64,000 bases of DNA from NCBI RefSeq assembly GCF_000250985.1, contig NW_013524650.1, positions 119,093-183,092 of the forward strand. Reading direction: 5' to 3'. Both the position numbers and the translations under genes were made by a program. This document shows positions 1 to 64,000 of this stretch, piece after piece. Within the stretch, counting starts at the first letter, position 1; each line of letters begins with the position of its first letter. The notes below the pieces were generated by a model that ran no database searches, was not told where the DNA came from, and saw only the letters and a program-made list of their open reading frames with translations. The stretch is from Nematocida parisii ERTm1 (taxonomy: Eukaryota; Microsporidia).

Positions 1-266
1 ATTTCTTCATCAGATTCTTCATCCGATATATTTCTCTCTGGGCATATCATACATAATATACACATTTTAAATTCATCCCATCCGAAAAAACAATAGTAGG
101 TAAATCCAATTATACAAATTAGAAATAAAATTATGAGTGGAATAAAAAATATAAAAAACCTCCAACCCTGTTTGATGTCAACGCATAAGTTACTGATTTG
201 TGCTGCGGCAGTGGCAATGTCTTCTGTTATATTAGAAGTTATTATATCTCTTGTTAAATATCTCAT
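1..266 (-). CDS. Small membrane-protein family member, 3' part beyond window
   Basis: The minus-strand frame opens with ATG at 264-266 (MRYLTRDIITSN...) and stays open to the window edge, so the C-terminus is missing. After a short N-terminus it has one long hydrophobic span, then an aromatic/acidic stretch (FFGWDEFKMCIL) and an acidic Ser/Glu tail. The N-terminus and the GW-x2-(F/V)K-x3-L signature match the genes at 844-1440 and 2613-3049, so this is one of three tandem paralogues. An A/T run of the kind seen before other starts lies upstream. No function is recognised; it is probably a lineage-specific membrane protein. Confidence 0.7.
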   Translation of the reverse strand, partial: MRYLTRDIITSNITEDIATAAAQISNLCVDIKQGWRFFIFFIPLIILFLICIIGFTYYCFFGWDEFKMCILCMICPERNISDEESDEE

Positions 267-843
267 CCGGTAATTAAATAAAAATATGTTAATAAAAATA
301 TTTATAAATATTCCTTTTTAATAGAATTAGTATAAGGTAATGTATTCATAATGAAGTACAACCAAAAATCCTAATAAAATACTCAAAAGTAGATAAAGTT
401 ATTAAAGAATCAGCTCTTTGTTATGATTGGGATGCAGTCTGTGGCCGTGGAAACACTAATTTCTAGTAGCACGGGTTATACTATACCTGGCGCTGAAGTA
501 TATCTTTATTGGATTTGTAAATTTCCTCTGTTTGGATACTGCTCTGCTTAAATAGCCAGAATTTAATCGTTTGCTCTTTGAATCTGCTCATTTACTATGG
601 AGAACTACTACATGAGCCAGCGAACTCATATATAGCTCCAGGGGACTTGAACCAAGTGGCAGTATCTGTGCAAGGTATAGAATTGTCCCAAAAACACGTA
701 TTATAAATAATTTTAACCTTAGAGTGTAACAGCAGTACAAACTACTAAAATAAAGTACCATATTTAAGAGCAAATTCATCATCAACTTCTACATCTGCAT
801 ATAGAGATAAATCAATACTTTAAAATTACAGCGCTACGAATGA
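267..843. other. Intergenic, partly duplicated spacer
   Basis: No supported gene. The last 80 bases (about 775-860, running into the next gene's 3' end) match 2545-2640 closely, so the spacer and the gene ends were duplicated together. A minus-strand stretch near 640-655 resembles a tRNA B box but has no matching arms. Confidence 0.6.
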
Positions 844-1440
844 TTAATTAGAGCAGCCGATTGATTCAGGTGGTAGAGCAAATCCAATATCATTTGATTC
901 AGGCGGTGCAGTTGGCCTGATTGATTGGTTATTTGGCTCTATTTGTAGAACAAACCCAATATCATTTGATCCAGGTGGTGCAGTTGGCCTGATTGATTGA
1001 TTATTTGGCTCTGGTTGCAGAACAAAATAGTTACTAATTGGTTGTAATACTGATTCTTCTAATGAACTATTGGAAGAACTGGCAATGGGATCAGGTATTT
1101 TGTCTATTTTTGTTCTTCTTATTAAGTATGTTGAATTTGAACTTTCTTCATTCGCGTTTTTATTGTCATTATCACTTGATTTATTCGACATATTTTCTTC
1201 TGGGTATATTATATTTAATATACAATTTTTAACTCCATTCCAGCCATCATCATAAAAAGCGTAAATTAATAATATTATAAAACAAACTAAAATTAGTATA
1301 AAGCACATTAAAATTAGCAAACCCACAAAACCAAATAAATTCAGAAAAAACTGGGCCAAGCTGTTTGATGATTCTACACCCGTGGCAACTTCTTCTGTTT
1401 TATGGGACATTGTGCTATTTCTTATTAGATATTTTTTCAT
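844..1440 (-). CDS. Single-span membrane protein with tandem C-terminal repeats
   Basis: 198 residues, not recognised outside this window. Residues about 31-63 form one long hydrophobic span, followed by a YDDGWNGVKNCILNI segment and then a polar Ser/Asn/Glu-rich tail. The tail carries two consecutive 24-residue repeats built around EPNNQSIRPTAPP, then a partial third ending in PESIGCSN. There is no cleavable signal peptide: about 30 polar residues precede the span. It is the intact member of a tandem family of three (1-266, 844-1440, 2613-3049), all on the minus strand. An A/T-run start signal lies just upstream of the ATG. Function unknown; tail repeats varying in number suggest rapid evolution. 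Confidence 0.75.
   Translation of the reverse strand: MKKYLIRNSTMSHKTEEVATGVESSNSLAQFFLNLFGFVGLLILMCFILILVCFIILLIYAFYDDGWNGVKNCILNIIYPEENMSNKSSDNDNKNANEESSNSTYLIRRTKIDKIPDPIASSSNSSLEESVLQPISNYFVLQPEPNNQSIRPTAPPGSNDIGFVLQIEPNNQSIRPTAPPESNDIGFALPPESIGCSN
880..1023 (-). repeat. 72-bp tandem repeat inside the membrane-protein gene
   Basis: Two adjacent copies, offset exactly 72 bp (24 codons), encode the repeated EPNNQSIRPTAPP unit. They differ at a few positions (for example GSND against ESND). The broken paralogue at 2613-3049 lacks the repeat, so copy number varies within the family. Confidence 0.8.
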
Positions 1441-1646
1441 TGTATTTTAAAAAAATTCTTCCATTCTATTTATTATGTCCAGTGGACTTTATGGTACGAG
1501 CAATATTTTTTCTTTGTCCGTTCGGTTTCTGAGATGCGGTACGTTGTAGGTTGTGCTCTTTATCTTAAGGTGAGTTGCTTTAGTATATCTTCTTCTTGAT
1601 TCTTTAAAGTGTGAACTATCACTTTATTCATGGCACAACCATACAT

Positions 1647-2234
1647 TTATAGTGTATCTTGGAGGCGCATACTTATTCCCCCATGGAATGTTTCTAGAAA
1701 CTTCGATTCCATGGCTTTCTTGGTTATTTTCTGTAGACGATAGAATCTCTTGAGATAAATGTCGCAGGCTTCCTCGTAGTCCTGGACTAGTAGGTAGTCT
1801 TGGAGATTAGGTTCTTCCAAGAATCTTCGGCTAGCACGGTCTAAGAAGTAGAGCTCAAGCTTCTCCAGATAAGGATCGGGATCAGCCTCGGTGTCTAACC
1901 TGTCTGCGAGTTCCACGCAGACGGATAGCTTGATAATTTGTAACTGGGTGACTCATGTGGTGATTTGGCATGTTTGAAGATCCCGTTTGAGATAATTCAT
2001 CCAGAGCTGAAATACCTGCTGATCGTGTGGACCCAGTATGTGTAGGGTTATATTGAAGTTTCCATAGGGTGTCTCGGGTACGAAAAGTCCTAGTGGGTAC
2101 TGTGTGGTGTATAGAGTATTGAGTAAGGGTATTGCCATTTGGTCTTGCCGTTTCAGTGAATTCACTATGTCGTAACCAACCGGTGGCAGATGATTAGAAG
2201 TCCATACGCATTCTAATAGGCTTCGGCAAGACAA
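1647..2234 (-). pseudogene. Gag-like retroelement fragment with an in-frame stop
   Basis: One minus-strand reading frame runs from about 2276 to 1647 and is interrupted by a single TGA at 1953-1955. Neither half has a good ATG (only TTG or GTG). The downstream half (ELADRLDTEADPDPYLEKLE..., ...LETFHGGISMRLQDTL) has the helical, charged look of an LTR-retrotransposon capsid C-terminal domain. Base composition is visibly less AT-rich than the surroundings. It lies between members of the membrane-protein family, with no RT or integrase nearby. The gag assignment is an inference from pattern only; it could be another decayed protein. Confidence 0.45.
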
Positions 2235-2409
2235 CGGTTTATGGTGACCTTGTTTTTTTATTATTGTATTCAGCTCTCATCTTACCTGAATATAACTTGT
2301 CTGCTGCTTGGATATCAAATTTTAAATAAATTAAAATTCTGGAGAAATGCCAATTACGACAAGTCGGTTATTCCCTTGTACATTATTAAGACCCATTCAA
2401 ATTTTTTAT

Positions 2410-2525
2410 TATTCGGGTTATATAGCTTCATTTTTCAATTATAACAGCTCTATAAGACTTTGCAGGAGTGGGTGTGAGGCCCCCACATTAGACACGGTTC
2501 CTGATATGATAGAAACCAACAAGAT
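2410..2525 (+). repeat. Dispersed repeat, second copy at the right end
   Basis: It begins with TTCGGGTTATATAG and continues through a GC-richer core to GAAACCAACA. The same order of blocks (TTCGGGTTATATATAG, ATAACAGCT, a GC-rich core, a CATATGACAG-type block, GAAACCAACA) occurs at 63796-63926 in the same orientation. No coding potential is seen. Confidence 0.6.
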
Positions 2526-2544
2526 TCATTATAAAGGAGATTAT

Positions 2545-2640
2545 TTCTCATCAGTTTCTACATCTACATATAGAGATAACTCAATACTTACATATTATGG
2601 CGCTGTGAATGATTAATTAGAGCAGCCGATTGATTCTGAT
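2545..2640 (+). repeat. Copy of the 775-860 segment
   Basis: Near-identical to 775-860, including the region just past the stop codon of the membrane-family genes and their last codons (PESIGCSN-type end). It shows that gene plus 3' flank were duplicated as a unit. Confidence 0.75.
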
Positions 2641-3049
2641 GGTAGAACAAAATAGTTAGTAACTGATTCTAATGACGGTTAGTCTAACGAATTATCAGAA
2701 CAGCTAGCGATTATATAATGTATTTTGTCTATTCTTGTTCTTCTTATTAAGTGTCTTGAATTAGAACTTTCTTCATTGGCATTAACATTTGATTCTTCAT
2801 ACGACCGATTTTTTACTAGGCTATATTTAACATAAAATCTTTAACTTCTTCCCACCCAGTATTAAAAAAGACTAGTAATAAAATTATTAGAATAGCAAGT
2901 ACAATAATTAGAATAATTACTAAAATTTGAATTATAATAAACCACAACAAATCTATAAAAAAATCATTTAAGTAGTTTGGTGCTGCTGTAGTTGTAGCAA
3001 CTTCTTCTATTGTATTAGAAGTTATTATATCTCTTGTTATATATTTCAT
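2613..3049 (-). pseudogene. Broken paralogue of the single-span membrane-protein family
   Basis: The intact N-terminal frame starts at the ATG at 3047-3049 (MKYITRDIITSN) and covers the hydrophobic span and the TGWEEVKDFMLNIA segment, then stops at 2816. Past the stop, a different frame encodes NANEESSNSRHLIRRTRIDK, closely matching the paralogue's NANEESSNSTYLIRRTKIDK. A further in-frame stop interrupts the tail before it finishes with a PSESIGCSN-like end at the stop 2613-2615. So one frameshift (with a small deletion) and one nonsense change separate it from the 844-1440 gene, and the tandem tail repeats are absent. A truncated 78-residue protein could still be made from 2816-3049. Confidence 0.7.
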
Positions 3050-3911
3050 GGTATTGAAATAAAATATATTAATAAGCATATATGCATTATTTCCTATAAT
3101 ATCATTTCGGATTATTTATGGCGGATAAGGGATTAGGCATAAGAAAACAGGAAAAACAGAAATAAACTCAGATTCATATACACAGAAAGGGCGATATAAA
3201 TATAATAACTTGAAATAATATGAATGTTATGCAGAAATTTAAAGAAATGAAATTCAAAGAGCACTGAGATAGTTTGAATATGCATATTCCTATTAGAATG
3301 AGTTTATAAAAGAAAGACTTATATAATCTCTAACTAGATATTAAAATAGAAATATTATAGAAAGAATTCGGGTCATGGTCTGATCCAATAGAAATGCTTA
3401 TATAAACAGTTAAAGCAATTTTTATTCACTGTAGAATTAACCTCTTCTAAAGAATGCACTGAAGGATTATAGGATGAGCACTGGGCATTGATGCCAAAAA
3501 CATCAGAATAAAAGAGGCTTTCTACAATAGCCAATTTATCGAGTATTAAAACTTTCCTGGGCATATTGGGATATTTCTAGAATTTTAGAAGGTACTGGAG
3601 AGAATATAGACAAAGTATACCAACTCCTTTGAAATAAATGTGCTATATTAGATATACAGATGAGTAATAACAGTATATTAAATATAATCAGAAATATGTA
3701 TAAGTGAACATTTCTGGGATAATTTAGATTATTTCTTTAATTATACAAGAAAGTGTTTATGCTGCGCATGGAAATATTCTTAACTAAGATAATTATTGCT
3801 TAAGTATTAATAAGAGTAAATAAAATGGGGATTACTGTGGTATTTACAGACTAAACTTTAAAGAGAATTTTTTGGGTTAGTGCATAAATAAAACTTTACT
3901 ATAATTTTATT
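3050..3911. other. AT-rich intergenic region
   Basis: 862 bp with no supported gene. A 63-codon minus-strand frame at 3373-3564 has an ATG but no start signal and no recognisable content. This may be decayed accessory DNA. Confidence 0.6.
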
Positions 3912-5027
3912 ATGTATACAGTCGGAGACACGACAGTGCATGTGGCAGATATAGGACATGAAACATGCAAGGCAGGATATGCCAGCAGTGAAGTACCTTC
4001 TATTTATGAGAAAAGAGAGGGGAGGTCTTTAACAGAAGCACTGACAAATACGCTAGAAGAGCTTACAGATGATTTATCTTCTATTCCACTTATTAACATA
4101 GAAGATCCGTTTATGCACAGAGATATGCGTAAAAATGTATTTTCACACATAATGGAGTCATCTTTATGTTCTGGTTTATTATTTATTAATGGAGCAGTTG
4201 CAGACTGTTTTAGTTACGGAAAGAGTTCTGGGCTTATGGTAAGACTGTGCGGGAACAGTACACAGATTATTCCGGTGATTGATGGATACTGCCTGAGTGG
4301 AGGAATAAAGAGCTCATGTGGCGGAGAGAGTCTGACAAAGGTGGCGTATGATTTATTAAAGAATAAATCTAAAGAACTTGGGACCGATCTTCTAGTTCCA
4401 CCAACTGCTATTGAAGAAAGAACTCGAGTCTCATTTGAGCAGATGCCAATATACAAAGAGAAGACTACGTATACCACCTTATCTGAGGAGAGTAAACTTC
4501 CATTACAGTTAGATGTAGCAAAGTGTTTTAAAGAATCTATTTCTTTTATTGGGCACTGCCAGCCAAAGTATTACGAGTTTTCTACGGGGTTCAGCACAAG
4601 AATATTCTCTGAGAGGAATATAATACCAGAGAAGTTATTTGAAAAAACAGACCGCACCATGGACAGACTAGACCCACAGAAACAGATTCCTGGCCCTATA
4701 GAGCCAATGGGTCTCTTGGATATGATAAAGGCCACAATGGATTCTGTTGATCTTGACCACTACGACATGTTATTAGGGAATATAATGGTTTCTGGTGGAG
4801 GTTCTTTAATCCCGGGAATAACAGAAAGACTTCAAGCAGATTTAATGGCAATGTATCCAAATGCCAGAGTCAAGGTAAATAATGACAAGAGAGATTTTAG
4901 TACCTTTTTTGGAGGGTCTATTCTGGGATCACTTGGTACTGCCTGTACACTGATGATTACTAAGCAAGACTATGAAGAGTGCGGACAGTCTGCACTAGAA
5001 AGAAAGCGATCCGAGTGGATAAAATAA
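3912..5027 (+). CDS. ARP4: Actin-related protein, Arp4-like
   Basis: 371 residues with the actin fold. The N-terminal 'VADIGHETCKAGYAS' corresponds to the phosphate-1 loop. Near the C-terminus, 'NIMVSGGGSLIPGITERLQ' and 'FFGGSILGSLGTACTLMITKQDYEECG' (read in two parts) fit the Arp4/BAF53 branch better than conventional actin: SLIPG, and KQDYEE at the end. In other fungi Arp4 is a nuclear subunit of INO80, SWR1 and NuA4 chromatin complexes, binding ATP without polymerising. It is slightly shorter than the yeast protein. The gene stands alone; the ATG is preceded by TAATTTTATT. Another Arp class cannot be fully excluded. Confidence 0.8.
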   Translation: MYTVGDTTVHVADIGHETCKAGYASSEVPSIYEKREGRSLTEALTNTLEELTDDLSSIPLINIEDPFMHRDMRKNVFSHIMESSLCSGLLFINGAVADCFSYGKSSGLMVRLCGNSTQIIPVIDGYCLSGGIKSSCGGESLTKVAYDLLKNKSKELGTDLLVPPTAIEERTRVSFEQMPIYKEKTTYTTLSEESKLPLQLDVAKCFKESISFIGHCQPKYYEFSTGFSTRIFSERNIIPEKLFEKTDRTMDRLDPQKQIPGPIEPMGLLDMIKATMDSVDLDHYDMLLGNIMVSGGGSLIPGITERLQADLMAMYPNARVKVNNDKRDFSTFFGGSILGSLGTACTLMITKQDYEECGQSALERKRSEWIK

Positions 5028-5268
5028 AAGAAATAAAGGCAGAACTCGATTACACTAATAACGATTTATATTACATTTACAGAGCAGACTGAAGAATTGA
5101 ATCCGAAATAAAATATTAAAACTGTCAAAATTATCAAGAATTATTAAAACTGTCAAATAATTCCGGTGTGTTTATATACTAATAATTCTATTTACACAGT
5201 ATTCATTACGCATAGGCCCCCTTAAATCTGTAAGAAGTACAATACATGCACAGAGCACTTTGAAATTT

Positions 5269-6291
5269 TCACACTTCCTCAGATGAATTATCTGATTCTT
5301 CTTGAATGGGCATTCTTGCTTTTAATCTAGTAGTGCATAAATCTCTCCCCTGTGATTTATACAGCAGAATACAGTACCGCACGAAGTAAAAGTTAAACAA
5401 TACATCTATAAATATTATCTCAAGATTATCTATCACATTATATCCAATATGCCGTATATTAGATGACCCAGGAAGACTCAAATTTATCAAAGTATTAAAT
5501 CTCTCAGATACAGTTATGTACCTATAATATGTGTTTAGTAGATACCTCCTCTCACCAGATGTAATATATATAGATATAAACCTAAACAAATTAATAGATA
5601 TAAACCCATAAATAAACCATTTCTTCTGAGTGTTGTGCTTATCTATCCATAAGAAACACCAGCAAGCACAAGATGCAATAGCAGTAATTATATTATTAAT
5701 TAAATCTCTTTGTGATGTATAATTATACGTATATATATAAAAGAATATATTCAGTATGGACTGATTAATAATTAAAAGTGTGCACCCTTCTAATGTATAA
5801 TATATAGAGTAATAAGTAGTAGAAGAAGATATATTATTATTAGACACCATGCACATCTGGCTATAAAAATACTTTTTAGTCCTAAGCATCCATTTAATAC
5901 TAACAATAATACTTGCTATAATGGACGTAATGTATATGTATAATAAAATGAGATTCTTCTCAGGCATAATTAATAATTCTATGATCGTATGCCGAAGTAG
6001 TCGTATACACTTTATAACAATGTATATGTAAAAAAAAGTGAATGATCCTGTGATAATAAAGTATACAGTTGCTTGAATATCCAGCCATCCTTTAAATATA
6101 ATATCTGTTATAAGTTCAAATAATACGCCATGTAAATCTTTCATATTGTATGCATTAGAATCTACTTCTTGTTGTTTATTGGCAAGTGCCACTGATGAGA
6201 ATGCAGTATATACTATACTAAGAGTACACATGACAAAGAAATATCCTTCAAATGGTTTGGCATTTTGTTTCTGTGCTTGTTTACTATTCAT
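5269..6291 (-). CDS. Multi-span membrane protein, unknown
   Basis: 340 residues with six or seven hydrophobic segments, roughly at residues 17-38, 70-95, 112-134, 165-190, 198-216, 226-244 and 290-311. The C-terminal tail is polar and acidic (EESDNSSEEV). The family is not recognised. The start is an ATG at 6289-6291. Immediately upstream, instead of an AAATTT run, lie two TAACCC elements (TAACCCGATATAACCC), which recur elsewhere in the window. Tyr/Ile-rich composition is typical of poorly conserved microsporidian membrane proteins. Confidence 0.7.
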   Translation of the reverse strand: MNSKQAQKQNAKPFEGYFFVMCTLSIVYTAFSSVALANKQQEVDSNAYNMKDLHGVLFELITDIIFKGWLDIQATVYFIITGSFTFFYIYIVIKCIRLLRHTIIELLIMPEKNLILLYIYITSIIASIIVSIKWMLRTKKYFYSQMCMVSNNNISSSTTYYSIYYTLEGCTLLIINQSILNIFFYIYTYNYTSQRDLINNIITAIASCACWCFLWIDKHNTQKKWFIYGFISINLFRFISIYITSGERRYLLNTYYRYITVSERFNTLINLSLPGSSNIRHIGYNVIDNLEIIFIDVLFNFYFVRYCILLYKSQGRDLCTTRLKARMPIQEESDNSSEEV

Positions 6292-6908
6292 AGGGTTATA
6301 TCGGGTTACTGTATTTATAATAGTTATAACGTATATAGAATAATCTACTTTAATTTTTAATATAAATTACCAACAGAATATTCTATAAAAATATAAAAAT
6401 AAATCAGTAGAAATAGGCAGTTCTTAATAATACATTAATACAGTATATAAACAGACTAATATCCACGCATACACTTATAACATATACTTATATCTATAGG
6501 CCAATTCATTCATATACTTATATATACAGATTGGTTCATTATATATTTATATGTTTGTCCACCCATATTCATATACAGTATGCCAATAGACTAATGTACA
6601 CAGTAGACCTATACTTATACTTACATAGACTAATCCTTATATACGTATACTAATAGACTAATCTTAATATTTATTTTTATTTTTTTATTCTATGGGTATA
6701 ATAATTTATTTATAAATATTTAATAACCCGACATAACCCTAATATAAAAATGAAATATTAGATATTCCTATTATTATGGATAGATAAGGGATATTCCAGC
6801 ATTAGAATATTCATAAGAATTATTATTTATTAGTAATCCATTTTTATACTATTAAGATCATCTGTGGTAAGAAATCTATTTAGATTTAAATTTACTATTA
6901 ATTTTAAT
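6292..6908. other. AT-rich spacer with degenerate short repeats
   Basis: No gene. From about 6440 to 6670 the DNA is a run of degenerate repeats of an ATAGACTAAT/ATACTTATA type. A TAACCCGACATAACCCTA element sits at about 6723-6741. Confidence 0.55.
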
Positions 6909-6928
6909 AAAATTTGAACCCCTACCCC
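6909..6928 (+). promoter_or_regulatory. AAATTT + CCCC start-proximal signal of alpha-tubulin
   Basis: AAAATTTG at 6909-6916 is followed by two CCCC blocks (6919-6922, 6925-6928) just before the ATG at 6935. CCC-type motifs close to the start codon are known from microsporidian genes thought to be highly expressed. The same AAATTT-then-C-run order precedes uL15 and, more loosely, eL31 in this window. Confidence 0.55.
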
Positions 6929-6934
6929 AGGAAA

Positions 6935-8254
6935 ATGAGAGAAATACTTTCAATCCACGTCGGACAGGGTGGAATACAAATGGGAAATGCAAATTGGGAA
7001 TTATACTGCTTAGAGCACGGAATATTACCAAATGGACAAGTTGATCCAAATTCTAATAAGTCAATTGAGTCTGCTTCTTCTTTTTTTTCAGAGACAAGCA
7101 CAGGGAACATGGTGCCTCGAGCGCTTATGGTAGACTTGGAGCCAGGTGTGATTGATTCAATAAAGACAAGTGCATACAAGGACTTGTACCATCCATCACA
7201 GCTTATTTCAGGAAAGGAGGATGCAGCAAATAACTATGCAAGAGGGCATTACACAGTAGGAAAGAGTATTATTGAGCCAACTATTGAGCAAATAAGAAGA
7301 CTAGTTGACAATTGTGATTCTTTACAGGGGTTCTTTATCTTCCACTCATTTGGTGGAGGAACTGGGTCTGGTCTGGGAACTCTCATTATGGAGAGACTTT
7401 CTCAGATATATGAGAAGAAGAGTAAGCTTGAGTTTGCTATTTACCCAGCACCACAAGTATCTAATTCAGTTGTTGAGCCATACAACTCTGTGCTTACAAC
7501 ACACATGACACTTGAGCACTCAAACTGCTCATTCCTTGTGGACAATGAAGCAATATATGACATGTGCAAGGGACTTGGAATAAACAGACCAGATTATGTT
7601 GACCTTAACAGGATTATTGCGCAGGTGGTCAGTTCAATCACTGCATCACTGCGATTCCCAGGATCACTTAATGTGGACTTGGCAGAGTTCCAGACTAACT
7701 TAGTACCTTATCCAAGGATTCATTTCCCTTTAATTGCGTACTCTCCCATGGTCTCTGCAGTAAATGCAGCACATGAACAGCTCAGTGTAACAGAGATTAC
7801 AACAGCCTGCTTTGAGCCACAAAATCAACTAGTAAAGTGTGACACCAGACAGGGTAAGTACATCGCATGCTGCCTGCTCTTCAGAGGAGACATTAACACA
7901 AAAGATGTTAATATCGCCACAGGAATAGTAAAGAGTAAAAAAGGTGACAGATTCGTTGAGTGGTGCCCAACTGGGTTTAAGATAGGAATTAACAATGAAC
8001 CACCCACATCCCTCCCAGGAGGTGCACTTCCCCCACTTAAGAGGGCAGTCTGCGCACTCAGTAACACAACAGCAATCGTTGAGGCATGGAAAAGACTTAA
8101 CACTAAGTTTGATCTCATGTACAGTAAGCGTGCATTTGTTCACTGGTACGTTGGTGAGGGAATGGAGGAAGGAGAATTCAGTGAAGCAAGAGAAGATTTA
8201 GCTACTCTTGAAGCAGATTATTACGACCTCTCCGGGGAAATGATCCTTGGTTAA
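6935..8254 (+). CDS. TUB1: Alpha-tubulin
   Basis: 439 residues. It starts [13 protein letters not shown]; the frame extends upstream only to a TTG, so the ATG at 6935 is chosen. The tubulin signature GGGTGSG is at residues 140-146. '[20 protein letters not shown]', '[14 protein letters not shown]' (the Glu that drives GTP hydrolysis at the intradimer interface) and '[11 protein letters not shown]' identify the alpha rather than the beta chain. The protein ends DLSGEMILG: the usual long acidic tail ending in Tyr is missing. Alpha-tubulin pairs with beta-tubulin in microtubules and is the target side of the intranuclear spindle. It lies in tandem with eL31 after 65 bp and has a CCC-type start signal. 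Confidence 0.97.
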
Positions 8255-8319
8255 TAAAACCAGCAGTTCACTTTTCTTTTCTTTTCTTCAAATATTTTTT
8301 TATTTCTTCCTCCCTGCAC

Positions 8320-8667
8320 ATGGCAAATATAACATCAGAGAACAAAGTAATAGTCTTAACAGTAAACTTGTGGAAGCTTGTAAAGGGATGCTCACAGAAG
8401 AGGTGGGCAGACTGTGCAGTGAGAAATTTAAAAAGACTCATAAAGAAGCAGTTCAGAAGTGACATGGATGTGAAAATAGACATGGATCTTAACAAAGCCA
8501 TCTGGGCACGTGGAAAGAAGAATCTTCCAACCAGGATTAGAGTAGAAATTGGAAAGAGGCCATCCTTCAAGGACAATGCAAAGACAGAAATGTTTGTCAA
8601 GCACGTGCATGTTCCTGAGTTCAAGGGTCTTCAGACAGAAAGCTTTGTTGCACAGGTAGACCAATAA
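8320..8667 (+). CDS. RPL31: 60S ribosomal protein eL31
   Basis: 115 residues. 'VLTVNLWKLVKGCSQKRWADCAVRNLKRL', read as two blocks, and 'DMDLNKAIWARGKKNLPTRI' followed by RVEIGKR match eL31, which sits by the peptide exit tunnel. Length is normal for the family. The start is the ATG at 8320, after AAATATTTTTTT and a pyrimidine CCTCCCTGCAC stretch. It follows alpha-tubulin on the same strand. Confidence 0.95.
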   Translation: MANITSENKVIVLTVNLWKLVKGCSQKRWADCAVRNLKRLIKKQFRSDMDVKIDMDLNKAIWARGKKNLPTRIRVEIGKRPSFKDNAKTEMFVKHVHVPEFKGLQTESFVAQVDQ

Positions 8668-8844
8668 ATCAGTTATTCTATAATAATCCGAATTACCGTA
8701 TTTCTTATGGCATTATGCATTGCTTACTATTTACTTTTACAGAATATGCATTATATTTTAGCTTTAATTATAAATAAAATTAACGTAAATAATTACTATT
8801 TATTAATACACAGTGGCCTATTAAATAATAAGTACTCTAAACTT

Positions 8845-9819
8845 TTATTCTTCTATGGGTGACTCTGAAGTATTTTCTAAAGGGCTCTCTGAATTTAGGG
8901 TTAGATCGGGTTTTACCTCATCAACGCTTTGCTTCCGAATGGGAAGATTCTCTTTCAGTGCACATTCCCAGTCCTTGCACTGGCTGTACGATAATAAAAT
9001 GTTAAACACATGAAGTGTGCTAAGAACAGTTGATGAACTGAGCTTCTGTCTAATTGGCAATTTAGCAGTCTTGAACTTCCCATTAAATAACTTTTCTGTG
9101 TATCCCTTGTGTCTGTTCCTGTCAACTAATCCACCTATCACATAAACACAGTCCTCTTCCATCTCAGTTAATTCATCAGATGCATCAGCAGTTAACACAA
9201 TAATATTCGTATGCGATAAACCATTCCATGCACTATTAGTCACAGAATCAGTCATTGTACAGTTAGTCACTGGCTTATTTCCATTACTCTCTTCAGTCAC
9301 TGGTTTACTTTCACATAGTTCATTAGTTACCTCTCCTTCCTTATTAGTCATGCAGTTAGTCACTTGATCATCAGTCATTGTACAGTTAGTCACTGGCTTA
9401 TTTCCATTACTCTCTTCAGTCACTTTATTATCTGTTACATTTCTGCTTCCTTCTGGGTTGTTTAAGTCTGTTATTGACTCGTCCTTAAACTCAATATTCT
9501 TCCAGTTCTGTACATCTGTCCTGAGATATCCCTGCAGTAACCCTGAATTACCTATGATTAAATTAACAGGTGACTGTGCTACCCTATTAGATGCATATAC
9601 ATACCTTATCTGCTCACATAAACTGCGCATCTCTTTCTCTGTCATTAACTCAAGTCCTCCTAATACTTCTATCCAAACCTTGTACTTTGATGTTACTTGG
9701 TCCTCTGGAGCCTTCTTTCTCTTGGTTCTTTTTGTTTTTTTCTGTTTGTATGACTCTTTAAGTCTTAAATACTTTAACTCCTTTTTCTCTTTCTTTGTTA
9801 GTCTCCTCTTCTCCTCCAT
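8845..9819 (-). CDS. TRM10: tRNA m1G9 methyltransferase Trm10 with a repetitive insertion
   Basis: 324 residues, SPOUT-class enzyme that methylates G9 of tRNAs using SAM. The N-terminus is Lys/Arg-rich (residues 1-35). The C-terminal catalytic signature 'YVIGGLVDRNRHKGYTEK' then 'TAKLPIRQKL' and 'VFNILLSY...DWECAL' is characteristic. Between the two halves of the domain is a Thr/Asn-rich insertion with a near-exact internal repeat (VTEESNGNKPVTNCTMTD twice, 41 codons apart). The upstream GTG is rejected; the ATG at 9817-9819 is used and lies inside the 3' end of the upstream gene (62-bp overlap). Confidence 0.9.
   Translation of the reverse strand: MEEKRRLTKKEKKELKYLRLKESYKQKKTKRTKRKKAPEDQVTSKYKVWIEVLGGLELMTEKEMRSLCEQIRYVYASNRVAQSPVNLIIGNSGLLQGYLRTDVQNWKNIEFKDESITDLNNPEGSRNVTDNKVTEESNGNKPVTNCTMTDDQVTNCMTNKEGEVTNELCESKPVTEESNGNKPVTNCTMTDSVTNSAWNGLSHTNIIVLTADASDELTEMEEDCVYVIGGLVDRNRHKGYTEKLFNGKFKTAKLPIRQKLSSSTVLSTLHVFNILLSYSQCKDWECALKENLPIRKQSVDEVKPDLTLNSESPLENTSESPIEE
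9250..9425 (-). repeat. Direct repeat inside TRM10
   Basis: About 52 bp are repeated exactly, offset 123 bp (at about 9247-9300 and 9370-9423), keeping the reading frame. They encode the repeated VTEESNGNKPVTNCTMTD unit in the non-conserved middle of Trm10. Confidence 0.85.
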
Positions 9820-10105
9820 TATAAAATCTTTTCTTGGCACCCATTCTCATTTTACTGATTTCTCCACACACACCGCACACCCGCATTAAATAATACCCGT
9901 CTGTTTCATGAGATACACGACTGTAACACGTAATACTTGGTATCATAATAGTATAACACTTACATATAGCCCTTTTTACTTCATATGATAACTTTATAAT
10001 CTTCTTATTATGTATCCTTATAAGTACTTGAATAAGTCTCCTGGACACTTTAGTACTCCTGGATATAAAGTGTACTGCTAAGTTTATGTCTCTGTATATG
10101 TCCAT
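9758..10105 (-). CDS. RNase P subunit, Rpr2/Rpp21-like
   Basis: 115 residues from the ATG at 10103-10105. An N-terminal helical part (INLAVHFISRSTK...) leads into 'YEVKRAICKCYTIMIPSIT', then 'YYLMRVCGVCGE'. This matches the Rpr2/Snm1/Rpp21 pattern of helix, R-x-(I/F)-C-x2-C-x(2-4)-L-I-P-G and a second C-x2-C. The first Cys pair is C48-x-C50, one residue shorter than usual; the second is C77-x2-C80. Such proteins bind zinc and are protein subunits of RNase P, which removes 5' leaders from tRNAs. The 3' end overlaps TRM10 by 62 bp in another frame. The start has an AAATTTAT signal and is shared head-to-head with the next gene. Confidence 0.65.
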   Translation of the reverse strand: MDIYRDINLAVHFISRSTKVSRRLIQVLIRIHNKKIIKLSYEVKRAICKCYTIMIPSITCYSRVSHETDGYYLMRVCGVCGEISKMRMGAKKRFYNGGEEETNKEREKGVKVFKT

Positions 10106-10135
10106 ACTTATAAATTTTATTTTTATTTGTGTATA
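10106..10135. promoter_or_regulatory. 30-bp bidirectional start region
   Basis: The whole space between the divergent ATGs of the Rpp21-like gene and the EF-hand gene is 30 bp. It contains TATAAATTTTATTTTTATTT, which reads as an A/T-run start signal in both directions. Confidence 0.55.
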
Positions 10136-10552
10136 ATGAACAGTGCAGTACAGCAAGTCTTTGAAATATTCTCAGATGAGATGAATAATGAATATGTGAA
10201 GAGACAGAATATATTACCATTATTACAGTCATTAGGTTATATTATTAATGAACAAGAATTAAGCACAATATTACCATATGGTAAGGAACTGTACAGCCTT
10301 ACAGATATAAGGAGAATGACTGAGGATAAGGAAATTCCGATACTTACAGTGGAAGATGTGACAAAGGCCTTTCAAGTATTTGATTCTGATAAGGCTGGCA
10401 AATTACCTGTAAGTATAGTAAAAACCATACTTCAATCAGGCACAGAGGGATTTACTGAGGAGGAGACAGATGCGGCACTATCTTTATTAAACCCCACGCC
10501 TGAAGGCATAATTGAGTACACAAAGACCGGGTTATTAAGGAAGGATATTTAA
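10136..10552 (+). CDS. EF-hand protein, calmodulin / myosin light-chain type
   Basis: 138 residues from the ATG at 10136 (the upstream TTG is rejected). It has two EF-hand-like halves. The second has 'KAFQVFDSDKAGKLPVSIV', with Asp at loop positions 1 and 3 and Gly at 6, but Ile at position 12 where Glu is needed for calcium. The first half has no proper loop. Degenerate hands of this kind are usual for myosin essential or regulatory light chains, which bind IQ motifs without calcium. A calmodulin- or centrin-like role is the alternative. Divergent from the Rpp21-like gene with 30 bp between. Confidence 0.7.
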   Translation: MNSAVQQVFEIFSDEMNNEYVKRQNILPLLQSLGYIINEQELSTILPYGKELYSLTDIRRMTEDKEIPILTVEDVTKAFQVFDSDKAGKLPVSIVKTILQSGTEGFTEEETDAALSLLNPTPEGIIEYTKTGLLRKDI

Positions 10553-11349
10553 AAATTTGAAAATTAACAAACGGTTATTTTAATAATAAAAATAATTTAA
10601 GCAGATTATAATAATACGTTATAACCGTATTTACAACCGGATTTATACATTATTTACAGTGTAATTAAGATATTTATGCAATATTTAGAGTATGAATAAA
10701 TATGAATATAACTTATTACACATAGATTATTAATTATTAATTAAAATTTTATTTTATTTATTACACTACAAATATAAATTATAAATCATTGTGTTATTTA
10801 TTATAGCACTAATAGAACAATAAATAATAAATAGTATTTATTACACAATGTGCAATAAGTCCTGTCCTTATGACAGTTCAGTACTTATTACACTACAAAT
10901 ATAAATTATAAATCATTGTGTTATTTATTATAGCACTAATAGAACAATAAATAATAAATAGTATTTATTACACAATGTGCAATAAGTCCTGTCCTTATTA
11001 CAGTTCAGTACTTATTACTTTATAAGATACGTCTAATAAATTATTTATTTATTTGCACACATAAATTTTATTATTAGAATAATCTTACACAATAAATAAT
11101 AAAACTTATTGGTAATTGTGTAATATATATATTATTTTACACATAGTGTAATAAATTTTGCCACTAAAGAATAAATTGCTTAAATTTCACACATACAGTA
11201 TAATAATACTCCCACAGTCTCCTGTAATAGAACCAACCGTATTTATAAAAATAATTTGCCAAAACTTCTAAAATTAATTTTTGAAAGGAACCCCCTTGCT
11301 GTAGTTGTGATCATAAAGAAGTTTTTTAGTAAAAAGTTTTATATCTTCA
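10553..11349. other. Repeat-rich AT spacer
   Basis: 797 bp without a gene. It holds a 127-bp tandem duplication (10760-11013) and further TTACACA/TGTGTAA-type half-palindromes to about 11200. The last bases (AGTAAAAAGTTTTAT) are the start signal of the next gene. Confidence 0.7.
10760..11013. repeat. Two tandem copies of a 127-bp unit
   Basis: Copy 1 is 10760-10886 and copy 2 is 10887-11013; they are nearly identical (one visible difference, TATGACAG against TATTACAG). The unit contains TTACACAATGTGCAATAAG-type partial palindromes also seen in the spacers at 33.2 and 35.6 kb. The duplication is recent, judging by the identity. Confidence 0.9.
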
Positions 11350-13011
11350 ATGGACAACGATACTAAAATAAATCTGGGACAGGAGAACTGGAAAGACTTG
11401 CCAGGACTAGATAAAGTGCCACAGTTGCCTAAAAAAACATCTGTTGACTTATACACAAGACTTCTATTGGACAATGAAGCCTCATGGATTGCCATGGCTA
11501 ATTTATTCAGAGAGTGCAATATGGAGAAGAACATATGCTTTGCATATGAAAAGGCATTATCAAACAATCCTCTGTCAAAGGATGCACTTTCAATGCTTGG
11601 ACCTATTTACAGGAGGAGGAGGGAGTTTGGGAAGGCACTTGATGTATTTTTAAGATTATATAAAGTAATGCAGGGAGAGGACACTGGCACAGCCATAAAC
11701 ATAGCGTACTGTTACCTCATGCTGGACAGATTTTTAGAGAGTCTTGCTTGGTATAAAATGGTTGCAAAGAATGCCTCACAAATAAAGGAGAAGAAAGGGT
11801 TCTTGTGGTACGGGGTGGGTGTATTCTATGAAAGGATGAATAATTTACAGATAGCAGAGGAGGCGTACGCTGCATCTATAAAGATAGACCATACATCAGA
11901 GTATATACCAGAAGTGTACTTCCGACTGGGGGTTACTTACAAGAAGAAAGGGGCAATTACAGCGGCAATGGACTGCTTTGAGTACTTACTGCATAATATT
12001 TCATCGAAGAGTCACCATCCAACTAAGGATGATGTACTGATACAGATAGCACATGCTAATGAATTACAGTCACGTGAGATGGAAGCCATAGATATTCTTA
12101 AAGGAGTGTGCCAGCTCAACCCAAGGCATGAGAAGGCTGCTATGCTTTTATCGTGGTTATATTATAAGGAAAGGAATTGGGAAGTGGCACGGGATGTATT
12201 ATGCACACACCACCCAGAAGCACTCTCTGCATTTTCCTGGTACTTATTAGGGAGGATTGAGCAGAAATTGGAAAATTATGAGGAGGCGTACAGGTGCTAC
12301 AACTTTGCATTAAAACAAGACAGTCAGAATCATATTTATTGGAACAGTTTAGGGGTTCTGTACTTTAACCTGTCACAATATGAAGATGCCATGCGTGCAT
12401 TTAAAGAAGCAAAAAAGCACAATCCCGGGTACGTTGAGGCTGTATATAATTTGGGGGTAGTGCACGAACAATTTGAGAGTACTTTACAGAGCGCACTTGA
12501 AATATATGAGGAGGCCATTGGGATATTCCCAGAGGACAGGCTTGTGCTTGAACGGATTGAAGAGGTTGAAGAAAAATTAACCAGAGAGGGAGAAGATCCT
12601 TCCTCTCCTTATATAGCACCGGACATACCCTTACGTGACGTACTGCCTAACCCAGGGAAGACGCCTTATTTCCTTGCACACTCCCTTCTTGGATACCGAC
12701 CAACTGGGTTTATATTCTCAGCAGCAGAGAAGGATGAGATTGATAAATTAGCAGGGATGTTCCATACGCATAAGGAAGCAAGGCACTCTTATAATTCACA
12801 CCATGAGTACACTGATAATGAAAGAGTCTCCTGTACAAGCAGAGATCCAAATTACCCTGAAGATGTGAATGAAGAAGTGCCAGGGAGAGTACGCCCAGAT
12901 ATGCCTGTACAGAAGGATAGGGATGTTAATACATTTACTGAATACTCTGATGGGTCTAATAGGGATTTTTATGAATATGACCAATCAGAGGAAAGGGTGC
13001 CTGATTCATAG
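11350..13011 (+). CDS. CYC8: Cyc8/Ssn6-type TPR corepressor
   Basis: 553 residues with about ten TPR units at residues 30-405. The run 'FLWYGVGVFYERMNNLQIAE', 'PEVYFRLGVTYKKKGAITAA', 'WYLLGRIEQKLENYEEAYR' and 'IYWNSLGVLYFNLSQYEDAM' follows the Ssn6 repeat order closely, including the distinctive NPIFW-like 'QNHIYWNSLGVLY'. Ssn6 partners Tup1 in a general nuclear transcription corepressor. The C-terminal 130 residues are disordered and charged, and much shorter than the Gln-rich tail of yeast Ssn6. An APC TPR subunit (Cdc23) was considered but fits less well. The ATG at 11350 follows AAAAAGTTTTAT. Confidence 0.8.
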   Translation: MDNDTKINLGQENWKDLPGLDKVPQLPKKTSVDLYTRLLLDNEASWIAMANLFRECNMEKNICFAYEKALSNNPLSKDALSMLGPIYRRRREFGKALDVFLRLYKVMQGEDTGTAINIAYCYLMLDRFLESLAWYKMVAKNASQIKEKKGFLWYGVGVFYERMNNLQIAEEAYAASIKIDHTSEYIPEVYFRLGVTYKKKGAITAAMDCFEYLLHNISSKSHHPTKDDVLIQIAHANELQSREMEAIDILKGVCQLNPRHEKAAMLLSWLYYKERNWEVARDVLCTHHPEALSAFSWYLLGRIEQKLENYEEAYRCYNFALKQDSQNHIYWNSLGVLYFNLSQYEDAMRAFKEAKKHNPGYVEAVYNLGVVHEQFESTLQSALEIYEEAIGIFPEDRLVLERIEEVEEKLTREGEDPSSPYIAPDIPLRDVLPNPGKTPYFLAHSLLGYRPTGFIFSAAEKDEIDKLAGMFHTHKEARHSYNSHHEYTDNERVSCTSRDPNYPEDVNEEVPGRVRPDMPVQKDRDVNTFTEYSDGSNRDFYEYDQSEERVPDS

Positions 13012-13410
13012 ATATCTTAAATGGTTCATTCTTACTGTAATAAAATGGATGTTTTATTAATATTAATGTTTATGAATATTCTGTATTTGAATTATTTAGT
13101 CTGGACACGCCTAGAAGTGCTCAGAATAAGCCTAGAATATTTAAAGTATTATGCATGTACATTAAAAGATAAAATCGGGTTATATCGGGTTATTAAAATA
13201 TTTATAATTTATTCGTTATTATTGAAATTCTCTGTGGAATATGATGAAATCAAAGAAGTCCGGGTTATTACAGTGGGTATGCATAATTCGGGGTATATAG
13301 AATAGTATATTAATAAGTCCTGGTTCTTGTATTATGGCCAATTCCCGAGTATCAGGTATTCTTAAGATAATTCTAATTTAATTTAGAGTAATTCTTATAG
13401 TGTAATAAAT
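13012..13410. other. Spacer with clustered CGGGTTAT elements
   Basis: 399 bp. It has two TCGGGTTAT elements about 10 bp apart (near 13175-13193) and a third related one (CCGGGTTAT near 13259). The 94-codon open frame at 13021-13305 runs through them but has no start signal or recognisable content and is not called. Confidence 0.55.
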
Positions 13411-14661
13411 ATGTTTACACCAATGCGCAGTGCACAGAGTGGAATATTTGATGAACTCTCCACACCGCAGGAGAACAAGCAAAACTTAGTATTATGCGGG
13501 GTAAACACACCGCACAGTCTAAAGCAAATTCATGTACAGTGGGCCGTCAAACTTATAAAAGAATTGCAAATATTTACACTACAGGAGACATACGCAGAAT
13601 TTAAAGAGAAAGAGGATAAAGTACAGGCAAACCCTGCATGGCACGTATCCAGTCCCAGGGAAAAACTGATTTACTTCCAGAAATCAATCAGTGAGAGAAA
13701 AGAAAAAGACTATGCCCCGATTATACCAAAAATAACACTGCTCCTGCAGGCGATAGACATGTACCAGGCAGAAAGCACCACTGAAGTAAGCTGGGATGAT
13801 ATAGTCCTGCCGAAATTAATAGATATTTTAGACCAGCACAACCTAGCAAAAATCTGGCAGATCCCATTTTGCTTTGATTTCCACGATATGCGATCGTGGG
13901 CCATTGCAGTGTCATACGATATCCTGAAAAAAAGGATTCCATGGCGTGCTGTGGTTAAATTAGTGCGAAAAAAAGAAATTCATAAAGTGTTCACTGAGGA
14001 TCTGGACGAGAGTGTAGAAAACACAGATCTGCTTATATCCTTAAGCACGGAAATAGACCTGAATAGACTAACAAAGGAATCAGGCCAATCACAAAAAACA
14101 TCAATAAAATACTTGGCATTCTGTACATTCTGTAATAAAAAAGGGCACATTGTAGAAGTGTGCAATTCACTGCAAAAGCATAAAAGACAGAAAAGCACCG
14201 AGTATACACTTGCAAACTACCAATTCATTGGAGGAGGTGGACGACCATTAAAAAACCCGTCATTTATATACAAAGAAATTGTTTTTTCTGGGCATTCAAT
14301 TACAGGGAGGCACAGCACTGGATCAGATGTAAACCTGCTCAGCTGGCAGATGTACAATAAGATTGCAATAAAAACAGGAGCCGTGAAGATAAAACCCCAT
14401 AATTACGTAATAAAAGATGGAGTGGGCGGAAGAATTCCATCTACTTCTTATATGGAAGGAAGTGTTCATTATAAGAAGAAGTGCGTGGGCGTACACCGAT
14501 TTTTTATAATTAATACAGATGATGAGGCAGAGGCAGATAATATATTTGGTCTATCCCTACTACAGGCACTCACAAAGGTTGACGGACTTACAGTTGAAAA
14601 TATTTCCGAGTGTGAGCTGCTGAGTGGTTCAGCAAGTGGCAGTGGAAGATCTGTGCGGTAG
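13411..14661 (+). CDS. Gag-protease-derived protein, probably domesticated
   Basis: 416 residues, intact frame. Residues about 35-230 are helical and gag-like. A CCHC zinc knuckle follows at C238-x2-C241-x4-H246-x4-C251 (CTFCNKKGHIVEVC). Residues about 285-390 match an LTR-element aspartic protease: 'FSGHSITGRHSTGSDVNLLS' stands where retropepsins have (V/L)-D-T-G-S/A-D/S-x-N-(L/I)-(L/I)-S, and 'IFGLSLLQAL' matches the I-(L/F)-G-x2-L-L motif. The catalytic Asp is Ser302 (codon AGC), so proteolysis is unlikely. No RT, RNase H, integrase or LTR adjoins it. A long intact frame without the enzyme core suggests a host-exapted gag, with RNA or nucleic-acid binding through the knuckle. Confidence 0.75.
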   Translation: MFTPMRSAQSGIFDELSTPQENKQNLVLCGVNTPHSLKQIHVQWAVKLIKELQIFTLQETYAEFKEKEDKVQANPAWHVSSPREKLIYFQKSISERKEKDYAPIIPKITLLLQAIDMYQAESTTEVSWDDIVLPKLIDILDQHNLAKIWQIPFCFDFHDMRSWAIAVSYDILKKRIPWRAVVKLVRKKEIHKVFTEDLDESVENTDLLISLSTEIDLNRLTKESGQSQKTSIKYLAFCTFCNKKGHIVEVCNSLQKHKRQKSTEYTLANYQFIGGGGRPLKNPSFIYKEIVFSGHSITGRHSTGSDVNLLSWQMYNKIAIKTGAVKIKPHNYVIKDGVGGRIPSTSYMEGSVHYKKKCVGVHRFFIINTDDEAEADNIFGLSLLQALTKVDGLTVENISECELLSGSASGSGRSVR

Positions 14662-14750
14662 AATGCAAAAATAATTTTAGGGAATTTCAGATTATTTCTG
14701 GTAGCTTTATTTTTAAATATTGCATTTGCCTGCTGTAGTGATGACTCTGC

Positions 14751-16121
14751 CTAATCATCGGACTCGTCATCTGATTTTTGATTTTCTTGTATGGCTTGGG
14801 AGAGTGCTTCTAGTGTGGTGTACTTGATTTGTGAACCAATTGCTCGCTGTATTGATAAGAGGTCCATTTTGTCTGACTCGCCTGTTGAGAAAGTGATAGA
14901 TACACCTGCTCTATTAAACCTGCCTGTACGACCAATTCTGTGAACGTATGTCTCAATGTCCACTGCTCCAGACTGTTTTCTTGGTATGTCGTAATTGACT
15001 GCTAGGTTAAGCTGGGGCACGTCTAGTCCTCTGCTCAGTACATTTGTAGTGACAAGTGCTTTTGTTTTACCACTCTTAAAATCAGAAATCACCTGGTCTC
15101 TCTGGCTCTTTAATAACTGCCCATGCAGTACATCGGCATCAAATCCGTCCTTTTTCAGATTTTGCTGCACTAATTCTGCCTTGTTTCTTGTGTGCACAAA
15201 AACTATTGACTGTCCTATAGACATCATTTCGTATAGTTTAAGAAGAGTTTTTGTTTTCTGGTTCTCGCTCATTTCCATGTAAAACTGTGTTATGTTGTCT
15301 GGTTTAATGTTTGTCTCTTCTAAATACCAGGTTTTGATGCTCTTAGAGAGCATTGCAATCACTTCCTTCATCTTTACACTGAATGTGGCACTGAATAAAA
15401 CCAATTGCTTGTTCTTTATCTTTTTTACCACAGACACTGTCTGCCCACCCATATCGGCATCTAATAAAGCATCTGCTTCATCTAATATAACCATTTTAAT
15501 TGTGCTATTATTAGACAGCCCGGTGACTATTTTCTTAATTGTTCCAGGCGCACCTATCAATATCTGCTCAGATATCCTTGATACATCCATTTTCTCTACA
15601 ACATCAGGCAGTGCCTGTAACATAGTAAATTCGATTGACTTTGAGAACTTTTCCAGAATAGAAGATATCTGCTTGCTTAAGTCTCTTGTTGGCGTTATAA
15701 TAACTATCTGCGGTGACTTTACACTTTTATCAAGAGCAGACAGTGCACCAACTAAGAATGCAATAGTCTTTCCAGAACCACTGTGGCTCTGAAACGCCAC
15801 ATCCCCGCCCTTTGCTATCTCAGGGATTGACTTTTGCTGTATTGTACTGGGGTTTTTGAACTCCATTGACCGAAGGGCAGCTATTATGTCTTCAGGTATA
15901 GCCAACTCTTCAAATGTCTGCTTGGATAATAGCTCACTTGATAAAAGTGAGTTCTTGTACTCTTCTATGCTAGAATTCTCTTTTTTGGAAACCTCCATCT
16001 GCTGAATCATCTCTAATGCATATTTTATATCATCAGGCAGTTCTTCTGTGCCCTTTTTCTTGGAACCTATGTCCGCTGCATTACTCCCCACAGAAAGACC
16101 ACTCTTCTCATTGTCTGCCAT
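14751..16121 (-). CDS. DBP5: DEAD-box RNA helicase Dbp5
   Basis: 456 residues. The N-terminal extension of about 85 residues precedes 'FKNPSTIQQKSIPEIAKG' (Q motif), SGSGKT (motif I), PTRDL (Ia), DEAD (II), SAT (III), 'TTNVLSRGLDVPQLNLAVNY' (V) and HRIGRTGRF (VI). The Q-motif spacing, 'QSHSGSGKT' and 'NYDIPRK...ETYVHRIGRTG' fit Dbp5, which remodels mRNPs on the cytoplasmic face of the nuclear pore with Gle1 and also aids termination. The convergent neighbour is the gag-like gene, 89 bp away. ATG at 16119-16121. Confidence 0.88.
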   Translation of the reverse strand: MADNEKSGLSVGSNAADIGSKKKGTEELPDDIKYALEMIQQMEVSKKENSSIEEYKNSLLSSELLSKQTFEELAIPEDIIAALRSMEFKNPSTIQQKSIPEIAKGGDVAFQSHSGSGKTIAFLVGALSALDKSVKSPQIVIITPTRDLSKQISSILEKFSKSIEFTMLQALPDVVEKMDVSRISEQILIGAPGTIKKIVTGLSNNSTIKMVILDEADALLDADMGGQTVSVVKKIKNKQLVLFSATFSVKMKEVIAMLSKSIKTWYLEETNIKPDNITQFYMEMSENQKTKTLLKLYEMMSIGQSIVFVHTRNKAELVQQNLKKDGFDADVLHGQLLKSQRDQVISDFKSGKTKALVTTNVLSRGLDVPQLNLAVNYDIPRKQSGAVDIETYVHRIGRTGRFNRAGVSITFSTGESDKMDLLSIQRAIGSQIKYTTLEALSQAIQENQKSDDESDD

Positions 16122-16508
16122 TTTCTAATGTGGTAAAAATATTTTATTTATATACTTATATTTAATAGAAGGCAAGCATGCAGAGACATTTTTATAATTT
16201 CGGGTTATTTCGGGTTTATCATTATTTATAAATATTCCTGTACAACCTATAAAAATACACATATAGTCATAACAGTATCAATAACCATTTGATTATAAAA
16301 TTAATATAAATAGGTATAAACCGTTATTTTAACTAAAATTTGTTTAAAATCAAAATCTTGTTATAAAATAAAACAAATTTATTCTCCAAATACAGTAAAA
16401 ATATCAAAGAATAAATAAATACAAAGTAGAAATATCTGAATAATAAATGAAATTAGCAATTATAATAAAATATATCTGGAAATCATAAATTAATACGCTG
16501 AAATTCCG
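16122..16508. other. AT-rich spacer with CGGGTTAT elements
   Basis: 387 bp. Two tandem TTTCGGGTT elements lie at about 16197-16217, near the Dbp5 5' side. The rest is A/T-rich, and no gene is seen. Confidence 0.6.
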
Positions 16509-17201
16509 TTATTTATTAAGAAAGTACTTTTGGTCTAGTTGTATAAGCTTCCTTTCATATACAAGAATATCTAAAATTCTCTTAACATCATCAAGTGTTA
16601 AAATAACCGAAGATATTTCAGCTCTAAGAAGAAATGCGTGCACGTGCTTTACCTCTGGTAGGGACTCAAATGGAGGAAGTCCGTCACTTCTTGTACTGTT
16701 TAATATCCATTCGTATGCTACATTTTTTATTGCATCAACAAAGCCTGTGTCAAGTTCTGCCTCTTGTGTGAACCACGGACCGTCTCCTAAATCATCTGAT
16801 GGGATTGCATCGTATAGCATGTACACTTTTCTGTTCTGCTTTATAGACTTAACTGACTTAATTAGAAGCCTCTGCTCAAGGGTTTTAAGAAGCTTTGTTA
16901 CAAGATTTTGGTGTAGCCCGCTTTTTGTTCGGATGTCTTTTATCCAGATACCTTCAACACCGACCTCTTTAATAAGAAGATAGATTATTTTCTCTTCTGG
17001 TGTTGAGAATGACTGCGGCTCTGTGTTTCTTCTGTAAACTATTCCGCCTTTTGTTTTAAATACGTCTATGAGAGAGTCTGTGTGCAGGTTGTTTATTTCT
17101 ACTACAATATCCTGGAGTGACATGTCTTTAAATTCATTCTGTATCTCCTGTGTCGTCACTCCAGAGTCTTTTGAAGAAATGAAGTCTAATATGCTGAACA
17201 T
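16509..17201 (-). CDS. RPC34: RNA polymerase III subunit Rpc34 (C34/RPC6)
   Basis: 230 residues, winged-helix protein of the Pol III-specific C31/C34/C82 trimer that contacts TFIIIB in initiation. 'EEKIIYLLIKEVGVEGIWIK' plus 'DIRTKSGLHQNLVTKLLKTL' and 'KSVKSIKQNRKVYMLYDAIP' match the second winged helix and its linker. 'WFTQEAELDTGFVDAIKN' and 'ISSVILTLDDVKRILDILVY' match the C-terminal part. Shorter than the yeast protein (about 317), with the N-terminal winged helix reduced. ATG at 17199-17201, 14 bp from the divergent Pus gene. Confidence 0.88.
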   Translation of the reverse strand: MFSILDFISSKDSGVTTQEIQNEFKDMSLQDIVVEINNLHTDSLIDVFKTKGGIVYRRNTEPQSFSTPEEKIIYLLIKEVGVEGIWIKDIRTKSGLHQNLVTKLLKTLEQRLLIKSVKSIKQNRKVYMLYDAIPSDDLGDGPWFTQEAELDTGFVDAIKNVAYEWILNSTRSDGLPPFESLPEVKHVHAFLLRAEISSVILTLDDVKRILDILVYERKLIQLDQKYFLNK

Positions 17202-17215
17202 CTCAAAATATTTTT
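17202..17215. promoter_or_regulatory. 14-bp bidirectional start region
   Basis: Only 14 bp (CTCAAAATATTTTT-type, near-palindromic) separate the divergent ATGs of RPC34 and the pseudouridine synthase gene. It offers an A/T start signal to both, so any further promoter must lie inside coding DNA. Confidence 0.5.
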
Positions 17216-18496
17216 ATGGTAAGAGAGAGCCCGTGGTATATATACGAATTTAAGGCGTATACAAAGGAAAGATGGGTCGGGTGCAAATTAGTAGACGTAT
17301 TGGCGGCTGAGTTTAAAAGAAGGACCCGTCTTTATTTTGTGCTTGCTGTTGCTTCTGGATCCATACAGATTAATGGGAATTCTGTAACTGATGAGTATGT
17401 ACTAAAGCATGGGGATTTAATTACACACAAGACGCACAGACATGAGCCACCCATACCAACAGATGAAATAGATATATTATACGAAGACAGCGATGTACTG
17501 GTGGTGGATAAGCCGTCTGGTATTCCCTGCCACCCAAACAGCTCGTACAACAAGCATACTCTGACAGAAATTCTAAAGAAGAAATGCGGGCTATCCTTTG
17601 TGTCTGCACAGAATAGATTGGATAAGCAGACTTCTGGTGTGGTGATACTTGCAAAGAGTTCAAAAGCCGCAGTGAAGTACCACAAGAAGATAGAAGAGAA
17701 AGAAGGGTTTAAAATATATCTCTGTAAAGTATCAGGAGAATTCCCAGAGTGTGAAGTTATTGTGAACCTTCCCCTTTCTATTTCTAGAAAAACGTGTACT
17801 ACAACGGTTTTCCAGGAAGATGGCGTTTTTCAAGGGAAACCCAGCATCACAATCTTTAGAAGAGTGTCTGTAGAAAATGGAGAAAGTATATTGGCGTGTG
17901 GACTGGTTACTGGCCGTACTCATCAGATTAGAGTGCATTTACAGGCAATTGGATACCCGATAATTGATGATATGATATACAGCACTCCATACATAAGAAA
18001 GGAGGCACTCATTAACCGAATTAACAAAATAAAAGAAAATACTAGTGAGAGTAAAAGCACAGCTGAAGAAATCAACACAGAAAATAATAATAATCCTACA
18101 GTAGAAAATAAACCACACATAGAGTGTGAAATTACGGGCAGTGCGTACTTGGAAATGGCAGAAGCAGAAGGCGAGCCTTTAACACGTGAATCCGTTGAAA
18201 AGTTCTTAACAACTGAAGACTGCCGCACAGACAACTTTCAAGATGATGAGACATATTTAGAAACCGTATCCACTGAGAATACATCACAATTTATAATGGA
18301 GTCCTGCATGCACTGCAGAAACCCGGAAAGTCTCAGCACTCTACCCAAGTTTTCCACTCTTTCATTGCACGCATGGAAGTACTCTTTAGAAGAGAATGTA
18401 TTCACAACTGCCCTCCCAGAATGGTGTACAGAAGAAATCAATGACTCTCTGTGCAAGGAAATAGAGCAGACTAAAAATAGACTTGTCTCCAAATAA
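17216..18496 (+). CDS. RluA-family tRNA pseudouridine synthase, Pus9/Rib2-like
   Basis: 426 residues. The N-terminal S4-like part 'YEFKAYTKERWVGCKLVDVL' through 'HKTHRHEPPIP' is typical of the eukaryotic Pus8/Pus9/Rib2 group. The catalytic region has 'LVVDKPSGIPCHPNSSYN' and 'NRLDKQTSGVVILAKSS', where the Asp of RLDKxTSG is the nucleophile, and later 'GRTHQIRVHLQAIGYPI'. Pus9-type enzymes make pseudouridine 32 in tRNAs. Residues about 255-426 form a polar, low-complexity extension. No deaminase domain is present, unlike yeast Rib2. Start ATG at 17216. Confidence 0.87.
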   Translation: MVRESPWYIYEFKAYTKERWVGCKLVDVLAAEFKRRTRLYFVLAVASGSIQINGNSVTDEYVLKHGDLITHKTHRHEPPIPTDEIDILYEDSDVLVVDKPSGIPCHPNSSYNKHTLTEILKKKCGLSFVSAQNRLDKQTSGVVILAKSSKAAVKYHKKIEEKEGFKIYLCKVSGEFPECEVIVNLPLSISRKTCTTTVFQEDGVFQGKPSITIFRRVSVENGESILACGLVTGRTHQIRVHLQAIGYPIIDDMIYSTPYIRKEALINRINKIKENTSESKSTAEEINTENNNNPTVENKPHIECEITGSAYLEMAEAEGEPLTRESVEKFLTTEDCRTDNFQDDETYLETVSTENTSQFIMESCMHCRNPESLSTLPKFSTLSLHAWKYSLEENVFTTALPEWCTEEINDSLCKEIEQTKNRLVSK

Positions 18497-18874
18497 ACAC
18501 TTAAATATGCCTATTCTATTTGAATATACTGATGTACTTTGCTTGAATAATTTAAGCTTATTCTGGTCTGGAAATATTCTGGTTATTTATACCACAGTGG
18601 CACATAAATGCAATAATTATTATAATTGTATTTTTATGAATATTATACATTTACACAAAATAATAAAATATTCAAAATAATATAAAAGTCTACTCTAAAA
18701 TACAAATGAAATTGAATTTATGTATTATTTTACGATTTCTACTGAAGCCAGCCCATAACCCGAAAAATATGGGAAGACTATTTGATAATAAAACAGTCCT
18801 ATTAAGTAAATACACAGTATACAGGCACTTTATAATAAAATACTGTATGTTATGGTATTTTAGTGTGGATAGTA
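18497..18874. other. AT-rich spacer
   Basis: 378 bp, no supported gene. A TAACCCGA element lies near 18752. A 70-codon plus-strand frame (18706-18918) runs into the end of the opposite gene and lacks signs of being real. Confidence 0.55.
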
Positions 18875-20848
18875 CTATCGGGTTACTGAGTGTCTTGTAT
18901 AAGACATTGGCGGCTTAAACATTATATCAACAGCCATTGGCGAGCCCATTATTAGCTGTACTTTTTTCTTACAAAATGGGCAGCATGGATTCTTTTTCTT
19001 TCCAAATGCGTCTACAATACATGAAATGTGGACGACTGATCCACAGGAGAGAATGACCACTTGCTTGTTTGAATTGTTACAGAAGGGAATCTTACAGACC
19101 AGACAGTCGGAGAATGCGGTATCCACATAGTTAACGGTCCACTCGTACACAATATTTTCTGCTATGATAAAAACAATCCCTGAGCTCATAGCAACAGACT
19201 CTGGGCGCTTAAAGGTATAACTGTGCTGTTCTGGGCGGTAGGATGACCCAGAGGGACAGTAAAATTTACCGTACTGGATTTGCACCAGATTCATGTTTAA
19301 GTTCAAAAAGTTGAAGTCTTCTTTTGTGATGTTATGGTTTTTTATGTTGAGCTCGTGAAGAACAGGGAATGTCAGTGTGTTTACTAATTCTGTGATATTC
19401 TTTATGCTGCCTGTGTTGTAGTACCGGTCTAGTGCAATGAACTCAAGAGTAAGCTTCTGTATCCCATAAAATGTTATTTTCTGCAGGTTGGTGGCCATGG
19501 CCTTATAAAATGGCGATGTGATGGCAAGCTCTCTCAAGTACCGCAGTGTTCCATTCTTTCTTTTTGCCAGAAGGCATATGAACTCCTCAACACACGAACT
19601 AATACCACCACTGCCCAAGCACTCCTTTACATCCAAGGACTCAATTCTAAGATTATCAATCAGCACACACTGCACTTTTCTTGATAAAGGAATGCTGGGA
19701 TACATTGATAAAGAAATAATATCCTGCGCTACCACAGACCTAACCAAACCATCAATAAATCTAGATGCCTCATACACATTCTGTGTAGTAAAATTGATCT
19801 CACATCTAATCACATCTAGGTTATAGATGTGTCCTAAATAATTCCATTTATTCACATCTATGTCTGTCCCAGTATCCCCTACATCAATATACAAATAATT
19901 CACACGCATGTCTACATACGGAGTATACCGCATAAGCTCTCTCATAATTAAGGATATGTACATGCTTATGCCTTCATGCGGTTCATATATCAAATTGTCT
20001 GGCTTAATAACTATTGCAGCTGCAAGAAGTGGATATGCCGGGTCAATGTAAAAATACACCGGGTGTATAAGATTCATTCCCCATGTTCTTAGCTCTTCTC
20101 TTAATGTTTTAGCCAAAAAAGGAACAGTTTTATTCTGTTCAAAGTATAGTGATGTCTTATACGCCTCTGTCTTTTCTATTGTTTTCAGAAGAGACTGCAT
20201 AACCCGCTGGTTTTGGTTTCCAACATGGTCTATTATGCACTTAAACAGCTTAAACAGTGGGCCCAACATTGTTTTTATAGCAAGTATTTCCAATATGTTT
20301 CCTTCAAGCCGCTTGATCTCATGCACTGCACTAATAAACTCTGGCGAGACATCCTTACAGTGCGTGCGTATTATCTCCAACAACAAAGACAATATACTCG
20401 ATGGAATATATCCTAGACTAGTCTCGTGCACAGTCCGTTTTCTAAGAATAAAAAGCATCTCCTGGCAGATCTCCACACTTTTTTCAAAAAACACTCCACC
20501 ACTCGATATATCAGTCGTGAACTGATATCTAGCACACTCTTTAAGAAAAACACACATAAGATACAAGAATTTGGGATACATTTCATACATTAGCTTTTCA
20601 TATTTTTTGTATATATTTTCAGTGATGTTTTTGCCATTAGGACTCTTATTCTCTGAATCAAGAGCATTCTTAGGGAAGGAGGGAGGGCCTTTAGGGAATG
20701 CTATTTCTTCTGCAAGCAATAAAATGTTTCCCAAGGTTTCTTGTGCTATATTGTCCCCATTCAGAAGTTCTGCACAGATTTCTTTAAATGTATTTTTTCC
20801 TGTTTTTATTCTTTCCCTAATATTTTCCAATTTCTCTTTATCTCCCAT
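18875..20848 (-). CDS. Protein with C-terminal degenerate RING finger
   Basis: 657 residues. No domain is recognised in the long helical N-terminal part. Residues about 590-640 are RING-like: CLVC, then 'SCGSVVHISCIVDAFGKKK', then CCPFC. Against the usual C-G-H-x2-H-x2-C core, the fourth ligand (His) is Ser, so the second zinc site may be incomplete. RING proteins usually act as E3 ubiquitin ligases. Expanded RING families have been described in Nematocida species; membership here is a guess. No signal peptide or membrane span. It is divergent from eIF3i with 57 bp between ATGs. The stop codon lies in a TAACCCGATAG element. Confidence 0.75.
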   Translation of the reverse strand: MGDKEKLENIRERIKTGKNTFKEICAELLNGDNIAQETLGNILLLAEEIAFPKGPPSFPKNALDSENKSPNGKNITENIYKKYEKLMYEMYPKFLYLMCVFLKECARYQFTTDISSGGVFFEKSVEICQEMLFILRKRTVHETSLGYIPSSILSLLLEIIRTHCKDVSPEFISAVHEIKRLEGNILEILAIKTMLGPLFKLFKCIIDHVGNQNQRVMQSLLKTIEKTEAYKTSLYFEQNKTVPFLAKTLREELRTWGMNLIHPVYFYIDPAYPLLAAAIVIKPDNLIYEPHEGISMYISLIMRELMRYTPYVDMRVNYLYIDVGDTGTDIDVNKWNYLGHIYNLDVIRCEINFTTQNVYEASRFIDGLVRSVVAQDIISLSMYPSIPLSRKVQCVLIDNLRIESLDVKECLGSGGISSCVEEFICLLAKRKNGTLRYLRELAITSPFYKAMATNLQKITFYGIQKLTLEFIALDRYYNTGSIKNITELVNTLTFPVLHELNIKNHNITKEDFNFLNLNMNLVQIQYGKFYCPSGSSYRPEQHSYTFKRPESVAMSSGIVFIIAENIVYEWTVNYVDTAFSDCLVCKIPFCNNSNKQVVILSCGSVVHISCIVDAFGKKKNPCCPFCKKKVQLIMGSPMAVDIMFKPPMSYTRHSVTR

Positions 20849-20905
20849 AACAATTTTTTATTTTTTTCTTTCTGGATTAAATATTCAAGTTATTTTTTCG
20901 GCCTA

Positions 20906-21940
20906 ATGGAAGTAAAGCACTGCGGGCAGAAAACAGCTGAGGAGCTGGAAGGATTAATTTTACCAAATGACAGCTGCACTCTGAGATACCACAAAAAACC
21001 AATTAAAACAGTGAAATTCAATCATGATGGAGATTTACTCTTCTCATCATGTACGGAGGCCTCGCTTCTTGTGTGGCGAGTCTCAACGGGAGAGATGCTG
21101 GGAAAGTATCCTGGCCACGAGGGGGCAGTTGTTGGATTTGACATAAACCAGGAGGATACAAGAATAGTCTCTGCTGGTGCTGATAGAAGATCCAATCTGT
21201 ATGATATTGAGACTGGCAAGCTGATGTTCTCTTTTAATACGGTGGTTACAACCAGAGATGTTTCATTCACAGCAGACAGCAGGCGAATAGTTCTATGCAC
21301 TGATGCAATAATGAAGGAAAAGCCTAAGTTATGGGTATTTGATGCAGTGAGTGGTGAATTAATCAACCAGACTGTTATTCCCAGCACACCAGTTGCTATT
21401 AGAGCCACAATAGACAACAAAATACTGTACGGTGACACAGAAGGATCCCTCACTCTTGTTGATGAAAGAACATTTGGTGAAATATCTTCAAAGAAAGTGC
21501 ATCAGTCTAAGATTACTTCACTCACGCCTTCTTTCTGTAATACATACTTTGTCTCTGCTTCTACTGACTTTAAAAGCAAAATCATTAGAGCGGATAATGA
21601 GATCACTCCAGTTAGAGAGTTTTTGTCTGACTCTCCCAATAACGCAGCAAGAGTATCACCAGACAACAGGATTTTAGTCTCTGCTGGTGGTGTGGATGCT
21701 AGGGATGTAACTACTTCAACAGGGCAGGGAAACTTTAATATTGAATTCTTTGACTGCGCCACCTCTAAACTTGTTGGATATTACAAAACACACTTTGGTA
21801 CCGTAAATACGCTAGACATACACCCATCTGGCAATGCCATAGCATCTGGGGGAGAAGATGGTGTCCTGCACTTAGTGAAAATGGACGATGAGGCATTTAT
21901 TAATGCACCTTTTGTTACTATTGAAGAGAACGAGGCATAG
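20906..21940 (+). CDS. TIF34: Translation initiation factor eIF3 subunit i (Tif34)
   Basis: 344 residues, a seven-bladed WD40 propeller. 'HKKPIKTVKFNHDGDLLFSS' in blade 1, 'GHEGAVVGFDINQEDTRIVS' in blade 2 and 'THFGTVNTLDIHPSGNAIAS' plus GGEDG in the last blade are diagnostic of eIF3i rather than other WD proteins. eIF3i works with eIF3b/g on the 40S subunit in scanning. The frame is open upstream without evidence of coding. The ATG at 20906 (MEVKHCG) follows a TTATTTTTTC run and gives the family's normal length. Confidence 0.93.
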   Translation: MEVKHCGQKTAEELEGLILPNDSCTLRYHKKPIKTVKFNHDGDLLFSSCTEASLLVWRVSTGEMLGKYPGHEGAVVGFDINQEDTRIVSAGADRRSNLYDIETGKLMFSFNTVVTTRDVSFTADSRRIVLCTDAIMKEKPKLWVFDAVSGELINQTVIPSTPVAIRATIDNKILYGDTEGSLTLVDERTFGEISSKKVHQSKITSLTPSFCNTYFVSASTDFKSKIIRADNEITPVREFLSDSPNNAARVSPDNRILVSAGGVDARDVTTSTGQGNFNIEFFDCATSKLVGYYKTHFGTVNTLDIHPSGNAIASGGEDGVLHLVKMDDEAFINAPFVTIEENEA

Positions 21941-22267
21941 ACTTACTACGAATAAACCAATTAGATACTTTATACTTATGAATATCACAATAAATAACTA
22001 TTCCTTCTTTACTCCTCTTTTTCCTTCTTCCGTAAAGAAGGCCTGCTGCGCTACGAACTTAATAAATTCCATTCGAGTATTGTTTAATGATGTTAATATA
22101 AAATGTTGTGGTGCTTGGCACATATTTCTATTAAGGATATGCTTCCTTGACCACTGTTTAATATCCCTCCATCTGGCGGATTTGTCAATAAAGCAATCCG
22201 TGGCGAAAGAGAGTCAATTTGAATCCTGGGGGTATAAAAAATTTTCAGTTAAATTTTTTACTAGCCA
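21941..22267. other. GC-richer spacer, possible RNA gene or decayed small gene
   Basis: 327 bp. Within 22020-22245 there are several perfect short hairpins on the plus strand: CCTTCTT...AAGAAGG near 22027, GGATAT...ATATCC near 22133-22167 and GCGGATT...AATCCGT near 22176-22203. The minus strand of the same stretch is open for about 68 codons, with a protein-like reading (RWRDIKQWSRKH, RMEFIKFVAQQAFF) but no initiating ATG. Neither reading is proven. Confidence 0.35.
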
Positions 22268-22747
22268 ATGAGAATATTCAGCTGCTACTTCTGCTCATCA
22301 AGTATATATCCCGGCCATGGGTCAGTCTTTGTGCGAAATGACGGGGCAGAGTTCAAATTCTGCCGGTCTAAGTGCGTAAAGAACTTTAAGCTAAAGAGAA
22401 ACCCAAGAAGAGTCGCATGGACCAAGACATACAGAAAAGTCCGAGGAAAGGACTTGGTCAACGATTCGTCCCAAGAGTTCGAAAAGAGAGTACACGAGCC
22501 TATCATCTACAACAAAGAAGTGTACGAGAAGGTCGTGCAGAGCATGCCAAAGATAGCAGCAATAAGACACGCCAGAGAAGCCTTCCATATTAAGAACAGA
22601 ATACTCACTGGAAAAGAAAAGATGGTTGAGGATGAAAGAGTGTTCATTGTGAAGAATCTTGATGCCCTGACAGAAGACGAAAGAATGCGTGAGAACCTTG
22701 AAAGAAAGAGAAAGATAAGAGAGACTCTTAAGATGCCATTTGAATAA
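22268..22747 (+). CDS. RLP24: Ribosome biogenesis protein Rlp24
   Basis: 159 residues. 'MRIFSCYFCSSSIYPGHGS', then VFVRNDGAEF and 'FCRSKCVKNFKLKRNPRRVA' match the L24e-type zinc ribbon (C6, C9, C32, C36), and 'WTKTYRKVRGKDL' is the Rlp24/L24 signature. The long C-terminal extension and R-x-W-T-K-x-(Y/F)-R-K favour Rlp24, the pre-60S placeholder exchanged for eL24 by the AAA-ATPase Drg1, over eL24 itself. ATG after AAATTTTTTACTAGCC. Confidence 0.92.
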   Translation: MRIFSCYFCSSSIYPGHGSVFVRNDGAEFKFCRSKCVKNFKLKRNPRRVAWTKTYRKVRGKDLVNDSSQEFEKRVHEPIIYNKEVYEKVVQSMPKIAAIRHAREAFHIKNRILTGKEKMVEDERVFIVKNLDALTEDERMRENLERKRKIRETLKMPFE

Positions 22748-22951
22748 ATATAGATTCACTTACTCTTTGATAATTTCAGAGTCTCTGGCTGTCCTAGAGC
22801 ATTCTCATCTCTTATTGTATTTATTCACACCGCATGCATAAGCAAGTACTTCTAATACCGGCACGTTCTGTACTTTAGAATTTGCATAATAATTTGTTCT
22901 TTTGGTGGTTTTATAAGGGGAAGTACTTATACGGAATATAAAAATATTTTA

Positions 22952-24295
22952 ATGCAAAGCTTTGCAATATGTTGTTCTGTTCTTGGAGGATTCATTCTTA
23001 GCTTTGGTCTTATTTCGCTATTCATCAAGGAAAGGCTGTACATCGCAGAAACAACAGTTGCCACATTATACGGAATGGTTTGTTCCTTCATATTCAAAGA
23101 TAAAGAGAACAGTCTTCCTTTTGATGCACTGAATAATTCACAATTTATGTTTCATTTTTCGCACATAGTTCTATCATTACAGTTAGTGGCAGTTGGTGTC
23201 ACTGTGCCCAGAATATTTATGAAGAATAATTGGAGGCCACTAATGGTACTTCTTCTGCCGGTTATGATGATTATGTACGCTATGTCTAGTATAATTATAA
23301 AATTTGTATTTAGAATGGACTGGCTGCCTGCTATGATGATTGGTGCGTGCGTTACCCCAACTGATCCGGTTCTGGCCAGTGCTGTGATTAAAGGGAAGTT
23401 TGCTAACAAGTACATTCCATCTAAGCTGAGATATCTGCTGGCTGTAGAAAGTGGTGCGAATGATGGGCTAGGCTTCCCTCTCCTTGTTCTTCCAATTCTT
23501 CTAATGCAGTTCAAGGGAAATAGCAGCCCAGTAACAAGCGCTCTAAAGAAATGGTGTATTCACACATGGGGATTTGAAATTCTATTTGCAATTATAATGG
23601 GGGCTGTAATCGGCGCTGTTGCCAGGATTCTTTTAAAGTACAGTGTTAAAAAAAGGCTAATTGACAAGGAAAGTTTTCTGGCTTACTCCCTGGCCCTGGC
23701 TATTCTTGTGACTGGTGTAACTGCACAAATGCAAAGTGACGACCTTCTTGCTGTCTTTGTATCTGGACTGTTCTTTGCATGGGATGAAGAAATGGTTGTT
23801 GATATGAAAAACTCGCACGTGATGGAAGTGGTTGATCTTCTATTCAACCAGTCATTCTTCATTGTTCTCGGAATTATTCTGCCCCTTAAAGTTCTTAATT
23901 GGAAGACCATGCTGGCTTCTTTGCTTATTCTGCTGTTCAGAAGACTTCCTGCGATTCTTCTCATGAAGGTATGCGGGCTGCTTCCGTACTTTAACACAAG
24001 AGAAATATTCTTTGCAGGATGGTTTGGGCCAATTGGAGTCGGTGCTATTTTCTTTGCTTATCACACTATGCAAGAGCTTGTAACATTAGATAAAGCACTA
24101 GCCGACCATATCTTGGAAGTAGTTCTGGGTATTGTGTTCTCAAGTATTGTAGTGCACGGAACCACCGCCCCAATCATCCACATGCACCTGAGAAGAAAGA
24201 ACAGAAAGCACAGAAAGTCTGTTAAAGATATATACGAATCAGACACAGAAATTGAAAGAGATCTTGATACAGCACAATTACAGGAGATTATTTGA
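22952..24295 (+). CDS. NHA1: Plasma-membrane cation/proton antiporter, Nha1/Sod2 type
   Basis: 447 residues, about 12 membrane spans. 'ACVTPTDPVLASAVIKGKFA' and 'LLAVESGANDGLGFPLLVLP' contain the paired functional motifs of the fungal Nha1 branch (TPTDPVL and the ESGANDG with the ion-binding ND). 'QSDDLLAVFVSGLFFAWDEE' and 'GWFGPIGVGAIFFA' are also diagnostic. It exports Na+/K+ in exchange for H+. The long cytoplasmic tail of yeast Nha1 is reduced to about 40 residues. Start ATG at 22952 right after AAAAATATTTTA. Confidence 0.93.
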   Translation: MQSFAICCSVLGGFILSFGLISLFIKERLYIAETTVATLYGMVCSFIFKDKENSLPFDALNNSQFMFHFSHIVLSLQLVAVGVTVPRIFMKNNWRPLMVLLLPVMMIMYAMSSIIIKFVFRMDWLPAMMIGACVTPTDPVLASAVIKGKFANKYIPSKLRYLLAVESGANDGLGFPLLVLPILLMQFKGNSSPVTSALKKWCIHTWGFEILFAIIMGAVIGAVARILLKYSVKKRLIDKESFLAYSLALAILVTGVTAQMQSDDLLAVFVSGLFFAWDEEMVVDMKNSHVMEVVDLLFNQSFFIVLGIILPLKVLNWKTMLASLLILLFRRLPAILLMKVCGLLPYFNTREIFFAGWFGPIGVGAIFFAYHTMQELVTLDKALADHILEVVLGIVFSSIVVHGTTAPIIHMHLRRKNRKHRKSVKDIYESDTEIERDLDTAQLQEII

Positions 24296-24420
24296 ATGAA
24301 AATATCCTAACCTAAAATAAATAACACTCTATTACAACAATGCACATACTAACTTCTACTTTTTAAAGACTTGCCACTTTATTTAAGCTTGTAATACTCC
24401 CCAACTTCTGATTATTCCAA

Positions 24421-24684
24421 TTAAAACCTATACTCCTCCCGAGATATTCCCTTGCACTTAATGCTGACATTCGATGGCATGTCTACTGTGTACATTTTGT
24501 TAAGAGCATCTGACCCTATTTCTTCTAGCTTTATAATTTCTACATGTTCATCTGCTGTGAATATGGGAAGAGTGTCCACCTCCTCTATGCTTGGTAGCTC
24601 TATTGACTCGTCCAGTGAGGCATACTCAGTTGGTTTTCTTATTTTTCTGCCCGGTGCATCTGCCCAATGAAAACTTAAAAGCAT
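24421..24684 (-). CDS. Small acidic protein, unknown
   Basis: 87 residues beginning MLLSFHWADAPGRKIRKPTE and rich in Glu/Ile. No hydrophobic span, signal peptide or recognised motif. ATG at 24682-24684, preceded by AATTATAAAA, a start signal like that of its neighbours. Amino-acid composition is protein-like rather than that of chance AT-rich DNA. Small nuclear or complex-subunit proteins are often of this kind, but nothing specific can be said. Confidence 0.55.
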   Translation of the reverse strand: MLLSFHWADAPGRKIRKPTEYASLDESIELPSIEEVDTLPIFTADEHVEIIKLEEIGSDALNKMYTVDMPSNVSIKCKGISREEYRF

Positions 24685-24861
24685 TTTTATAATTAAGAAT
24701 ATCTTGCAGATAAATAATATTCCAATGCATAATAACCCGAAATTTAAATTTTAGCACTTTCTGAATTATTATTTCTGGCTTGCATGGATTCAGCAAAGAA
24801 TTAGTCTTATAATACGATATAAATAATAAATAATCAGTGATTTATGTAATAGTTCTATTTA

Positions 24862-26952
24862 TTACGTCATAAAAATACTTGGCAGAGGCATTTTAACTCC
24901 AAGCTTTTTTGCTATTTCTGTTGTGCTCAGCTTAAATAGCTCAGCATGCACATCAATAACAAATAAGTACATGCAAAATGAACAAATTAATCCGGAGATA
25001 CATCCTATTGTAATTATACTTGCTAAGTATTTATAGTTAAACCTTTTTGTTCTCCTTAACATGTCCATTTTCTTAATCCTTCCACTTTTCTTTAAGTATA
25101 TCTTAGCATGGTATGTTAACAGGAATAATATACCAATTGTTTGTACAACATATCCTATGTGGTACCTGTACATTATTCCATTTATATTCACTAATTCACT
25201 CTTTTCATATGTTATAGCTGTAATTATCAGCATAAAAAGGTATATTATACACCCTACTACAGTAATCACTGGTATGTTTATTCTCTGTGTTTTATATATC
25301 CAGTCTTTCTTAAATAGTGATATCCACACTAATATAACGGAAATTACTGAGAATAGAATAAAGAATAAATCAAACCCACTGAAAATTACAATGTCAATAA
25401 TTTGATTCTCTTCTGCTTTATAAAATAATTTAGAAATGAACTCATTCCCGCACAGTACCATATTCTGAATTTGTGTATAAATTATAAATAGGTTTCCTAC
25501 TGCTGTAATTGCATATAAACAAAACAGAACACTATACCTTATGATATATTGGTTTATGCCTATTTTTGACAGTATATTCTCATACATTATTAAGTTATTC
25601 TGTTTGCTTCTATAGCTTATATAAGTATGCATTGCTGTATACATTGTTAATAACACACTAAATAATGTATTACATATTAAGTGTATATAGTACTCTATAA
25701 TACTTAATTGCTTATCTGATACGTACTGTGTAATTTCTAGAACTGTAAAGAATATCAAATGTGAAAATAGAATTATGAATATACTGAATAGCAGATAAAA
25801 TGTATCTATTTTATACAGAAAGTGCAATGGCTTAACTGTATTTTCCCAAAAAATATGCGATGGACCTCTTAGTCTGCAGAAAAGTGCATTAGTGTATGGA
25901 TCTGTATTGTTTGAGGGTTCTTCTAATGTATTCTGATTTTTTAGTATAGCAGCCACGGCATTCTCTTTATTGCTTATTAAATCCTCTTGTTTTCTTTTAG
26001 ATTTATAGTAATCCACTTTTACTTTTATATCTTCTATTACTGCACTTGTATTATTAAGTATTTCTATAGAATTTTTTATATGTAAAGTGTCTTTGTATAA
26101 ATCACTAATATCCTCTTTCTGTATTCCTTGGGTGGTCAGAGTTGCTTCCTCGTGTTTTAGTTTATTCTCGCTGTATATGACAGATTCTTTTAGAAGAGTA
26201 TGCTTCTCTATTAGATAGTTCAATAAACTTGTATTTTTTATATTATCATACCTACCAAATATAATATCTGCATGCTCGTACATTGCACTGTATATTTCAT
26301 GCAAATTCTCTGATAGAGTTCTTATGAATTTCATACTGTGCATAGAAATACTTTCACTATTCAACAAATAATTAAAACAGTTTTGATTTGCTGTGTATAT
26401 AGTATATACTTCTTTAATTGCTTGATTCCCTCTACTGTTAAAATGCACAAACATACTTTCAAGAGTTACATCTTCTGGATTATTCTTGTTCACAAAATCA
26501 AATACATTAGCTAGCTCTAGATCTTTGATTATTACATCATCTTTTTTAACTCTCCATCCCGTTGTGTTAAATCCTTGAAATCTAACTTCTTCTTTTGGTT
26601 TTGGGCTATATATTGAATTATCCGTCCAACCAATTTTATCGACCTCAAAATTAACATCTGAATGTTTACTTGTTGTCTGACTACTATTTCTATTTGTTTG
26701 ATTAATACTAGACTGTTCTACTTCATCATAGTCTACAATAGAATCTATACTACAATCACTCATAGTGTCTAAATTTCCCTCTGCTCCTCCTTCTATAGCG
26801 TTTAATGCATCCAGTAGGTGGGTAAGTCTATCCTGTGATTTTTCTATATATAATTCTTCTTCCATCCATCTAACTACTGCTTCTCTATATATAACCCGAA
26901 ATTCTTTGACACGTATAATTAAATTCTTATAACTTCTAATTATACATGTCAT
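24862..26952 (-). CDS. Large membrane protein with N-terminal cytosolic domain and 7 spans
   Basis: 696 residues, not recognised. Residues 1-380 are soluble, with coiled-coil potential at about 220-350 and a Ser/Asn-rich linker near 70-110. Seven hydrophobic segments follow between about 385 and 675 (for example FYLLFSIFIILFSHLIFF and IIYLFMLIITAITY). An SPX-EXS exporter (Xpr1/Syg1) would have a similar layout, but its signature residues were not found. The start may be 26952 or the Met at 26865 (MEEELYIEK); a CGGGTTATATATAG element lies between the two, as before 5269-6291. Confidence 0.7.
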   Translation of the reverse strand: MTCIIRSYKNLIIRVKEFRVIYREAVVRWMEEELYIEKSQDRLTHLLDALNAIEGGAEGNLDTMSDCSIDSIVDYDEVEQSSINQTNRNSSQTTSKHSDVNFEVDKIGWTDNSIYSPKPKEEVRFQGFNTTGWRVKKDDVIIKDLELANVFDFVNKNNPEDVTLESMFVHFNSRGNQAIKEVYTIYTANQNCFNYLLNSESISMHSMKFIRTLSENLHEIYSAMYEHADIIFGRYDNIKNTSLLNYLIEKHTLLKESVIYSENKLKHEEATLTTQGIQKEDISDLYKDTLHIKNSIEILNNTSAVIEDIKVKVDYYKSKRKQEDLISNKENAVAAILKNQNTLEEPSNNTDPYTNALFCRLRGPSHIFWENTVKPLHFLYKIDTFYLLFSIFIILFSHLIFFTVLEITQYVSDKQLSIIEYYIHLICNTLFSVLLTMYTAMHTYISYRSKQNNLIMYENILSKIGINQYIIRYSVLFCLYAITAVGNLFIIYTQIQNMVLCGNEFISKLFYKAEENQIIDIVIFSGFDLFFILFSVISVILVWISLFKKDWIYKTQRINIPVITVVGCIIYLFMLIITAITYEKSELVNINGIMYRYHIGYVVQTIGILFLLTYHAKIYLKKSGRIKKMDMLRRTKRFNYKYLASIITIGCISGLICSFCMYLFVIDVHAELFKLSTTEIAKKLGVKMPLPSIFMT

Positions 26953-27070
26953 ATCATATGCTGTACTAGTGATTTAGTCTATATTTGTATTATTACACCA
27001 TATAATACGTCATATCCTGTTTATTAAATCGTTATAATTTGTTTAATACGTCATATAACCCGAAATATTG

Positions 27071-27310
27071 CTAAATACTAATACGTATAGAGCACCCAGC
27101 ACATACAGCAGAAATAGCTAAAAGCGCGTAATTTGACATTGTAAATCCTAAAATAAGCAGAGCATGAAAGAGCGCCAGTGAATAAAGAAGAGTAGAAAAG
27201 AAAAATAAAATAAAGAAAGGATATGAAGAAACAAAAGAAAATCTGCTGGTGAATTTACGGCAGAATCTATAAAATGGATGACAGCACAAATGGCCATTAG
27301 ATGTCTTCAT
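27071..27310 (-). CDS. Possible small membrane protein
   Basis: 79 codons from the ATG at 27308-27310 (MKTSNGHLCC). It has two hydrophobic segments (SSYPFFILFFFSTLLYSLAL and a following HALLILGF...AVCAGC stretch). A TTAAATTATTTTTAT start signal lies just upstream. A short TTG-initiated extension upstream is disregarded. No family is recognised, and the ORF could be chance. Confidence 0.4.
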   Translation of the reverse strand: MKTSNGHLCCHPFYRFCRKFTSRFSFVSSYPFFILFFFSTLLYSLALFHALLILGFTMSNYALLAISAVCAGCSIRISI

Positions 27311-27568
27311 ATGAATAAGATAAAAATAATTTAAATGCACTTTTATAATAAATTTCAAGCTATTTCTGAATTATTCTGAAATATTAATTATCCCTCTCAT
27401 TATAATAATTATCTCATAAATATCCTATAAACTCATTATTATACTGTGATAATATTCTATAAATCCATAAATACCAGGATATTTCATAATAAAATTATAC
27501 TAAAAGGCTCTAAACACAATAATCCGCATAAAACATGGAACTTGAATAACTTATTCTGTACCTTTTAT

Positions 27569-27862
27569 TCACTTCTTTATTCCAAATAGAATATTGTTAA
27601 TTGGTATATGTATAAATGTAATTATGTACCCAAGGAATCCAAGTAAAAGAACTCCCTTAGTGTGCGCTGCAAGCATTTGTCTGTACTCTCCACTGCTGGG
27701 CTTCTTTGACCTCTTCAGGAATAGCTTTACATGGATGAATTCCTTTTTGCAGTGTGCAATTGTCTGCTTAAACTTCTCAAGAGTGGATGGCTCTGCTTCC
27801 TTCTTCCTTATGTTTGCCTGTCTTTTTATAATTTCAGATCTCCTCTTGTTCTCTACGGCCAT
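27569..27862 (-). CDS. SSS1: Sec61 translocon gamma subunit (Sss1)
   Basis: 97 residues. The C-terminal tail-anchored part 'FLKRSKKPSSGEYRQMLAAH' plus 'GFLGYIITFIHIPINNILFG' is the SecE/Sec61-gamma signature (amphipathic helix, then one membrane span with the invariant IHIPIN). It clamps the Sec61 channel in the ER membrane. The basic N-terminal 35 residues are an extension. Together with the adjacent p24 and Ykt6 genes it forms a small secretory-pathway cluster. ATG after TTTTAATTT. Confidence 0.94.
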   Translation of the reverse strand: MAVENKRRSEIIKRQANIRKKEAEPSTLEKFKQTIAHCKKEFIHVKLFLKRSKKPSSGEYRQMLAAHTKGVLLLGFLGYIITFIHIPINNILFGIKK

Positions 27863-27896
27863 AAATTAAAATAAAAAACATAAATCTGTTTATTTC

Positions 27897-28484
27897 TTAT
27901 ATCTTGTTCCTCTTTTTGGTACTAAAGAAGCTTTTAATTGATTGAAGTCTCCAATAACTCAGGAAAATGTACAAAAGAGGGAATACACATACAACCCATA
28001 AAGTGTTCTTGGCAGATTTGGTTTTTACCAGACTGTGCGTATTCGCATTTTTAAGTTTTAGAATATCATTGTAAATGTTCATTAAGTCCACTCTAACCTT
28101 ATCTAATAGTTTCTTAAGAACCTCGGCCTCATCTGTATCCTCATGCGCACTGTCTGCGTATATTGAAACAGATATATTCGCATAGTCATCACTTTCATTA
28201 ATTATCCTTAACTCAAATTCTCCTGCCTGACTTGCTTCAATATTCTTTTGGAATGAATCTACTAACTCAACCTGCTGTGATAAGTTGTTTTTCATCCCAG
28301 TGGCTACATATATCCCGTGCCCTTCAATCACATTTATATCTACTTTTATGCCCATTCCAGCCTGTGGAACTTTCTCTGCCATAATAGAAACAGTTTTTGG
28401 CCTAATTATCTTCTGTATTGCTATGCCCTGGATATAACTAAAAAACAGAGACAGCACACCAATTAATACAAATCCTCTCCTCAT
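27897..28484 (-). CDS. p24/Emp24 family cargo receptor
   Basis: 195 residues from the ATG at 28482-28484 (a GTG 15 bases upstream is rejected). Signal peptide MRRGFVLIGVLSLFFSYIQG; GOLD domain to about residue 115 with 'GEFELRIINESDDYANISVS'; coiled region; membrane span 'TLWVVCVFPLLYIFLSYW' near the C-terminus; and a short basic cytosolic tail ending KKRNKI, resembling p24 retrieval tails. p24 proteins cycle between ER and Golgi in COPII/COPI vesicles. No canonical cysteine pair is seen in the GOLD domain. 34 bp downstream of SSS1's start on the same strand. Confidence 0.82.
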   Translation of the reverse strand: MRRGFVLIGVLSLFFSYIQGIAIQKIIRPKTVSIMAEKVPQAGMGIKVDINVIEGHGIYVATGMKNNLSQQVELVDSFQKNIEASQAGEFELRIINESDDYANISVSIYADSAHEDTDEAEVLKKLLDKVRVDLMNIYNDILKLKNANTHSLVKTKSAKNTLWVVCVFPLLYIFLSYWRLQSIKSFFSTKKRNKI

Positions 28485-28657
28485 AAACAAAAAAAACACT
28501 TTTGCATTTATACAGGCAGTTCATAAATTAATGCTATACTTATTGTATAAATAATTTATAACCAGAAAGATTTAAAGAAATCCAATAATTAAGAATATTT
28601 AGCACATTTTATTTAAAGCTTAAGAGACTAGAACCACAGTACTATAAAAAATTTTAT

Positions 28658-29311
28658 ATGAGCAATAAGAGTGCGTGCTTGTTTTCAATTATTCTCTTCA
28701 GCAAAGAGAACCAAAAGGTGGATTTATTCTTAGAGGAGTATTCCCTTGGGTCGTTCAGTTTCTTTAAAAGAACACCTGTTCAGGAGATGATTAGGTTTAT
28801 TTCCAACAGGATAGTTCAGAACATAGAAACAACAAGATCACAGGAATTTGTACATAAAGTAGAGGAGGGAGACAGTTATAAATTCTTTGTAAGGGAGAGG
28901 AAGAATTACATATTTGTTATTGCTTCTCTTTTAGAGTATCCGATACCCACTTTATGTCTTCTTATAGATGATATTGCTAAGTTTATACAGGATGAGAAAA
29001 TGCTTTATCCTGGCGAGTGGGTGACAGAAGAGAAGAAGGCGAAGTTTAAGGATGATAAAAATAAGTTACGCAATTATACAAAACAGCTCATAAAAGAGTA
29101 CCAGAATTATGAAGAAAAGGATGTTATGTTACAAATACAAAATGAGCTGGATGATGTGCACGATTTACTTTCAAAAACTGTGGAGAGTGCGATTGGTCGT
29201 GGCCAAAAACTGCACGATTTAATAAACTCAGCAGAGCAACTGTCTTTTCAGACAAAGAGTCTGTACCGGCTGAGCAAGAAGCAGAACCAGAAATGTTGTG
29301 GGATTATGTGA
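28658..29311 (+). CDS. YKT6: R-SNARE Ykt6
   Basis: 217 residues. N-terminal longin domain (about 1-130); R-SNARE helix 'IQNELDDVHDLLSKTVESAI' with the zero-layer Arg in the following GRGQKLHDL; and a C-terminal CCGIM, the dual-lipidation (palmitoyl/farnesyl) motif of Ykt6. It acts in Golgi and vacuolar membrane fusion and cycles between cytosol and membrane. Length matches the family (about 200). ATG immediately after AAAAAATTTTAT. Confidence 0.96.
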   Translation: MSNKSACLFSIILFSKENQKVDLFLEEYSLGSFSFFKRTPVQEMIRFISNRIVQNIETTRSQEFVHKVEEGDSYKFFVRERKNYIFVIASLLEYPIPTLCLLIDDIAKFIQDEKMLYPGEWVTEEKKAKFKDDKNKLRNYTKQLIKEYQNYEEKDVMLQIQNELDDVHDLLSKTVESAIGRGQKLHDLINSAEQLSFQTKSLYRLSKKQNQKCCGIM

Positions 29312-29447
29312 TTAATAATCAGGCTTAGTGCCATGTAAGTACAGAATGTGTTATATTTATGTGGTTTATACGGAATTAATTAACTGTTTAGTGTACTTAG
29401 TTTATGGTAAAGCATGGATTTACTGTGCTGGCATAGAATTTTTTTTA

Positions 29448-30032
29448 ATGAGTGCACAGTCTGTGCTGTGGCATATCCTCGGGTTATTCCGTAAAGGAAG
29501 AAATACAAAGATAAGTGAAATAACAGAAGCACTGCAGATATCCAGGAAAGAGTGTATAGATACGCTATACTTAGTAGCAGAACAACTAGATACAATGGGG
29601 TATGTGCTTATACCAGGAAGTACTACAAGAACAAATTTTGAAGGGAAAGTACTAGCACCAGAGGATACAACAGTGCAGTACACACAAAAAGCAGAGTCTC
29701 TGAAAAAATGTGATTTTGTGTACATAGCAAAGAAAAAAGAGTGTACAGACGATGAAAATCAGTATATAACCAAGTACGTATCTGATATTGTGTATGTATA
29801 CACTGTAATATACTTAAACGGGAGTGAATTACAGTATGAAAGAGTGCTGAGTGCACTTCAGCAGATGGGAGGAAGTGAAGAGGTAATGAGAGAAATGATC
29901 AGTAAGAAGTATTTCTATAAGAAAAAGAAGAATGAAGAATATTTCGTACGGCCTGGGTGGAAGTTCTTCATGGAATTTCCCGACTTTTCTCCTGAGGAGT
30001 ATTTAGCTGCTATGAAGTCTTCTTGTGTATAG
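29448..30032 (+). CDS. MAGE-domain protein, probable Nse3
   Basis: 194 residues from the ATG at 29448, right after GAATTTTTTTTA; the frame is open upstream but without a start signal. Two winged-helix-like halves: 'VLWHILGLFRKGRNTKISEI' with 'GYVLIPG', and 'VYVYTVIYLNGSELQYERVL', 'MISKKYFYKKK...YFVRPGW' at the end. That order fits the MAGE homology domain of Nse3, the Smc5/6 complex subunit that pairs with Nse1 and binds DNA. Similarity is judged by eye and is modest; another small winged-helix protein is possible. Confidence 0.55.
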   Translation: MSAQSVLWHILGLFRKGRNTKISEITEALQISRKECIDTLYLVAEQLDTMGYVLIPGSTTRTNFEGKVLAPEDTTVQYTQKAESLKKCDFVYIAKKKECTDDENQYITKYVSDIVYVYTVIYLNGSELQYERVLSALQQMGGSEEVMREMISKKYFYKKKKNEEYFVRPGWKFFMEFPDFSPEEYLAAMKSSCV

Positions 30033-30493
30033 AAATAAATGCATAAATCATACTATTATCTGAGAATATTTAAGATTTTTATTAAAAGTGTACACATTTC
30101 CTGTTTATTTATGTACACTTTACACATAAGCAGGAATAACTCTTTATTATTATAATACCCCATGGAAATACCATACATTTACACAATAAATCAATAAATA
30201 CGTATTAGTGCAGTATAGTAATACACTACTGTATTAATGAATTTCCAGTATATGCGCAAATAAATATTCTTATGTTTAGGGCATTGCGTTATATCCCACT
30301 CGGATAATAAAAGTGAAATTATGCTTCTGGTGATTTATAACAATAAATACAAAGACTGCTTGGTTTCAGTAATTGTACTGTGATAAGAAGGATACAATTT
30401 AAATTCAGGTTAACTGATTGTGGTTTTATTTGTGGTTGGGTAAAGACAAACAGTTTGCTATAATAATGCTGGACCACTCAAATTCTCTAATCA
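30033..30493. other. AT-rich spacer between convergent genes
   Basis: 461 bp. No gene, repeat or clear signal beyond A/T runs. Confidence 0.6.
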
Positions 30494-31747
30494 TTAATTA
30501 TGTGAAGTAGCACACTCTTCTTTCCTGAGCTGTTCAGATACTTTCTGTAAGACAGTGTCAGTTGGCATGTGGTGAGTGCTCTTTCCTTTTGCTCTCTCCT
30601 CAACCATATTCTTCATGGCTATTCCATACGCATCAGTAACTTTATCGGAGTAGCAGTCAATACGACTAGCAATTGCACACTTTGAGCTGAGGTATCTGCT
30701 AACCCTTCCACGCATTTTAGGTGCAGTAGAGTTAATGAAGGATGAGTTAAAAATAAGTCCGTATTTAGGAGTCTTTGATTTGCTCTTCATGGCTCTGAAT
30801 AAAGCCTTCTCTGCACCAAGTACCTGTATCGTAGAGGATGGGCACAGGGCTAATTTGCTCAGCCCACCTGCCTTAAGAATAAGCCGGGCAGCCACCATTT
30901 TTCCAACTAGTGCTGTAAGGTTTGGTGCAACAGTAGCCAGTCTTTTCTCTAAGTGCTGCAGTGCCTGTGTGTACAGATCAATCTTCTCTACTACAACACT
31001 AGACATGTCCATAATCATGGCCAGATCCTCTTCTGTCATTTCTCCACCTATGCTGTTTTCCATGGCATCTATTATAGCTTGGCCATTCTCTAGCTTATTA
31101 ATATCTTCTTTATTTGCGGTCTCTCTGTTTCCTACTACTCCAACTGCGCCTAAGTACTCAATCTGCTCCTTGCAAATATCAATAAGCTCTGGGAAGTGCC
31201 AGGAGTACATTTCCTTTATACGCATAAAATAATCATTTATGTCCACTGTCATATCATCCAGCATAGAAATACACTGCATAACTGCATGGTCTTCTCTGGC
31301 TGTATCGTACTGGATCTTCTTTCTTGAGATAGCATGTGCTAAACTCACCTGCGATTTTTGGACTCTGTTAAACTCCACTGAGAACAGTTCATCTGCATTC
31401 TTTCGGAGTGCCCTGATAAGCTCAAGTGAACTCTCTTCATCCACTAACTTAATCCCCAACTCTTTCATTGCATGCGCATATACTTTGTCTGCAGCAAGAA
31501 CTTTTACTTCATTAATCTGCAGAAACTCTCTTAATTTCTGTGTAACTCTTCCCTCTGAAGAGGCCTCTAACTGCTCTAATGCATCCTGTGGGTCAGAGTA
31601 CACAAGTGTTCCACAGAGCTTAAATGCCTTCTTAAAGTCCCCAAGTGTCTTTGCACTTTTAAGTGTTTCCTTCAGTGCAACAGAATCTAAGCCATTCTCT
31701 TGAACAAGCAAATATCCAACGGAATGCTCAACTAAAACATGCGCCAT
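30494..31747 (-). CDS. NOP56: Box C/D snoRNP core protein Nop56
   Basis: 417 residues. N-terminal Nop5/56 domain, coiled coil at about 150-270, then the Nop domain with 'LTALVGKMVAARLILKAGG' and 'LSKLALCPSSTIQVLGAEKA'. 'TPKYGLIFNSSFINSTAPKM' and 'GRVSRYLSSKCAIASRIDCY' are of the Nop56 type (Nop58 has H-G-L-I-Y and AAK). It scaffolds 2'-O-methylation snoRNPs in the nucleolus. The Lys-rich C-terminal tail of yeast Nop56 is missing. Divergent from NOG2 with 81 bp between ATGs, pairing two ribosome-biogenesis genes. Confidence 0.93.
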   Translation of the reverse strand: MAHVLVEHSVGYLLVQENGLDSVALKETLKSAKTLGDFKKAFKLCGTLVYSDPQDALEQLEASSEGRVTQKLREFLQINEVKVLAADKVYAHAMKELGIKLVDEESSLELIRALRKNADELFSVEFNRVQKSQVSLAHAISRKKIQYDTAREDHAVMQCISMLDDMTVDINDYFMRIKEMYSWHFPELIDICKEQIEYLGAVGVVGNRETANKEDINKLENGQAIIDAMENSIGGEMTEEDLAMIMDMSSVVVEKIDLYTQALQHLEKRLATVAPNLTALVGKMVAARLILKAGGLSKLALCPSSTIQVLGAEKALFRAMKSKSKTPKYGLIFNSSFINSTAPKMRGRVSRYLSSKCAIASRIDCYSDKVTDAYGIAMKNMVEERAKGKSTHHMPTDTVLQKVSEQLRKEECATSHN

Positions 31748-31828
31748 AAAAAATTGCAGAACACCAGAATATTAAATCTAAAAGACATAAAATAATGCAA
31801 TTCTGCAAGAAAATTTTAACGTATAAGA

Positions 31829-33133
31829 ATGGGAGAAAAGGGAGAGAATTTCTACAGGACAAAAGAAAAGCTATCACACTGGAAAATGCTGCGGGGTGGG
31901 AAGCCCACAAGGGATGCGGCTGGGAATATAATTAAGCCAGCTCTTTTCCAGAACCCAGTAGCAGAGCCCGGGAGGACAAAGCACTCCAGGACATGGTTTG
32001 CCTCTACGCGCACAACAGACCAGAGGGAGTTAGAGGCATTTAGAAAAGATTTAGAAGAGACAGCAACAGATGCGTACAAAGTGATACTTGATCAGGGGAA
32101 AGTTCCAATGAGTCTTATACAGGAGGAGAAGGAAAAGGCAATCCGTCCAATTATTTCGTATGAGAACACATTTGGGAAGAAAGCCACTCGAAAGAAAGTA
32201 AAGCTGTCTGTGCAGTCAATAGACGAACTTGCGAAGAAAGCAAAAACATCCACGGATACTTCTGTGGCAGAGAAAGAGAAGGAAATGTCCGACACAAAGG
32301 ATAAAATATACCAAAAGGGGCAGAGTAGAAGGATATGGGCAGAACTTTATAAAGTTCTTGATTCAAGTGATGTAGTAATACACATACTAGATGCAAGGGA
32401 TCCACTAGGAACAGAATGTACAAACATAAAAAGGTACATAAATGAGCACAAGCATAAGCACCTTATATATCTACTGAATAAAGTAGATTTACTCCCAACG
32501 GGTGTAACGGCAAAATGGCTTGCATATTTATCCAAGAACACTCCAACACTCGCATACCACGCATCTTCAATTGACAGAAATTATGGGAAGCAGAGTTTGC
32601 TGAACCTTCTAAGACAGTTTGCAAAGCTACACCCAGAGAAGAAGCAGATCAGTGTGGGCTTTGTTGGGTACCCGAATGTAGGGAAGAGCAGTATTATAAA
32701 TACGCTCAAGTCTAAGCTTGTATGCACTGTAGCACCCATCCCAGGGCAAACCAAAGTATGGCAGTATATTTCACTCATGAAGAGAATATACTTAATCGAC
32801 TGCCCAGGGATTGTACCAGCTGCAGATAAAGATGAAACTGCAGTTGTTTTAAAGGGGGTAGTACGTGTAGAGAACATAACTTCACCAGAGGACCATGTAG
32901 AGGCCCTCCTTAAAAAAGCAGACAGCAAGCACATTCATAACCTGTACGGGATAGAGCCTGGAGATGACCATTTAGAATTCCTAGAACTACTTGCCAAGAA
33001 ATCAGGCAGGTTATTAAAGGGGGGAGTAGCAGATATAACTGCCGTATCAAAGATAGTTCTACACGACTGGCTCAGAGGCAGAATACCGTACTACAACTTA
33101 CCACCAGAAACAGTAGAGGAGAGCAGCAAGTAG
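31829..33133 (+). CDS. NOG2: Nucleolar/nuclear GTPase Nog2
   Basis: 434 residues, circularly permuted GTPase. The G4 motif NKVD in 'HLIYLLNKVDLLPTGV' precedes G1 'GFVGYPNVGKSSIINTLKSK' and G3 'DCPGI'. The N-terminal NGP1 region contains 'RTWFASTRTTDQRELEAFR' and 'SRRIWAELYKVLDSSDVVIH', diagnostic of Nog2/Nug2/GNL2. It is a late nuclear pre-60S factor. The basic C-terminal extension of yeast Nog2 is reduced. ATG after AAAATTTTAACGTATAAGA. Confidence 0.95.
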   Translation: MGEKGENFYRTKEKLSHWKMLRGGKPTRDAAGNIIKPALFQNPVAEPGRTKHSRTWFASTRTTDQRELEAFRKDLEETATDAYKVILDQGKVPMSLIQEEKEKAIRPIISYENTFGKKATRKKVKLSVQSIDELAKKAKTSTDTSVAEKEKEMSDTKDKIYQKGQSRRIWAELYKVLDSSDVVIHILDARDPLGTECTNIKRYINEHKHKHLIYLLNKVDLLPTGVTAKWLAYLSKNTPTLAYHASSIDRNYGKQSLLNLLRQFAKLHPEKKQISVGFVGYPNVGKSSIINTLKSKLVCTVAPIPGQTKVWQYISLMKRIYLIDCPGIVPAADKDETAVVLKGVVRVENITSPEDHVEALLKKADSKHIHNLYGIEPGDDHLEFLELLAKKSGRLLKGGVADITAVSKIVLHDWLRGRIPYYNLPPETVEESSK

Positions 33134-33585
33134 TTTCATTATAACCCGACATAACCCGAATTCATAAATAAATTATTGAACCATCCGTGCCCATTAAAAT
33201 TAACTACCCAGAACAGTACTTATGACTTAATACACAACTATCCATATATAATACAATATATAAGTAATTATGTATTAAGTTAAGATACTCACATAGATAT
33301 TACTTATTACACATATACTAATAAATATAACTTATTACACTATATGCACTAAATATAACTTACTACACTGTATGTATTATATACTACTTATTCTACTATG
33401 TGTATTATATACTACTTATTACACATATACTATTATGTATTATTATTATTTTATGTAAATTTCTATAATATCTTTCTGTTATTTATGTAATAAGTTCTAT
33501 ACTGTCTTTTATAATAGACTATAATTAATTAAATAATTAATAAATATATCAGAAATAGTCAAAAACCAATGAAATATTTTTTATA
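33134..33585. other. Spacer with TTACAC half-palindromes and TAACCCGA pair
   Basis: 452 bp. Two TAACCCGA elements 11 bp apart follow the NOG2 stop (about 33142-33161). About six degenerate 25-35 bp repeats of an ACTTATTACACATATACT type fill 33230-33480. Confidence 0.65.
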
Positions 33586-35073
33586 ATGAAGAAGGAAGAA
33601 GAGAGGCAGCAGCTGACAATTTCAGCAGACACAAGAAAACCAAGCAAAGAGAGAGCAAGTAAAAAGAAAAGTAAGCCAATAATAAAAGAACCAGAAAGAA
33701 AAGAGAAAATCAAAGAAGGCGAAATTATAAAGATTAAAGAGCAAATAGACACATTATTAGAGAAACTAGAAAAAATGGAAAGGACCACTGAAGATATTTC
33801 AGTAATAGACATAAAATGCTCATTAAAAGAACCAAATAACCCGACCAAACCCGAAATAAAACCATCAAAAGAGTTTACGGAGACAGTAAAAGAAATAAAA
33901 AAGGAAAAGCGAGAAATAAAAAAAAGAACAAAAGATGTGTACACAGAAGAAAATGGGAAGAATCATAAATGGACGGATTATAAATTAAAAAAAGAAGTAC
34001 TTCTGGGCATACAGAAGAAAGGGTTTCACTGGCCATCTCCTGTCCAATCTGAGACTATTCCTTATTCACTAGCTAATAAGAATATAGTAGCCAGGGCTAA
34101 AAACGGGACTGGTAAAACTGCTGCATTCACTATCCCACTACTGAATAAAATAAACCCGCACAAGCTCGTATTACAGGCACTAATACTTGTACCCACGAGG
34201 GAATTAGTCCTTCAAACCGCAAAAGTATGCAAGGAATTAGGAGAGTTCTTACGGCTAAAGATACTCCCATTATATGGTGGGGTGAGTGCTAAAGATGATA
34301 TTATTAGGTTAAAAGGGGGTGCTCATATAATTATAGGCACTCCAGGACGGGTTCTTGATTTTATCACGCAGAAAGTGATCGTCCTGGATAAGTGCAAGTA
34401 CCTTATATGCGATGAAGCAGATAAATTATTAAGCATGGACTTCAAAGAGGTTGTCTACGACATAACAGAACACTTCCCGAAACAGAAGCAGATTGAGATG
34501 TACTCAGCCACATTCCCAGCCATGATCCAGGAGTACATTGACACGTACATGCCAGACACAGTAAAGATCAACTTAATGAAAGAATTAACACTCTCGGGTG
34601 TACGGCAGTATTATGCATACGTTAAATCGATTAACAAACTGCACTGTTTAAAGACTCTCCTGACTAAGCTTAACCTGAACCAGTGCTTTATCTTCTGTAA
34701 CTCGATACAGACGGTTGAAAGACTTGCCAAGAGAATGACTGAATTAGGGTTTACAGCGTATTATATCCACAGTAAAATGAAGCAAGAGGACAGGAATCTG
34801 GTATTCCATAATTTTACATCCAAAGGAGAGTGCAGAATATTAGTGTCCACTGATTTAGTAACAAGAGGGATAGATGTACCGAGTGTAAATGTAGTGATTA
34901 ATTTTGACTTACCACAGAGTACAGAAAGTTACCTCCACAGGATCGGCCGGAGTGGCAGGTTTGGCACTGAAGGGACTGCTGTGAATATGGTTACTCCTGA
35001 GGATGTATACAAGATTCGTGAAATTGAATCAAATTTAGGCATAGACATGCTGCCATTCTCTGATACGTCATAG
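33586..35073 (+). CDS. DHH1: DEAD-box helicase Dhh1 (DDX6) with Lys/Glu-rich extension
   Basis: 495 residues. The helicase core starts near residue 125: 'KKGFHWPSPVQSETIPYSLA' (Q motif), 'ARAKNGTGKTAAF' (I), PTREL, TPGRVLD, DEAD, SAT, 'STDLVTRGIDVPSVNVVINF' and HRIGRSGRFG. ARAKNGTGKT and 'LLPLYGG'-like and GIDV contexts are Dhh1-specific features. It represses translation and promotes decapping in P-bodies. The first 124 residues are a low-complexity Lys/Glu tract not seen in other Dhh1 proteins, part of it encoded by TAACCCGA-type DNA (near 33838). A later start would give a normal N-terminus, but the ATG at 33586 has the expected AAATATTTTTTATA signal. Confidence 0.92.
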   Translation: MKKEEERQQLTISADTRKPSKERASKKKSKPIIKEPERKEKIKEGEIIKIKEQIDTLLEKLEKMERTTEDISVIDIKCSLKEPNNPTKPEIKPSKEFTETVKEIKKEKREIKKRTKDVYTEENGKNHKWTDYKLKKEVLLGIQKKGFHWPSPVQSETIPYSLANKNIVARAKNGTGKTAAFTIPLLNKINPHKLVLQALILVPTRELVLQTAKVCKELGEFLRLKILPLYGGVSAKDDIIRLKGGAHIIIGTPGRVLDFITQKVIVLDKCKYLICDEADKLLSMDFKEVVYDITEHFPKQKQIEMYSATFPAMIQEYIDTYMPDTVKINLMKELTLSGVRQYYAYVKSINKLHCLKTLLTKLNLNQCFIFCNSIQTVERLAKRMTELGFTAYYIHSKMKQEDRNLVFHNFTSKGECRILVSTDLVTRGIDVPSVNVVINFDLPQSTESYLHRIGRSGRFGTEGTAVNMVTPEDVYKIREIESNLGIDMLPFSDTS

Positions 35074-35125
35074 ATAACCAAAATATCCAATAAACCCATG
35101 AATGTTTGTAAACCATATTATCACA

Positions 35126-35300
35126 CAGAAGTATACAGAAACAGAAGGACATAGGGATAGGAGTATATAGGCATAGGCATAGGAGTACATAGGTAAGTAT
35201 ATACAGACAGATAGAAGTACATAGGTAAGGATATACAGACAGACAGATAGGAGTATATAGATATGTATAGGTTGGTATAGGTATAGACATATACTTATAC
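35126..35300 (+). repeat. Degenerate G/A/T minisatellite
   Basis: Repeats built of ATAGGAGTATATAGG and TAAGTATATACAGACAGATAG units, about 12-45 bp, with almost no C on the plus strand apart from single CAGA positions. Confidence 0.8.
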
Positions 35301-35359
35301 TGGTATTATATGCACTGGTGGTATATATATACAGGCATATACTTATTATACTTATAATG

Positions 35360-35575
35360 TACTGTATTATACTACTACTCCTATTATTTCTGTACTATTC
35401 CTATTATACCTGTTATATACCTATGTTACTCTCTTATTATATCCAGTACTATTCCTGTTATCCACCTATGCTATTCCTGTACTATCTCTCTTATATACCT
35501 ATTATATACCTGTTATACACCTATGTTATTCTTTTATTATTACTGTACATTGTACTATTCCTGTTATACTGTAAT
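35360..35575 (+). repeat. Degenerate C/T/A minisatellite, opposite strand bias
   Basis: Units of CTATTCCTGTTATACACCTATGTTA type, poor in G on the plus strand. Its reverse complement (TATAATAGGAATAGTACAG) resembles the repeat just to its left, so together they form a large degenerate inverted repeat. Confidence 0.75.
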
Positions 35576-35625
35576 GTGTGAGATTAGTAATACTTTCTTT
35601 ACAATTACTTATAAATACTATATAT

Positions 35626-35769
35626 TATACATTGTGTAATAAAACATAATATAGTAATTGATTATTTATAAATATTACTTATTGTATAATGTACGTAAAT
35701 AAGTGTTTGTATACTAGAATATACTATACATTGTGTAATAAAACATAATATAGTAATTGATTATTTATA
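35626..35769. repeat. 45-bp direct repeat, offset 99 bp
   Basis: 35626-35670 and 35725-35769 are identical over 45 bp, including ACATTGTGTAATAAAACATA and TAGTAATTGATTATTTATA. They carry the same TTACACAATGT palindrome core seen in the 10.8-kb tandem repeat. Confidence 0.9.
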
Positions 35770-35975
35770 AGTTATGGTTTGTTATTGTGTACTTTTTGAT
35801 TTAATTTATTACACATTGTTTATAAAATCTTATTACCATAAGTATTTATTAGAATATGTACATTGTGTAAAAAGTCTTATCTTATGCGGTTCATGCGAGA
35901 AATACAGAATGTACATAAATTACAGTATAAGCTAATATAAAGAATATTTTAAAGAGTATTTATTACAAGACAAAC

Positions 35976-37550
35976 TTATAGATCCATCTTAACTTCTTCA
36001 GGAATCTTTGCTCCTTCCATTGGAGCTGTCTTGGAGGCAGTTGCTGTTTCAATAGTTAGATCAGCAGGGATGTCAGTGTGTTTTTTGAGGAACTCAAGAA
36101 CGCCTTCAGCATCTGCTGGCTTGTCCTGTATCTCAAATTCAATTTCCTTGTTTGTGCCTTTCTTGTATATTCTTATGGTGGGGTATGCCTGAATTGGCTC
36201 AATCTCATCGTGTAATGGAACATCGTTCTTTGACATAAGCATTCTACTAATAACTACATCACTAGAAACACCATTTAATGCAGTTGCTAGCTTATCTAAA
36301 CCCGGCAGTAAATTCTTACAGAAGTTGCACCACTCTGCATAGTATACTACTAAAGTGTCCATCATTGGGTCAAGTGCAATTTCATCAAAAGTAGAAGAAA
36401 CTAAGTTTACTACTCCTGCCTCATTCTTTGCATCTTCATCAGATGGTCTTGGCTCTCCCATAAGATATGGTTTTACACTGTCTATATTATAAGCACACTG
36501 CTCTAAAAATTCAATAGTTCTCTCATTGTCCTCTGCATTAGTAAGAAGATACTTGTGTAACTTCTTGCCATTGGGAATAATAATGAACAGTGCAGGAAGC
36601 ATTGGCTCATGCACTCCAGAAATGTTCAGGAAGAACTCTGTGCTTGTGTAGTCAAGCAGAGCAATCTTTAAATGACTCTTAAGATTTTCTGCAATTGGTG
36701 CTGCCCACTTGTACTTCTCAAAGTCCTGCTTTCTTGATACAAAGTATACAATGGGAATAGAAAGATTCTCATATAATTGAGAATTCTCTCTGTATAACTC
36801 TCCAAATACAGGAACAAGTGCAATGTCCTGTACTTTTGATATTTTAGAAGAGACTCCCTCAACTGTGTTCTCCCCTGAAGAAAGACTGAACACATAGGCA
36901 CCTTCATTTGACTTATAAAATACTCCAGGAATAGTCACCCCCAGACTCTTAGCTAGCTCCTCATCGCTGCTCTGTCTAAAGGATGATACTTTAACAGAGT
37001 TGGTAATCTTCTCAACCTCCTCAGCTGAGAGCTCAAGAGATGAGAACAAAATGCACTCTCCTTCTACTTTTTCTACTTTTTCGGCAGGAGTGCTCTGACT
37101 CTTTTCCTCCTCCATGCTCTTCTGAAGCCTTTCAACTGCATCCTCAAGTGATTCTTTAGAATCTGTCTTCCCTTCCTCTGCCTCTTTTAATATTTTCTTG
37201 GCTAGTTCATCTGCAGCTTGCTTCATTTCCTCTTCTGTCATACTTACCTCTCCATTCTTTGAAGATTCCTCTAGATGCTTCTCAGCTGCTGTCTTTGCCA
37301 GCTTCTGTAACATCTCTTTTATGTTAGGATCTTGACTGCTCTCAGATACATCTGCATGCTCTTGCTCAACATCTTTGTCTGAGGCGGCTACAGAATCTTC
37401 CTTTCCTTCTACAACATGCACTCCCTCTTTAGCATTGCCTTTATCACTTCCAGCATTTGCTAATGTTGTACTGGGGTCGGCACTCTCCGCTTTACAGTAA
37501 GCTATTTCAAAATAGCCAATAAGCGCGCACGCTATTACAAAGATTTTCAT
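35976..37550 (-). CDS. Secreted/ER thioredoxin-fold protein, PDI-like
   Basis: 524 residues. Signal peptide MKIFVIACALIGYFEIAYC; acidic, Glu-rich low-complexity region at about 25-165; middle thioredoxin-like folds without a CxxC; and a C-terminal thioredoxin domain with the active site 'VVYYAEWCNFCKNLLPGLDK' (C-N-F-C; PDI usually C-G-H-C). 'PTIRIYKKG' supplies the conserved cis-Pro. It is likely an oxidoreductase or chaperone in the ER. No KDEL-type end: the protein ends EEVKMDL, which loosely resembles a retrieval signal. Only one redox site, against two in classical PDI. ATG preceded by TATTTTTTCATA. Confidence 0.85.
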   Translation of the reverse strand: MKIFVIACALIGYFEIAYCKAESADPSTTLANAGSDKGNAKEGVHVVEGKEDSVAASDKDVEQEHADVSESSQDPNIKEMLQKLAKTAAEKHLEESSKNGEVSMTEEEMKQAADELAKKILKEAEEGKTDSKESLEDAVERLQKSMEEEKSQSTPAEKVEKVEGECILFSSLELSAEEVEKITNSVKVSSFRQSSDEELAKSLGVTIPGVFYKSNEGAYVFSLSSGENTVEGVSSKISKVQDIALVPVFGELYRENSQLYENLSIPIVYFVSRKQDFEKYKWAAPIAENLKSHLKIALLDYTSTEFFLNISGVHEPMLPALFIIIPNGKKLHKYLLTNAEDNERTIEFLEQCAYNIDSVKPYLMGEPRPSDEDAKNEAGVVNLVSSTFDEIALDPMMDTLVVYYAEWCNFCKNLLPGLDKLATALNGVSSDVVISRMLMSKNDVPLHDEIEPIQAYPTIRIYKKGTNKEIEFEIQDKPADAEGVLEFLKKHTDIPADLTIETATASKTAPMEGAKIPEEVKMDL

Positions 37551-37698
37551 TATGAAAAAATACTTTCTGTCTAATTTATGCTTGTTATTTTTCTAAATTA
37601 GTTTAAATTAAAATGCTCATTAGGAAGGCACTTAATTAATGAAAATAGAAATTAAGCATAAATTAGATTAAATTTTAATTTGTAGGTAACCAAAACCA

Positions 37699-38730
37699 AT
37701 GAAATGGGACGTTATATGCACAGAAAGGAAATTCTTTATTGATGCAGTATTTAGTACTAAAGTATCTATTACAGCAGAAAATGATGAAATACTTATGGCT
37801 GCGTGCAATTTCACTGGGATGTATTTAAAGAGAAACACAAGCAGTATTTTTATAGAGACAGAAAAAGTAATTCTGGGCACAAATACGGCGAGACTAGATG
37901 GTGTGCAGTACTCATTATTTCTTCCTAAAGATATTCCACCGAGTTATTGTGGCAATAACATAGGTATAGTTTATAACTTAAATGTATATATACAGGGAAT
38001 GCGTACAGAGTATAACAAGACATTTATATGCTCGGTGGTTTCTAGTGTACCTGCATGCTTTGAAAATTCCTCTAAGTTATTTATTTCAGAGCAGTATGAA
38101 AGTGTAAAAGAACCAAATGGTTCCATGATAAGCTATGAGGAGAAACCCGACGTTGTATTTGGGTATGAGAAGATAGTGGATGGTTTACGCAGAGTACAGA
38201 TTGCTTATAAGAAAAAAGAAGAAGTAGAGTTTATTGTAGAGAATAAAAACAAAAGTAGTTATGACAGTATAGCGGTCTCTAATGACGCAAAGAAGTACTG
38301 GATTGTAGAGAAAGAGAATACGCACCATCCACTGGATTTATACTCAAAAATGTTAAAATATTATTCTGTGGGGTGTACTAGGCAGGCATTCTATTCAATA
38401 ACAACGCATGGTAAGGAGTATGCTAAAGTGCTTATTAAAATAACAGAAGAAGACCCTCCAAATTGTGTACTATCATTAAGACTGGATTTTATTGAGCCAA
38501 CAAAGAGTGTAAGCGTATCTTTAGTACAAGTAGAGATAATCGATGAGATTGAATCTAGAGAGTGTTTTTTTAATAAGACAAAGCATGTGGAGTATGCTAC
38601 AAAAATATTTCTTACTATTCCACTGGACAGAGCACGCAACCCCACAATTATTACTCCCAACTTTAGTACACGCGTAGAAATGCTTGTAATAATAGATGGA
38701 GTACAAGAAATAAAGATAAAGATAAAGTAA
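37699..38730 (+). CDS. Arrestin-fold protein, Rgp1-like
   Basis: 343 residues with beta-rich content and no membrane span. 'YSLFLPKDIPPSYCGNNIGI' followed by VYNLNVYIQG resembles the Rgp1 motif (LPPSY/F-x-G-x(3-5)-Y-x-L-x-(I/V)-G). The C-terminal 'IPLDRARNPTIITPNFSTR' matches the P-x-F-x-T element at the end of arrestin-like and Rgp1 folds. Rgp1 with Ric1 forms the Golgi exchange factor for Ypt6/Rab6. A generic arrestin-domain trafficking protein is the alternative. ATG after AAATTTTAATTTGTAGG. Confidence 0.5.
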   Translation: MKWDVICTERKFFIDAVFSTKVSITAENDEILMAACNFTGMYLKRNTSSIFIETEKVILGTNTARLDGVQYSLFLPKDIPPSYCGNNIGIVYNLNVYIQGMRTEYNKTFICSVVSSVPACFENSSKLFISEQYESVKEPNGSMISYEEKPDVVFGYEKIVDGLRRVQIAYKKKEEVEFIVENKNKSSYDSIAVSNDAKKYWIVEKENTHHPLDLYSKMLKYYSVGCTRQAFYSITTHGKEYAKVLIKITEEDPPNCVLSLRLDFIEPTKSVSVSLVQVEIIDEIESRECFFNKTKHVEYATKIFLTIPLDRARNPTIITPNFSTRVEMLVIIDGVQEIKIKIK

Positions 38731-39018
38731 AGATGTATAACTGTAATAACACAACAGAGTATTACAGTAAACAAGATAATAACCCGAGTATGTGAAAATT
38801 CTCTATATCTTCATGGTAAAGAAATAGAGTATAACCCGAATAAGTAAGTAATATTCTATAAATTACAATTTAATCCTTGCTTATTGGTGTATATTCTGGC
38901 GTTTTCCGAGAAAATGATTATTTCTCCTATAAAACCATTAAATTGTGTTTATAGATAATAATTGGTCATAATAGAAGAGTCATAATACGTAAATTTAGAC
39001 AAAAAGATTTTTTGCTAA

Positions 39019-39654
39019 ATGAAAAGCTTTTATAACGTGGCTATTGACGAATATAAAGACCTGGTTGATGAGTATGAGGGCTGGTACAGCATGCATATTA
39101 TATCTTGCCTAATGCCCGTGGGGTTACTGTATATACTCATGTCTCCGACCTTTCGGAAGAGTGGAGAGCTAAGACATTTTGGATTTTTATTTTCAAACGT
39201 ATTGTACTTATTAGCTGTTTGGGTTGGTATAAATAGTCCAGGGATTATGTTCACATTGGGTGGATTTACCTGTGAGGTGCTTAATTACATTCGAATAATT
39301 TCCGCAGAAATTTCATTGTACTTATTTATAGGTTCTGCATGGTTTATGTACGGTTTCTATATATTACTGCTTATAACAGAAAGTATTTACATGAGCTTTC
39401 CTCTTTCTGTTTTTATATCTAGCATTGCAATATTTGCTTGCACAGAAATTAAAAGTGTTTATATAATAACCCATACAATGTGTTATTCAGTTCTAATAAG
39501 CATATTTATAACAGGAGCAGTGTACTTTTTTATTTCAGATCCTTCTTTAAAATATATTCAGTCAGTCTCGGTGATAAATATAGGGATAGTCTTCTTATGT
39601 GCACTAAGTAGAAAAATTCTAGCTAAATATACAAAGAAACTACTTCATAGATAA
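39019..39654 (+). CDS. Multi-span membrane protein, unknown
   Basis: 211 residues with about six hydrophobic segments (roughly 27-42, 53-70, 74-86, 95-120, 127-160, 165-200), and no signal peptide: a charged N-terminus (MKSFYNVAIDEYKDLVDEYE) precedes the first span. Basic C-terminus. Not recognised. Flanked by TAACCCGA elements on both sides (about 38781, 38832 and 39657). ATG after AAAAGATTTTTTGCTAA. Confidence 0.7.
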   Translation: MKSFYNVAIDEYKDLVDEYEGWYSMHIISCLMPVGLLYILMSPTFRKSGELRHFGFLFSNVLYLLAVWVGINSPGIMFTLGGFTCEVLNYIRIISAEISLYLFIGSAWFMYGFYILLLITESIYMSFPLSVFISSIAIFACTEIKSVYIITHTMCYSVLISIFITGAVYFFISDPSLKYIQSVSVINIGIVFLCALSRKILAKYTKKLLHR

Positions 39655-40604
39655 AATAACCCGATGTAACCCATAAAATCAATTATTTAAGTGTAATTAA
39701 CCTGTATTATTATACTGTACATGCTCATTTAGGTTTATTATAATAGATCCTGAAGATGTACACTGTATTCTATGAATGTATTTTAATTATTTCTTATATT
39801 TATAGCTTATTAGCTAGAAATAGTATTATAAATATAATCTAAATATGTTAATTCTATAAATACACAAATTTACCCAGCAGTCAATGATATTAATTTGTTA
39901 CGGACCCAGTGGGCATGAAGAATAGTTTATAAAGAATAGGAAACGAGTGCATAGTGCTCGCGATTCAGTTGGAATTTCTCAAATTTTATATTAATAAACT
40001 GCTGCCTATTAAAAATGAATACACAAATTTAAATATTCCGTATTGAAATTGAATTGTTTCTGTGTAAATACATGTAAATTTAGTCTATAAGTCATTCTCT
40101 TAACATAGAATATAAGCATTTCTAGTTGTTATAGCCTAAGTGATTAATCAAATGGTTACATAAATAAAATCAATTAGTGCCATTCTCTGTTTATGTAGGA
40201 TTATAGTATATTTGTTGATGTTTTCAATATATTCTGTTATTATTTTAATATTTAAAGGATAGAAATATTTTTATTCTCTTCATTTTATATTCTTACATGT
40301 ACGTGTTTATTTCTATATAAGAATATGAAAATAGTCAGAAATATTTAAAAATAGGATTTATTCTTATTTATACGCACGTAGGCATATAACCCAATATAAC
40401 ACAGAATAGCAATACAATTAACAAATCAGGATAGCACCAATAATCCTAATTAACCCGAAATATATAAATATATGTGTATAATGTGATTAAATATGTCAGT
40501 AGATAAGGATATATGTAGTACACCACTGTAAATAATCTGAAATTTAATACAATTGATTTATTATGTAATTCGGGTTATACCATTTTATTGTTTCTGATTA
40601 CTTC
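39655..40604. other. Longest featureless spacer
   Basis: 950 bp, AT-rich. TAACCCGA elements lie at about 39657, 40453 and 40568. A slightly GC-richer stretch at 39895-39985 includes a hairpin (CGAGTGC...GTGCTCG, with two G-T pairs) and could be part of an RNA gene, but no family is recognised. Confidence 0.5.
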
Positions 40605-40976
40605 TTATACAGATTCTGCTTTGTAGAGCTTTCTGAACTCTAAACACACAAGAACAACTGTTATAAGAGAGAGACAGAAATTTATGTATAAACACCCTAC
40701 AGATACATTAAAAATTCTTGATTTCATTGAGCACACTGCGCACTTAAATACAACAGTGCACAGAATACACAGCATGCCTATAAACATTAGTTCAATAATT
40801 GGCGAGTGTGGTCTTTCCAGCTCCTTTACTTCAACTCGAGTGTTTTCTCCATATATTGTATAGTACTGCTGCTCCTCTGGGCCATAGCCTGCTGAGAATA
40901 GCTCAACAGAAACACATTCTATAAATTCTTTAATAGAAGAAGAAAAGGAGAACCGCCTTAGCACTCTATTACTCAT
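40605..40976 (-). CDS. Small two-span membrane protein, unknown
   Basis: 123 residues. A polar N-terminal half precedes two hydrophobic segments ('IIELMFIGMLCILCTVVFKC' and 'VGCLYINFCLSLITVVLVCL') and a short charged tail. Not recognised. ATG at 40974-40976 after TATTTTTTATTTCTAG. Divergent from the Sel1-repeat gene with 90 bp between; a G-rich block in that gap belongs to the other gene. Confidence 0.65.
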   Translation of the reverse strand: MSNRVLRRFSFSSSIKEFIECVSVELFSAGYGPEEQQYYTIYGENTRVEVKELERPHSPIIELMFIGMLCILCTVVFKCAVCSMKSRIFNVSVGCLYINFCLSLITVVLVCLEFRKLYKAESV

Positions 40977-41006
40977 CCACTAGAAATAAAAAATATGTGA
41001 TAAAAA

Positions 41007-41041
41007 GGGGGAAGGGGAAGGGGGAATGGCCTGCCTATAAA
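41007..41041 (+). promoter_or_regulatory. G-rich block plus TATA box
   Basis: A GGGGGAAGGGGAAGGGGG block (about 41007-41025) is followed by TATAAA at 41036-41041, 31 bases before the ATG at 41067. This gene lacks the usual AAATTT run, so it may use a TATA-type promoter like MSH6. Confidence 0.45.
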
Positions 41042-41066
41042 CACCACAAGAAATAATAAGGAGATA

Positions 41067-42077
41067 ATGAAAGAGTTGTTTTTCCAGTGCGAGCTATTTA
41101 AGCATAATAAAAACTTTGAAGGTATCATTGAAATAGCATCTAAAATATTAGACTCGGCATTATTAGAAGCACTTAATGCAGAGGTAATTCAAAGAGACTA
41201 CTCTAAAGTAATAAATGCAGTTATTTTTGTAACCCAAAGAATGCCTGGTACAAGGTACCAAAACACTGCATTTTCAGAAGCGTATTGTATACTAGGGAAG
41301 ATATTCGAAACAGGAATTCTAACCAAGCAGAATATTAAAAAGGCCCATGAGTACTACACTGTGGCCGCTGATCATTCAAATCCATTTGGGTGCTACAGAC
41401 TAGCGCATTTTTACGAATTTGGAATAGGCTGCACACGAAACATGCACAAAGCAGCACACTTCTATAAACTATCTGCAAATGGTGGGTGTTGCAGAGGAAT
41501 GCACCGGTACGGACTTCTTCTTCTGGAAGGAAGGGGTGGGTGTAAAAGAGATGTAAAAGGAGCTGTTTTTTATTTAGAGCAGAGTAGAAAGCTTGCATCC
41601 ACGAATTATCCCCATATGTTCTATGATTTGGGCATATGCTATGAGAAAATTGCAAAGATATCTAAAGACATCATAGAAGACACGGAATACGCGCATTCAA
41701 TATACTTAGAAGGCGATTCTTTTGGGTGCCCTCGGTCAAGTGTAAGGCTTGGCCATGCATATAACTACGGAGAACTTGGATTATCACAGGACAGCAAAAA
41801 AGCTGTTTATTATTACATGAGAGCTGAGTCCATGAGTGGAGATGCACGGTTTGAGCTATATAAAATATATCAGGCACAAAATAACCAGCAAGAGGCAATG
41901 AAATGGCTGAGAATGTCAGCCATCTTGGGGCATGTGCAGGGATTAAAACTATACGCAGACTCACTCTGCCAAGAGAATGAAGAGTCTAGTAATAAAATAG
42001 AGGCACACTGGTGGTATATAATAGCAAAAACAAAAGGTGCTAAAGTAGACAGAGAAATACAAAGGTGTAAATACTAG
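41067..42077 (+). CDS. Sel1-repeat protein, Chs4/Skt5-like
   Basis: 336 residues with at least five Sel1-like repeats from about residue 90: 'AHEYYTVAADHSNPFGCYRL', 'AHFYEFGIGCTRNMHKAAHF', 'RYGLLLLEGRGGCKRDVKGA', and later 'ALGHAYNYGE'-type and 'EAMKWLRMSAILGHVQGLKL' units. In fungi such proteins include Chs4/Skt5, activators of chitin synthase III; microsporidia make chitin in the spore wall, which fits. Hrd3-type ERAD factors also carry Sel1 repeats, but there is no signal peptide or membrane span here. No C-terminal prenylation motif (ends RCKY). Confidence 0.65.
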   Translation: MKELFFQCELFKHNKNFEGIIEIASKILDSALLEALNAEVIQRDYSKVINAVIFVTQRMPGTRYQNTAFSEAYCILGKIFETGILTKQNIKKAHEYYTVAADHSNPFGCYRLAHFYEFGIGCTRNMHKAAHFYKLSANGGCCRGMHRYGLLLLEGRGGCKRDVKGAVFYLEQSRKLASTNYPHMFYDLGICYEKIAKISKDIIEDTEYAHSIYLEGDSFGCPRSSVRLGHAYNYGELGLSQDSKKAVYYYMRAESMSGDARFELYKIYQAQNNQQEAMKWLRMSAILGHVQGLKLYADSLCQENEESSNKIEAHWWYIIAKTKGAKVDREIQRCKY

Positions 42078-42460
42078 CACGCCCATTAAAAATGCTGTAT
42101 AATACAGTATCTAAGCTAGTACAGTATTTTTCATATTATGGCCGTCTGTGATTAGCACAGCACCTATTTTGACTATTCCGTATACTTAAGACTACAACAG
42201 GTATATATTTTAGTAATTTACACCAGTAAATCTTCTTGTAATAAAGAAATACTTTATATATGTCTTATTGTTGTTAATTCTGTATACGTGAGATCGCATA
42301 TTTATAATTATTTACATTTACTGAATTTTAGTAGCCCTCAAGCTGTTAAAATAACGTATTTTTGTATATACTGGTACATCCAGAAACCCATAATAATCTG
42401 TAAATCATTCTTACACCTATCTATAAATATATTTATTATTATAACCTGAAATCCAAAATA
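42078..42460. other. AT-rich spacer
   Basis: 383 bp between convergent genes. A small hairpin (CTGTG-ATTA-GCACAG) lies near 42147-42161. Nothing else is recognised. Confidence 0.55.
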
Positions 42461-42748
42461 TTATGCTGCTGTGGACAGTTTTTCTTCTAAGTTGTTAAAT
42501 ACTTCCTCTACTGCAGTAATTCCTCTTCTTAGTATGCTAAGAATTGCATCTTCTGTCTGCTCTTCCTCACGCTTTAACTGTATTTTCATTATGGCTCTTT
42601 CTTCCATTGGATGCGGAATGGTGTATCCTATGAGCTCCACATCGTAAACTGATTCAAACTCGTTGATTGCCCACCTGATTACATTTAAAATCGTATGATT
42701 TGTCTTTAATAGCTCTATTGTAAAGCTGTCTTTTACGTTCACTTCCAT
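42461..42748 (-). CDS. RNA polymerase AC19 (Rpc19) / Rpb11-family subunit
   Basis: 95 residues. 'FTIELLKTNHTILNVIRWAI' matches the x-x-E-D-H-T-L-G-N-x-(I/L)-R dimerisation motif, with the usual D-H-T-L-G-N changed to N-H-T-I-L-N. 'VELIGYTIPHPMEERAIMKI' matches G-Y-x-I-P-H-P. The Y-(S/T)-I-P-H-P form is closest to AC19, shared by Pol I and Pol III; Rpb11 usually has K-V-P-H-P-L. It would pair with AC40. The yeast AC19 N-terminal extension is absent. ATG preceded by AAAAAATTTA. Confidence 0.75.
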   Translation of the reverse strand: MEVNVKDSFTIELLKTNHTILNVIRWAINEFESVYDVELIGYTIPHPMEERAIMKIQLKREEEQTEDAILSILRRGITAVEEVFNNLEEKLSTAA

Positions 42749-42956
42749 TAAATTTTTTCTAAGTGGTTTTTGGTCTAATTTACATGGGATAGTTTCGGCA
42801 ATTTCAAGTGTCCTCTTCTAAATTCCAGACATAGTGAATAAATTATATCATAGACAGAATTTTGCCATATTCTCATATTTCACAAAGGGAGATAAATACA
42901 GATAAATTCTAAGAATGCAATTTCTTATTTCTTTATGTTTAAGGATAAAATCATAT

Positions 42957-43700
42957 TTATTCTGTATTCTTAGAAGATGAGTTTGATGGTGCTTCCGACT
43001 TGGTGATTTTTATCTTTTGCACTGGCTGGGTACTGTCAATCTTACTCTGTACCTGCTTTACATCCACCTTGTATTTCTCTGGGTGCTTTATTTCATCTAT
43101 CTTCTGCCTAACCTCCTCAATTATCTCAGCAGTTTCTTTTGTTGCAGCCTCAGTGCTTATAAGCTCAATGATACTTTCTAGTGTGCGGATTGCCATCTCT
43201 TTGTTATCCAATGCTTCATATGCAAAGGCAATGCGCAATGAAATATCTGGCAGTCTAGAATCTGTGCTATTCTGCTCTTTTATAAGAGAAAATGCAGATA
43301 AGAGATCTTCCAGTGCATCTGTGAAATTGTTCGTCTCCTGCGCAATATCACTCAGAAGAATGTGCACCTTTATTAGCTCATTAGTAAAGTTGTGAGATCT
43401 AAAAGTGTTCTTAGCTATTTCTAATAACTCCCACGCAATGCTTAAATCTTCTAAATAATTGTTGTCCTCTTCTAGTTCTGGGTTTATTACTAGCTTGTCA
43501 TTTGACAAAAATAAACACTTAGAGTACTCTAAATACACAACAGACATTTTAAGGCTGTCCTCCCTTTCTTTTTCAGCCATTTTTGATAGAACCTCGGAAT
43601 AAATCTCAGATGCCCTTATAAAGTCACTCTGAACCATTAATAACCTTGCTTTCTGTATATCTTCATATTCAGTCTGTATTTCCTGTAGAAGTGCATCCAT
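42957..43700 (-). CDS. NASP/Hif1/Sim3-type histone chaperone
   Basis: 247 residues from the ATG at 43698-43700 (MDALLQEIQTEYED), which has an AATTTTTTTTATT run just upstream; a longer frame to 43748 is disregarded. TPR helices throughout. The 'LEDLSIAWELLEIAKNTFRS' segment is the SHNi-TPR signature (x-L-x-x-A-W-E-x-L-x-x-A), found in NASP, Hif1 and Sim3, which bind histones H3-H4. An acidic loop interrupts the second TPR (PELEEDNNYLED), as in NASP. A Lys/Ser-rich C-terminal tail may serve nuclear import. Confidence 0.8.
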   Translation of the reverse strand: MDALLQEIQTEYEDIQKARLLMVQSDFIRASEIYSEVLSKMAEKEREDSLKMSVVYLEYSKCLFLSNDKLVINPELEEDNNYLEDLSIAWELLEIAKNTFRSHNFTNELIKVHILLSDIAQETNNFTDALEDLLSAFSLIKEQNSTDSRLPDISLRIAFAYEALDNKEMAIRTLESIIELISTEAATKETAEIIEEVRQKIDEIKHPEKYKVDVKQVQSKIDSTQPVQKIKITKSEAPSNSSSKNTE

Positions 43701-44305
43701 ACACGAATAAAAAAAATTACTATTTGTAATCATATATCTAACCACCATAGAATAAATACTTTAATTGGATTTAACACATTTAAATGCATATTCTTTATAA
43801 CCCAAATAAATCCTATTCAGTATACTGCTCTATACATGATTATTTACATAGTATATTTAACATAAACCCACTATACCCAAAACCTCATGGATACATAAAT
43901 ATACTAATATACAGACTAAATTACTATTATTCTATTAAATTATTATACCATAAAATATAAATTGTACAAGTATAATTTATCTTCTATTAGAAATGGTAAA
44001 TGACATATCATAGTATACGCATAAGATATACACTATTTACTTGTATTTTTATACTTTTATATCTGATTTGTCTAGATATAAACTAGAAAATATTACATCG
44101 TGCTGATTTTATATGGTTTACTTTATATCTACATATATTTTCAGAGTATTTCTAGTGTTTTATGGTGTTTATCCTTGATTTTTGCTTGTTTTTATCACTT
44201 TGAGCTATTTGTAGATTTTTAAATATTTTATTATTTATGCATTGTAATAAATAAAACTGCACTAATGCCCCATGGAATATTTATGCATTTACATTTCTTA
44301 TTTTT
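43701..44305. other. AT-rich spacer
   Basis: 605 bp between divergent genes. No gene is seen. GCCCCATGGAATATTTATGC at about 44267-44286 resembles ACCCCATGGAAATACC at about 30156-30171; the significance is unclear. Confidence 0.5.
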
Positions 44306-46120
44306 ATGAAAGACAAAGCACAGCTTACACGACTTGCGGTTGTGCTCCCAGACAAGTGCAAGCCTAAATTATGCCAACTTGAGTGTAAAAAGGCCTGTCC
44401 CATTAATAGGCAAGGAAAGCCTTGCATAACAGCAGACAAAACTTCTGTTAATTCGGTTATTTCTGAGATTTTATGTATTGGGTGTGGTGCGTGCCAGAAA
44501 AAGTGTCCATTTGATGCTATACGTATAATTAACCTTCCTACAAGTTTGTCAAAGGATGTGGTGCATCGGTACTCTCCGAATGGGTTTAAACTGCACCGAC
44601 TGCCTGTGCCCAAGCCAAACAAAGTACTTGGTCTAATAGGGACTAACGGAATAGGAAAGAGTACAGCACTTGGAATCCTTTCAGGAGAAACTGTGCCAAA
44701 TCTAAACGACTTTAACAGCACCCCAGACTGGAACAAGGTTCTGGTCAAATACAGAGGATCTGAGCTGCACAAGTACTTTACGCGTCTTTTGAATGAAAAC
44801 ATGCAAATATCGTACAAGACACAGTATGTGGACAAGATACCCAAGGAATTTAAGAATAAGAAGGTAAAAGAAGTACTTCCGATGGACAGTCCCCGAGCTG
44901 AAATGCTATACAAAGAATTAGAGCTAGTGAAGCTTAGCGAAAGACTTATAGAAGATCTGAGTGGTGGTGAGCTGCAGAGATTTGCAATTGCAATGACAAT
45001 GTTCAAGGATGCAGAGGTGTATATTTTTGACGAGCCATCCTCATATTTGGATGTGCGCCAGCGAATAAAGGTTGCTGGTATGATTAAGAAGCTCTGCTCA
45101 GACAGAAAGTATGTTGTTGTGGTAGAGCACGATTTATCCATTCTCGACCTGATGAGTGATTATGGGTGTGTACTATACGGGTCTCCAGGTGCATACGGTG
45201 TTATATCTCAGCCATTTTCAATTCGGGAGGCTATAAACATCTTTTTAAACGGAATGCTGCCAACGGAAAACATGCGATTTAGAACTGAGAGCTTGAACTT
45301 TAGAATAGCAGAGAGCGCAGTAAATATAGAAGAGAATGATTCAAACAGTCTTGGTACTGTAAAATATCCATCTTTTACTAAGAGCTGGAAGGATGGATTC
45401 AAACTAAATGCGCAGGAGGGTGCCTTTGGCTCGCCAGAGATAATTGTGCTCCTTGGAGAGAATGGGATGGGGAAGACCACCTTTATAAAAATGCTTTCTG
45501 GTGAATTAGCATCAGATAATGGAAATGAAACACCAAAGCTAACCATCAGTGTCAAGCCACAAAAGCTTTCTCCTAAGTATGCAGATACAGTTCGGAACCT
45601 TTTCCTCATTAAGGCCAAACATGCTCTTGTAGATTCACTGTTCACAATTGAGGTTATGAATCCACTGGATATAAAGTCGCTTTTTGAAAAGAAAGTTAGA
45701 GAGCTAAGTGGAGGAGAATTGCAAAGAGTCGCCATTGCACTTTGTTTGTCAAAGCCAGCAGATCTGTATCTGATAGATGAGCCTTCCGCATATCTTGACT
45801 CAGACCAGAGAATTATCGTATCAAAGGTGCTCAAGAGGTTTATTACCAGCCAGAAGCGGTCTGCATTTATCGTTGAGCATGACATGATTATGGCAACATA
45901 CGTTGCAGATCGAATGATGGTATTTGAAGGTGTGCCAGGAGTTGAGTGCACAGTGAGTGCCCCGTGTGGTGTAATTGACAGTATGAACAAGTTCTTAAAG
46001 TCTCTGGATGTTACATTTAGAAGAGATGCAGAGAACTTCAGACCAAGAATTAACACACCAAACTCTGCAAAGGATAGAGAACAAAAAGAAAGTGGAAATT
46101 ATTTCTTCAATAATGAATAA
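44306..46120 (+). CDS. RLI1: ABCE1 ribosome-recycling ATPase Rli1
   Basis: 604 residues. Two 4Fe-4S clusters: N-terminal Cys residues in 'CKPKLCQLECKKACPINRQG', then CIGCGACQKKCPFDAI. NBD1: GTNGIGKST, signature LSGGELQRFAIA, Walker B IFDEPSS. NBD2: GENGMGKTT, LSGGELQRVAIAL, LIDEPSAYLD. All catalytic motifs are intact. It splits 80S/60S-40S post-termination complexes and is essential in eukaryotes. Length is normal. ATG after TTACATTTCTTATTTTT. Confidence 0.98.
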   Translation: MKDKAQLTRLAVVLPDKCKPKLCQLECKKACPINRQGKPCITADKTSVNSVISEILCIGCGACQKKCPFDAIRIINLPTSLSKDVVHRYSPNGFKLHRLPVPKPNKVLGLIGTNGIGKSTALGILSGETVPNLNDFNSTPDWNKVLVKYRGSELHKYFTRLLNENMQISYKTQYVDKIPKEFKNKKVKEVLPMDSPRAEMLYKELELVKLSERLIEDLSGGELQRFAIAMTMFKDAEVYIFDEPSSYLDVRQRIKVAGMIKKLCSDRKYVVVVEHDLSILDLMSDYGCVLYGSPGAYGVISQPFSIREAINIFLNGMLPTENMRFRTESLNFRIAESAVNIEENDSNSLGTVKYPSFTKSWKDGFKLNAQEGAFGSPEIIVLLGENGMGKTTFIKMLSGELASDNGNETPKLTISVKPQKLSPKYADTVRNLFLIKAKHALVDSLFTIEVMNPLDIKSLFEKKVRELSGGELQRVAIALCLSKPADLYLIDEPSAYLDSDQRIIVSKVLKRFITSQKRSAFIVEHDMIMATYVADRMMVFEGVPGVECTVSAPCGVIDSMNKFLKSLDVTFRRDAENFRPRINTPNSAKDREQKESGNYFFNNE

Positions 46121-46398
46121 ATAGTTCTGTGAAGTATGCCAATTGATATGAAATCCTCAGATTATTCCTTTACTTAAGCATTTACAATTCATTTACATTT
46201 GTACTGGTATTTCCCGTTATATTTACTCTTCACTTAGTATTTGTATTTTAGGGCATATTTGGGTTATAATAACTGTTATTTATGTAACAGGAAATAATTC
46301 GTCTAAAACCATGCTAAAATTACTTATTGTCTATCTTTATACTGTCATATATCAAATGGATTATCGAGTATTCACGGTTATATGAAAGAAAATGTAAA
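46121..46398. other. AT-rich spacer upstream of MSH6
   Basis: No gene is seen. Together with the promoter elements at 46399-46428 this fills the 331 bp between RLI1 and MSH6. Confidence 0.55.
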
Positions 46399-46428
46399 TT
46401 GGCGGGCGCGGGAGGTGAAAAATATAAA
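46399..46428 (+). promoter_or_regulatory. E2F-like GC element and TATA box upstream of MSH6
   Basis: TTGGCGGGCGCGGGAGG (46399-46415) is an isolated GC island in AT-rich DNA and fits the E2F/DP consensus (TTSGCGC / TTGGCGGG). TATAAA follows at 46423-46428, 29 bases before the ATG at 46452. Mismatch-repair genes are G1/S-regulated by E2F or MBF in many eukaryotes. No AAATTT signal is present here, unlike most genes in this window. Confidence 0.5.
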
Positions 46429-46451
46429 AGAGGAAGTGTAAAAGAAAAATC

Positions 46452-48269
46452 ATGCAGACTCAAGTAAGAAAGTGTAATATTATGTCATGGCTAACCAAAA
46501 AGCAGAAAGCAGTGCCAGTGGAGCCGTGCAGTAGCAGTGACATGGACTGCAGCCAGATTGAATCAACAGAAGAAAGTAGCCCTCAAATAGACTCACAGCC
46601 AAATTTAATTTCTATTACAGCACCTGCTAGAAAAGAGAATAATCCGAATAAAATAAAGGCTGCTCCAAAAAGCATAAATAGGAGAGAAGAAATAAAAAAC
46701 TCAGCAGACTTATTTGAAGAGGAAGTAGAGGAGGGTGAGGAAGAGAAGAAATCTTTTCTTTCACCCCCTGTGGATAAGTTTGGAAGAAGTCCTGGGGACA
46801 TAGGATATGACAAAAGCACACTGTATATATCAGATAAGGAGTTATCTGCTATGACTCCATGTGAAGAGCAATTCTGGCGTATAAAGATGGAGTACTTTGA
46901 TACGATTGTTTTCTTTAAGAAAGGAAAGTTCTATGAGTTGTTTGCAGAAGATGCCGTTCTCTCATCTGAGCTATTTGGGCTGAAGCTAACAAAAAGAGGA
47001 ACAATGAAAATGACAGGGATCCCAGAGATGTCTCTTGATATGTGGATAGAGAAGTTTATATACAAAGGGTATAAAGTAGCAATTGTAGACCAGAAAGAAA
47101 CCAGTGTGTCTCAGAACATGAGAGTTAAATCAGGAGAAGCCAAACAAAAAGTGATTGAAAGAGAACTGAAAGAAGTAGTCACAGAAACAACCACCAGTTC
47201 AGAAGGCATAGGAATATGCAGCTTGTTTGTTCGTGAGATAGATGGCACAGAAAAAGCAAATGTCACAATATCTGTATTTAGGCCGATGGAGTCTGAATTT
47301 TTTGTGTTATCATTTGAAGATGATAGAGAGCTATTCTCTACGCAGAGCATACTAAAAAAAGAGAATATTAAAGAAATTATAACCAATGCATCTGTTCCAT
47401 TTAAAGAAAAGATTGTCCGGGTGCGGCCAGATGTGTGGGGACAAAATGTGTCTCCTATAATTGAAAAAATGGGAAACTCAGGACTCAGTTTAGAGGGAGA
47501 AAAAAAGGAAGCTCTTGAGATTCTTCTTTCCTATCTGGAATACTTAAAGTATGCATTTACTCCCAAGCTAATAGAGTATAGCGAGAAAACAAAAAATCAG
47601 ATGCAAATTGACGGGAGAACAATAGAAATGCTGTGCTTAGTGGATGGCCCAAATAGAAAGGAACAATCTGGAAACTCTCTTTTCCGGCTTATAGACCAAA
47701 CTAGAACAAAGCAGGGAAGAAGACTTCTTAGACAATGGATTATTCGGCCTCTTTCCTGCCTTAGCAAAATAGAAAAAAGATATGCCACAGCAGAGCTACT
47801 AGATAGTGTTCCAGAGAGAGATATGCTTGAGTCGTATTTGCAGCAAGTAGGGGATATTAGCGATTTTGTGAAGAAGGCAAAGAATTATAAGATACGCGCA
47901 GAGGAAATAAGAAAGCTTTCTTCTTCTTTAGATGCGGTTAAATCCATATATGCAATATTACAGTCTATACTGGCAAGAAGTACACCGAATGAGATAGAAA
48001 TGACTTGTTTGCAAGTGATTTGTGAAAAGATCCATACTTTTGCAGTAATTGATGAAATAACTCTGGGATTTGATATTTCCGGTGATATTATGCCACTAAG
48101 CACAGATGCCGAGCTTATTTCTGCTGAAAAGCACAAGAAGAAAGTAGTAAACATTCTTGAGGTATATGGAAAAAAAGAATCTGCAGCAGCAGGAGTTGAG
48201 TTCTTAGTCAAAAAAATAGGAAGAGAGCACTATTTAGAAGTGCAAGAGAACAGAGTCTCTTTTGCTTGA
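46452..48269 (+). CDS. MSH6: Msh6, N-terminal two-thirds (frameshifted gene)
   Basis: 605 codons up to a TGA at 48267-48269. Disordered N-terminus, then the mismatch-binding domain with 'YFDTIVFFKKGKFYELFAED' containing the F-x-E mismatch wedge (F-Y-E), 'TKRGTMKMTGIPEMSLDMWI', connector, and the core/lever with 'RTKQGRRLLRQWIIRPL'. The frame ends within the clamp region ('REHYLEVQENRVS'), and the remainder continues in another frame from about 48260. Msh6 pairs with Msh2 (MutS-alpha) to recognise base mismatches. A Met ten codons in (MSWLTKKQK) is an alternative start. Confidence 0.92.
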   Translation: MQTQVRKCNIMSWLTKKQKAVPVEPCSSSDMDCSQIESTEESSPQIDSQPNLISITAPARKENNPNKIKAAPKSINRREEIKNSADLFEEEVEEGEEEKKSFLSPPVDKFGRSPGDIGYDKSTLYISDKELSAMTPCEEQFWRIKMEYFDTIVFFKKGKFYELFAEDAVLSSELFGLKLTKRGTMKMTGIPEMSLDMWIEKFIYKGYKVAIVDQKETSVSQNMRVKSGEAKQKVIERELKEVVTETTTSSEGIGICSLFVREIDGTEKANVTISVFRPMESEFFVLSFEDDRELFSTQSILKKENIKEIITNASVPFKEKIVRVRPDVWGQNVSPIIEKMGNSGLSLEGEKKEALEILLSYLEYLKYAFTPKLIEYSEKTKNQMQIDGRTIEMLCLVDGPNRKEQSGNSLFRLIDQTRTKQGRRLLRQWIIRPLSCLSKIEKRYATAELLDSVPERDMLESYLQQVGDISDFVKKAKNYKIRAEEIRKLSSSLDAVKSIYAILQSILARSTPNEIEMTCLQVICEKIHTFAVIDEITLGFDISGDIMPLSTDAELISAEKHKKKVVNILEVYGKKESAAAGVEFLVKKIGREHYLEVQENRVSFA

Positions 48270-49176
48270 ATCAAAGTATATACCCTCTGGATCAACAAAA
48301 ACAACTGCTAGATACACTACAGCAGAGCTTCGAAAACTATCAGAGACATACCTTGAGGCAGAAGAGAAAATAGCATTCTTGGCAGCAGAGTCAGTCTTTA
48401 GAATTTCAAAAAGAATTAGCGAGAATGACATATGCCTGCAAGATATTTCTGTGGGGATTGCTGCTTTAGACTGCCTTGTCTCATTTGGATATATTTCTGG
48501 GGTAAAGCCATTATTTTCAGAATCTCTGCAGATAAAAGGACTTGTGAATGTGGGAAACACACACATCCCAAATGACATAGATATATTCCCAGAAAACAAG
48601 CTAATTGTTCTTACAGGCCCAAATATGGCAGGGAAGTCTACTTTTTTAAGAAATGTCTCAACTGCAATTGTGCTTAGACAGATTGGCGCTAAAGTCCCTG
48701 CTTCTTTCTTCTCTGGCCCTATTTATGATAGAATATTTACCCGAATAGGAGCAAATGACAACCTCCTTGAAGGCGAGTCTACATTCCAAATAGAAATGAA
48801 AGAAACTGCAAATATTCTCACTAATGCCACTGAAAACTCTTTTGTTATAATAGACGAGCTAGGAAGGGGCACTTCAACAAAAGAAGGATCTACAATTTCA
48901 ATGGCAGTCAAAGAATACTTGAAAAAGATCAAGTGTACCACTTTATACGCCACCCACTTTTTTAGTGCAATTGTTGAAGGAGATATAACAATGAAAATGA
49001 ACTATAAGCATATTACTAACTCAGAGGAGGAGCAAGAAATAGTTTATTTGTACAAACTAGTGGATGGAATATGCAGTGACTCCTGTGGAATAGACATATG
49101 TAAAATGACAAAAGTCCCTAAAGAAGTAATCAACCGTGCTCTAGAGATAAAGCAAATCAGAGCAAAAAGTGTATAA
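48262..49176 (+). CDS. MSH6: Msh6, C-terminal ATPase part (continuation after frameshift)
   Basis: About 304 codons with no ATG at their start. The frame begins at LLESKYIPSG, exactly where the upstream frame loses similarity, and carries 'RYTTAELRKLSETYLEAEEK', the Walker A 'LTGPNMAGKSTFLRN', Walker B/signature 'VIIDELGRGTSTKEGS' and the conserved TLYATHF. The joint is a TTTT run at 48260-48263: one base fewer there would make a continuous protein (...NRVSLLESKY...). Reading past the TGA by skipping one T after GCT would also join the frames. Whether this is real gene decay, recoding or a base-call error cannot be decided from sequence alone. Confidence 0.9.
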   Translation: MLESKYIPSGSTKTTARYTTAELRKLSETYLEAEEKIAFLAAESVFRISKRISENDICLQDISVGIAALDCLVSFGYISGVKPLFSESLQIKGLVNVGNTHIPNDIDIFPENKLIVLTGPNMAGKSTFLRNVSTAIVLRQIGAKVPASFFSGPIYDRIFTRIGANDNLLEGESTFQIEMKETANILTNATENSFVIIDELGRGTSTKEGSTISMAVKEYLKKIKCTTLYATHFFSAIVEGDITMKMNYKHITNSEEEQEIVYLYKLVDGICSDSCGIDICKMTKVPKEVINRALEIKQIRAKSV

Positions 49177-49922
49177 TTTTGAGATCTACCCATATCATCT
49201 TGTGCGTATAGCCAATTATATATTCAGTTGGTATACGTCTTCTCTTTAGTAATAATTTCGGAATGTTTGAGTTAATTATGTCTAATTCAGTTGTACAAGC
49301 AGTACTAAATATATTTATCGCAGCAATTAAGCGCATAATAATAGAAATGCCCCAAAATGTTCTGAATATGGCAGATATTATAAAGATTTAAATAAAAATG
49401 TGTTATAAATAAGTCTAATCTTAAAGCGTATTTTATATATTAGATAGAACTGTCCACTGCATGAATAGTGTATGTTTAGTTTAATCTGTAATAAGCGCAG
49501 AAAACATTTCAACGCTTTAATAACTAGGCATTTAATGCAGTTCTTGTATAAATTTGCCATATCTGCATATCTAAACATAAGCTTAATTGATAATCATTAA
49601 TAAGTTCTCTACTTAGCACAGTTCTCTTCCTGTACATGTGTTTAAATAATAGGCAATGTATTAGAAGCAATAGAACGCAGTCTAGTCCAAATTTAACTGT
49701 ATATGCACCCATAGTACATAATATTACCACAATACGCATGCGAATTGGCCTTATGTAGTGTAAATAGTAGTGGCATGGCTCTAGGAGTTCTAGTGCATTT
49801 GTACCTCTGTGCTATATTGTGTATTTACAAAAACCAATGGATAGTACGAATTCCTAGAATATGCGGCGGTATGTGTGACTATGCATGTACTCATGTGCTT
49901 ATATGTAAATCAAAAGTTTATT
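49177..49922. other. Spacer with one possible very short ORF
   Basis: 746 bp. Apart from the 42-codon ORF at 49263-49391, only weak chance frames are visible (49524-49739 minus, 49745-49969 plus), none with a start signal. Confidence 0.5.
49263..49391 (+). CDS. Possible 42-residue membrane peptide
   Basis: ATG at 49263 after AATAATTTCGG, stop TAA at 49389-49391. One moderately hydrophobic helix (SVVQAVLNIFIAAIKRIIIE) with basic residues. The size suits tiny subunits such as Ost4 or Tom proteins, but no family match is seen. Could be chance. Confidence 0.25.
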   Translation: MFELIMSNSVVQAVLNIFIAAIKRIIIEMPQNVLNMADIIKI

Positions 49923-50789
49923 CTATGTCTGAGTGCTATTTCCTATCTGACTCTCCATCCATGTTCTGAGATAGTTCATCCAAAATGTGTTACTGGGCCC
50001 TGGATTTCTCCATCTATTACTCCCTGTGTATGTGCGATTCATTTTCTTGTATATACTCCGGTGGGGATCTGTGCTAGCATCCCCTTCAAACAGCCACGAT
50101 AAGTCTTTGTCTATATTCGTATACAAAATAGGGCCTGCTTTATATATAACCCCCTTAGAATTTGTCTGTAGAATAGTAATAGACCCACTATCCCCGTCTT
50201 CTTTCCGAATTACAGCGCGTGCCAGCGAATAGTCAATTGTCTTTACACTATACTCACCATTACTATTCTTTTTAACTAAAACATTGCTTTGGTGCAGATC
50301 CCTGTGCTCTACCTGCAGCTCATTCATTACGTAAAAGCACTTTCTAAGCTCGTCCTCAATCATATTAACATCTCTATGTGTCATAAGAGACCAGTCAAGC
50401 TTTTCAAGCTCGCGTCCACCATACTCCATTTCAATCACGCCAAATAATCCGGATGAGTTATTCGCCTGTGGTATAATGTTCTCTGCTTGATTTTTGTTTC
50501 TTCTTGCCCAGTCTCTGGATATTTCTATTAGCTCTCGTGGATACCGGGAGTTCACCATATACCACGCATATATTTTGGTAGAATATTCAGAACAGTTCAT
50601 TCGCTCCATCACCAAGCACTCCTTAATAAAATGGTCAACCATCGTGTGCTGTACTTTCACATAGTTCTTTTTCATCGTAATGGGAACTACTTTATAAACC
50701 CGCTGCGTCTTTTTGTCTATATATATCTCACAAAAAGTAGACTCTCCCAGCTTTCCCACCGGGTAATCGGTAAAAATGAAAATGAACAC
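49923..50789 (-). CDS. Haspin-type histone H3 kinase, catalytic domain
   Basis: The frame encodes a divergent kinase domain: 'YPVGKLGESTFCEIYIDKKT' (glycine loop), 'VYKVVPI' (ATP-binding Lys), 'MNELQVEHRDLHQSNVLVKK' (catalytic loop H-R-D-L-H-x2-N-x-L-V, characteristic of haspin), 'KTIDYSLARA' in place of DFG (haspin uses D-Y-T/S-L-S/A-R), and 'DLSWLFEGDASTDPHRSIYK' as in the haspin D-x-x-L-F-x-G-x-x-D-x-Q-x-x-I-Y-R region. Haspin phosphorylates H3 Thr3 to recruit the chromosomal passenger complex. The N-terminus continues in another frame upstream (50717-51094). The ATG-like start at 50787-50789 is not credible as the true one. Confidence 0.85.
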   Translation of the reverse strand: MFIFIFTDYPVGKLGESTFCEIYIDKKTQRVYKVVPITMKKNYVKVQHTMVDHFIKECLVMERMNCSEYSTKIYAWYMVNSRYPRELIEISRDWARRNKNQAENIIPQANNSSGLFGVIEMEYGGRELEKLDWSLMTHRDVNMIEDELRKCFYVMNELQVEHRDLHQSNVLVKKNSNGEYSVKTIDYSLARAVIRKEDGDSGSITILQTNSKGVIYKAGPILYTNIDKDLSWLFEGDASTDPHRSIYKKMNRTYTGSNRWRNPGPSNTFWMNYLRTWMESQIGNSTQT

Positions 50790-51094
50790 CAGTCTACTTC
50801 TTTAATTGTATCTGCATCCTCTAGGATATACTCGCTGTTCATAAAGCTGTCCCCACCAATGCTTTTCTTTCTTTCAATGCTCAGAGCACTTGCCACATCA
50901 ATATCTACTATCTCTATGCCATTGTAGTTAATCTCGTTGCTCTTTATTTTTTTGCTTCGATTCTCCCAAGTACTCTCTCTTTCTTTCTCGTCTTTTTCTT
51001 CATCTGCACGCTGCGCACTGTACATATCAGAGGAGTAATACGATGGGGCCAAGTATCCGAATGCGTTTTTTGCTCCTTTCACATATACATCCAA
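50717..51094 (-). CDS. Haspin, middle N-terminal segment (frameshifted)
   Basis: This frame overlaps the kinase frame by 73 bp and the next upstream frame by 16 bp. It contains 'AKNAFGYLAPSYYSSDMYSA', a charged linker and 'DADTIKEVDWCSFSF', after which the kinase frame takes over. The switch lies at an A5 run on the plus strand (50772-50776): one more base would join SFSF directly to FTDYPVGKLGES. It has no independent meaning as a protein. Confidence 0.6.
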   Translation of the reverse strand: MDVYVKGAKNAFGYLAPSYYSSDMYSAQRADEEKDEKERESTWENRSKKIKSNEINYNGIEIVDIDVASALSIERKKSIGGDSFMNSEYILEDADTIKEVDWCSFSFLPITRWESWESLLFVRYI

Positions 51095-51291
51095 AACTTG
51101 TTGCTTTTCTTTTTTTCTTTCTCCTGCACCTCTACATCTTCTATACGACTCTCCTTTTGCTTTACTTCTATTTTGTCTATATTCTGCTGAACTTGCTCTA
51201 CCATTGGAAGCACAAATAGCTCAGGCGCTGCAAGTATCCCTAAGCTCTTCCGGGATGGCTTGCTCTTACTTTTGAATGTACGTATTTTCAT
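51079..51291 (-). CDS. Haspin, extreme N-terminal segment (frameshifted)
   Basis: 70 codons from the ATG at 51289-51291 (MKIRTFKSKSKPSRKSLGIL), with an AATTATTTTTAGTTT start signal. It is basic and then Glu/Lys-rich, typical of a haspin N-terminus. Past a T7 run on the plus strand (51110-51116) the useful frame shifts to the 50717-51094 segment. Together the three pieces span 1.37 kb, about 456 codons, a normal size for a small haspin. Confidence 0.6.
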   Translation of the reverse strand: MKIRTFKSKSKPSRKSLGILAAPELFVLPMVEQVQQNIDKIEVKQKESRIEDVEVQEKEKKKSNKFWMYM

Positions 51292-51363
51292 AAACTAAAA
51301 ATAATTAGAATATTATAATAACCTTTCCTTACTCTTTAAATTCACTCTGCAATATATTTTTCT

Positions 51364-51855
51364 TTATATTAACCTAACTAACTTGTCCACCACTGTTTCA
51401 TCTGGCCTGTCAAGTGCTTCTTCTTCTTCTTTTGGCGTGACATGCTTTACATACCTTTTTATTATTCCGTGTGTTTCGTCATACTTTGTTTCTTTCTTTA
51501 GGTTCTCAATATTCTTTCTTTGCTTTTCTTTTAAGACTTCCATTACCATTATGTTCTTGTTCAGTCTGTAGTTGCATAGTCTTTTATTCCCATAGTACAA
51601 TAAAGTAATTACTATGCATAATATAATAAATAGTGCTATAATTCTTAGTATGTATAAATATGAAATAGTTTCTTTGCACACCCAGAGAATAGAAATGGCC
51701 CCTATACTTATGGCTGTAATTGACTTAAAAAATATGTCACTCGCACTCTCCTTTCTCTTCTTAAGATACTTGATTGTCTTCTCCTTTTCTTCTATCTGCT
51801 GTTCTAACTCTAAGATAGCTTGTCTGACAGACTTTTTACTGAATAAAATACCCAT
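51364..51855 (-). CDS. LNP1: Lunapark-like ER junction protein, short form
   Basis: 163 residues. MGILFSKKSV (possible N-myristoylation at Gly2, as in Lunapark), coiled coil 'ELEQQIEEKEKTIKYLKKRK', two close hydrophobic spans ('SITAISIGAISILWVC' and 'ILRIIALFIILCIVITLLYY') and a second coiled coil with 'LKEKQRKNIENLKKETKYDE'. This is the order in Lunapark, which stabilises three-way junctions of ER tubules. The C-terminal zinc finger (two C-x2-C pairs) is absent. ATG preceded by AATTTTTTTA. Confidence 0.65.
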   Translation of the reverse strand: MGILFSKKSVRQAILELEQQIEEKEKTIKYLKKRKESASDIFFKSITAISIGAISILWVCKETISYLYILRIIALFIILCIVITLLYYGNKRLCNYRLNKNIMVMEVLKEKQRKNIENLKKETKYDETHGIIKRYVKHVTPKEEEEALDRPDETVVDKLVRLI

Positions 51856-52105
51856 TAAAAAAATTATGTCATTCCGCTTATTTATAGTTTATGGGGGGTA
51901 AATTTATTCAAAATTACTTTTAGGTACTTCTTGTTTGCATCTTTATGACATAACTCTTTGAATTATCAGAAATAATCAGAACTTAATAGGAGATGCCATA
52001 AAAATTAATTCTTTATTTTAAAATCGATTTGGGGTATAGAGAGTATCCTACCGGTTTATAACAGAAAGTGTGTTTGTCTTTGATTATCTGAATCTGTGGC
52101 ATAAC

Positions 52106-52735
52106 TTAGTTCTCATCCTTTTTTGTCTTCTTTACTTTTCTTGTGCGCATTTTCATGGGAACATATGTGGAGAAAATAGAAATATCTCCCATTTCTTCAA
52201 TTAGCTTAACGGTGGTTTCATTTGTAAGGCCGAAGAACTCCTCAAGACTTGAGAATGACATCTTCTGAAACTCACTGCTGAAGTTATCCCAGATCTGGTC
52301 TCTTGGCCCTGCCCAGTGCTTTCCTCCGGTTGCACGGATTTCAAATATGCATTCTCCATTCACTGACCGCACTTGGCAGAAATAAGTTAATTTCTGGTCA
52401 CCTCCCTCTGGCGAGGCATATTTTCTTTTTATTTTGTATCCTATCGGATATATGTACATCGCATTATAGAATGAAGTATACTCCTCTGGAGGAAGTATCC
52501 CAATTGAAGTAAGGCTGAACTTGGAATGCGCCTTTCCTAGAACAATTGGAAATGTACTTTCTGTTTCAAATTCTGTATATTTTAACGGTCTTTGCCCTTT
52601 TATAAAAACAAGGAGGTCTAATAGTGCATCTCTTCTCTGCTGTAGCCCATGTAGTTCTCTGCGCCTCTCATCTGTTTTATTCTTAATCTCTATGTACCGC
52701 GTGAAGCACTCATTAAGCAAAGCATGGTCTTCCAT
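52106..52735 (-). CDS. FYR-domain (FYRN/FYRC) nuclear protein
   Basis: 209 residues from the ATG at 52733-52735; the longer frame to 52771 lacks a signal, while TATTTTTATTTTTAT immediately precedes this ATG. A coiled-coil N-terminus (about 1-45) is followed by FYRN-like 'YNAMYIYPIGYKIKRKYASP' and 'YFCQVRSVNGECIFEIRATG', then FYRC-like 'GPRDQIWDNFSSEF'. FYR domains occur in MLL/Set1-type proteins and in small coiled-coil FYR proteins such as TBRG1, usually in chromatin. The basic C-terminus (MRTRKVKKTKKDEN) may be a nuclear signal. Confidence 0.75.
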   Translation of the reverse strand: MEDHALLNECFTRYIEIKNKTDERRRELHGLQQRRDALLDLLVFIKGQRPLKYTEFETESTFPIVLGKAHSKFSLTSIGILPPEEYTSFYNAMYIYPIGYKIKRKYASPEGGDQKLTYFCQVRSVNGECIFEIRATGGKHWAGPRDQIWDNFSSEFQKMSFSSLEEFFGLTNETTVKLIEEMGDISIFSTYVPMKMRTRKVKKTKKDEN

Positions 52736-53379
52736 ATAAAAATAAAAATAGTGAATATTATAGAATGCCATATTCCGGCATAGAAGATTCTAGACATTCA
52801 GCGAGTATGGTTGAAAATATTGAATGTTTTTTAAGTACCATACATTTCTATATGCATTAGATATATTCCACCCAATTGGTTTCCGCTGTCTCTCTGTTTA
52901 TATAACCAAACCCATTATAATTAGTTATTTTAGTCAAGTCATTACACTAGCAATACATTACAATATATAGAATGTATAGGAATTGTATTTGTATATTAAT
53001 GCTTTACTAGTATCATATATAGCCTGAAGTTATATATTAAAATTTATAATTTGGAGTATTCTTGGACATATTACAGTGTATAATTAACTTACAGAATATT
53101 CTAATATAAGTATATGTTTATGCAAGCTGCTATTATACGTGCACTTCTTGATTTATGAATATTTCTGCTATTCTTAATAAATATTTACAGTGAAGATAAG
53201 TGTATATCTAATAGTGTACAGTTTTTAATAAAAATGTACAGGTTTATTTTAAATTCAAATCTATGAAGAAATAGAAAATACCATAAAATGAACCCATGCC
53301 TTTCAATTCACACACATAATGAGAAAATTAATGTATTATACAGTCAGAGCATACGAACAATCTTAAATTTAAATTAAAC
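52736..53379. other. AT-rich spacer
   Basis: 644 bp. No gene, clear repeat or strong hairpin is seen. Confidence 0.55.
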
Positions 53380-53445
53380 TAGCTGTTTTTCCTTAAAGAC
53401 TTAGACATATAAAAACTTGTTCTTTATTGAAAACCCAAAACTCTT
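53380..53445 (+). repeat. Left arm of a duplicated segment, before the LTR
   Basis: TAGCTGTTTTTCCTTAAAG...CCCAAAACTCTT matches 55377-55443 with few differences. The last five bases (CTCTT) are the left target-site duplication of the LTR. Confidence 0.85.
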
Positions 53446-53785
53446 TGACGTACTCACAAGGAGTAACGCCACCGCCGCCCTGCTACGTAGCCAAGAGAGA
53501 GAAGAGAGTGAAAGGGAAGAGCTCTTTATTGTCTTTAGGAAGCGGCCCACGCCTGCGCGAGCACGGAGTCCAAGGGCGCAGTTGTGTTAGGCCTGGCGCT
53601 GAAGTTAAGCCGTCGATGCTTCCCTGAGTCTCCCCCTAAATTGGGGGAAGAGCTCCGGTTAAATAGTCGGAAGTTGATATACTGATTCAGAGATCCCGGC
53701 CTTTGCTTTGGCGGGATCACCGCGCGAGCTGGCGCGCAGACGGATCGCCCTCGGGGGCTCCCGTCCGAGTGATGGTGTCACTACA
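53446..53785 (-). mobile_element. Solo LTR of a retrotransposon with 5-bp target duplication
   Basis: 340 bp starting TGACGTACTC and ending GTCACTACA, so it has TG...CA ends. It is flanked by perfect CTCTT copies at 53441-53445 and 53786-53790. It is far GC-richer than its surroundings. On the minus strand a TATA-like CTATTTAAC is followed downstream by ACAATAAAG, suggesting that transcription orientation. No internal coding region and no second LTR are seen, as expected after LTR-LTR recombination. The related segment at 55377-55750 shows the same flanks joined without the insert. Confidence 0.88.
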
Positions 53786-53918
53786 CTCTTATATAGTTTT
53801 AATTCCAATCATTTAAGATATCAATATGCCCATTGCCACCAATAATGGATGTTCATATATTAATATCATACTTAGCCATTGCTCATCTGGATCTAACTAT
53901 CCCAAACTAACAGTATTA
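53786..53918 (+). repeat. Right arm of the duplicated segment, after the LTR
   Basis: CTCTTATATAGTTTTAATT... and then TATATTAATATCATACTTAG...ATCTAACTATCCCAAACTAAC match 55439-55465 and about 55678-55735. The paralogous copy has about 190 bp of extra DNA between the two blocks. Confidence 0.75.
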
Positions 53919-55118
53919 TTAAAATAATAAATTATTCATAATTTCTTTTGTTTCATTAGGGAATATTCTAAATATACTCATAATAATTATAAATATTATT
54001 ATAAATATTATTATAAGAATACTTAATACTCTTTTAAATTTATGCTTAAATGATGCAGCTGTCCCATTAATAATTGAAATAATTGGTTCTATTGATTCTA
54101 AATACTTTTTAACTACGTTATTCTTAAACTTATCAGCGGTAAGTCCATTTCGGGTTATATTATTAAACATACTAGAGAAGTCAGTTATACTAATAATATT
54201 ACATACACTTTCACTATCATTTAAGTCATTTAAGTTTCCTTTAAGAGCATTTTTAAACTTTGCTTTAGATTCAGTGTCCATTTCATCTGTATACATAGAG
54301 GTATTATATACTGAACCGTATAAATCACAAATTGAATAAATTGGATGCCATGTTCCATGTTGTTTAATCTTATTAATGATTGGATCATATATTGAATCGT
54401 TTAAAAACTTAGAAAATTCAGCAGCACGCCACATATCTATTCTTGTAAGTAATTGCAATGATTTAATGTCATCATCAGTTATTTCTAAACTACTTGCATT
54501 TGAATGTTTTGTCTCATCATCACCCACATCAACTATAGTTAGATTATCACCATGTTTCACTAGTATATCTAATGCTCTCTGTAATCTAGAACACTCTCCT
54601 GATTCAGTCAATTCACACAGTTTATTAAATGCACCTTCTGATGTCATTTTATCATCTAATTCTTGTATATTTATGCTCTTACATAGTACATTAATAGAAG
54701 AATCAAAGAATTCCTTTCTTAATATATAAACACCTGCCATAATTATAGGATTATTTCCCATTAATCTATAAAATGCTTCTTTTTTATCTTCACTGTGTAA
54801 TTCTCCTGCTGCTTCTTTAATTATATCTATAATTGTATCGGCATTTTTTATAGATTCTATTATTTTATCTGTTATAATAATATCTTCATTATATTCAATA
54901 CCATCATAGATAATTCTATTATATATTTGTATATATAGTAGATTATATGCTAGCCTTTCTAATGGTTCTGGTAAATCTATGAATATTCCTTTTTCTTTGT
55001 TAATTTCTGTTACTATGTCGTATAATGTGTTTATATCTTCTTCTTTCATCTTTCCTTGTTTACTGAATTTATTCTGTACTTGTTTTCTTAATGTGTCCGT
55101 ATCAATATTATATGTCAT
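53919..55118 (-). CDS. Tail-anchored protein, unknown
   Basis: 399 residues. A long helical, acidic cytosolic part with no recognised domain, then one strongly hydrophobic segment near the C-terminus (VLSILIIIFIIIFIIIMSIF) and a short tail: the layout of a tail-anchored membrane protein. ATG at 55116-55118 after AAATTTTTAT. It sits between the solo LTR with its duplicated arms and another unknown membrane gene, so it looks lineage-specific. Its codons are very A/T-rich compared with neighbouring housekeeping genes. Confidence 0.75.
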   Translation of the reverse strand: MTYNIDTDTLRKQVQNKFSKQGKMKEEDINTLYDIVTEINKEKGIFIDLPEPLERLAYNLLYIQIYNRIIYDGIEYNEDIIITDKIIESIKNADTIIDIIKEAAGELHSEDKKEAFYRLMGNNPIIMAGVYILRKEFFDSSINVLCKSINIQELDDKMTSEGAFNKLCELTESGECSRLQRALDILVKHGDNLTIVDVGDDETKHSNASSLEITDDDIKSLQLLTRIDMWRAAEFSKFLNDSIYDPIINKIKQHGTWHPIYSICDLYGSVYNTSMYTDEMDTESKAKFKNALKGNLNDLNDSESVCNIISITDFSSMFNNITRNGLTADKFKNNVVKKYLESIEPIISIINGTAASFKHKFKRVLSILIIIFIIIFIIIMSIFRIFPNETKEIMNNLLF

Positions 55119-55946
55119 ATAAAAATTTAATAATATTCTTTATATTTATACTTTAAAAACCAAGAAATTAAACTATTTTATAAAGTTCTTATTTAATTAA
55201 TTATAGTCTATGTTGTCAACAAATTAAAACCAAGATAAAATTTTATTAAACTAATTATTAATATATACCCCATTGGCAACATATACTGTATTAATAGTGG
55301 TGTATTATGATATATTGTGTAGTAAGTTGTATCCTATGTGTAAAATAAGTTATGATAAGTTATAGTAATAATGATATAGCTGTTTATTCCTTAAAGACTT
55401 AGACATACGAAAACATGTTCTTTATTGAAAACCCAAAACTCTTAAATAGTTTTAATTACAATTACTTATGATAGCAGCATATGCCTAATACTATAACAAA
55501 TTGTTGTATGCTAAGACTAGCATTTGTGTAGCATGACATGAGTTATTGTAATGTTTACATAAACAGGATAACACAAATTAAATCGATTGTACGGTCTACA
55601 AATACATATACAAATTAAATAAAGGTTAAAGTTTAAGAATGCCTTTTCCTAAGAAAACAACTTAAATACTGAATAGCTATATATTAATATCATACTCAAC
55701 CATTGCTATTCTGGATCTTACTATCCAAAACCAACAAAACTAATATTATTTAACTGTTAAATACTTCAGTTATTTTGTATATTCAATTACAATAATTTTG
55801 CTATATTGACAGTTAATTTGTCCATTAAGTTTGTATTTATAATTAAAATTTGAAATACTTTTGCTATCATCTTTATATGTGCTTAGCTAGATCTAGTTAT
55901 ATGATAATACAAAAGCAATAAATAAAAATTATTTTTTAGAGCTTAA
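55119..55946. other. Spacer containing the unoccupied LTR target copy
   Basis: 828 bp between divergent unknown genes. 55377-55750 is the paralogous copy of the segment that carries the solo LTR at 53.4 kb. TTACAC-like half-palindromes occur near 55310-55345. No gene. Confidence 0.7.
55377..55750 (+). repeat. Paralogous segment without the LTR
   Basis: 55377-55443 matches the left arm at 53380-53445, and TAAATAGTTTTAATT continues directly after CTCTT (55439-55443), where the other copy has 340 bp of LTR. The block from about 55678 matches 53857 onward. It represents the pre-insertion state of the sequence. Confidence 0.8.
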
Positions 55947-56798
55947 ATGGAAAATACTATATCTGAGAAAACAGTAAAAAATGAGTCTAGATCAAGAGAA
56001 GCCCCATCCCATACAATTTCATTGAATGAAGAAGATTCAAATGAATTTAATACTACTCTGGATAAAGACAGTATACAAAAAATGCTTAATAGTCAGCAAA
56101 GTTGTATGCATGAATATTTAAACTGCGTTGCCAGTCCACTTAATTATGAATTTAGATTTAATCTATTTTTACAAAAGATGAATGCCAAATTTAAAAGGTC
56201 TATTGATCTTATTCAATTTTTCACTTTATGGTTCTATTGCTGTGTAATGCAAGTTATATTCCTATTCGGTATTGCTGGAAAAGATCTAACCCAAATTCCT
56301 ATAAAAATTGACTTTTTAGACAATACAACTCCACTTATTATATATATATTCGTTGGTTTGCTATTGTATATCTCATGTATTTTAATGAACACTCTATTTA
56401 TAAATAACCTACTGAATGGCCAAGCCTTCCAAGTATCAACGGATTATACTATGCTTACTCTGAAAATTACAATAACAGGAATCGCCGGCATGTTAGTTGG
56501 AATGTTTATAAGAAAATGTGAACTTTCTAATTTCATGTTACTATTTATAATATACATGGCAGTCTGTGTTGTGTTGGTAATTTTCAGGTTAGTATTTAGT
56601 ATTTTTAAGAATAATAACAAACCGAGATTTTTTAGTTTTAAAGGGTCCATTATTAAGAGTATTTTAAATGTATTGTATGTTCTATATACTATAAGCTTAA
56701 TTGCAGTTAGTCTTATAGTTTTGTTTTATGCTGAGAATGGTTTATATTCTCATATTTTATTCATTGGGTACAATCCTTTACTGCAGAATAGAAATTAG
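55947..56798 (+). CDS. Multi-span membrane protein, unknown
   Basis: 283 residues. A polar Ser/Glu/Asn-rich N-terminus (about 1-85), then five or six hydrophobic segments ('FFTLWFYCCVMQVIFLFGIA', 'IIYIFVGLLLYISCILMNTL', 'TITGIAGMLVGMFI', 'FMLLFIIYMAVCVVLVIFRL', 'LYVLYTISLIAVSLIVLFYA'). Not recognised; it lacks a signal peptide. ATG after AATTATTTTTTAGAGCTTAA. Together with the preceding tail-anchored gene and the repeats it forms an accessory island. Confidence 0.72.
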   Translation: MENTISEKTVKNESRSREAPSHTISLNEEDSNEFNTTLDKDSIQKMLNSQQSCMHEYLNCVASPLNYEFRFNLFLQKMNAKFKRSIDLIQFFTLWFYCCVMQVIFLFGIAGKDLTQIPIKIDFLDNTTPLIIYIFVGLLLYISCILMNTLFINNLLNGQAFQVSTDYTMLTLKITITGIAGMLVGMFIRKCELSNFMLLFIIYMAVCVVLVIFRLVFSIFKNNNKPRFFSFKGSIIKSILNVLYVLYTISLIAVSLIVLFYAENGLYSHILFIGYNPLLQNRN

Positions 56799-57637
56799 TA
56801 TAATACCTTATTTCTAAGTATTTAAGCATATTATGTAAGGCATAAATAATATTTTATTTTAATAAATTATGCATAGTTCACATATTATATTGTATTTGGT
56901 TATATAAAGTGCATATAAATAGAATTAATAATAGAATATTTAAGAAAATAAGATTTTTCTTTGAAATTGAATCTTGGAATGTGCATACTGGTAAAATATA
57001 ACAGATGGCTATGTTTAAATAAACTACTTTAAATTATTATGGTGTATAATTAGATATTTTTGAAGACCTTGCGTATTTTATGTATTTATTATTTCTTACC
57101 CATAGTGCCTGTGCACATCAGACTATTTATTTCAGTCTGGTTCATTGGATATTTTCAGCTTAACTATTTAAATTTGGTTTTTATTTAAAAGTACAAAGAA
57201 TGTCTTACTAATAATAGAAAACAGAATGCATTAATATAATGAACTTCTTCTACACTGTCCTATTATACGGATTCTTGATATTTTTGTTTTTTTGTATAAG
57301 TATTATATTTAAAGTATTTATAATTTATACAGTCTATAGAACACTATAAATAAAATGAAGAGTTTATGTATTAATATGCCTCAGAAATAGATCTGTCAGT
57401 GCCTGTGCAGTTTCCAGTGGGTTTTAGTACCTTCCACCGCACGCTCCCAGGGTCTTTTCATCATCGGCAGAATCTATTGATTCTTAAGCGCACATGCTTT
57501 TTGTACTGTTTTTGCTACTTACATTTTTAGTATTTTAGTTAAAGCCTTGCCATTAATTACTGGCATAATAAAGTCTTGGTCGGTATTAAGTTCTTATTTA
57601 TTAGATGGTTTGGGTTTAGCGTTTGATAAGTGCTAAT
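56799..57637. other. Spacer with a candidate RNA gene
   Basis: 839 bp. Mostly AT-rich, with a hairpin CAGACT...AGTCTG at about 57119-57139 and a GC-richer stretch at 57385-57480 that contains the snoRNA-like candidate. No protein-coding frame is seen. Confidence 0.55.
57389..57475 (-). ncRNA. Candidate box C/D snoRNA
   Basis: On the minus strand, an ATGATGA C box (57464-57458) and a CTGA D box (57399-57396) lie about 58 nt apart. They are enclosed by a terminal stem AGATTCTG/CAGATCT with one bulged base. The stretch is GC-richer than its surroundings and non-coding. Possible internal C'/D' boxes are weak, and the rRNA target of the guide upstream of the D box (ACTGCACAGGCA) was not identified. 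Short boxes can occur by chance, so this is tentative. Confidence 0.33.
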
Positions 57638-58084
57638 CTAAACGGTTAGAATGCACTGTCCTCCTGCCTTAACTATCTTCTCTTCTGCCTCTGGAGTAAA
57701 TCTTCTTGCCTTCACAACAATTGGTCTAATAGGGGAGTCACCCTTTCCAATTACTTTGAATATTCCAAACTCAGACAAGTTCACAACTGGTACCTGTGTG
57801 GAGTCGTTTGCAAACTGATCATACTGTCCGCACTTGTCCACTAATCCCCATATGTTACCAACCTCAATGTATGGTGCGTAACTGCTGTTGTATCTTCTGA
57901 AGTAAATGTTCATACCTCTCTTTCCAAAGAAATCTGGGTGATACCTCTGGAACAGCGTTCTGTGGTGGGTAAGACCTCCTGCCTTACCTCTACCTCCTGG
58001 ATGCTTTCTGTGCTTTCCTACTCTACCGTGTCCGTGTGATACGTGACCTCTTAATTTTCTGGAATTCTTTTTATTAGTTGACAT
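57638..58084 (-). CDS. RPL28: 60S ribosomal protein uL15 (Rpl28/L27a)
   Basis: 148 residues. '[20 protein letters not shown]' with PGGRGKAGG is the classic uL15 N-terminus ([26 protein letters not shown]), and '[16 protein letters not shown]' follows. Length is the eukaryotic norm. The ATG at 58082-58084 is preceded by TTTAAATTTTTTGGTGCCCCC, read in two blocks: an AAATTT run and a C run, like alpha-tubulin. Divergent from NIP7 with 95 bp between ATGs. Confidence 0.97.
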   Translation of the reverse strand: [148 protein letters not shown]

Positions 58085-58179
58085 TCCACTGCAGGGGGCA
58101 CCAAAAAATTTAAATTTAAGTTTATTCCCACCCGAAAATGAAAATAAAGAATAAATAAAAGAATTTCATAAAAATTTTA

Positions 58180-58713
58180 ATGCGGCCGCTAAAAGACGAA
58201 GAGTTTGACAAAGTTGAGAAAAAGCTGAAGCAGTACATGGGAAACAATCTTTCCTCCTTTCTTAACCCTCTGCACGAGCTGGTATACCACAAACAGCGAA
58301 TATATTACGTTAGAAAAGACCTTATTAAAAAAGCCAGTATAATTCCAAATGATAATATTCTATGCATTGGCACGTGCATTGGGCGGCTGACTAAATCAGA
58401 GTTCTTCCGTATTAAGATCACTGGGCTGCACATGCTTATGATGTATGCCAGCAGCAAGATCAAGATCAAGCAAACTGCTGAGATGAACGTTCTCTATGGA
58501 AACCACGTGCAGAGAGCACACCTGTGTGGAGTTGCTCCAGACATTCGAAAAAACGCAGGAGTTGTCCTAACTACTTCCTCAAGCATTCCTATTGGATTTG
58601 GAATTATGTCTAAGTCTGGTAATGAAATATTAGCAGGGGATAGAACTGCTGTGGTTGTTGTAAGACACGGTGATGCTGGTGAGTACTTAAGAGGCGAAGA
58701 CGCTCTTATGTAA
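58180..58713 (+). CDS. NIP7: 60S biogenesis factor Nip7
   Basis: 177 residues: alpha/beta N-terminal domain plus C-terminal PUA domain. 'MRPLKDEEFDKVEKKLKQYM', 'RIYYVRKDLIKKA', 'IGTCIGRLTKSEFFRIKITG' and the PUA part 'LYGNHVQRAHLCGVAPDI' match Nip7 along its length (normal about 180). It binds pre-27S rRNA in nucleolar pre-60S particles. ATG after AAAAATTTTA. Confidence 0.95.
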   Translation: MRPLKDEEFDKVEKKLKQYMGNNLSSFLNPLHELVYHKQRIYYVRKDLIKKASIIPNDNILCIGTCIGRLTKSEFFRIKITGLHMLMMYASSKIKIKQTAEMNVLYGNHVQRAHLCGVAPDIRKNAGVVLTTSSSIPIGFGIMSKSGNEILAGDRTAVVVVRHGDAGEYLRGEDALM

Positions 58714-58855
58714 GGCATCTAATAAAACAAAATAATTGATGAATAAATAGTTATAGAGGTAAATAAAAGAATAGTTAGTGATAGTCGCATACTAAAAAGG
58801 AAGTATTAATTGGTGTAAAAGCGTAAATAAAATATATTTTTAAAGAAATTTCTAG

Positions 58856-60907
58856 ATGGGCACAGAGAAGGAGCTGCTTGAATATTCCCCTCTACTATAC
58901 ATTACAGATAGAGAAGGCCTTTTCGGATTACTACAGAAGAACTATTCTGACCAGAAGATAAAAAGACTCTTTCATGAACTGCAGAAATATAACGTACTGT
59001 ACTTTTGTAAAATACTAACCGAAGAAGAGGTAGAAGAAATGTACATTACACCAGATATGAAAAAGGCAATGCACCAAAACAGATTTATAGTGTGTACAAA
59101 GGACTCAGCAGATGAGGCATGCATGGGAAAAAGTAAGGGTGTAGAAATAACTGCCTATTCAGGCTGCAACATGACAGAATCCTTGCACAAGAGCTTAGAC
59201 AAGATAGACTCAGACGATGTATGGAAAAGTATAAACAGAACGAAAGAAGATCTGTTAGGAGATCTTAAGGAAACCGAAGAGTTAAAGTGCAGCAATGATA
59301 TGTATGTTAGGAGGTGTTTTGATAGCTATTACATGAGGAATAGAACGTATTTATATGCAGAGGATTTAAAGGAAACAGATGATTTTGATAGGATATTCTT
59401 ATCTGCGTATTATAAGTATGTGAATGGAGAGTATTTGTGTGCATTTAATCGGGTAGAAGAGCTGCTTAGAAGAAGTACATCTGGCGACTCGGTGCATTTT
59501 GGATGTAGACTTCATCTTCTATCTATTGGTGCAAGCGCTGCCCACAGATCAGGAAGCTATTACGATGCTGTATGGATGTGCAAGGCCGGGATTCTTTTAT
59601 CAGAGAGTGTTGAGTTTACTGCTGGCGGTGAGTTCTTTAAATCTATGCTAGAAACAATAGAGGCTGCTAAAGAAGAGATAGTTTCAGAAAACGAGGCAAA
59701 GCACACTCTAATATCCTCTTATGTAAATGGACTGCTGAACATTCCTATAACACTTGAGGATAAGTTTAGCAGATGCCTTCAGTACAAAAATGAAATAACC
59801 CTGCTTCGAGATGTAAAAATATACGATACACGAGAGATAGCATGTAGTGAAATAGGTAACCGGTCAATTTTAGAGTATATTAACAAAATAAAGGGAATTG
59901 GGGAGAAATGCCAAGATATTTCACCTATTGTAGTGTACTCTATTGATGGATGCATTGCGTTTGGGCTGATATACTACAATGAAAAGGCTAAAATGTCTGT
60001 TATAAAATCTAAAATATATGTAAAGACTCTTTTGGCTCGTCTTGCAAATGTACAAAAACAGAACAGAGACGTGCTTAAAAGAGTATGCACTACGCCAGAG
60101 CAGAAGCAGGAATGGTGGAGAATACGAATTTCACTAGACAATGAAATAAAGAAAGAACTAACAGAAGTTGACAGGTACATCCAAAAGTATGCAATAAAGG
60201 GCCATGTAATTAAGAATCGGGTGGCTTTAGTAATTGAAGACATACTTGGCAGTGTTCCATTTGAAATGTGTAACTCGTTTGTTGATCGAGGTGTGTTCCG
60301 GTGCTCATCACTTTGCCATATCCTTTCATCCTCAAATAAAACAGAAAGTAAAGCTTTAGAGGACCACGACTTCTTCTACGTTCTAAACCCGGAAAAGAAC
60401 CTCATTCAAACAGAAGAACGTATTGTTAAATACATTAACGAGTATGTACCACATGCAGCAGGAATTAAAAATAGAATACCTCTTCCAATGGAAACAGAAC
60501 AAGCAATTCTTTCCCACCGAATATTTATGTACTTTGGCCATGGTGGAGGCGAAAAGTTCTTTACCCCAAGGAAGCTCAGACGAATTATAAAAAATGTAAA
60601 AGACACTGAGCTAAGAACAAAAAGTATTTTTCTGTTTGGGTGCTCAAGCGCAAGGATTTCTGCATTCCCAATGCACAATACCCACAGTACGTGCATATCG
60701 TATATGCATATACCAGTGGTTAAAAACGTTGTGGGTGCTCTTTGGGATATCACTGACAAAGACTTGGACATAACTAGCATAGGAATTATGGAAGCTATTA
60801 AAAATCAAAATGAACCACTTTCTGTTGCTTTGAACCGCCTTAAACGAGAATGTAAGTTAAAGTATCTTAATGGTGCAGCTATTGTATTATACGGCATGGA
60901 TGAGTAA
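58856..60907 (+). CDS. ESP1: Separase
   Basis: 683 residues. The C-terminal peptidase C50 domain has the catalytic dyad: His in 'RIFMYFGHGGGEKFFTPRKL' and Cys in 'SIFLFGCSSARISAF'. 'VVGALWDITDKDLDITSIGI' matches the separase W-D-V-T-D-x-D-I-D element. The N-terminal helical (TPR/ARM-like) part is heavily reduced compared with the roughly 1600-2200-residue proteins of other eukaryotes. Separase cleaves the cohesin kleisin at anaphase. ATG after AAAGAAATTTCTAG. Confidence 0.94.
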   Translation: MGTEKELLEYSPLLYITDREGLFGLLQKNYSDQKIKRLFHELQKYNVLYFCKILTEEEVEEMYITPDMKKAMHQNRFIVCTKDSADEACMGKSKGVEITAYSGCNMTESLHKSLDKIDSDDVWKSINRTKEDLLGDLKETEELKCSNDMYVRRCFDSYYMRNRTYLYAEDLKETDDFDRIFLSAYYKYVNGEYLCAFNRVEELLRRSTSGDSVHFGCRLHLLSIGASAAHRSGSYYDAVWMCKAGILLSESVEFTAGGEFFKSMLETIEAAKEEIVSENEAKHTLISSYVNGLLNIPITLEDKFSRCLQYKNEITLLRDVKIYDTREIACSEIGNRSILEYINKIKGIGEKCQDISPIVVYSIDGCIAFGLIYYNEKAKMSVIKSKIYVKTLLARLANVQKQNRDVLKRVCTTPEQKQEWWRIRISLDNEIKKELTEVDRYIQKYAIKGHVIKNRVALVIEDILGSVPFEMCNSFVDRGVFRCSSLCHILSSSNKTESKALEDHDFFYVLNPEKNLIQTEERIVKYINEYVPHAAGIKNRIPLPMETEQAILSHRIFMYFGHGGGEKFFTPRKLRRIIKNVKDTELRTKSIFLFGCSSARISAFPMHNTHSTCISYMHIPVVKNVVGALWDITDKDLDITSIGIMEAIKNQNEPLSVALNRLKRECKLKYLNGAAIVLYGMDE

Positions 60908-61447
60908 AATGTCTAAGTTTTACATGAGTGCTTGTTTATAGGCAGCACACTCTTTGGTCTAGGTGTTTATGTGTTTGTTGCAGCAGCCTTTTCTATCATA
61001 TATAAATAAACTCAAATTCTGATATAATATACAGCTAATTCATATCAGGTATGCCATACTATTGCCTTCACTAATATTACAGTTACTGCAGTATATTTAA
61101 CCTATAATACAGATATAATTCATACTTCCATAGCAAATATTGCTTTCTAGCGTGCACTGACATTCTATATAATATTAGCTGTTTTTATTCTTAAGAATAT
61201 CTGCTGGATAGTACTTATGTTTTATATTAAGCGCTTTTCTAATAATTATTGAATATTTAAATGTATAAAAATATTATATACATAAATACTTAGAATTCAG
61301 ACACAAAATCCGAAAATATTCAAGACAAATAAAAATAATCCAAAAAGAATAAAAAGCAGCGATGACAAAGAGGCATTTAAATCATTTCTTAATAAGTTTT
61401 TGTTAATTTTGGTAGTCTTTTATAAGTTTTAATTAAGCTTTTATTGT
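60908..61447. other. AT-rich spacer between convergent genes
   Basis: 540 bp. No gene or convincing repeat. A GC-richer CA/TG stretch at about 60938-60990 immediately follows the separase stop and is probably its 3' untranslated region. Confidence 0.55.
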
Positions 61448-63589
61448 TTATTTGGGCGCAGTATCAAATTCTAATATCTCATTATAACCATCCACGGGTA
61501 GAAAGAGCCTAATATCGTTTATTATGGAATCTCTATAATCATTGGATATGTTTTCTAGAACTTTCAATAATCCAAGTAGGTCATTTGGGAGTTTTAGTGC
61601 AACTCGCACATCATTTGATTTTTTGATTTCTTTTGTATCCTTGATTTTATTTACTATACTTGTAACTTGGTTTGCCAATCCGTTTTTAGTTAGACATTGC
61701 AACAAATGTATTTTTTCCTGTTTAGACATGTTTTCTTCTATTAGCTCACCTATGTAATGTGAATTATTATATATATTTTTCATCTGTCTATACGCTATTA
61801 TAAATTTAATAAGTGCAGAGTCTGCACGCTTAACTGACAGATATACAAGTATATCTGAAATAGGTTTTAGCTTCTTTATGGATTTATCTAGCATTTCATC
61901 GGTCTTCAATGACTCCCGATCTAGAATAGAAGTTATATCAGGTCTTTCGTCAATATATGTCTCAAGAATAAAACCTGCAATATAATGTACCAAATATTCT
62001 CGTTCATTATTGATAGAAACAGAGATTTTCCTATATGCATTTGCTAGCAAATTCTTAATTAGCATCATTATAGGGTCAGTTCTCTTCAGATTCATTCTAA
62101 ATGCTCTTGCTATTAGTAGAAAAGCTAAATCATATTGGTTTGCTATTCCCGCATATGGAACACAGTGCTTAATGCCAATAAGCTTATTTTTAGAGAACGT
62201 TTCAAATTGTTCCTTACTTAACTCAAATATGTATTTGGCAATACCATTCTCATCTTCATTATTATATTTTTTATGCGCGGATAAGTATTTCATATAGTCA
62301 TTAAGCGCAATTCGCATAAAGGAATCGTTCTCTCTGTTAGAAAGATCTGCGCTAAGCATATAAGCCAATTGAATGGGCCCTTTTTTAGCAAGATTGCAAC
62401 TATTAGGGTTATATAAGAAGTTGTTTACTTCTAATATATTTTTTATGTCTCTAATCATAAGGCGCTTCTTCTTTTTAATGTCCGATTCAGAATTACTAGT
62501 AATCATAAAGAGCTTTTTGAATATCTCCTCTGCTTTAGACTGTATATCTGTTTTATCGCTAGTTTGTTCCTTTTTTGGCATATACAACCTCAATATATCA
62601 TGCACTGCATTAACAAACAGTTTTGGTTCTGTTCTTTTTATTTTATTTAAATAATGGTATATGTAGGTCCGTATAAGGAATCCTGGGGTGTATATAAAAT
62701 TTCCAGTGGCATACTCTTCATAGTTGGTTGGGTCTTTAAATCCAGCACCTTCTAATACAGGGCTGTTGCAGTACTCAAATAAAAAGTTAATTAATTCGCG
62801 TGTACTTTGATTCTTCTTGTTATTATTCCATGGTATGTCATTAATTTGAAAAATAGTATTTTCTTCGTCTTCATTATACTTGTATAAAGTAATTTTTGGT
62901 TCATCATTAATGCATTCATGCTTAAGAGGCAACTTAAGACCTTCTGATAGAAGAAATAATGCAGCCATTAGCTTATAGTCTCCTTCAATGTAATTATTTC
63001 TGCGTTTTTCATTGATAGAATTCACTGCAAACAAATGTGCCAAATCATCTTTTTTCGAGTTATATGACATCATACCATTAGAATCATATAGCCAAAGAAG
63101 AACCGCATGATGTTCTTTAATATACTCCAGCACGCTCCCTTCATATGGTAGAATAGGGTTCAGCATATCTTCCCCAGTATTGTATTTTGTACTGCCACTA
63201 TTAAGTTGGTTATGCATCGTTACCATGCCACTTCGGTGCCCCATCATTATGTTTGTATTCAAACATCTTAATATCATCATATGCCCACTTTTAGTATGCA
63301 CATATGACATCATTAGATTCAAATTTCCATCTGGATGAATTTCCACATCACCTATTTCTGGACTACTTATTGTATAATCTTCTACAACAGATAACATACT
63401 GGATACCATCTCTGAAGTTGAAGAGTATATCTCCCTCAGAAAAAGCACTACCACTGCTAAAACTATAATATTGCTGTTTTTTAGTGTTTGTAATCTTCTT
63501 TTAACTGTGCATTCTTTTGCTTTTATTGTTGTTAATACTTCTTTTATATTTTGTGCTATTCTTGTAGTTGAATTCTTTGAATTATTCAT
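61448..63589 (-). CDS. Large protein with N-terminal membrane anchor, unknown family
   Basis: 713 residues. A basic N-terminus precedes one hydrophobic segment (about 39-55, SNIIVLAVVVLFLREIYSS); the rest is a mainly helical soluble domain, so it is likely a type II or signal-anchored protein with the bulk lumenal or secreted. Recognisable only as having the look of Nematocida-type large paralogous families (segments 'LPYEGSVLEYIKEHHAVLLW' and 'FIYTPGFLIRTYIYHYLN'); this comparison is from memory and unverified. No catalytic motif. ATG at 63587-63589 after AAAATTTCCTA. The gene lies beside dispersed repeats at the right end. Confidence 0.75.
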   Translation of the reverse strand: MNNSKNSTTRIAQNIKEVLTTIKAKECTVKRRLQTLKNSNIIVLAVVVLFLREIYSSTSEMVSSMLSVVEDYTISSPEIGDVEIHPDGNLNLMMSYVHTKSGHMMILRCLNTNIMMGHRSGMVTMHNQLNSGSTKYNTGEDMLNPILPYEGSVLEYIKEHHAVLLWLYDSNGMMSYNSKKDDLAHLFAVNSINEKRRNNYIEGDYKLMAALFLLSEGLKLPLKHECINDEPKITLYKYNEDEENTIFQINDIPWNNNKKNQSTRELINFLFEYCNSPVLEGAGFKDPTNYEEYATGNFIYTPGFLIRTYIYHYLNKIKRTEPKLFVNAVHDILRLYMPKKEQTSDKTDIQSKAEEIFKKLFMITSNSESDIKKKKRLMIRDIKNILEVNNFLYNPNSCNLAKKGPIQLAYMLSADLSNRENDSFMRIALNDYMKYLSAHKKYNNEDENGIAKYIFELSKEQFETFSKNKLIGIKHCVPYAGIANQYDLAFLLIARAFRMNLKRTDPIMMLIKNLLANAYRKISVSINNEREYLVHYIAGFILETYIDERPDITSILDRESLKTDEMLDKSIKKLKPISDILVYLSVKRADSALIKFIIAYRQMKNIYNNSHYIGELIEENMSKQEKIHLLQCLTKNGLANQVTSIVNKIKDTKEIKKSNDVRVALKLPNDLLGLLKVLENISNDYRDSIINDIRLFLPVDGYNEILEFDTAPK

Positions 63590-64000
63590 TAGGAAATTTT
63601 AGCATTAATTAATTCTCAATTTCTATTTATAGACCACATGATTAAATTGATTTCTTTTGACATGTGATGTCAAAAAACTATTTCAATTTAATTGTCACAC
63701 CGTTATATTTTAATATATTGTAAAGAACAAATAATTTTACACTTAATGACTTAAGCTGTTTATTCTATGCTAGAATAAATGAACTTATTCAAATTTTTCG
63801 GGTTTTTCGGGTTATATATAGCTTTAATTTTCCATATATAACAGCTTTATACGGCTTAGTATAAGTTGGGCGCGAGAGTCCCGCATTAAGCATGGCTTAT
63901 CATATGACAGAAACCAACATTTTTAATTTTAGCTTAATACTAGAATAGTCCAAGCTAATTACTATTTGACTTCTTGTTTATAGAGAGTATCTAAATATTT
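63590..64000. other. Right-end spacer with dispersed repeat
   Basis: 411 bp to the window edge. No gene is seen. It contains the repeat at 63796-63926, with two adjacent TTTTTCGGGTT elements at its left border. Confidence 0.6.
63796..63926 (+). repeat. Dispersed repeat, partner of 2410-2525
   Basis: Block order and spacing match 2410-2525 in the same orientation: CGGGTTATATATAG, ATATAACAGCT, a GC-rich GGGCGCGAGAGTCCCGC core and GACAGAAACCAACA. Sequence has diverged in the core. Both copies sit next to accessory genes. Confidence 0.6.

What the first reader, a model, noticed from the sequence alone, without database searches (positions are those of the whole stretch)
13411..14661. Intact gag-protease gene with catalytic Asp replaced by Ser: a likely domesticated retroelement protein
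A 416-codon intact frame carries a CCHC zinc knuckle (residues 238-251) and a retropepsin-like fold whose D-T-G reads S-T-G-S-D (Ser302). RT and integrase are gone and no LTR flanks it. Loss of the active site with preservation of the rest of the frame suggests selection for a non-proteolytic role such as RNA binding or capsid formation, as in Arc or PNMA-type genes. To my knowledge nothing of this kind is described for a microsporidian.
Basis: partly seen in the sequence, partly recalled or inferred. Interest (0 to 1): 0.78.

Follow-up and report, generated by a model that had tools for sequence, protein, structure and literature searches.

The report
Conserved retroelement-derived protein with disarmed protease
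A parasite of nematode worms carries a single intact gene that descends from a virus-like mobile element, has lost the key residue of its protease, and is kept with exactly that loss in several related species, which suggests the parasite has put it to a use of its own.

Summary
Window 13411-14661 (+) is an intact 416-codon ORF with a CCHC knuckle and a retropepsin-fold domain in which Ser302 stands where the catalytic Asp belongs. It is single-copy in its genome, without LTRs, RT or integrase. Protein searches found six sequences, Nematocida wherever named: four species including this one, plus two unnamed records. GRHSTGSD, Ser302 included, is identical in 6 of 6, though pairs are only 44-61% identical overall. 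The knuckle is complete in 5 of 6. The predicted protease domain matches retroviral proteases, and sequence profiles relate it to Ty3/gypsy elements of the same genome, one of which keeps Asp-Ser-Gly at that position. Best reading: a co-opted Gag-protease whose protease became a non-cleaving module. Capsid formation is unproven: the predicted N-terminal domain matched no solved capsid among the rows shown, and its Gag ancestry rests on a weak profile match. Synteny and dN/dS could not be tested; no DNA of other Nematocida was reachable. Specific roles (RNA-binding assembly, or restrictor of the genome's own LTR elements) are inference. A young gag-only LTR element and an over-represented 8-base motif were noticed in passing.

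The parts
13411..14661 (+). intact ORF, 416 codons plus stop: Gag-like protein with disarmed retropepsin domain
13411..13518 (+). N-terminal tail, residues 1-36, unconserved (mean pairwise identity 0.20; holds both differences, residues 4 and 21, from the N. parisii ERTm3 protein)
13519..14082 (+). all-helical domain, residues 37-224, in the place of Gag capsid; mean pairwise identity 0.61
   Evidence: profile match to Gags of this genome's elements, (weak alone: hhalign probability 13%, and not significant)
14122..14163 (+). CCHC zinc knuckle, residues 238-251 (complete in 5 of 6 homologous sequences)
14263..14580 (+). retropepsin-fold domain, residues 285-390
   Evidence: profile match to the protease of L014
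14305..14328 (+). GRHSTGSD, residues 299-306, identical in 6 of 6; Ser302 (14314-14316) in place of the catalytic Asp; Thr303-Gly304 kept
14542..14562 (+). IFGLSLL, residues 378-384, position of the second conserved retropepsin motif (two hydrophobic residues and Gly before the helix)
   Evidence: motif recalled

Best explanation
A Gag-protease segment of a Ty3/gypsy-type LTR element was captured as a single host gene in an ancestor of several Nematocida species and has been kept as a protein-coding gene since. Shown here: the architecture, the retropepsin fold (predicted), the altered active site in all six sequences, single copy in this genome, no LTR or pol, and relation of the protease to elements of the same genome. 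Inferred: the protein works without cutting. The helical domain self-associates or contacts other Gags, the knuckle binds RNA, and the former protease serves as a rigid binding or dimerising module (Thr303-Gly304, the 'fireman's grip' element of retropepsins, is invariant). The result would be a ribonucleoprotein assembly that never undergoes proteolytic maturation. I give domestication about 0.85 and this particular way of working about 0.4.
For: Six homologous sequences, Nematocida wherever named (N. parisii, minor, ausubeli, major) plus two unnamed, pairwise identity 0.436-0.610, all without stops. If their amino-acid differences were neutral, 13.5-24.2 stop codons would be expected per pair (15 pairs, rough model). 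Constraint follows domains: CA-like 0.61, CCHC 0.72, PR 0.50, linkers 0.15 and 0.26. GRHSTGSD is the longest invariant run (8 columns; a fraction 0.0024 of 20,000 column permutations do as well). One place in the genome; its DNA has one other match, a 55-base upstream stretch. Retropepsin fold. The family profile hits the protease of one element locus, held as L005, L020 and L031 and lying in L014 (E 2.8e-5 among 316 ORFs), with Ser302 on the Asp of LDSGAD. The PR-only profile gives 1.7e-5 for it; the best unrelated ORF of 245 in the window has 4.5 bits. Profile-profile match over 269 columns (CA, knuckle, PR in order): probability 86%, E 4.7e-6 for one comparison, score 51.7 against at most 24.3 in 100 column shuffles and 16.5 reversed. 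The Ser/Thr after the Asp matters for dimerising in PEG10 and HIV-1 protease (passages of PMC7212762); Thr is kept here.
Against: Broken orthologues would not appear in a protein database, so six open frames are a biased sample. Synteny and dN/dS untested. One of six sequences (P0005) lacks the end of the knuckle, and P0006 is annotated as partial. The N-terminal domain has no capsid match in solved structures shown. Its profile match to element Gags has hhalign probability 13% (E 0.0021), and its own profile is not significant against single ORFs (L027 8.4 bits, an unrelated window ORF 7.5 bits). The single comparison with L014 protease has probability 62%. The knuckle-only profile does not separate element knuckles (6.3 bits) from an unrelated window ORF (6.4 bits). 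The full-length model is poor outside the protease (mean pLDDT 53). Outer strands that dimerise many retropepsins would lie in or next to poorly conserved stretches, so dimerising is a guess. Expression unknown.
Confidence: 0.7

Rival explanations
1. Retroelement restrictor. The host keeps a Gag-like protein that enters particles of resident Ty3/gypsy elements and poisons them; a protease half without its Asp would pair with element proteases and give one-Asp, dead dimers. It works like yeast Ty1 p22 (Gag-derived trans-dominant inhibitor), with a protease arm added.
For: The genome has five RT loci with RT-RNase H domains, a gag-only element with two 100% identical LTRs and at least 40 further matches of that LTR, 33 of them 180 bases or longer, so retrotransposition was recent. 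The protein is related to those elements' protease and, less strongly, Gag. p22 acts through Gag-Gag contacts (abstract of PMC4599808).
Against: Identity to the present elements is low (18-20% in the aligned parts), so co-assembly is doubtful. Restriction factors in an arms race usually vary at the contact surfaces (recalled), whereas the active-site block is invariant. No functional data.
Confidence: 0.2
2. RNA-binding regulator only. The knuckle and basic stretch bind RNA, and the CA-like and PR folds are scaffolding without assembly.
For: CCHC is the most conserved whole domain (0.72), followed by a basic stretch (KHKRQK).
Against: The helical domain (0.61) and the PR domain (0.50) are also kept, and P0005 has a damaged knuckle in an open frame.
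Confidence: 0.15
3. Still part of a mobile element: a non-autonomous Gag-only or Gag-PR element, or the 5' piece of a recent insertion, moved by other elements.
For: Such an element exists about 17 kb outside the window on the same contig (L034: gag-only ORF between identical 203-nt repeats).
Against: Single copy; no LTR pair in window 9000-19000 with the search that finds them at L034 and L017; LTRs of L034 and L017 have no significant match near the gene; one cluster per named species in the protein search, though clusters hide copies above 90% identity.
Confidence: 0.05
4. Ancient cellular retropepsin (Ddi1-like) with a knuckle, not derived from an LTR element.
Against: Retroviral proteases reach a higher Z (10.4), and order and sequence of helical domain, knuckle and protease match element Gag-PR. 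No ubiquitin-like domain found by Pfam.
Confidence: 0.07

Closest known systems
Gag-protease part of Ty3/gypsy-type elements of the same genome (L013, L014, L017)
   Same: order of helical domain, CCHC and protease in L013; protease region of L014 aligned without a gap at the active site
   Different: those loci carry RT, and L017 has paired repeats; L014 keeps Asp-Ser-Gly, L013 reads D-S-S, L017 has no D-S-G there; the window gene is single-copy, LTR-free and ends after the protease
PEG10 (mammals)
   Same: domesticated retroelement Gag with a retropepsin domain (passages of PMC7212762); knuckle and Ty3/gypsy origin: abstract listing and recall
   Different: PEG10 protease is active (D-S-G-A) and made by frameshift; here one frame and no catalytic Asp
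ASPRV1/SASPase (mammals)
   Same: one-frame Gag-like plus retropepsin protein from a retrotransposon (passages of PMC11402058)
   Different: ASPRV1 is a self-cleaving, active protease (abstract start)
Arc / dArc (animals)
   Same: domesticated Ty3/gypsy Gag (passages of PMC6525542); an 'Activity-regulated cytoskeleton associated protein 1' (6tap; Drosophila dArc1 by recall) is the only PDB sequence match of the family profile with E below 1, and it is not significant (E 0.27, knuckle region)
   Different: no protease domain in Arc (recalled); capsid fold not shown here
Ty1 p22 restriction factor (yeast)
   Same: Gag-derived protein, possible model for trans-dominant action (abstract of PMC4599808)
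   Different: p22 is made by Ty1 itself and equals the C-terminal half of a Ty1/copia Gag; no protease domain

Membership tests
co-opted (domesticated) LTR-element gag gene | single copy, no LTRs, no pol | tested here: met
co-opted (domesticated) LTR-element gag gene | intact homologues in several species | tested here: met
   6 sequences without stops, four named Nematocida species, one record annotated as partial
co-opted (domesticated) LTR-element gag gene | same chromosomal place in other species | not testable with these tools
   no DNA of other Nematocida reachable; the locus tag of a neighbour's homologue comes from another assembly
co-opted (domesticated) LTR-element gag gene | dN/dS below 1 | not testable with these tools
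   no coding DNA of homologues; only indirect evidence from frames and domain-wise conservation
co-opted (domesticated) LTR-element gag gene | descent from an LTR element Gag-Pro | tested here: met
   profile match over CA-like region, knuckle and PR, probability 86%, E 4.7e-6 with shuffled controls; mainly carried by the protease; the gag part alone is weak, probability 13%, E 0.0021
co-opted (domesticated) LTR-element gag gene | expressed as a host protein | not tested
   no transcript or proteome data reachable; supplementary files were outside the caps
active retropepsin (clan AA aspartic peptidase) | retropepsin fold | tested here: met
   predicted model
active retropepsin (clan AA aspartic peptidase) | catalytic Asp in D-[ST]-G | tested here: not met
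   S-T-G in 6 of 6
Arc/PNMA/Ty3-type capsid protein | two-lobed helical capsid fold | tested here: inconclusive
Arc/PNMA/Ty3-type capsid protein | forms particles | not testable with these tools
   bench experiment
non-autonomous gag-only LTR element | paired LTRs around the ORF | tested here: not met

The most novel reading that the evidence does not exclude
A genus of microsporidia has built its own Arc-like particle or RNP protein from a retrotransposon, in which the protease site was rebuilt, not merely lost: the invariant R-H-S-T-G-S-D block acts as a new binding (or reactive) site, and the protein either packages RNA or polices the genome's recently moving LTR elements.
Probability: 0.2. 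Interest if true: 0.85.

Novelty: new variant of a known kind. Interest (0 to 1): 0.6.

Why it matters
Microsporidian genomes are models of extreme gene loss, so keeping a retroelement-derived gene through several species splits would mean it earns its place. Domesticated Gag-protease genes are best known from mammals (recalled), and the two whose papers were consulted in passages here, PEG10 and ASPRV1, keep an active protease. A family with the site uniformly disarmed, yet holding the longest invariant run of the protein, is a natural test case for what a retropepsin fold does without cutting, and for Gag-based control of LTR elements in a tiny eukaryotic genome.

Full report
What was checked. 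The ORF at 13411-14661 (+) is real and intact, 416 codons, with the knuckle and the S-T-G-S-D stretch at the stated residues. It lies between a TPR-protein gene (11350-13011, +) and a DEAD-box helicase gene (14751-16121, -); 89 bases separate its stop from that of the convergent helicase, so no pol follows.

Organism. The window lies in a 3.98-Mb, 11-contig genome. The best protein hit, N. parisii ERTm3 NEQG_01894, differs at 2 of 416 residues, 4 and 21, both in the unconserved N-terminal tail; so the window is very probably from an N. parisii strain.

Copy number and surroundings. The protein has one place in the genome, and so has its DNA, apart from a 55-base intergenic stretch upstream that matches one other place. 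Direct-repeat search of window 9000-19000 (minimum 40 bases) found only a 127-nt tandem duplication at 10755-11008 and a 55-nt repeat at 9247 and 9370 inside the 8845-9840 gene; in the same call it found 216-nt repeats (98%) around L017 and 203-nt repeats (100%) around L034. It found no such pair at L014, an RT-bearing locus, so absence of a pair alone does not prove domestication. LTRs of L034 and L017 have no significant match near the gene.

Homologues. Protein search returned six, and search with their alignment returned the same six: N. parisii, N. minor NEMIN01_1383, N. ausubeli NEAUS06_1667, N. major NEMAJ01_1718 (partial), and two unnamed records. Pairwise identities run from 0.436 to 0.610 over 15 pairs. 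GRHSTGSD is identical in 6 of 6, Ser302 included. C238, C241 and H246 are in 6 of 6; the fourth knuckle ligand is missing in 1 of 6 (P0005). Conservation follows domains and collapses in linkers. A rough neutral count gives 13.5 to 24.2 expected stops per pair, and none is present, with the caveat that a protein database shows only open frames.

Relation to LTR elements. The genome has 6 loci matching the RT model. Five of them (L012, L013, L014, L015, L017) also match RT-RNase H models, which I take for the Ty3/gypsy kind from recall; the sixth (L016) I take for telomerase, from recall, untested. A published survey includes 4 N. [quoted passage not shown] The family profile matches the protease of the L014 locus at E 2.8e-5 among 316 ORFs of the fetched loci, and the alignment sets S302-T303-G304-S305-D306 against D-S-G-A-D. 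A PR-only profile gives 1.7e-5 for it; the L017 locus (0.036-0.043) and the L013 locus (0.078) follow, with one unrelated ORF between them (0.073), and the best unrelated window ORF has 4.5 bits. Profile-profile comparison aligns CA-like region, knuckle and protease in order (probability 86%, E 4.7e-6 for one comparison). Score 51.7 stands against at most 24.3 in 100 column shuffles and 16.5 for the reversed alignment. The gag part alone scores 31.7 (probability 13%, E 0.0021), with a shuffle maximum of 27.0, so it is suggestive only; as HMM against single ORFs it is not significant, and neither is the knuckle alone.

How it may work. In retropepsins each monomer gives one Asp, and the following Thr or Ser makes the 'fireman's grip'. 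In PEG10 the Asp mutant stopped self-cleavage, and the authors infer that the Ser mutant cannot dimerise (passages of PMC7212762). Here the Asp is gone, while Thr-Gly and the Asp three residues after the Thr (HIV-1 Asp29 position, recalled) are invariant. I infer a fold kept for binding, not for cutting. With a knuckle and a Gag-like helical domain, an RNA-binding assembly is the simplest reading (about 0.4). A trans-dominant restrictor of resident elements, as p22 is for Ty1 (abstract of PMC4599808), is the main rival (0.2). The genome shows recent LTR-element movement: L034 has identical LTRs, and that LTR has 42 matches in all, with 40 of 49 candidates scored.

Novelty. Paper searches gave: domesticated gag in microsporidia, 14 papers, none describing such a gene by title, two of them opened in passages; co-opted LTR capsid in microsporidia, 1 paper, not opened; Nematocida with gypsy elements, 5 papers, one opened; the four locus tags, none. 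A broader search held 1,228 papers, of which the 25 listed have no 'Nematocida', so it says little. A fungal co-option screen left Microsporidia out of its species tree (figure legend seen in passages of PMC10799480). A survey of co-opted gag genes (Wang and Han 2021) is not held, so it could list this gene. Closest known kinds are domesticated Gag-PR genes such as PEG10 and ASPRV1; the difference is the uniformly disarmed yet invariant site. I therefore rate it a new variant of a known kind.

Limits. No synteny, no codon-level test, no expression data; six sequences only, one of them the same species. Homologues in other microsporidia were not returned, but the protein search needs shared short words and similar length.

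Noticed in passing
L034 (G000:C5:98500-104000), ORF 2259-3167 (-); outside the window: A gag-only ORF (302 aa, CCHC knuckle) between two 100% identical 203-nt repeats, with a likely 5-base target-site duplication: a young non-autonomous LTR element. The repeat has 42 matches in the genome (40 of 49 candidates scored), 35 of them 180 bases or longer. Besides its own pair, two same-strand pairs of such long copies lie within 10 kb of each other, so most look like solo LTRs; their flanks were not examined.
   Followed up: partly
window 55502-55662: A degraded copy (73%) of the L034 LTR, probably a solo LTR.
   Followed up: no
window, 23 places, e.g. 13176, 13186, 13261: The 8-mer CGGGTTAT occurs 23 times where 0.71 is expected from shuffles (0 of 100 shuffles reach it); TCGGGTTA occurs 22 times where 0.50 is expected. 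Three copies of the first lie in the 400 bases before the gene. Possibly a promoter or regulatory motif.
   Followed up: partly
L013 and L017 protease regions: Proteases of two resident elements also depart from D-[ST]-G (L013 reads D-S-S-A; L017 has no D-S-G at the position), while L014 keeps D-S-G.
   Followed up: partly
L027/L035 (G000:C1:83500-89000): A 439-codon open frame (stop to stop) with a Gag-like N-terminal half and a long tail of short charged repeats; no CCHC knuckle seen.
   Followed up: no
window 10755-11008: A 127-nt stretch duplicated in tandem at 98% identity in an intergenic region.
   Followed up: no
window 56834-56883: A 50-base match (98%) to a stretch that occurs twice in L012, once overlapping the start of its polyprotein frame and once just after its end.
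   Followed up: no
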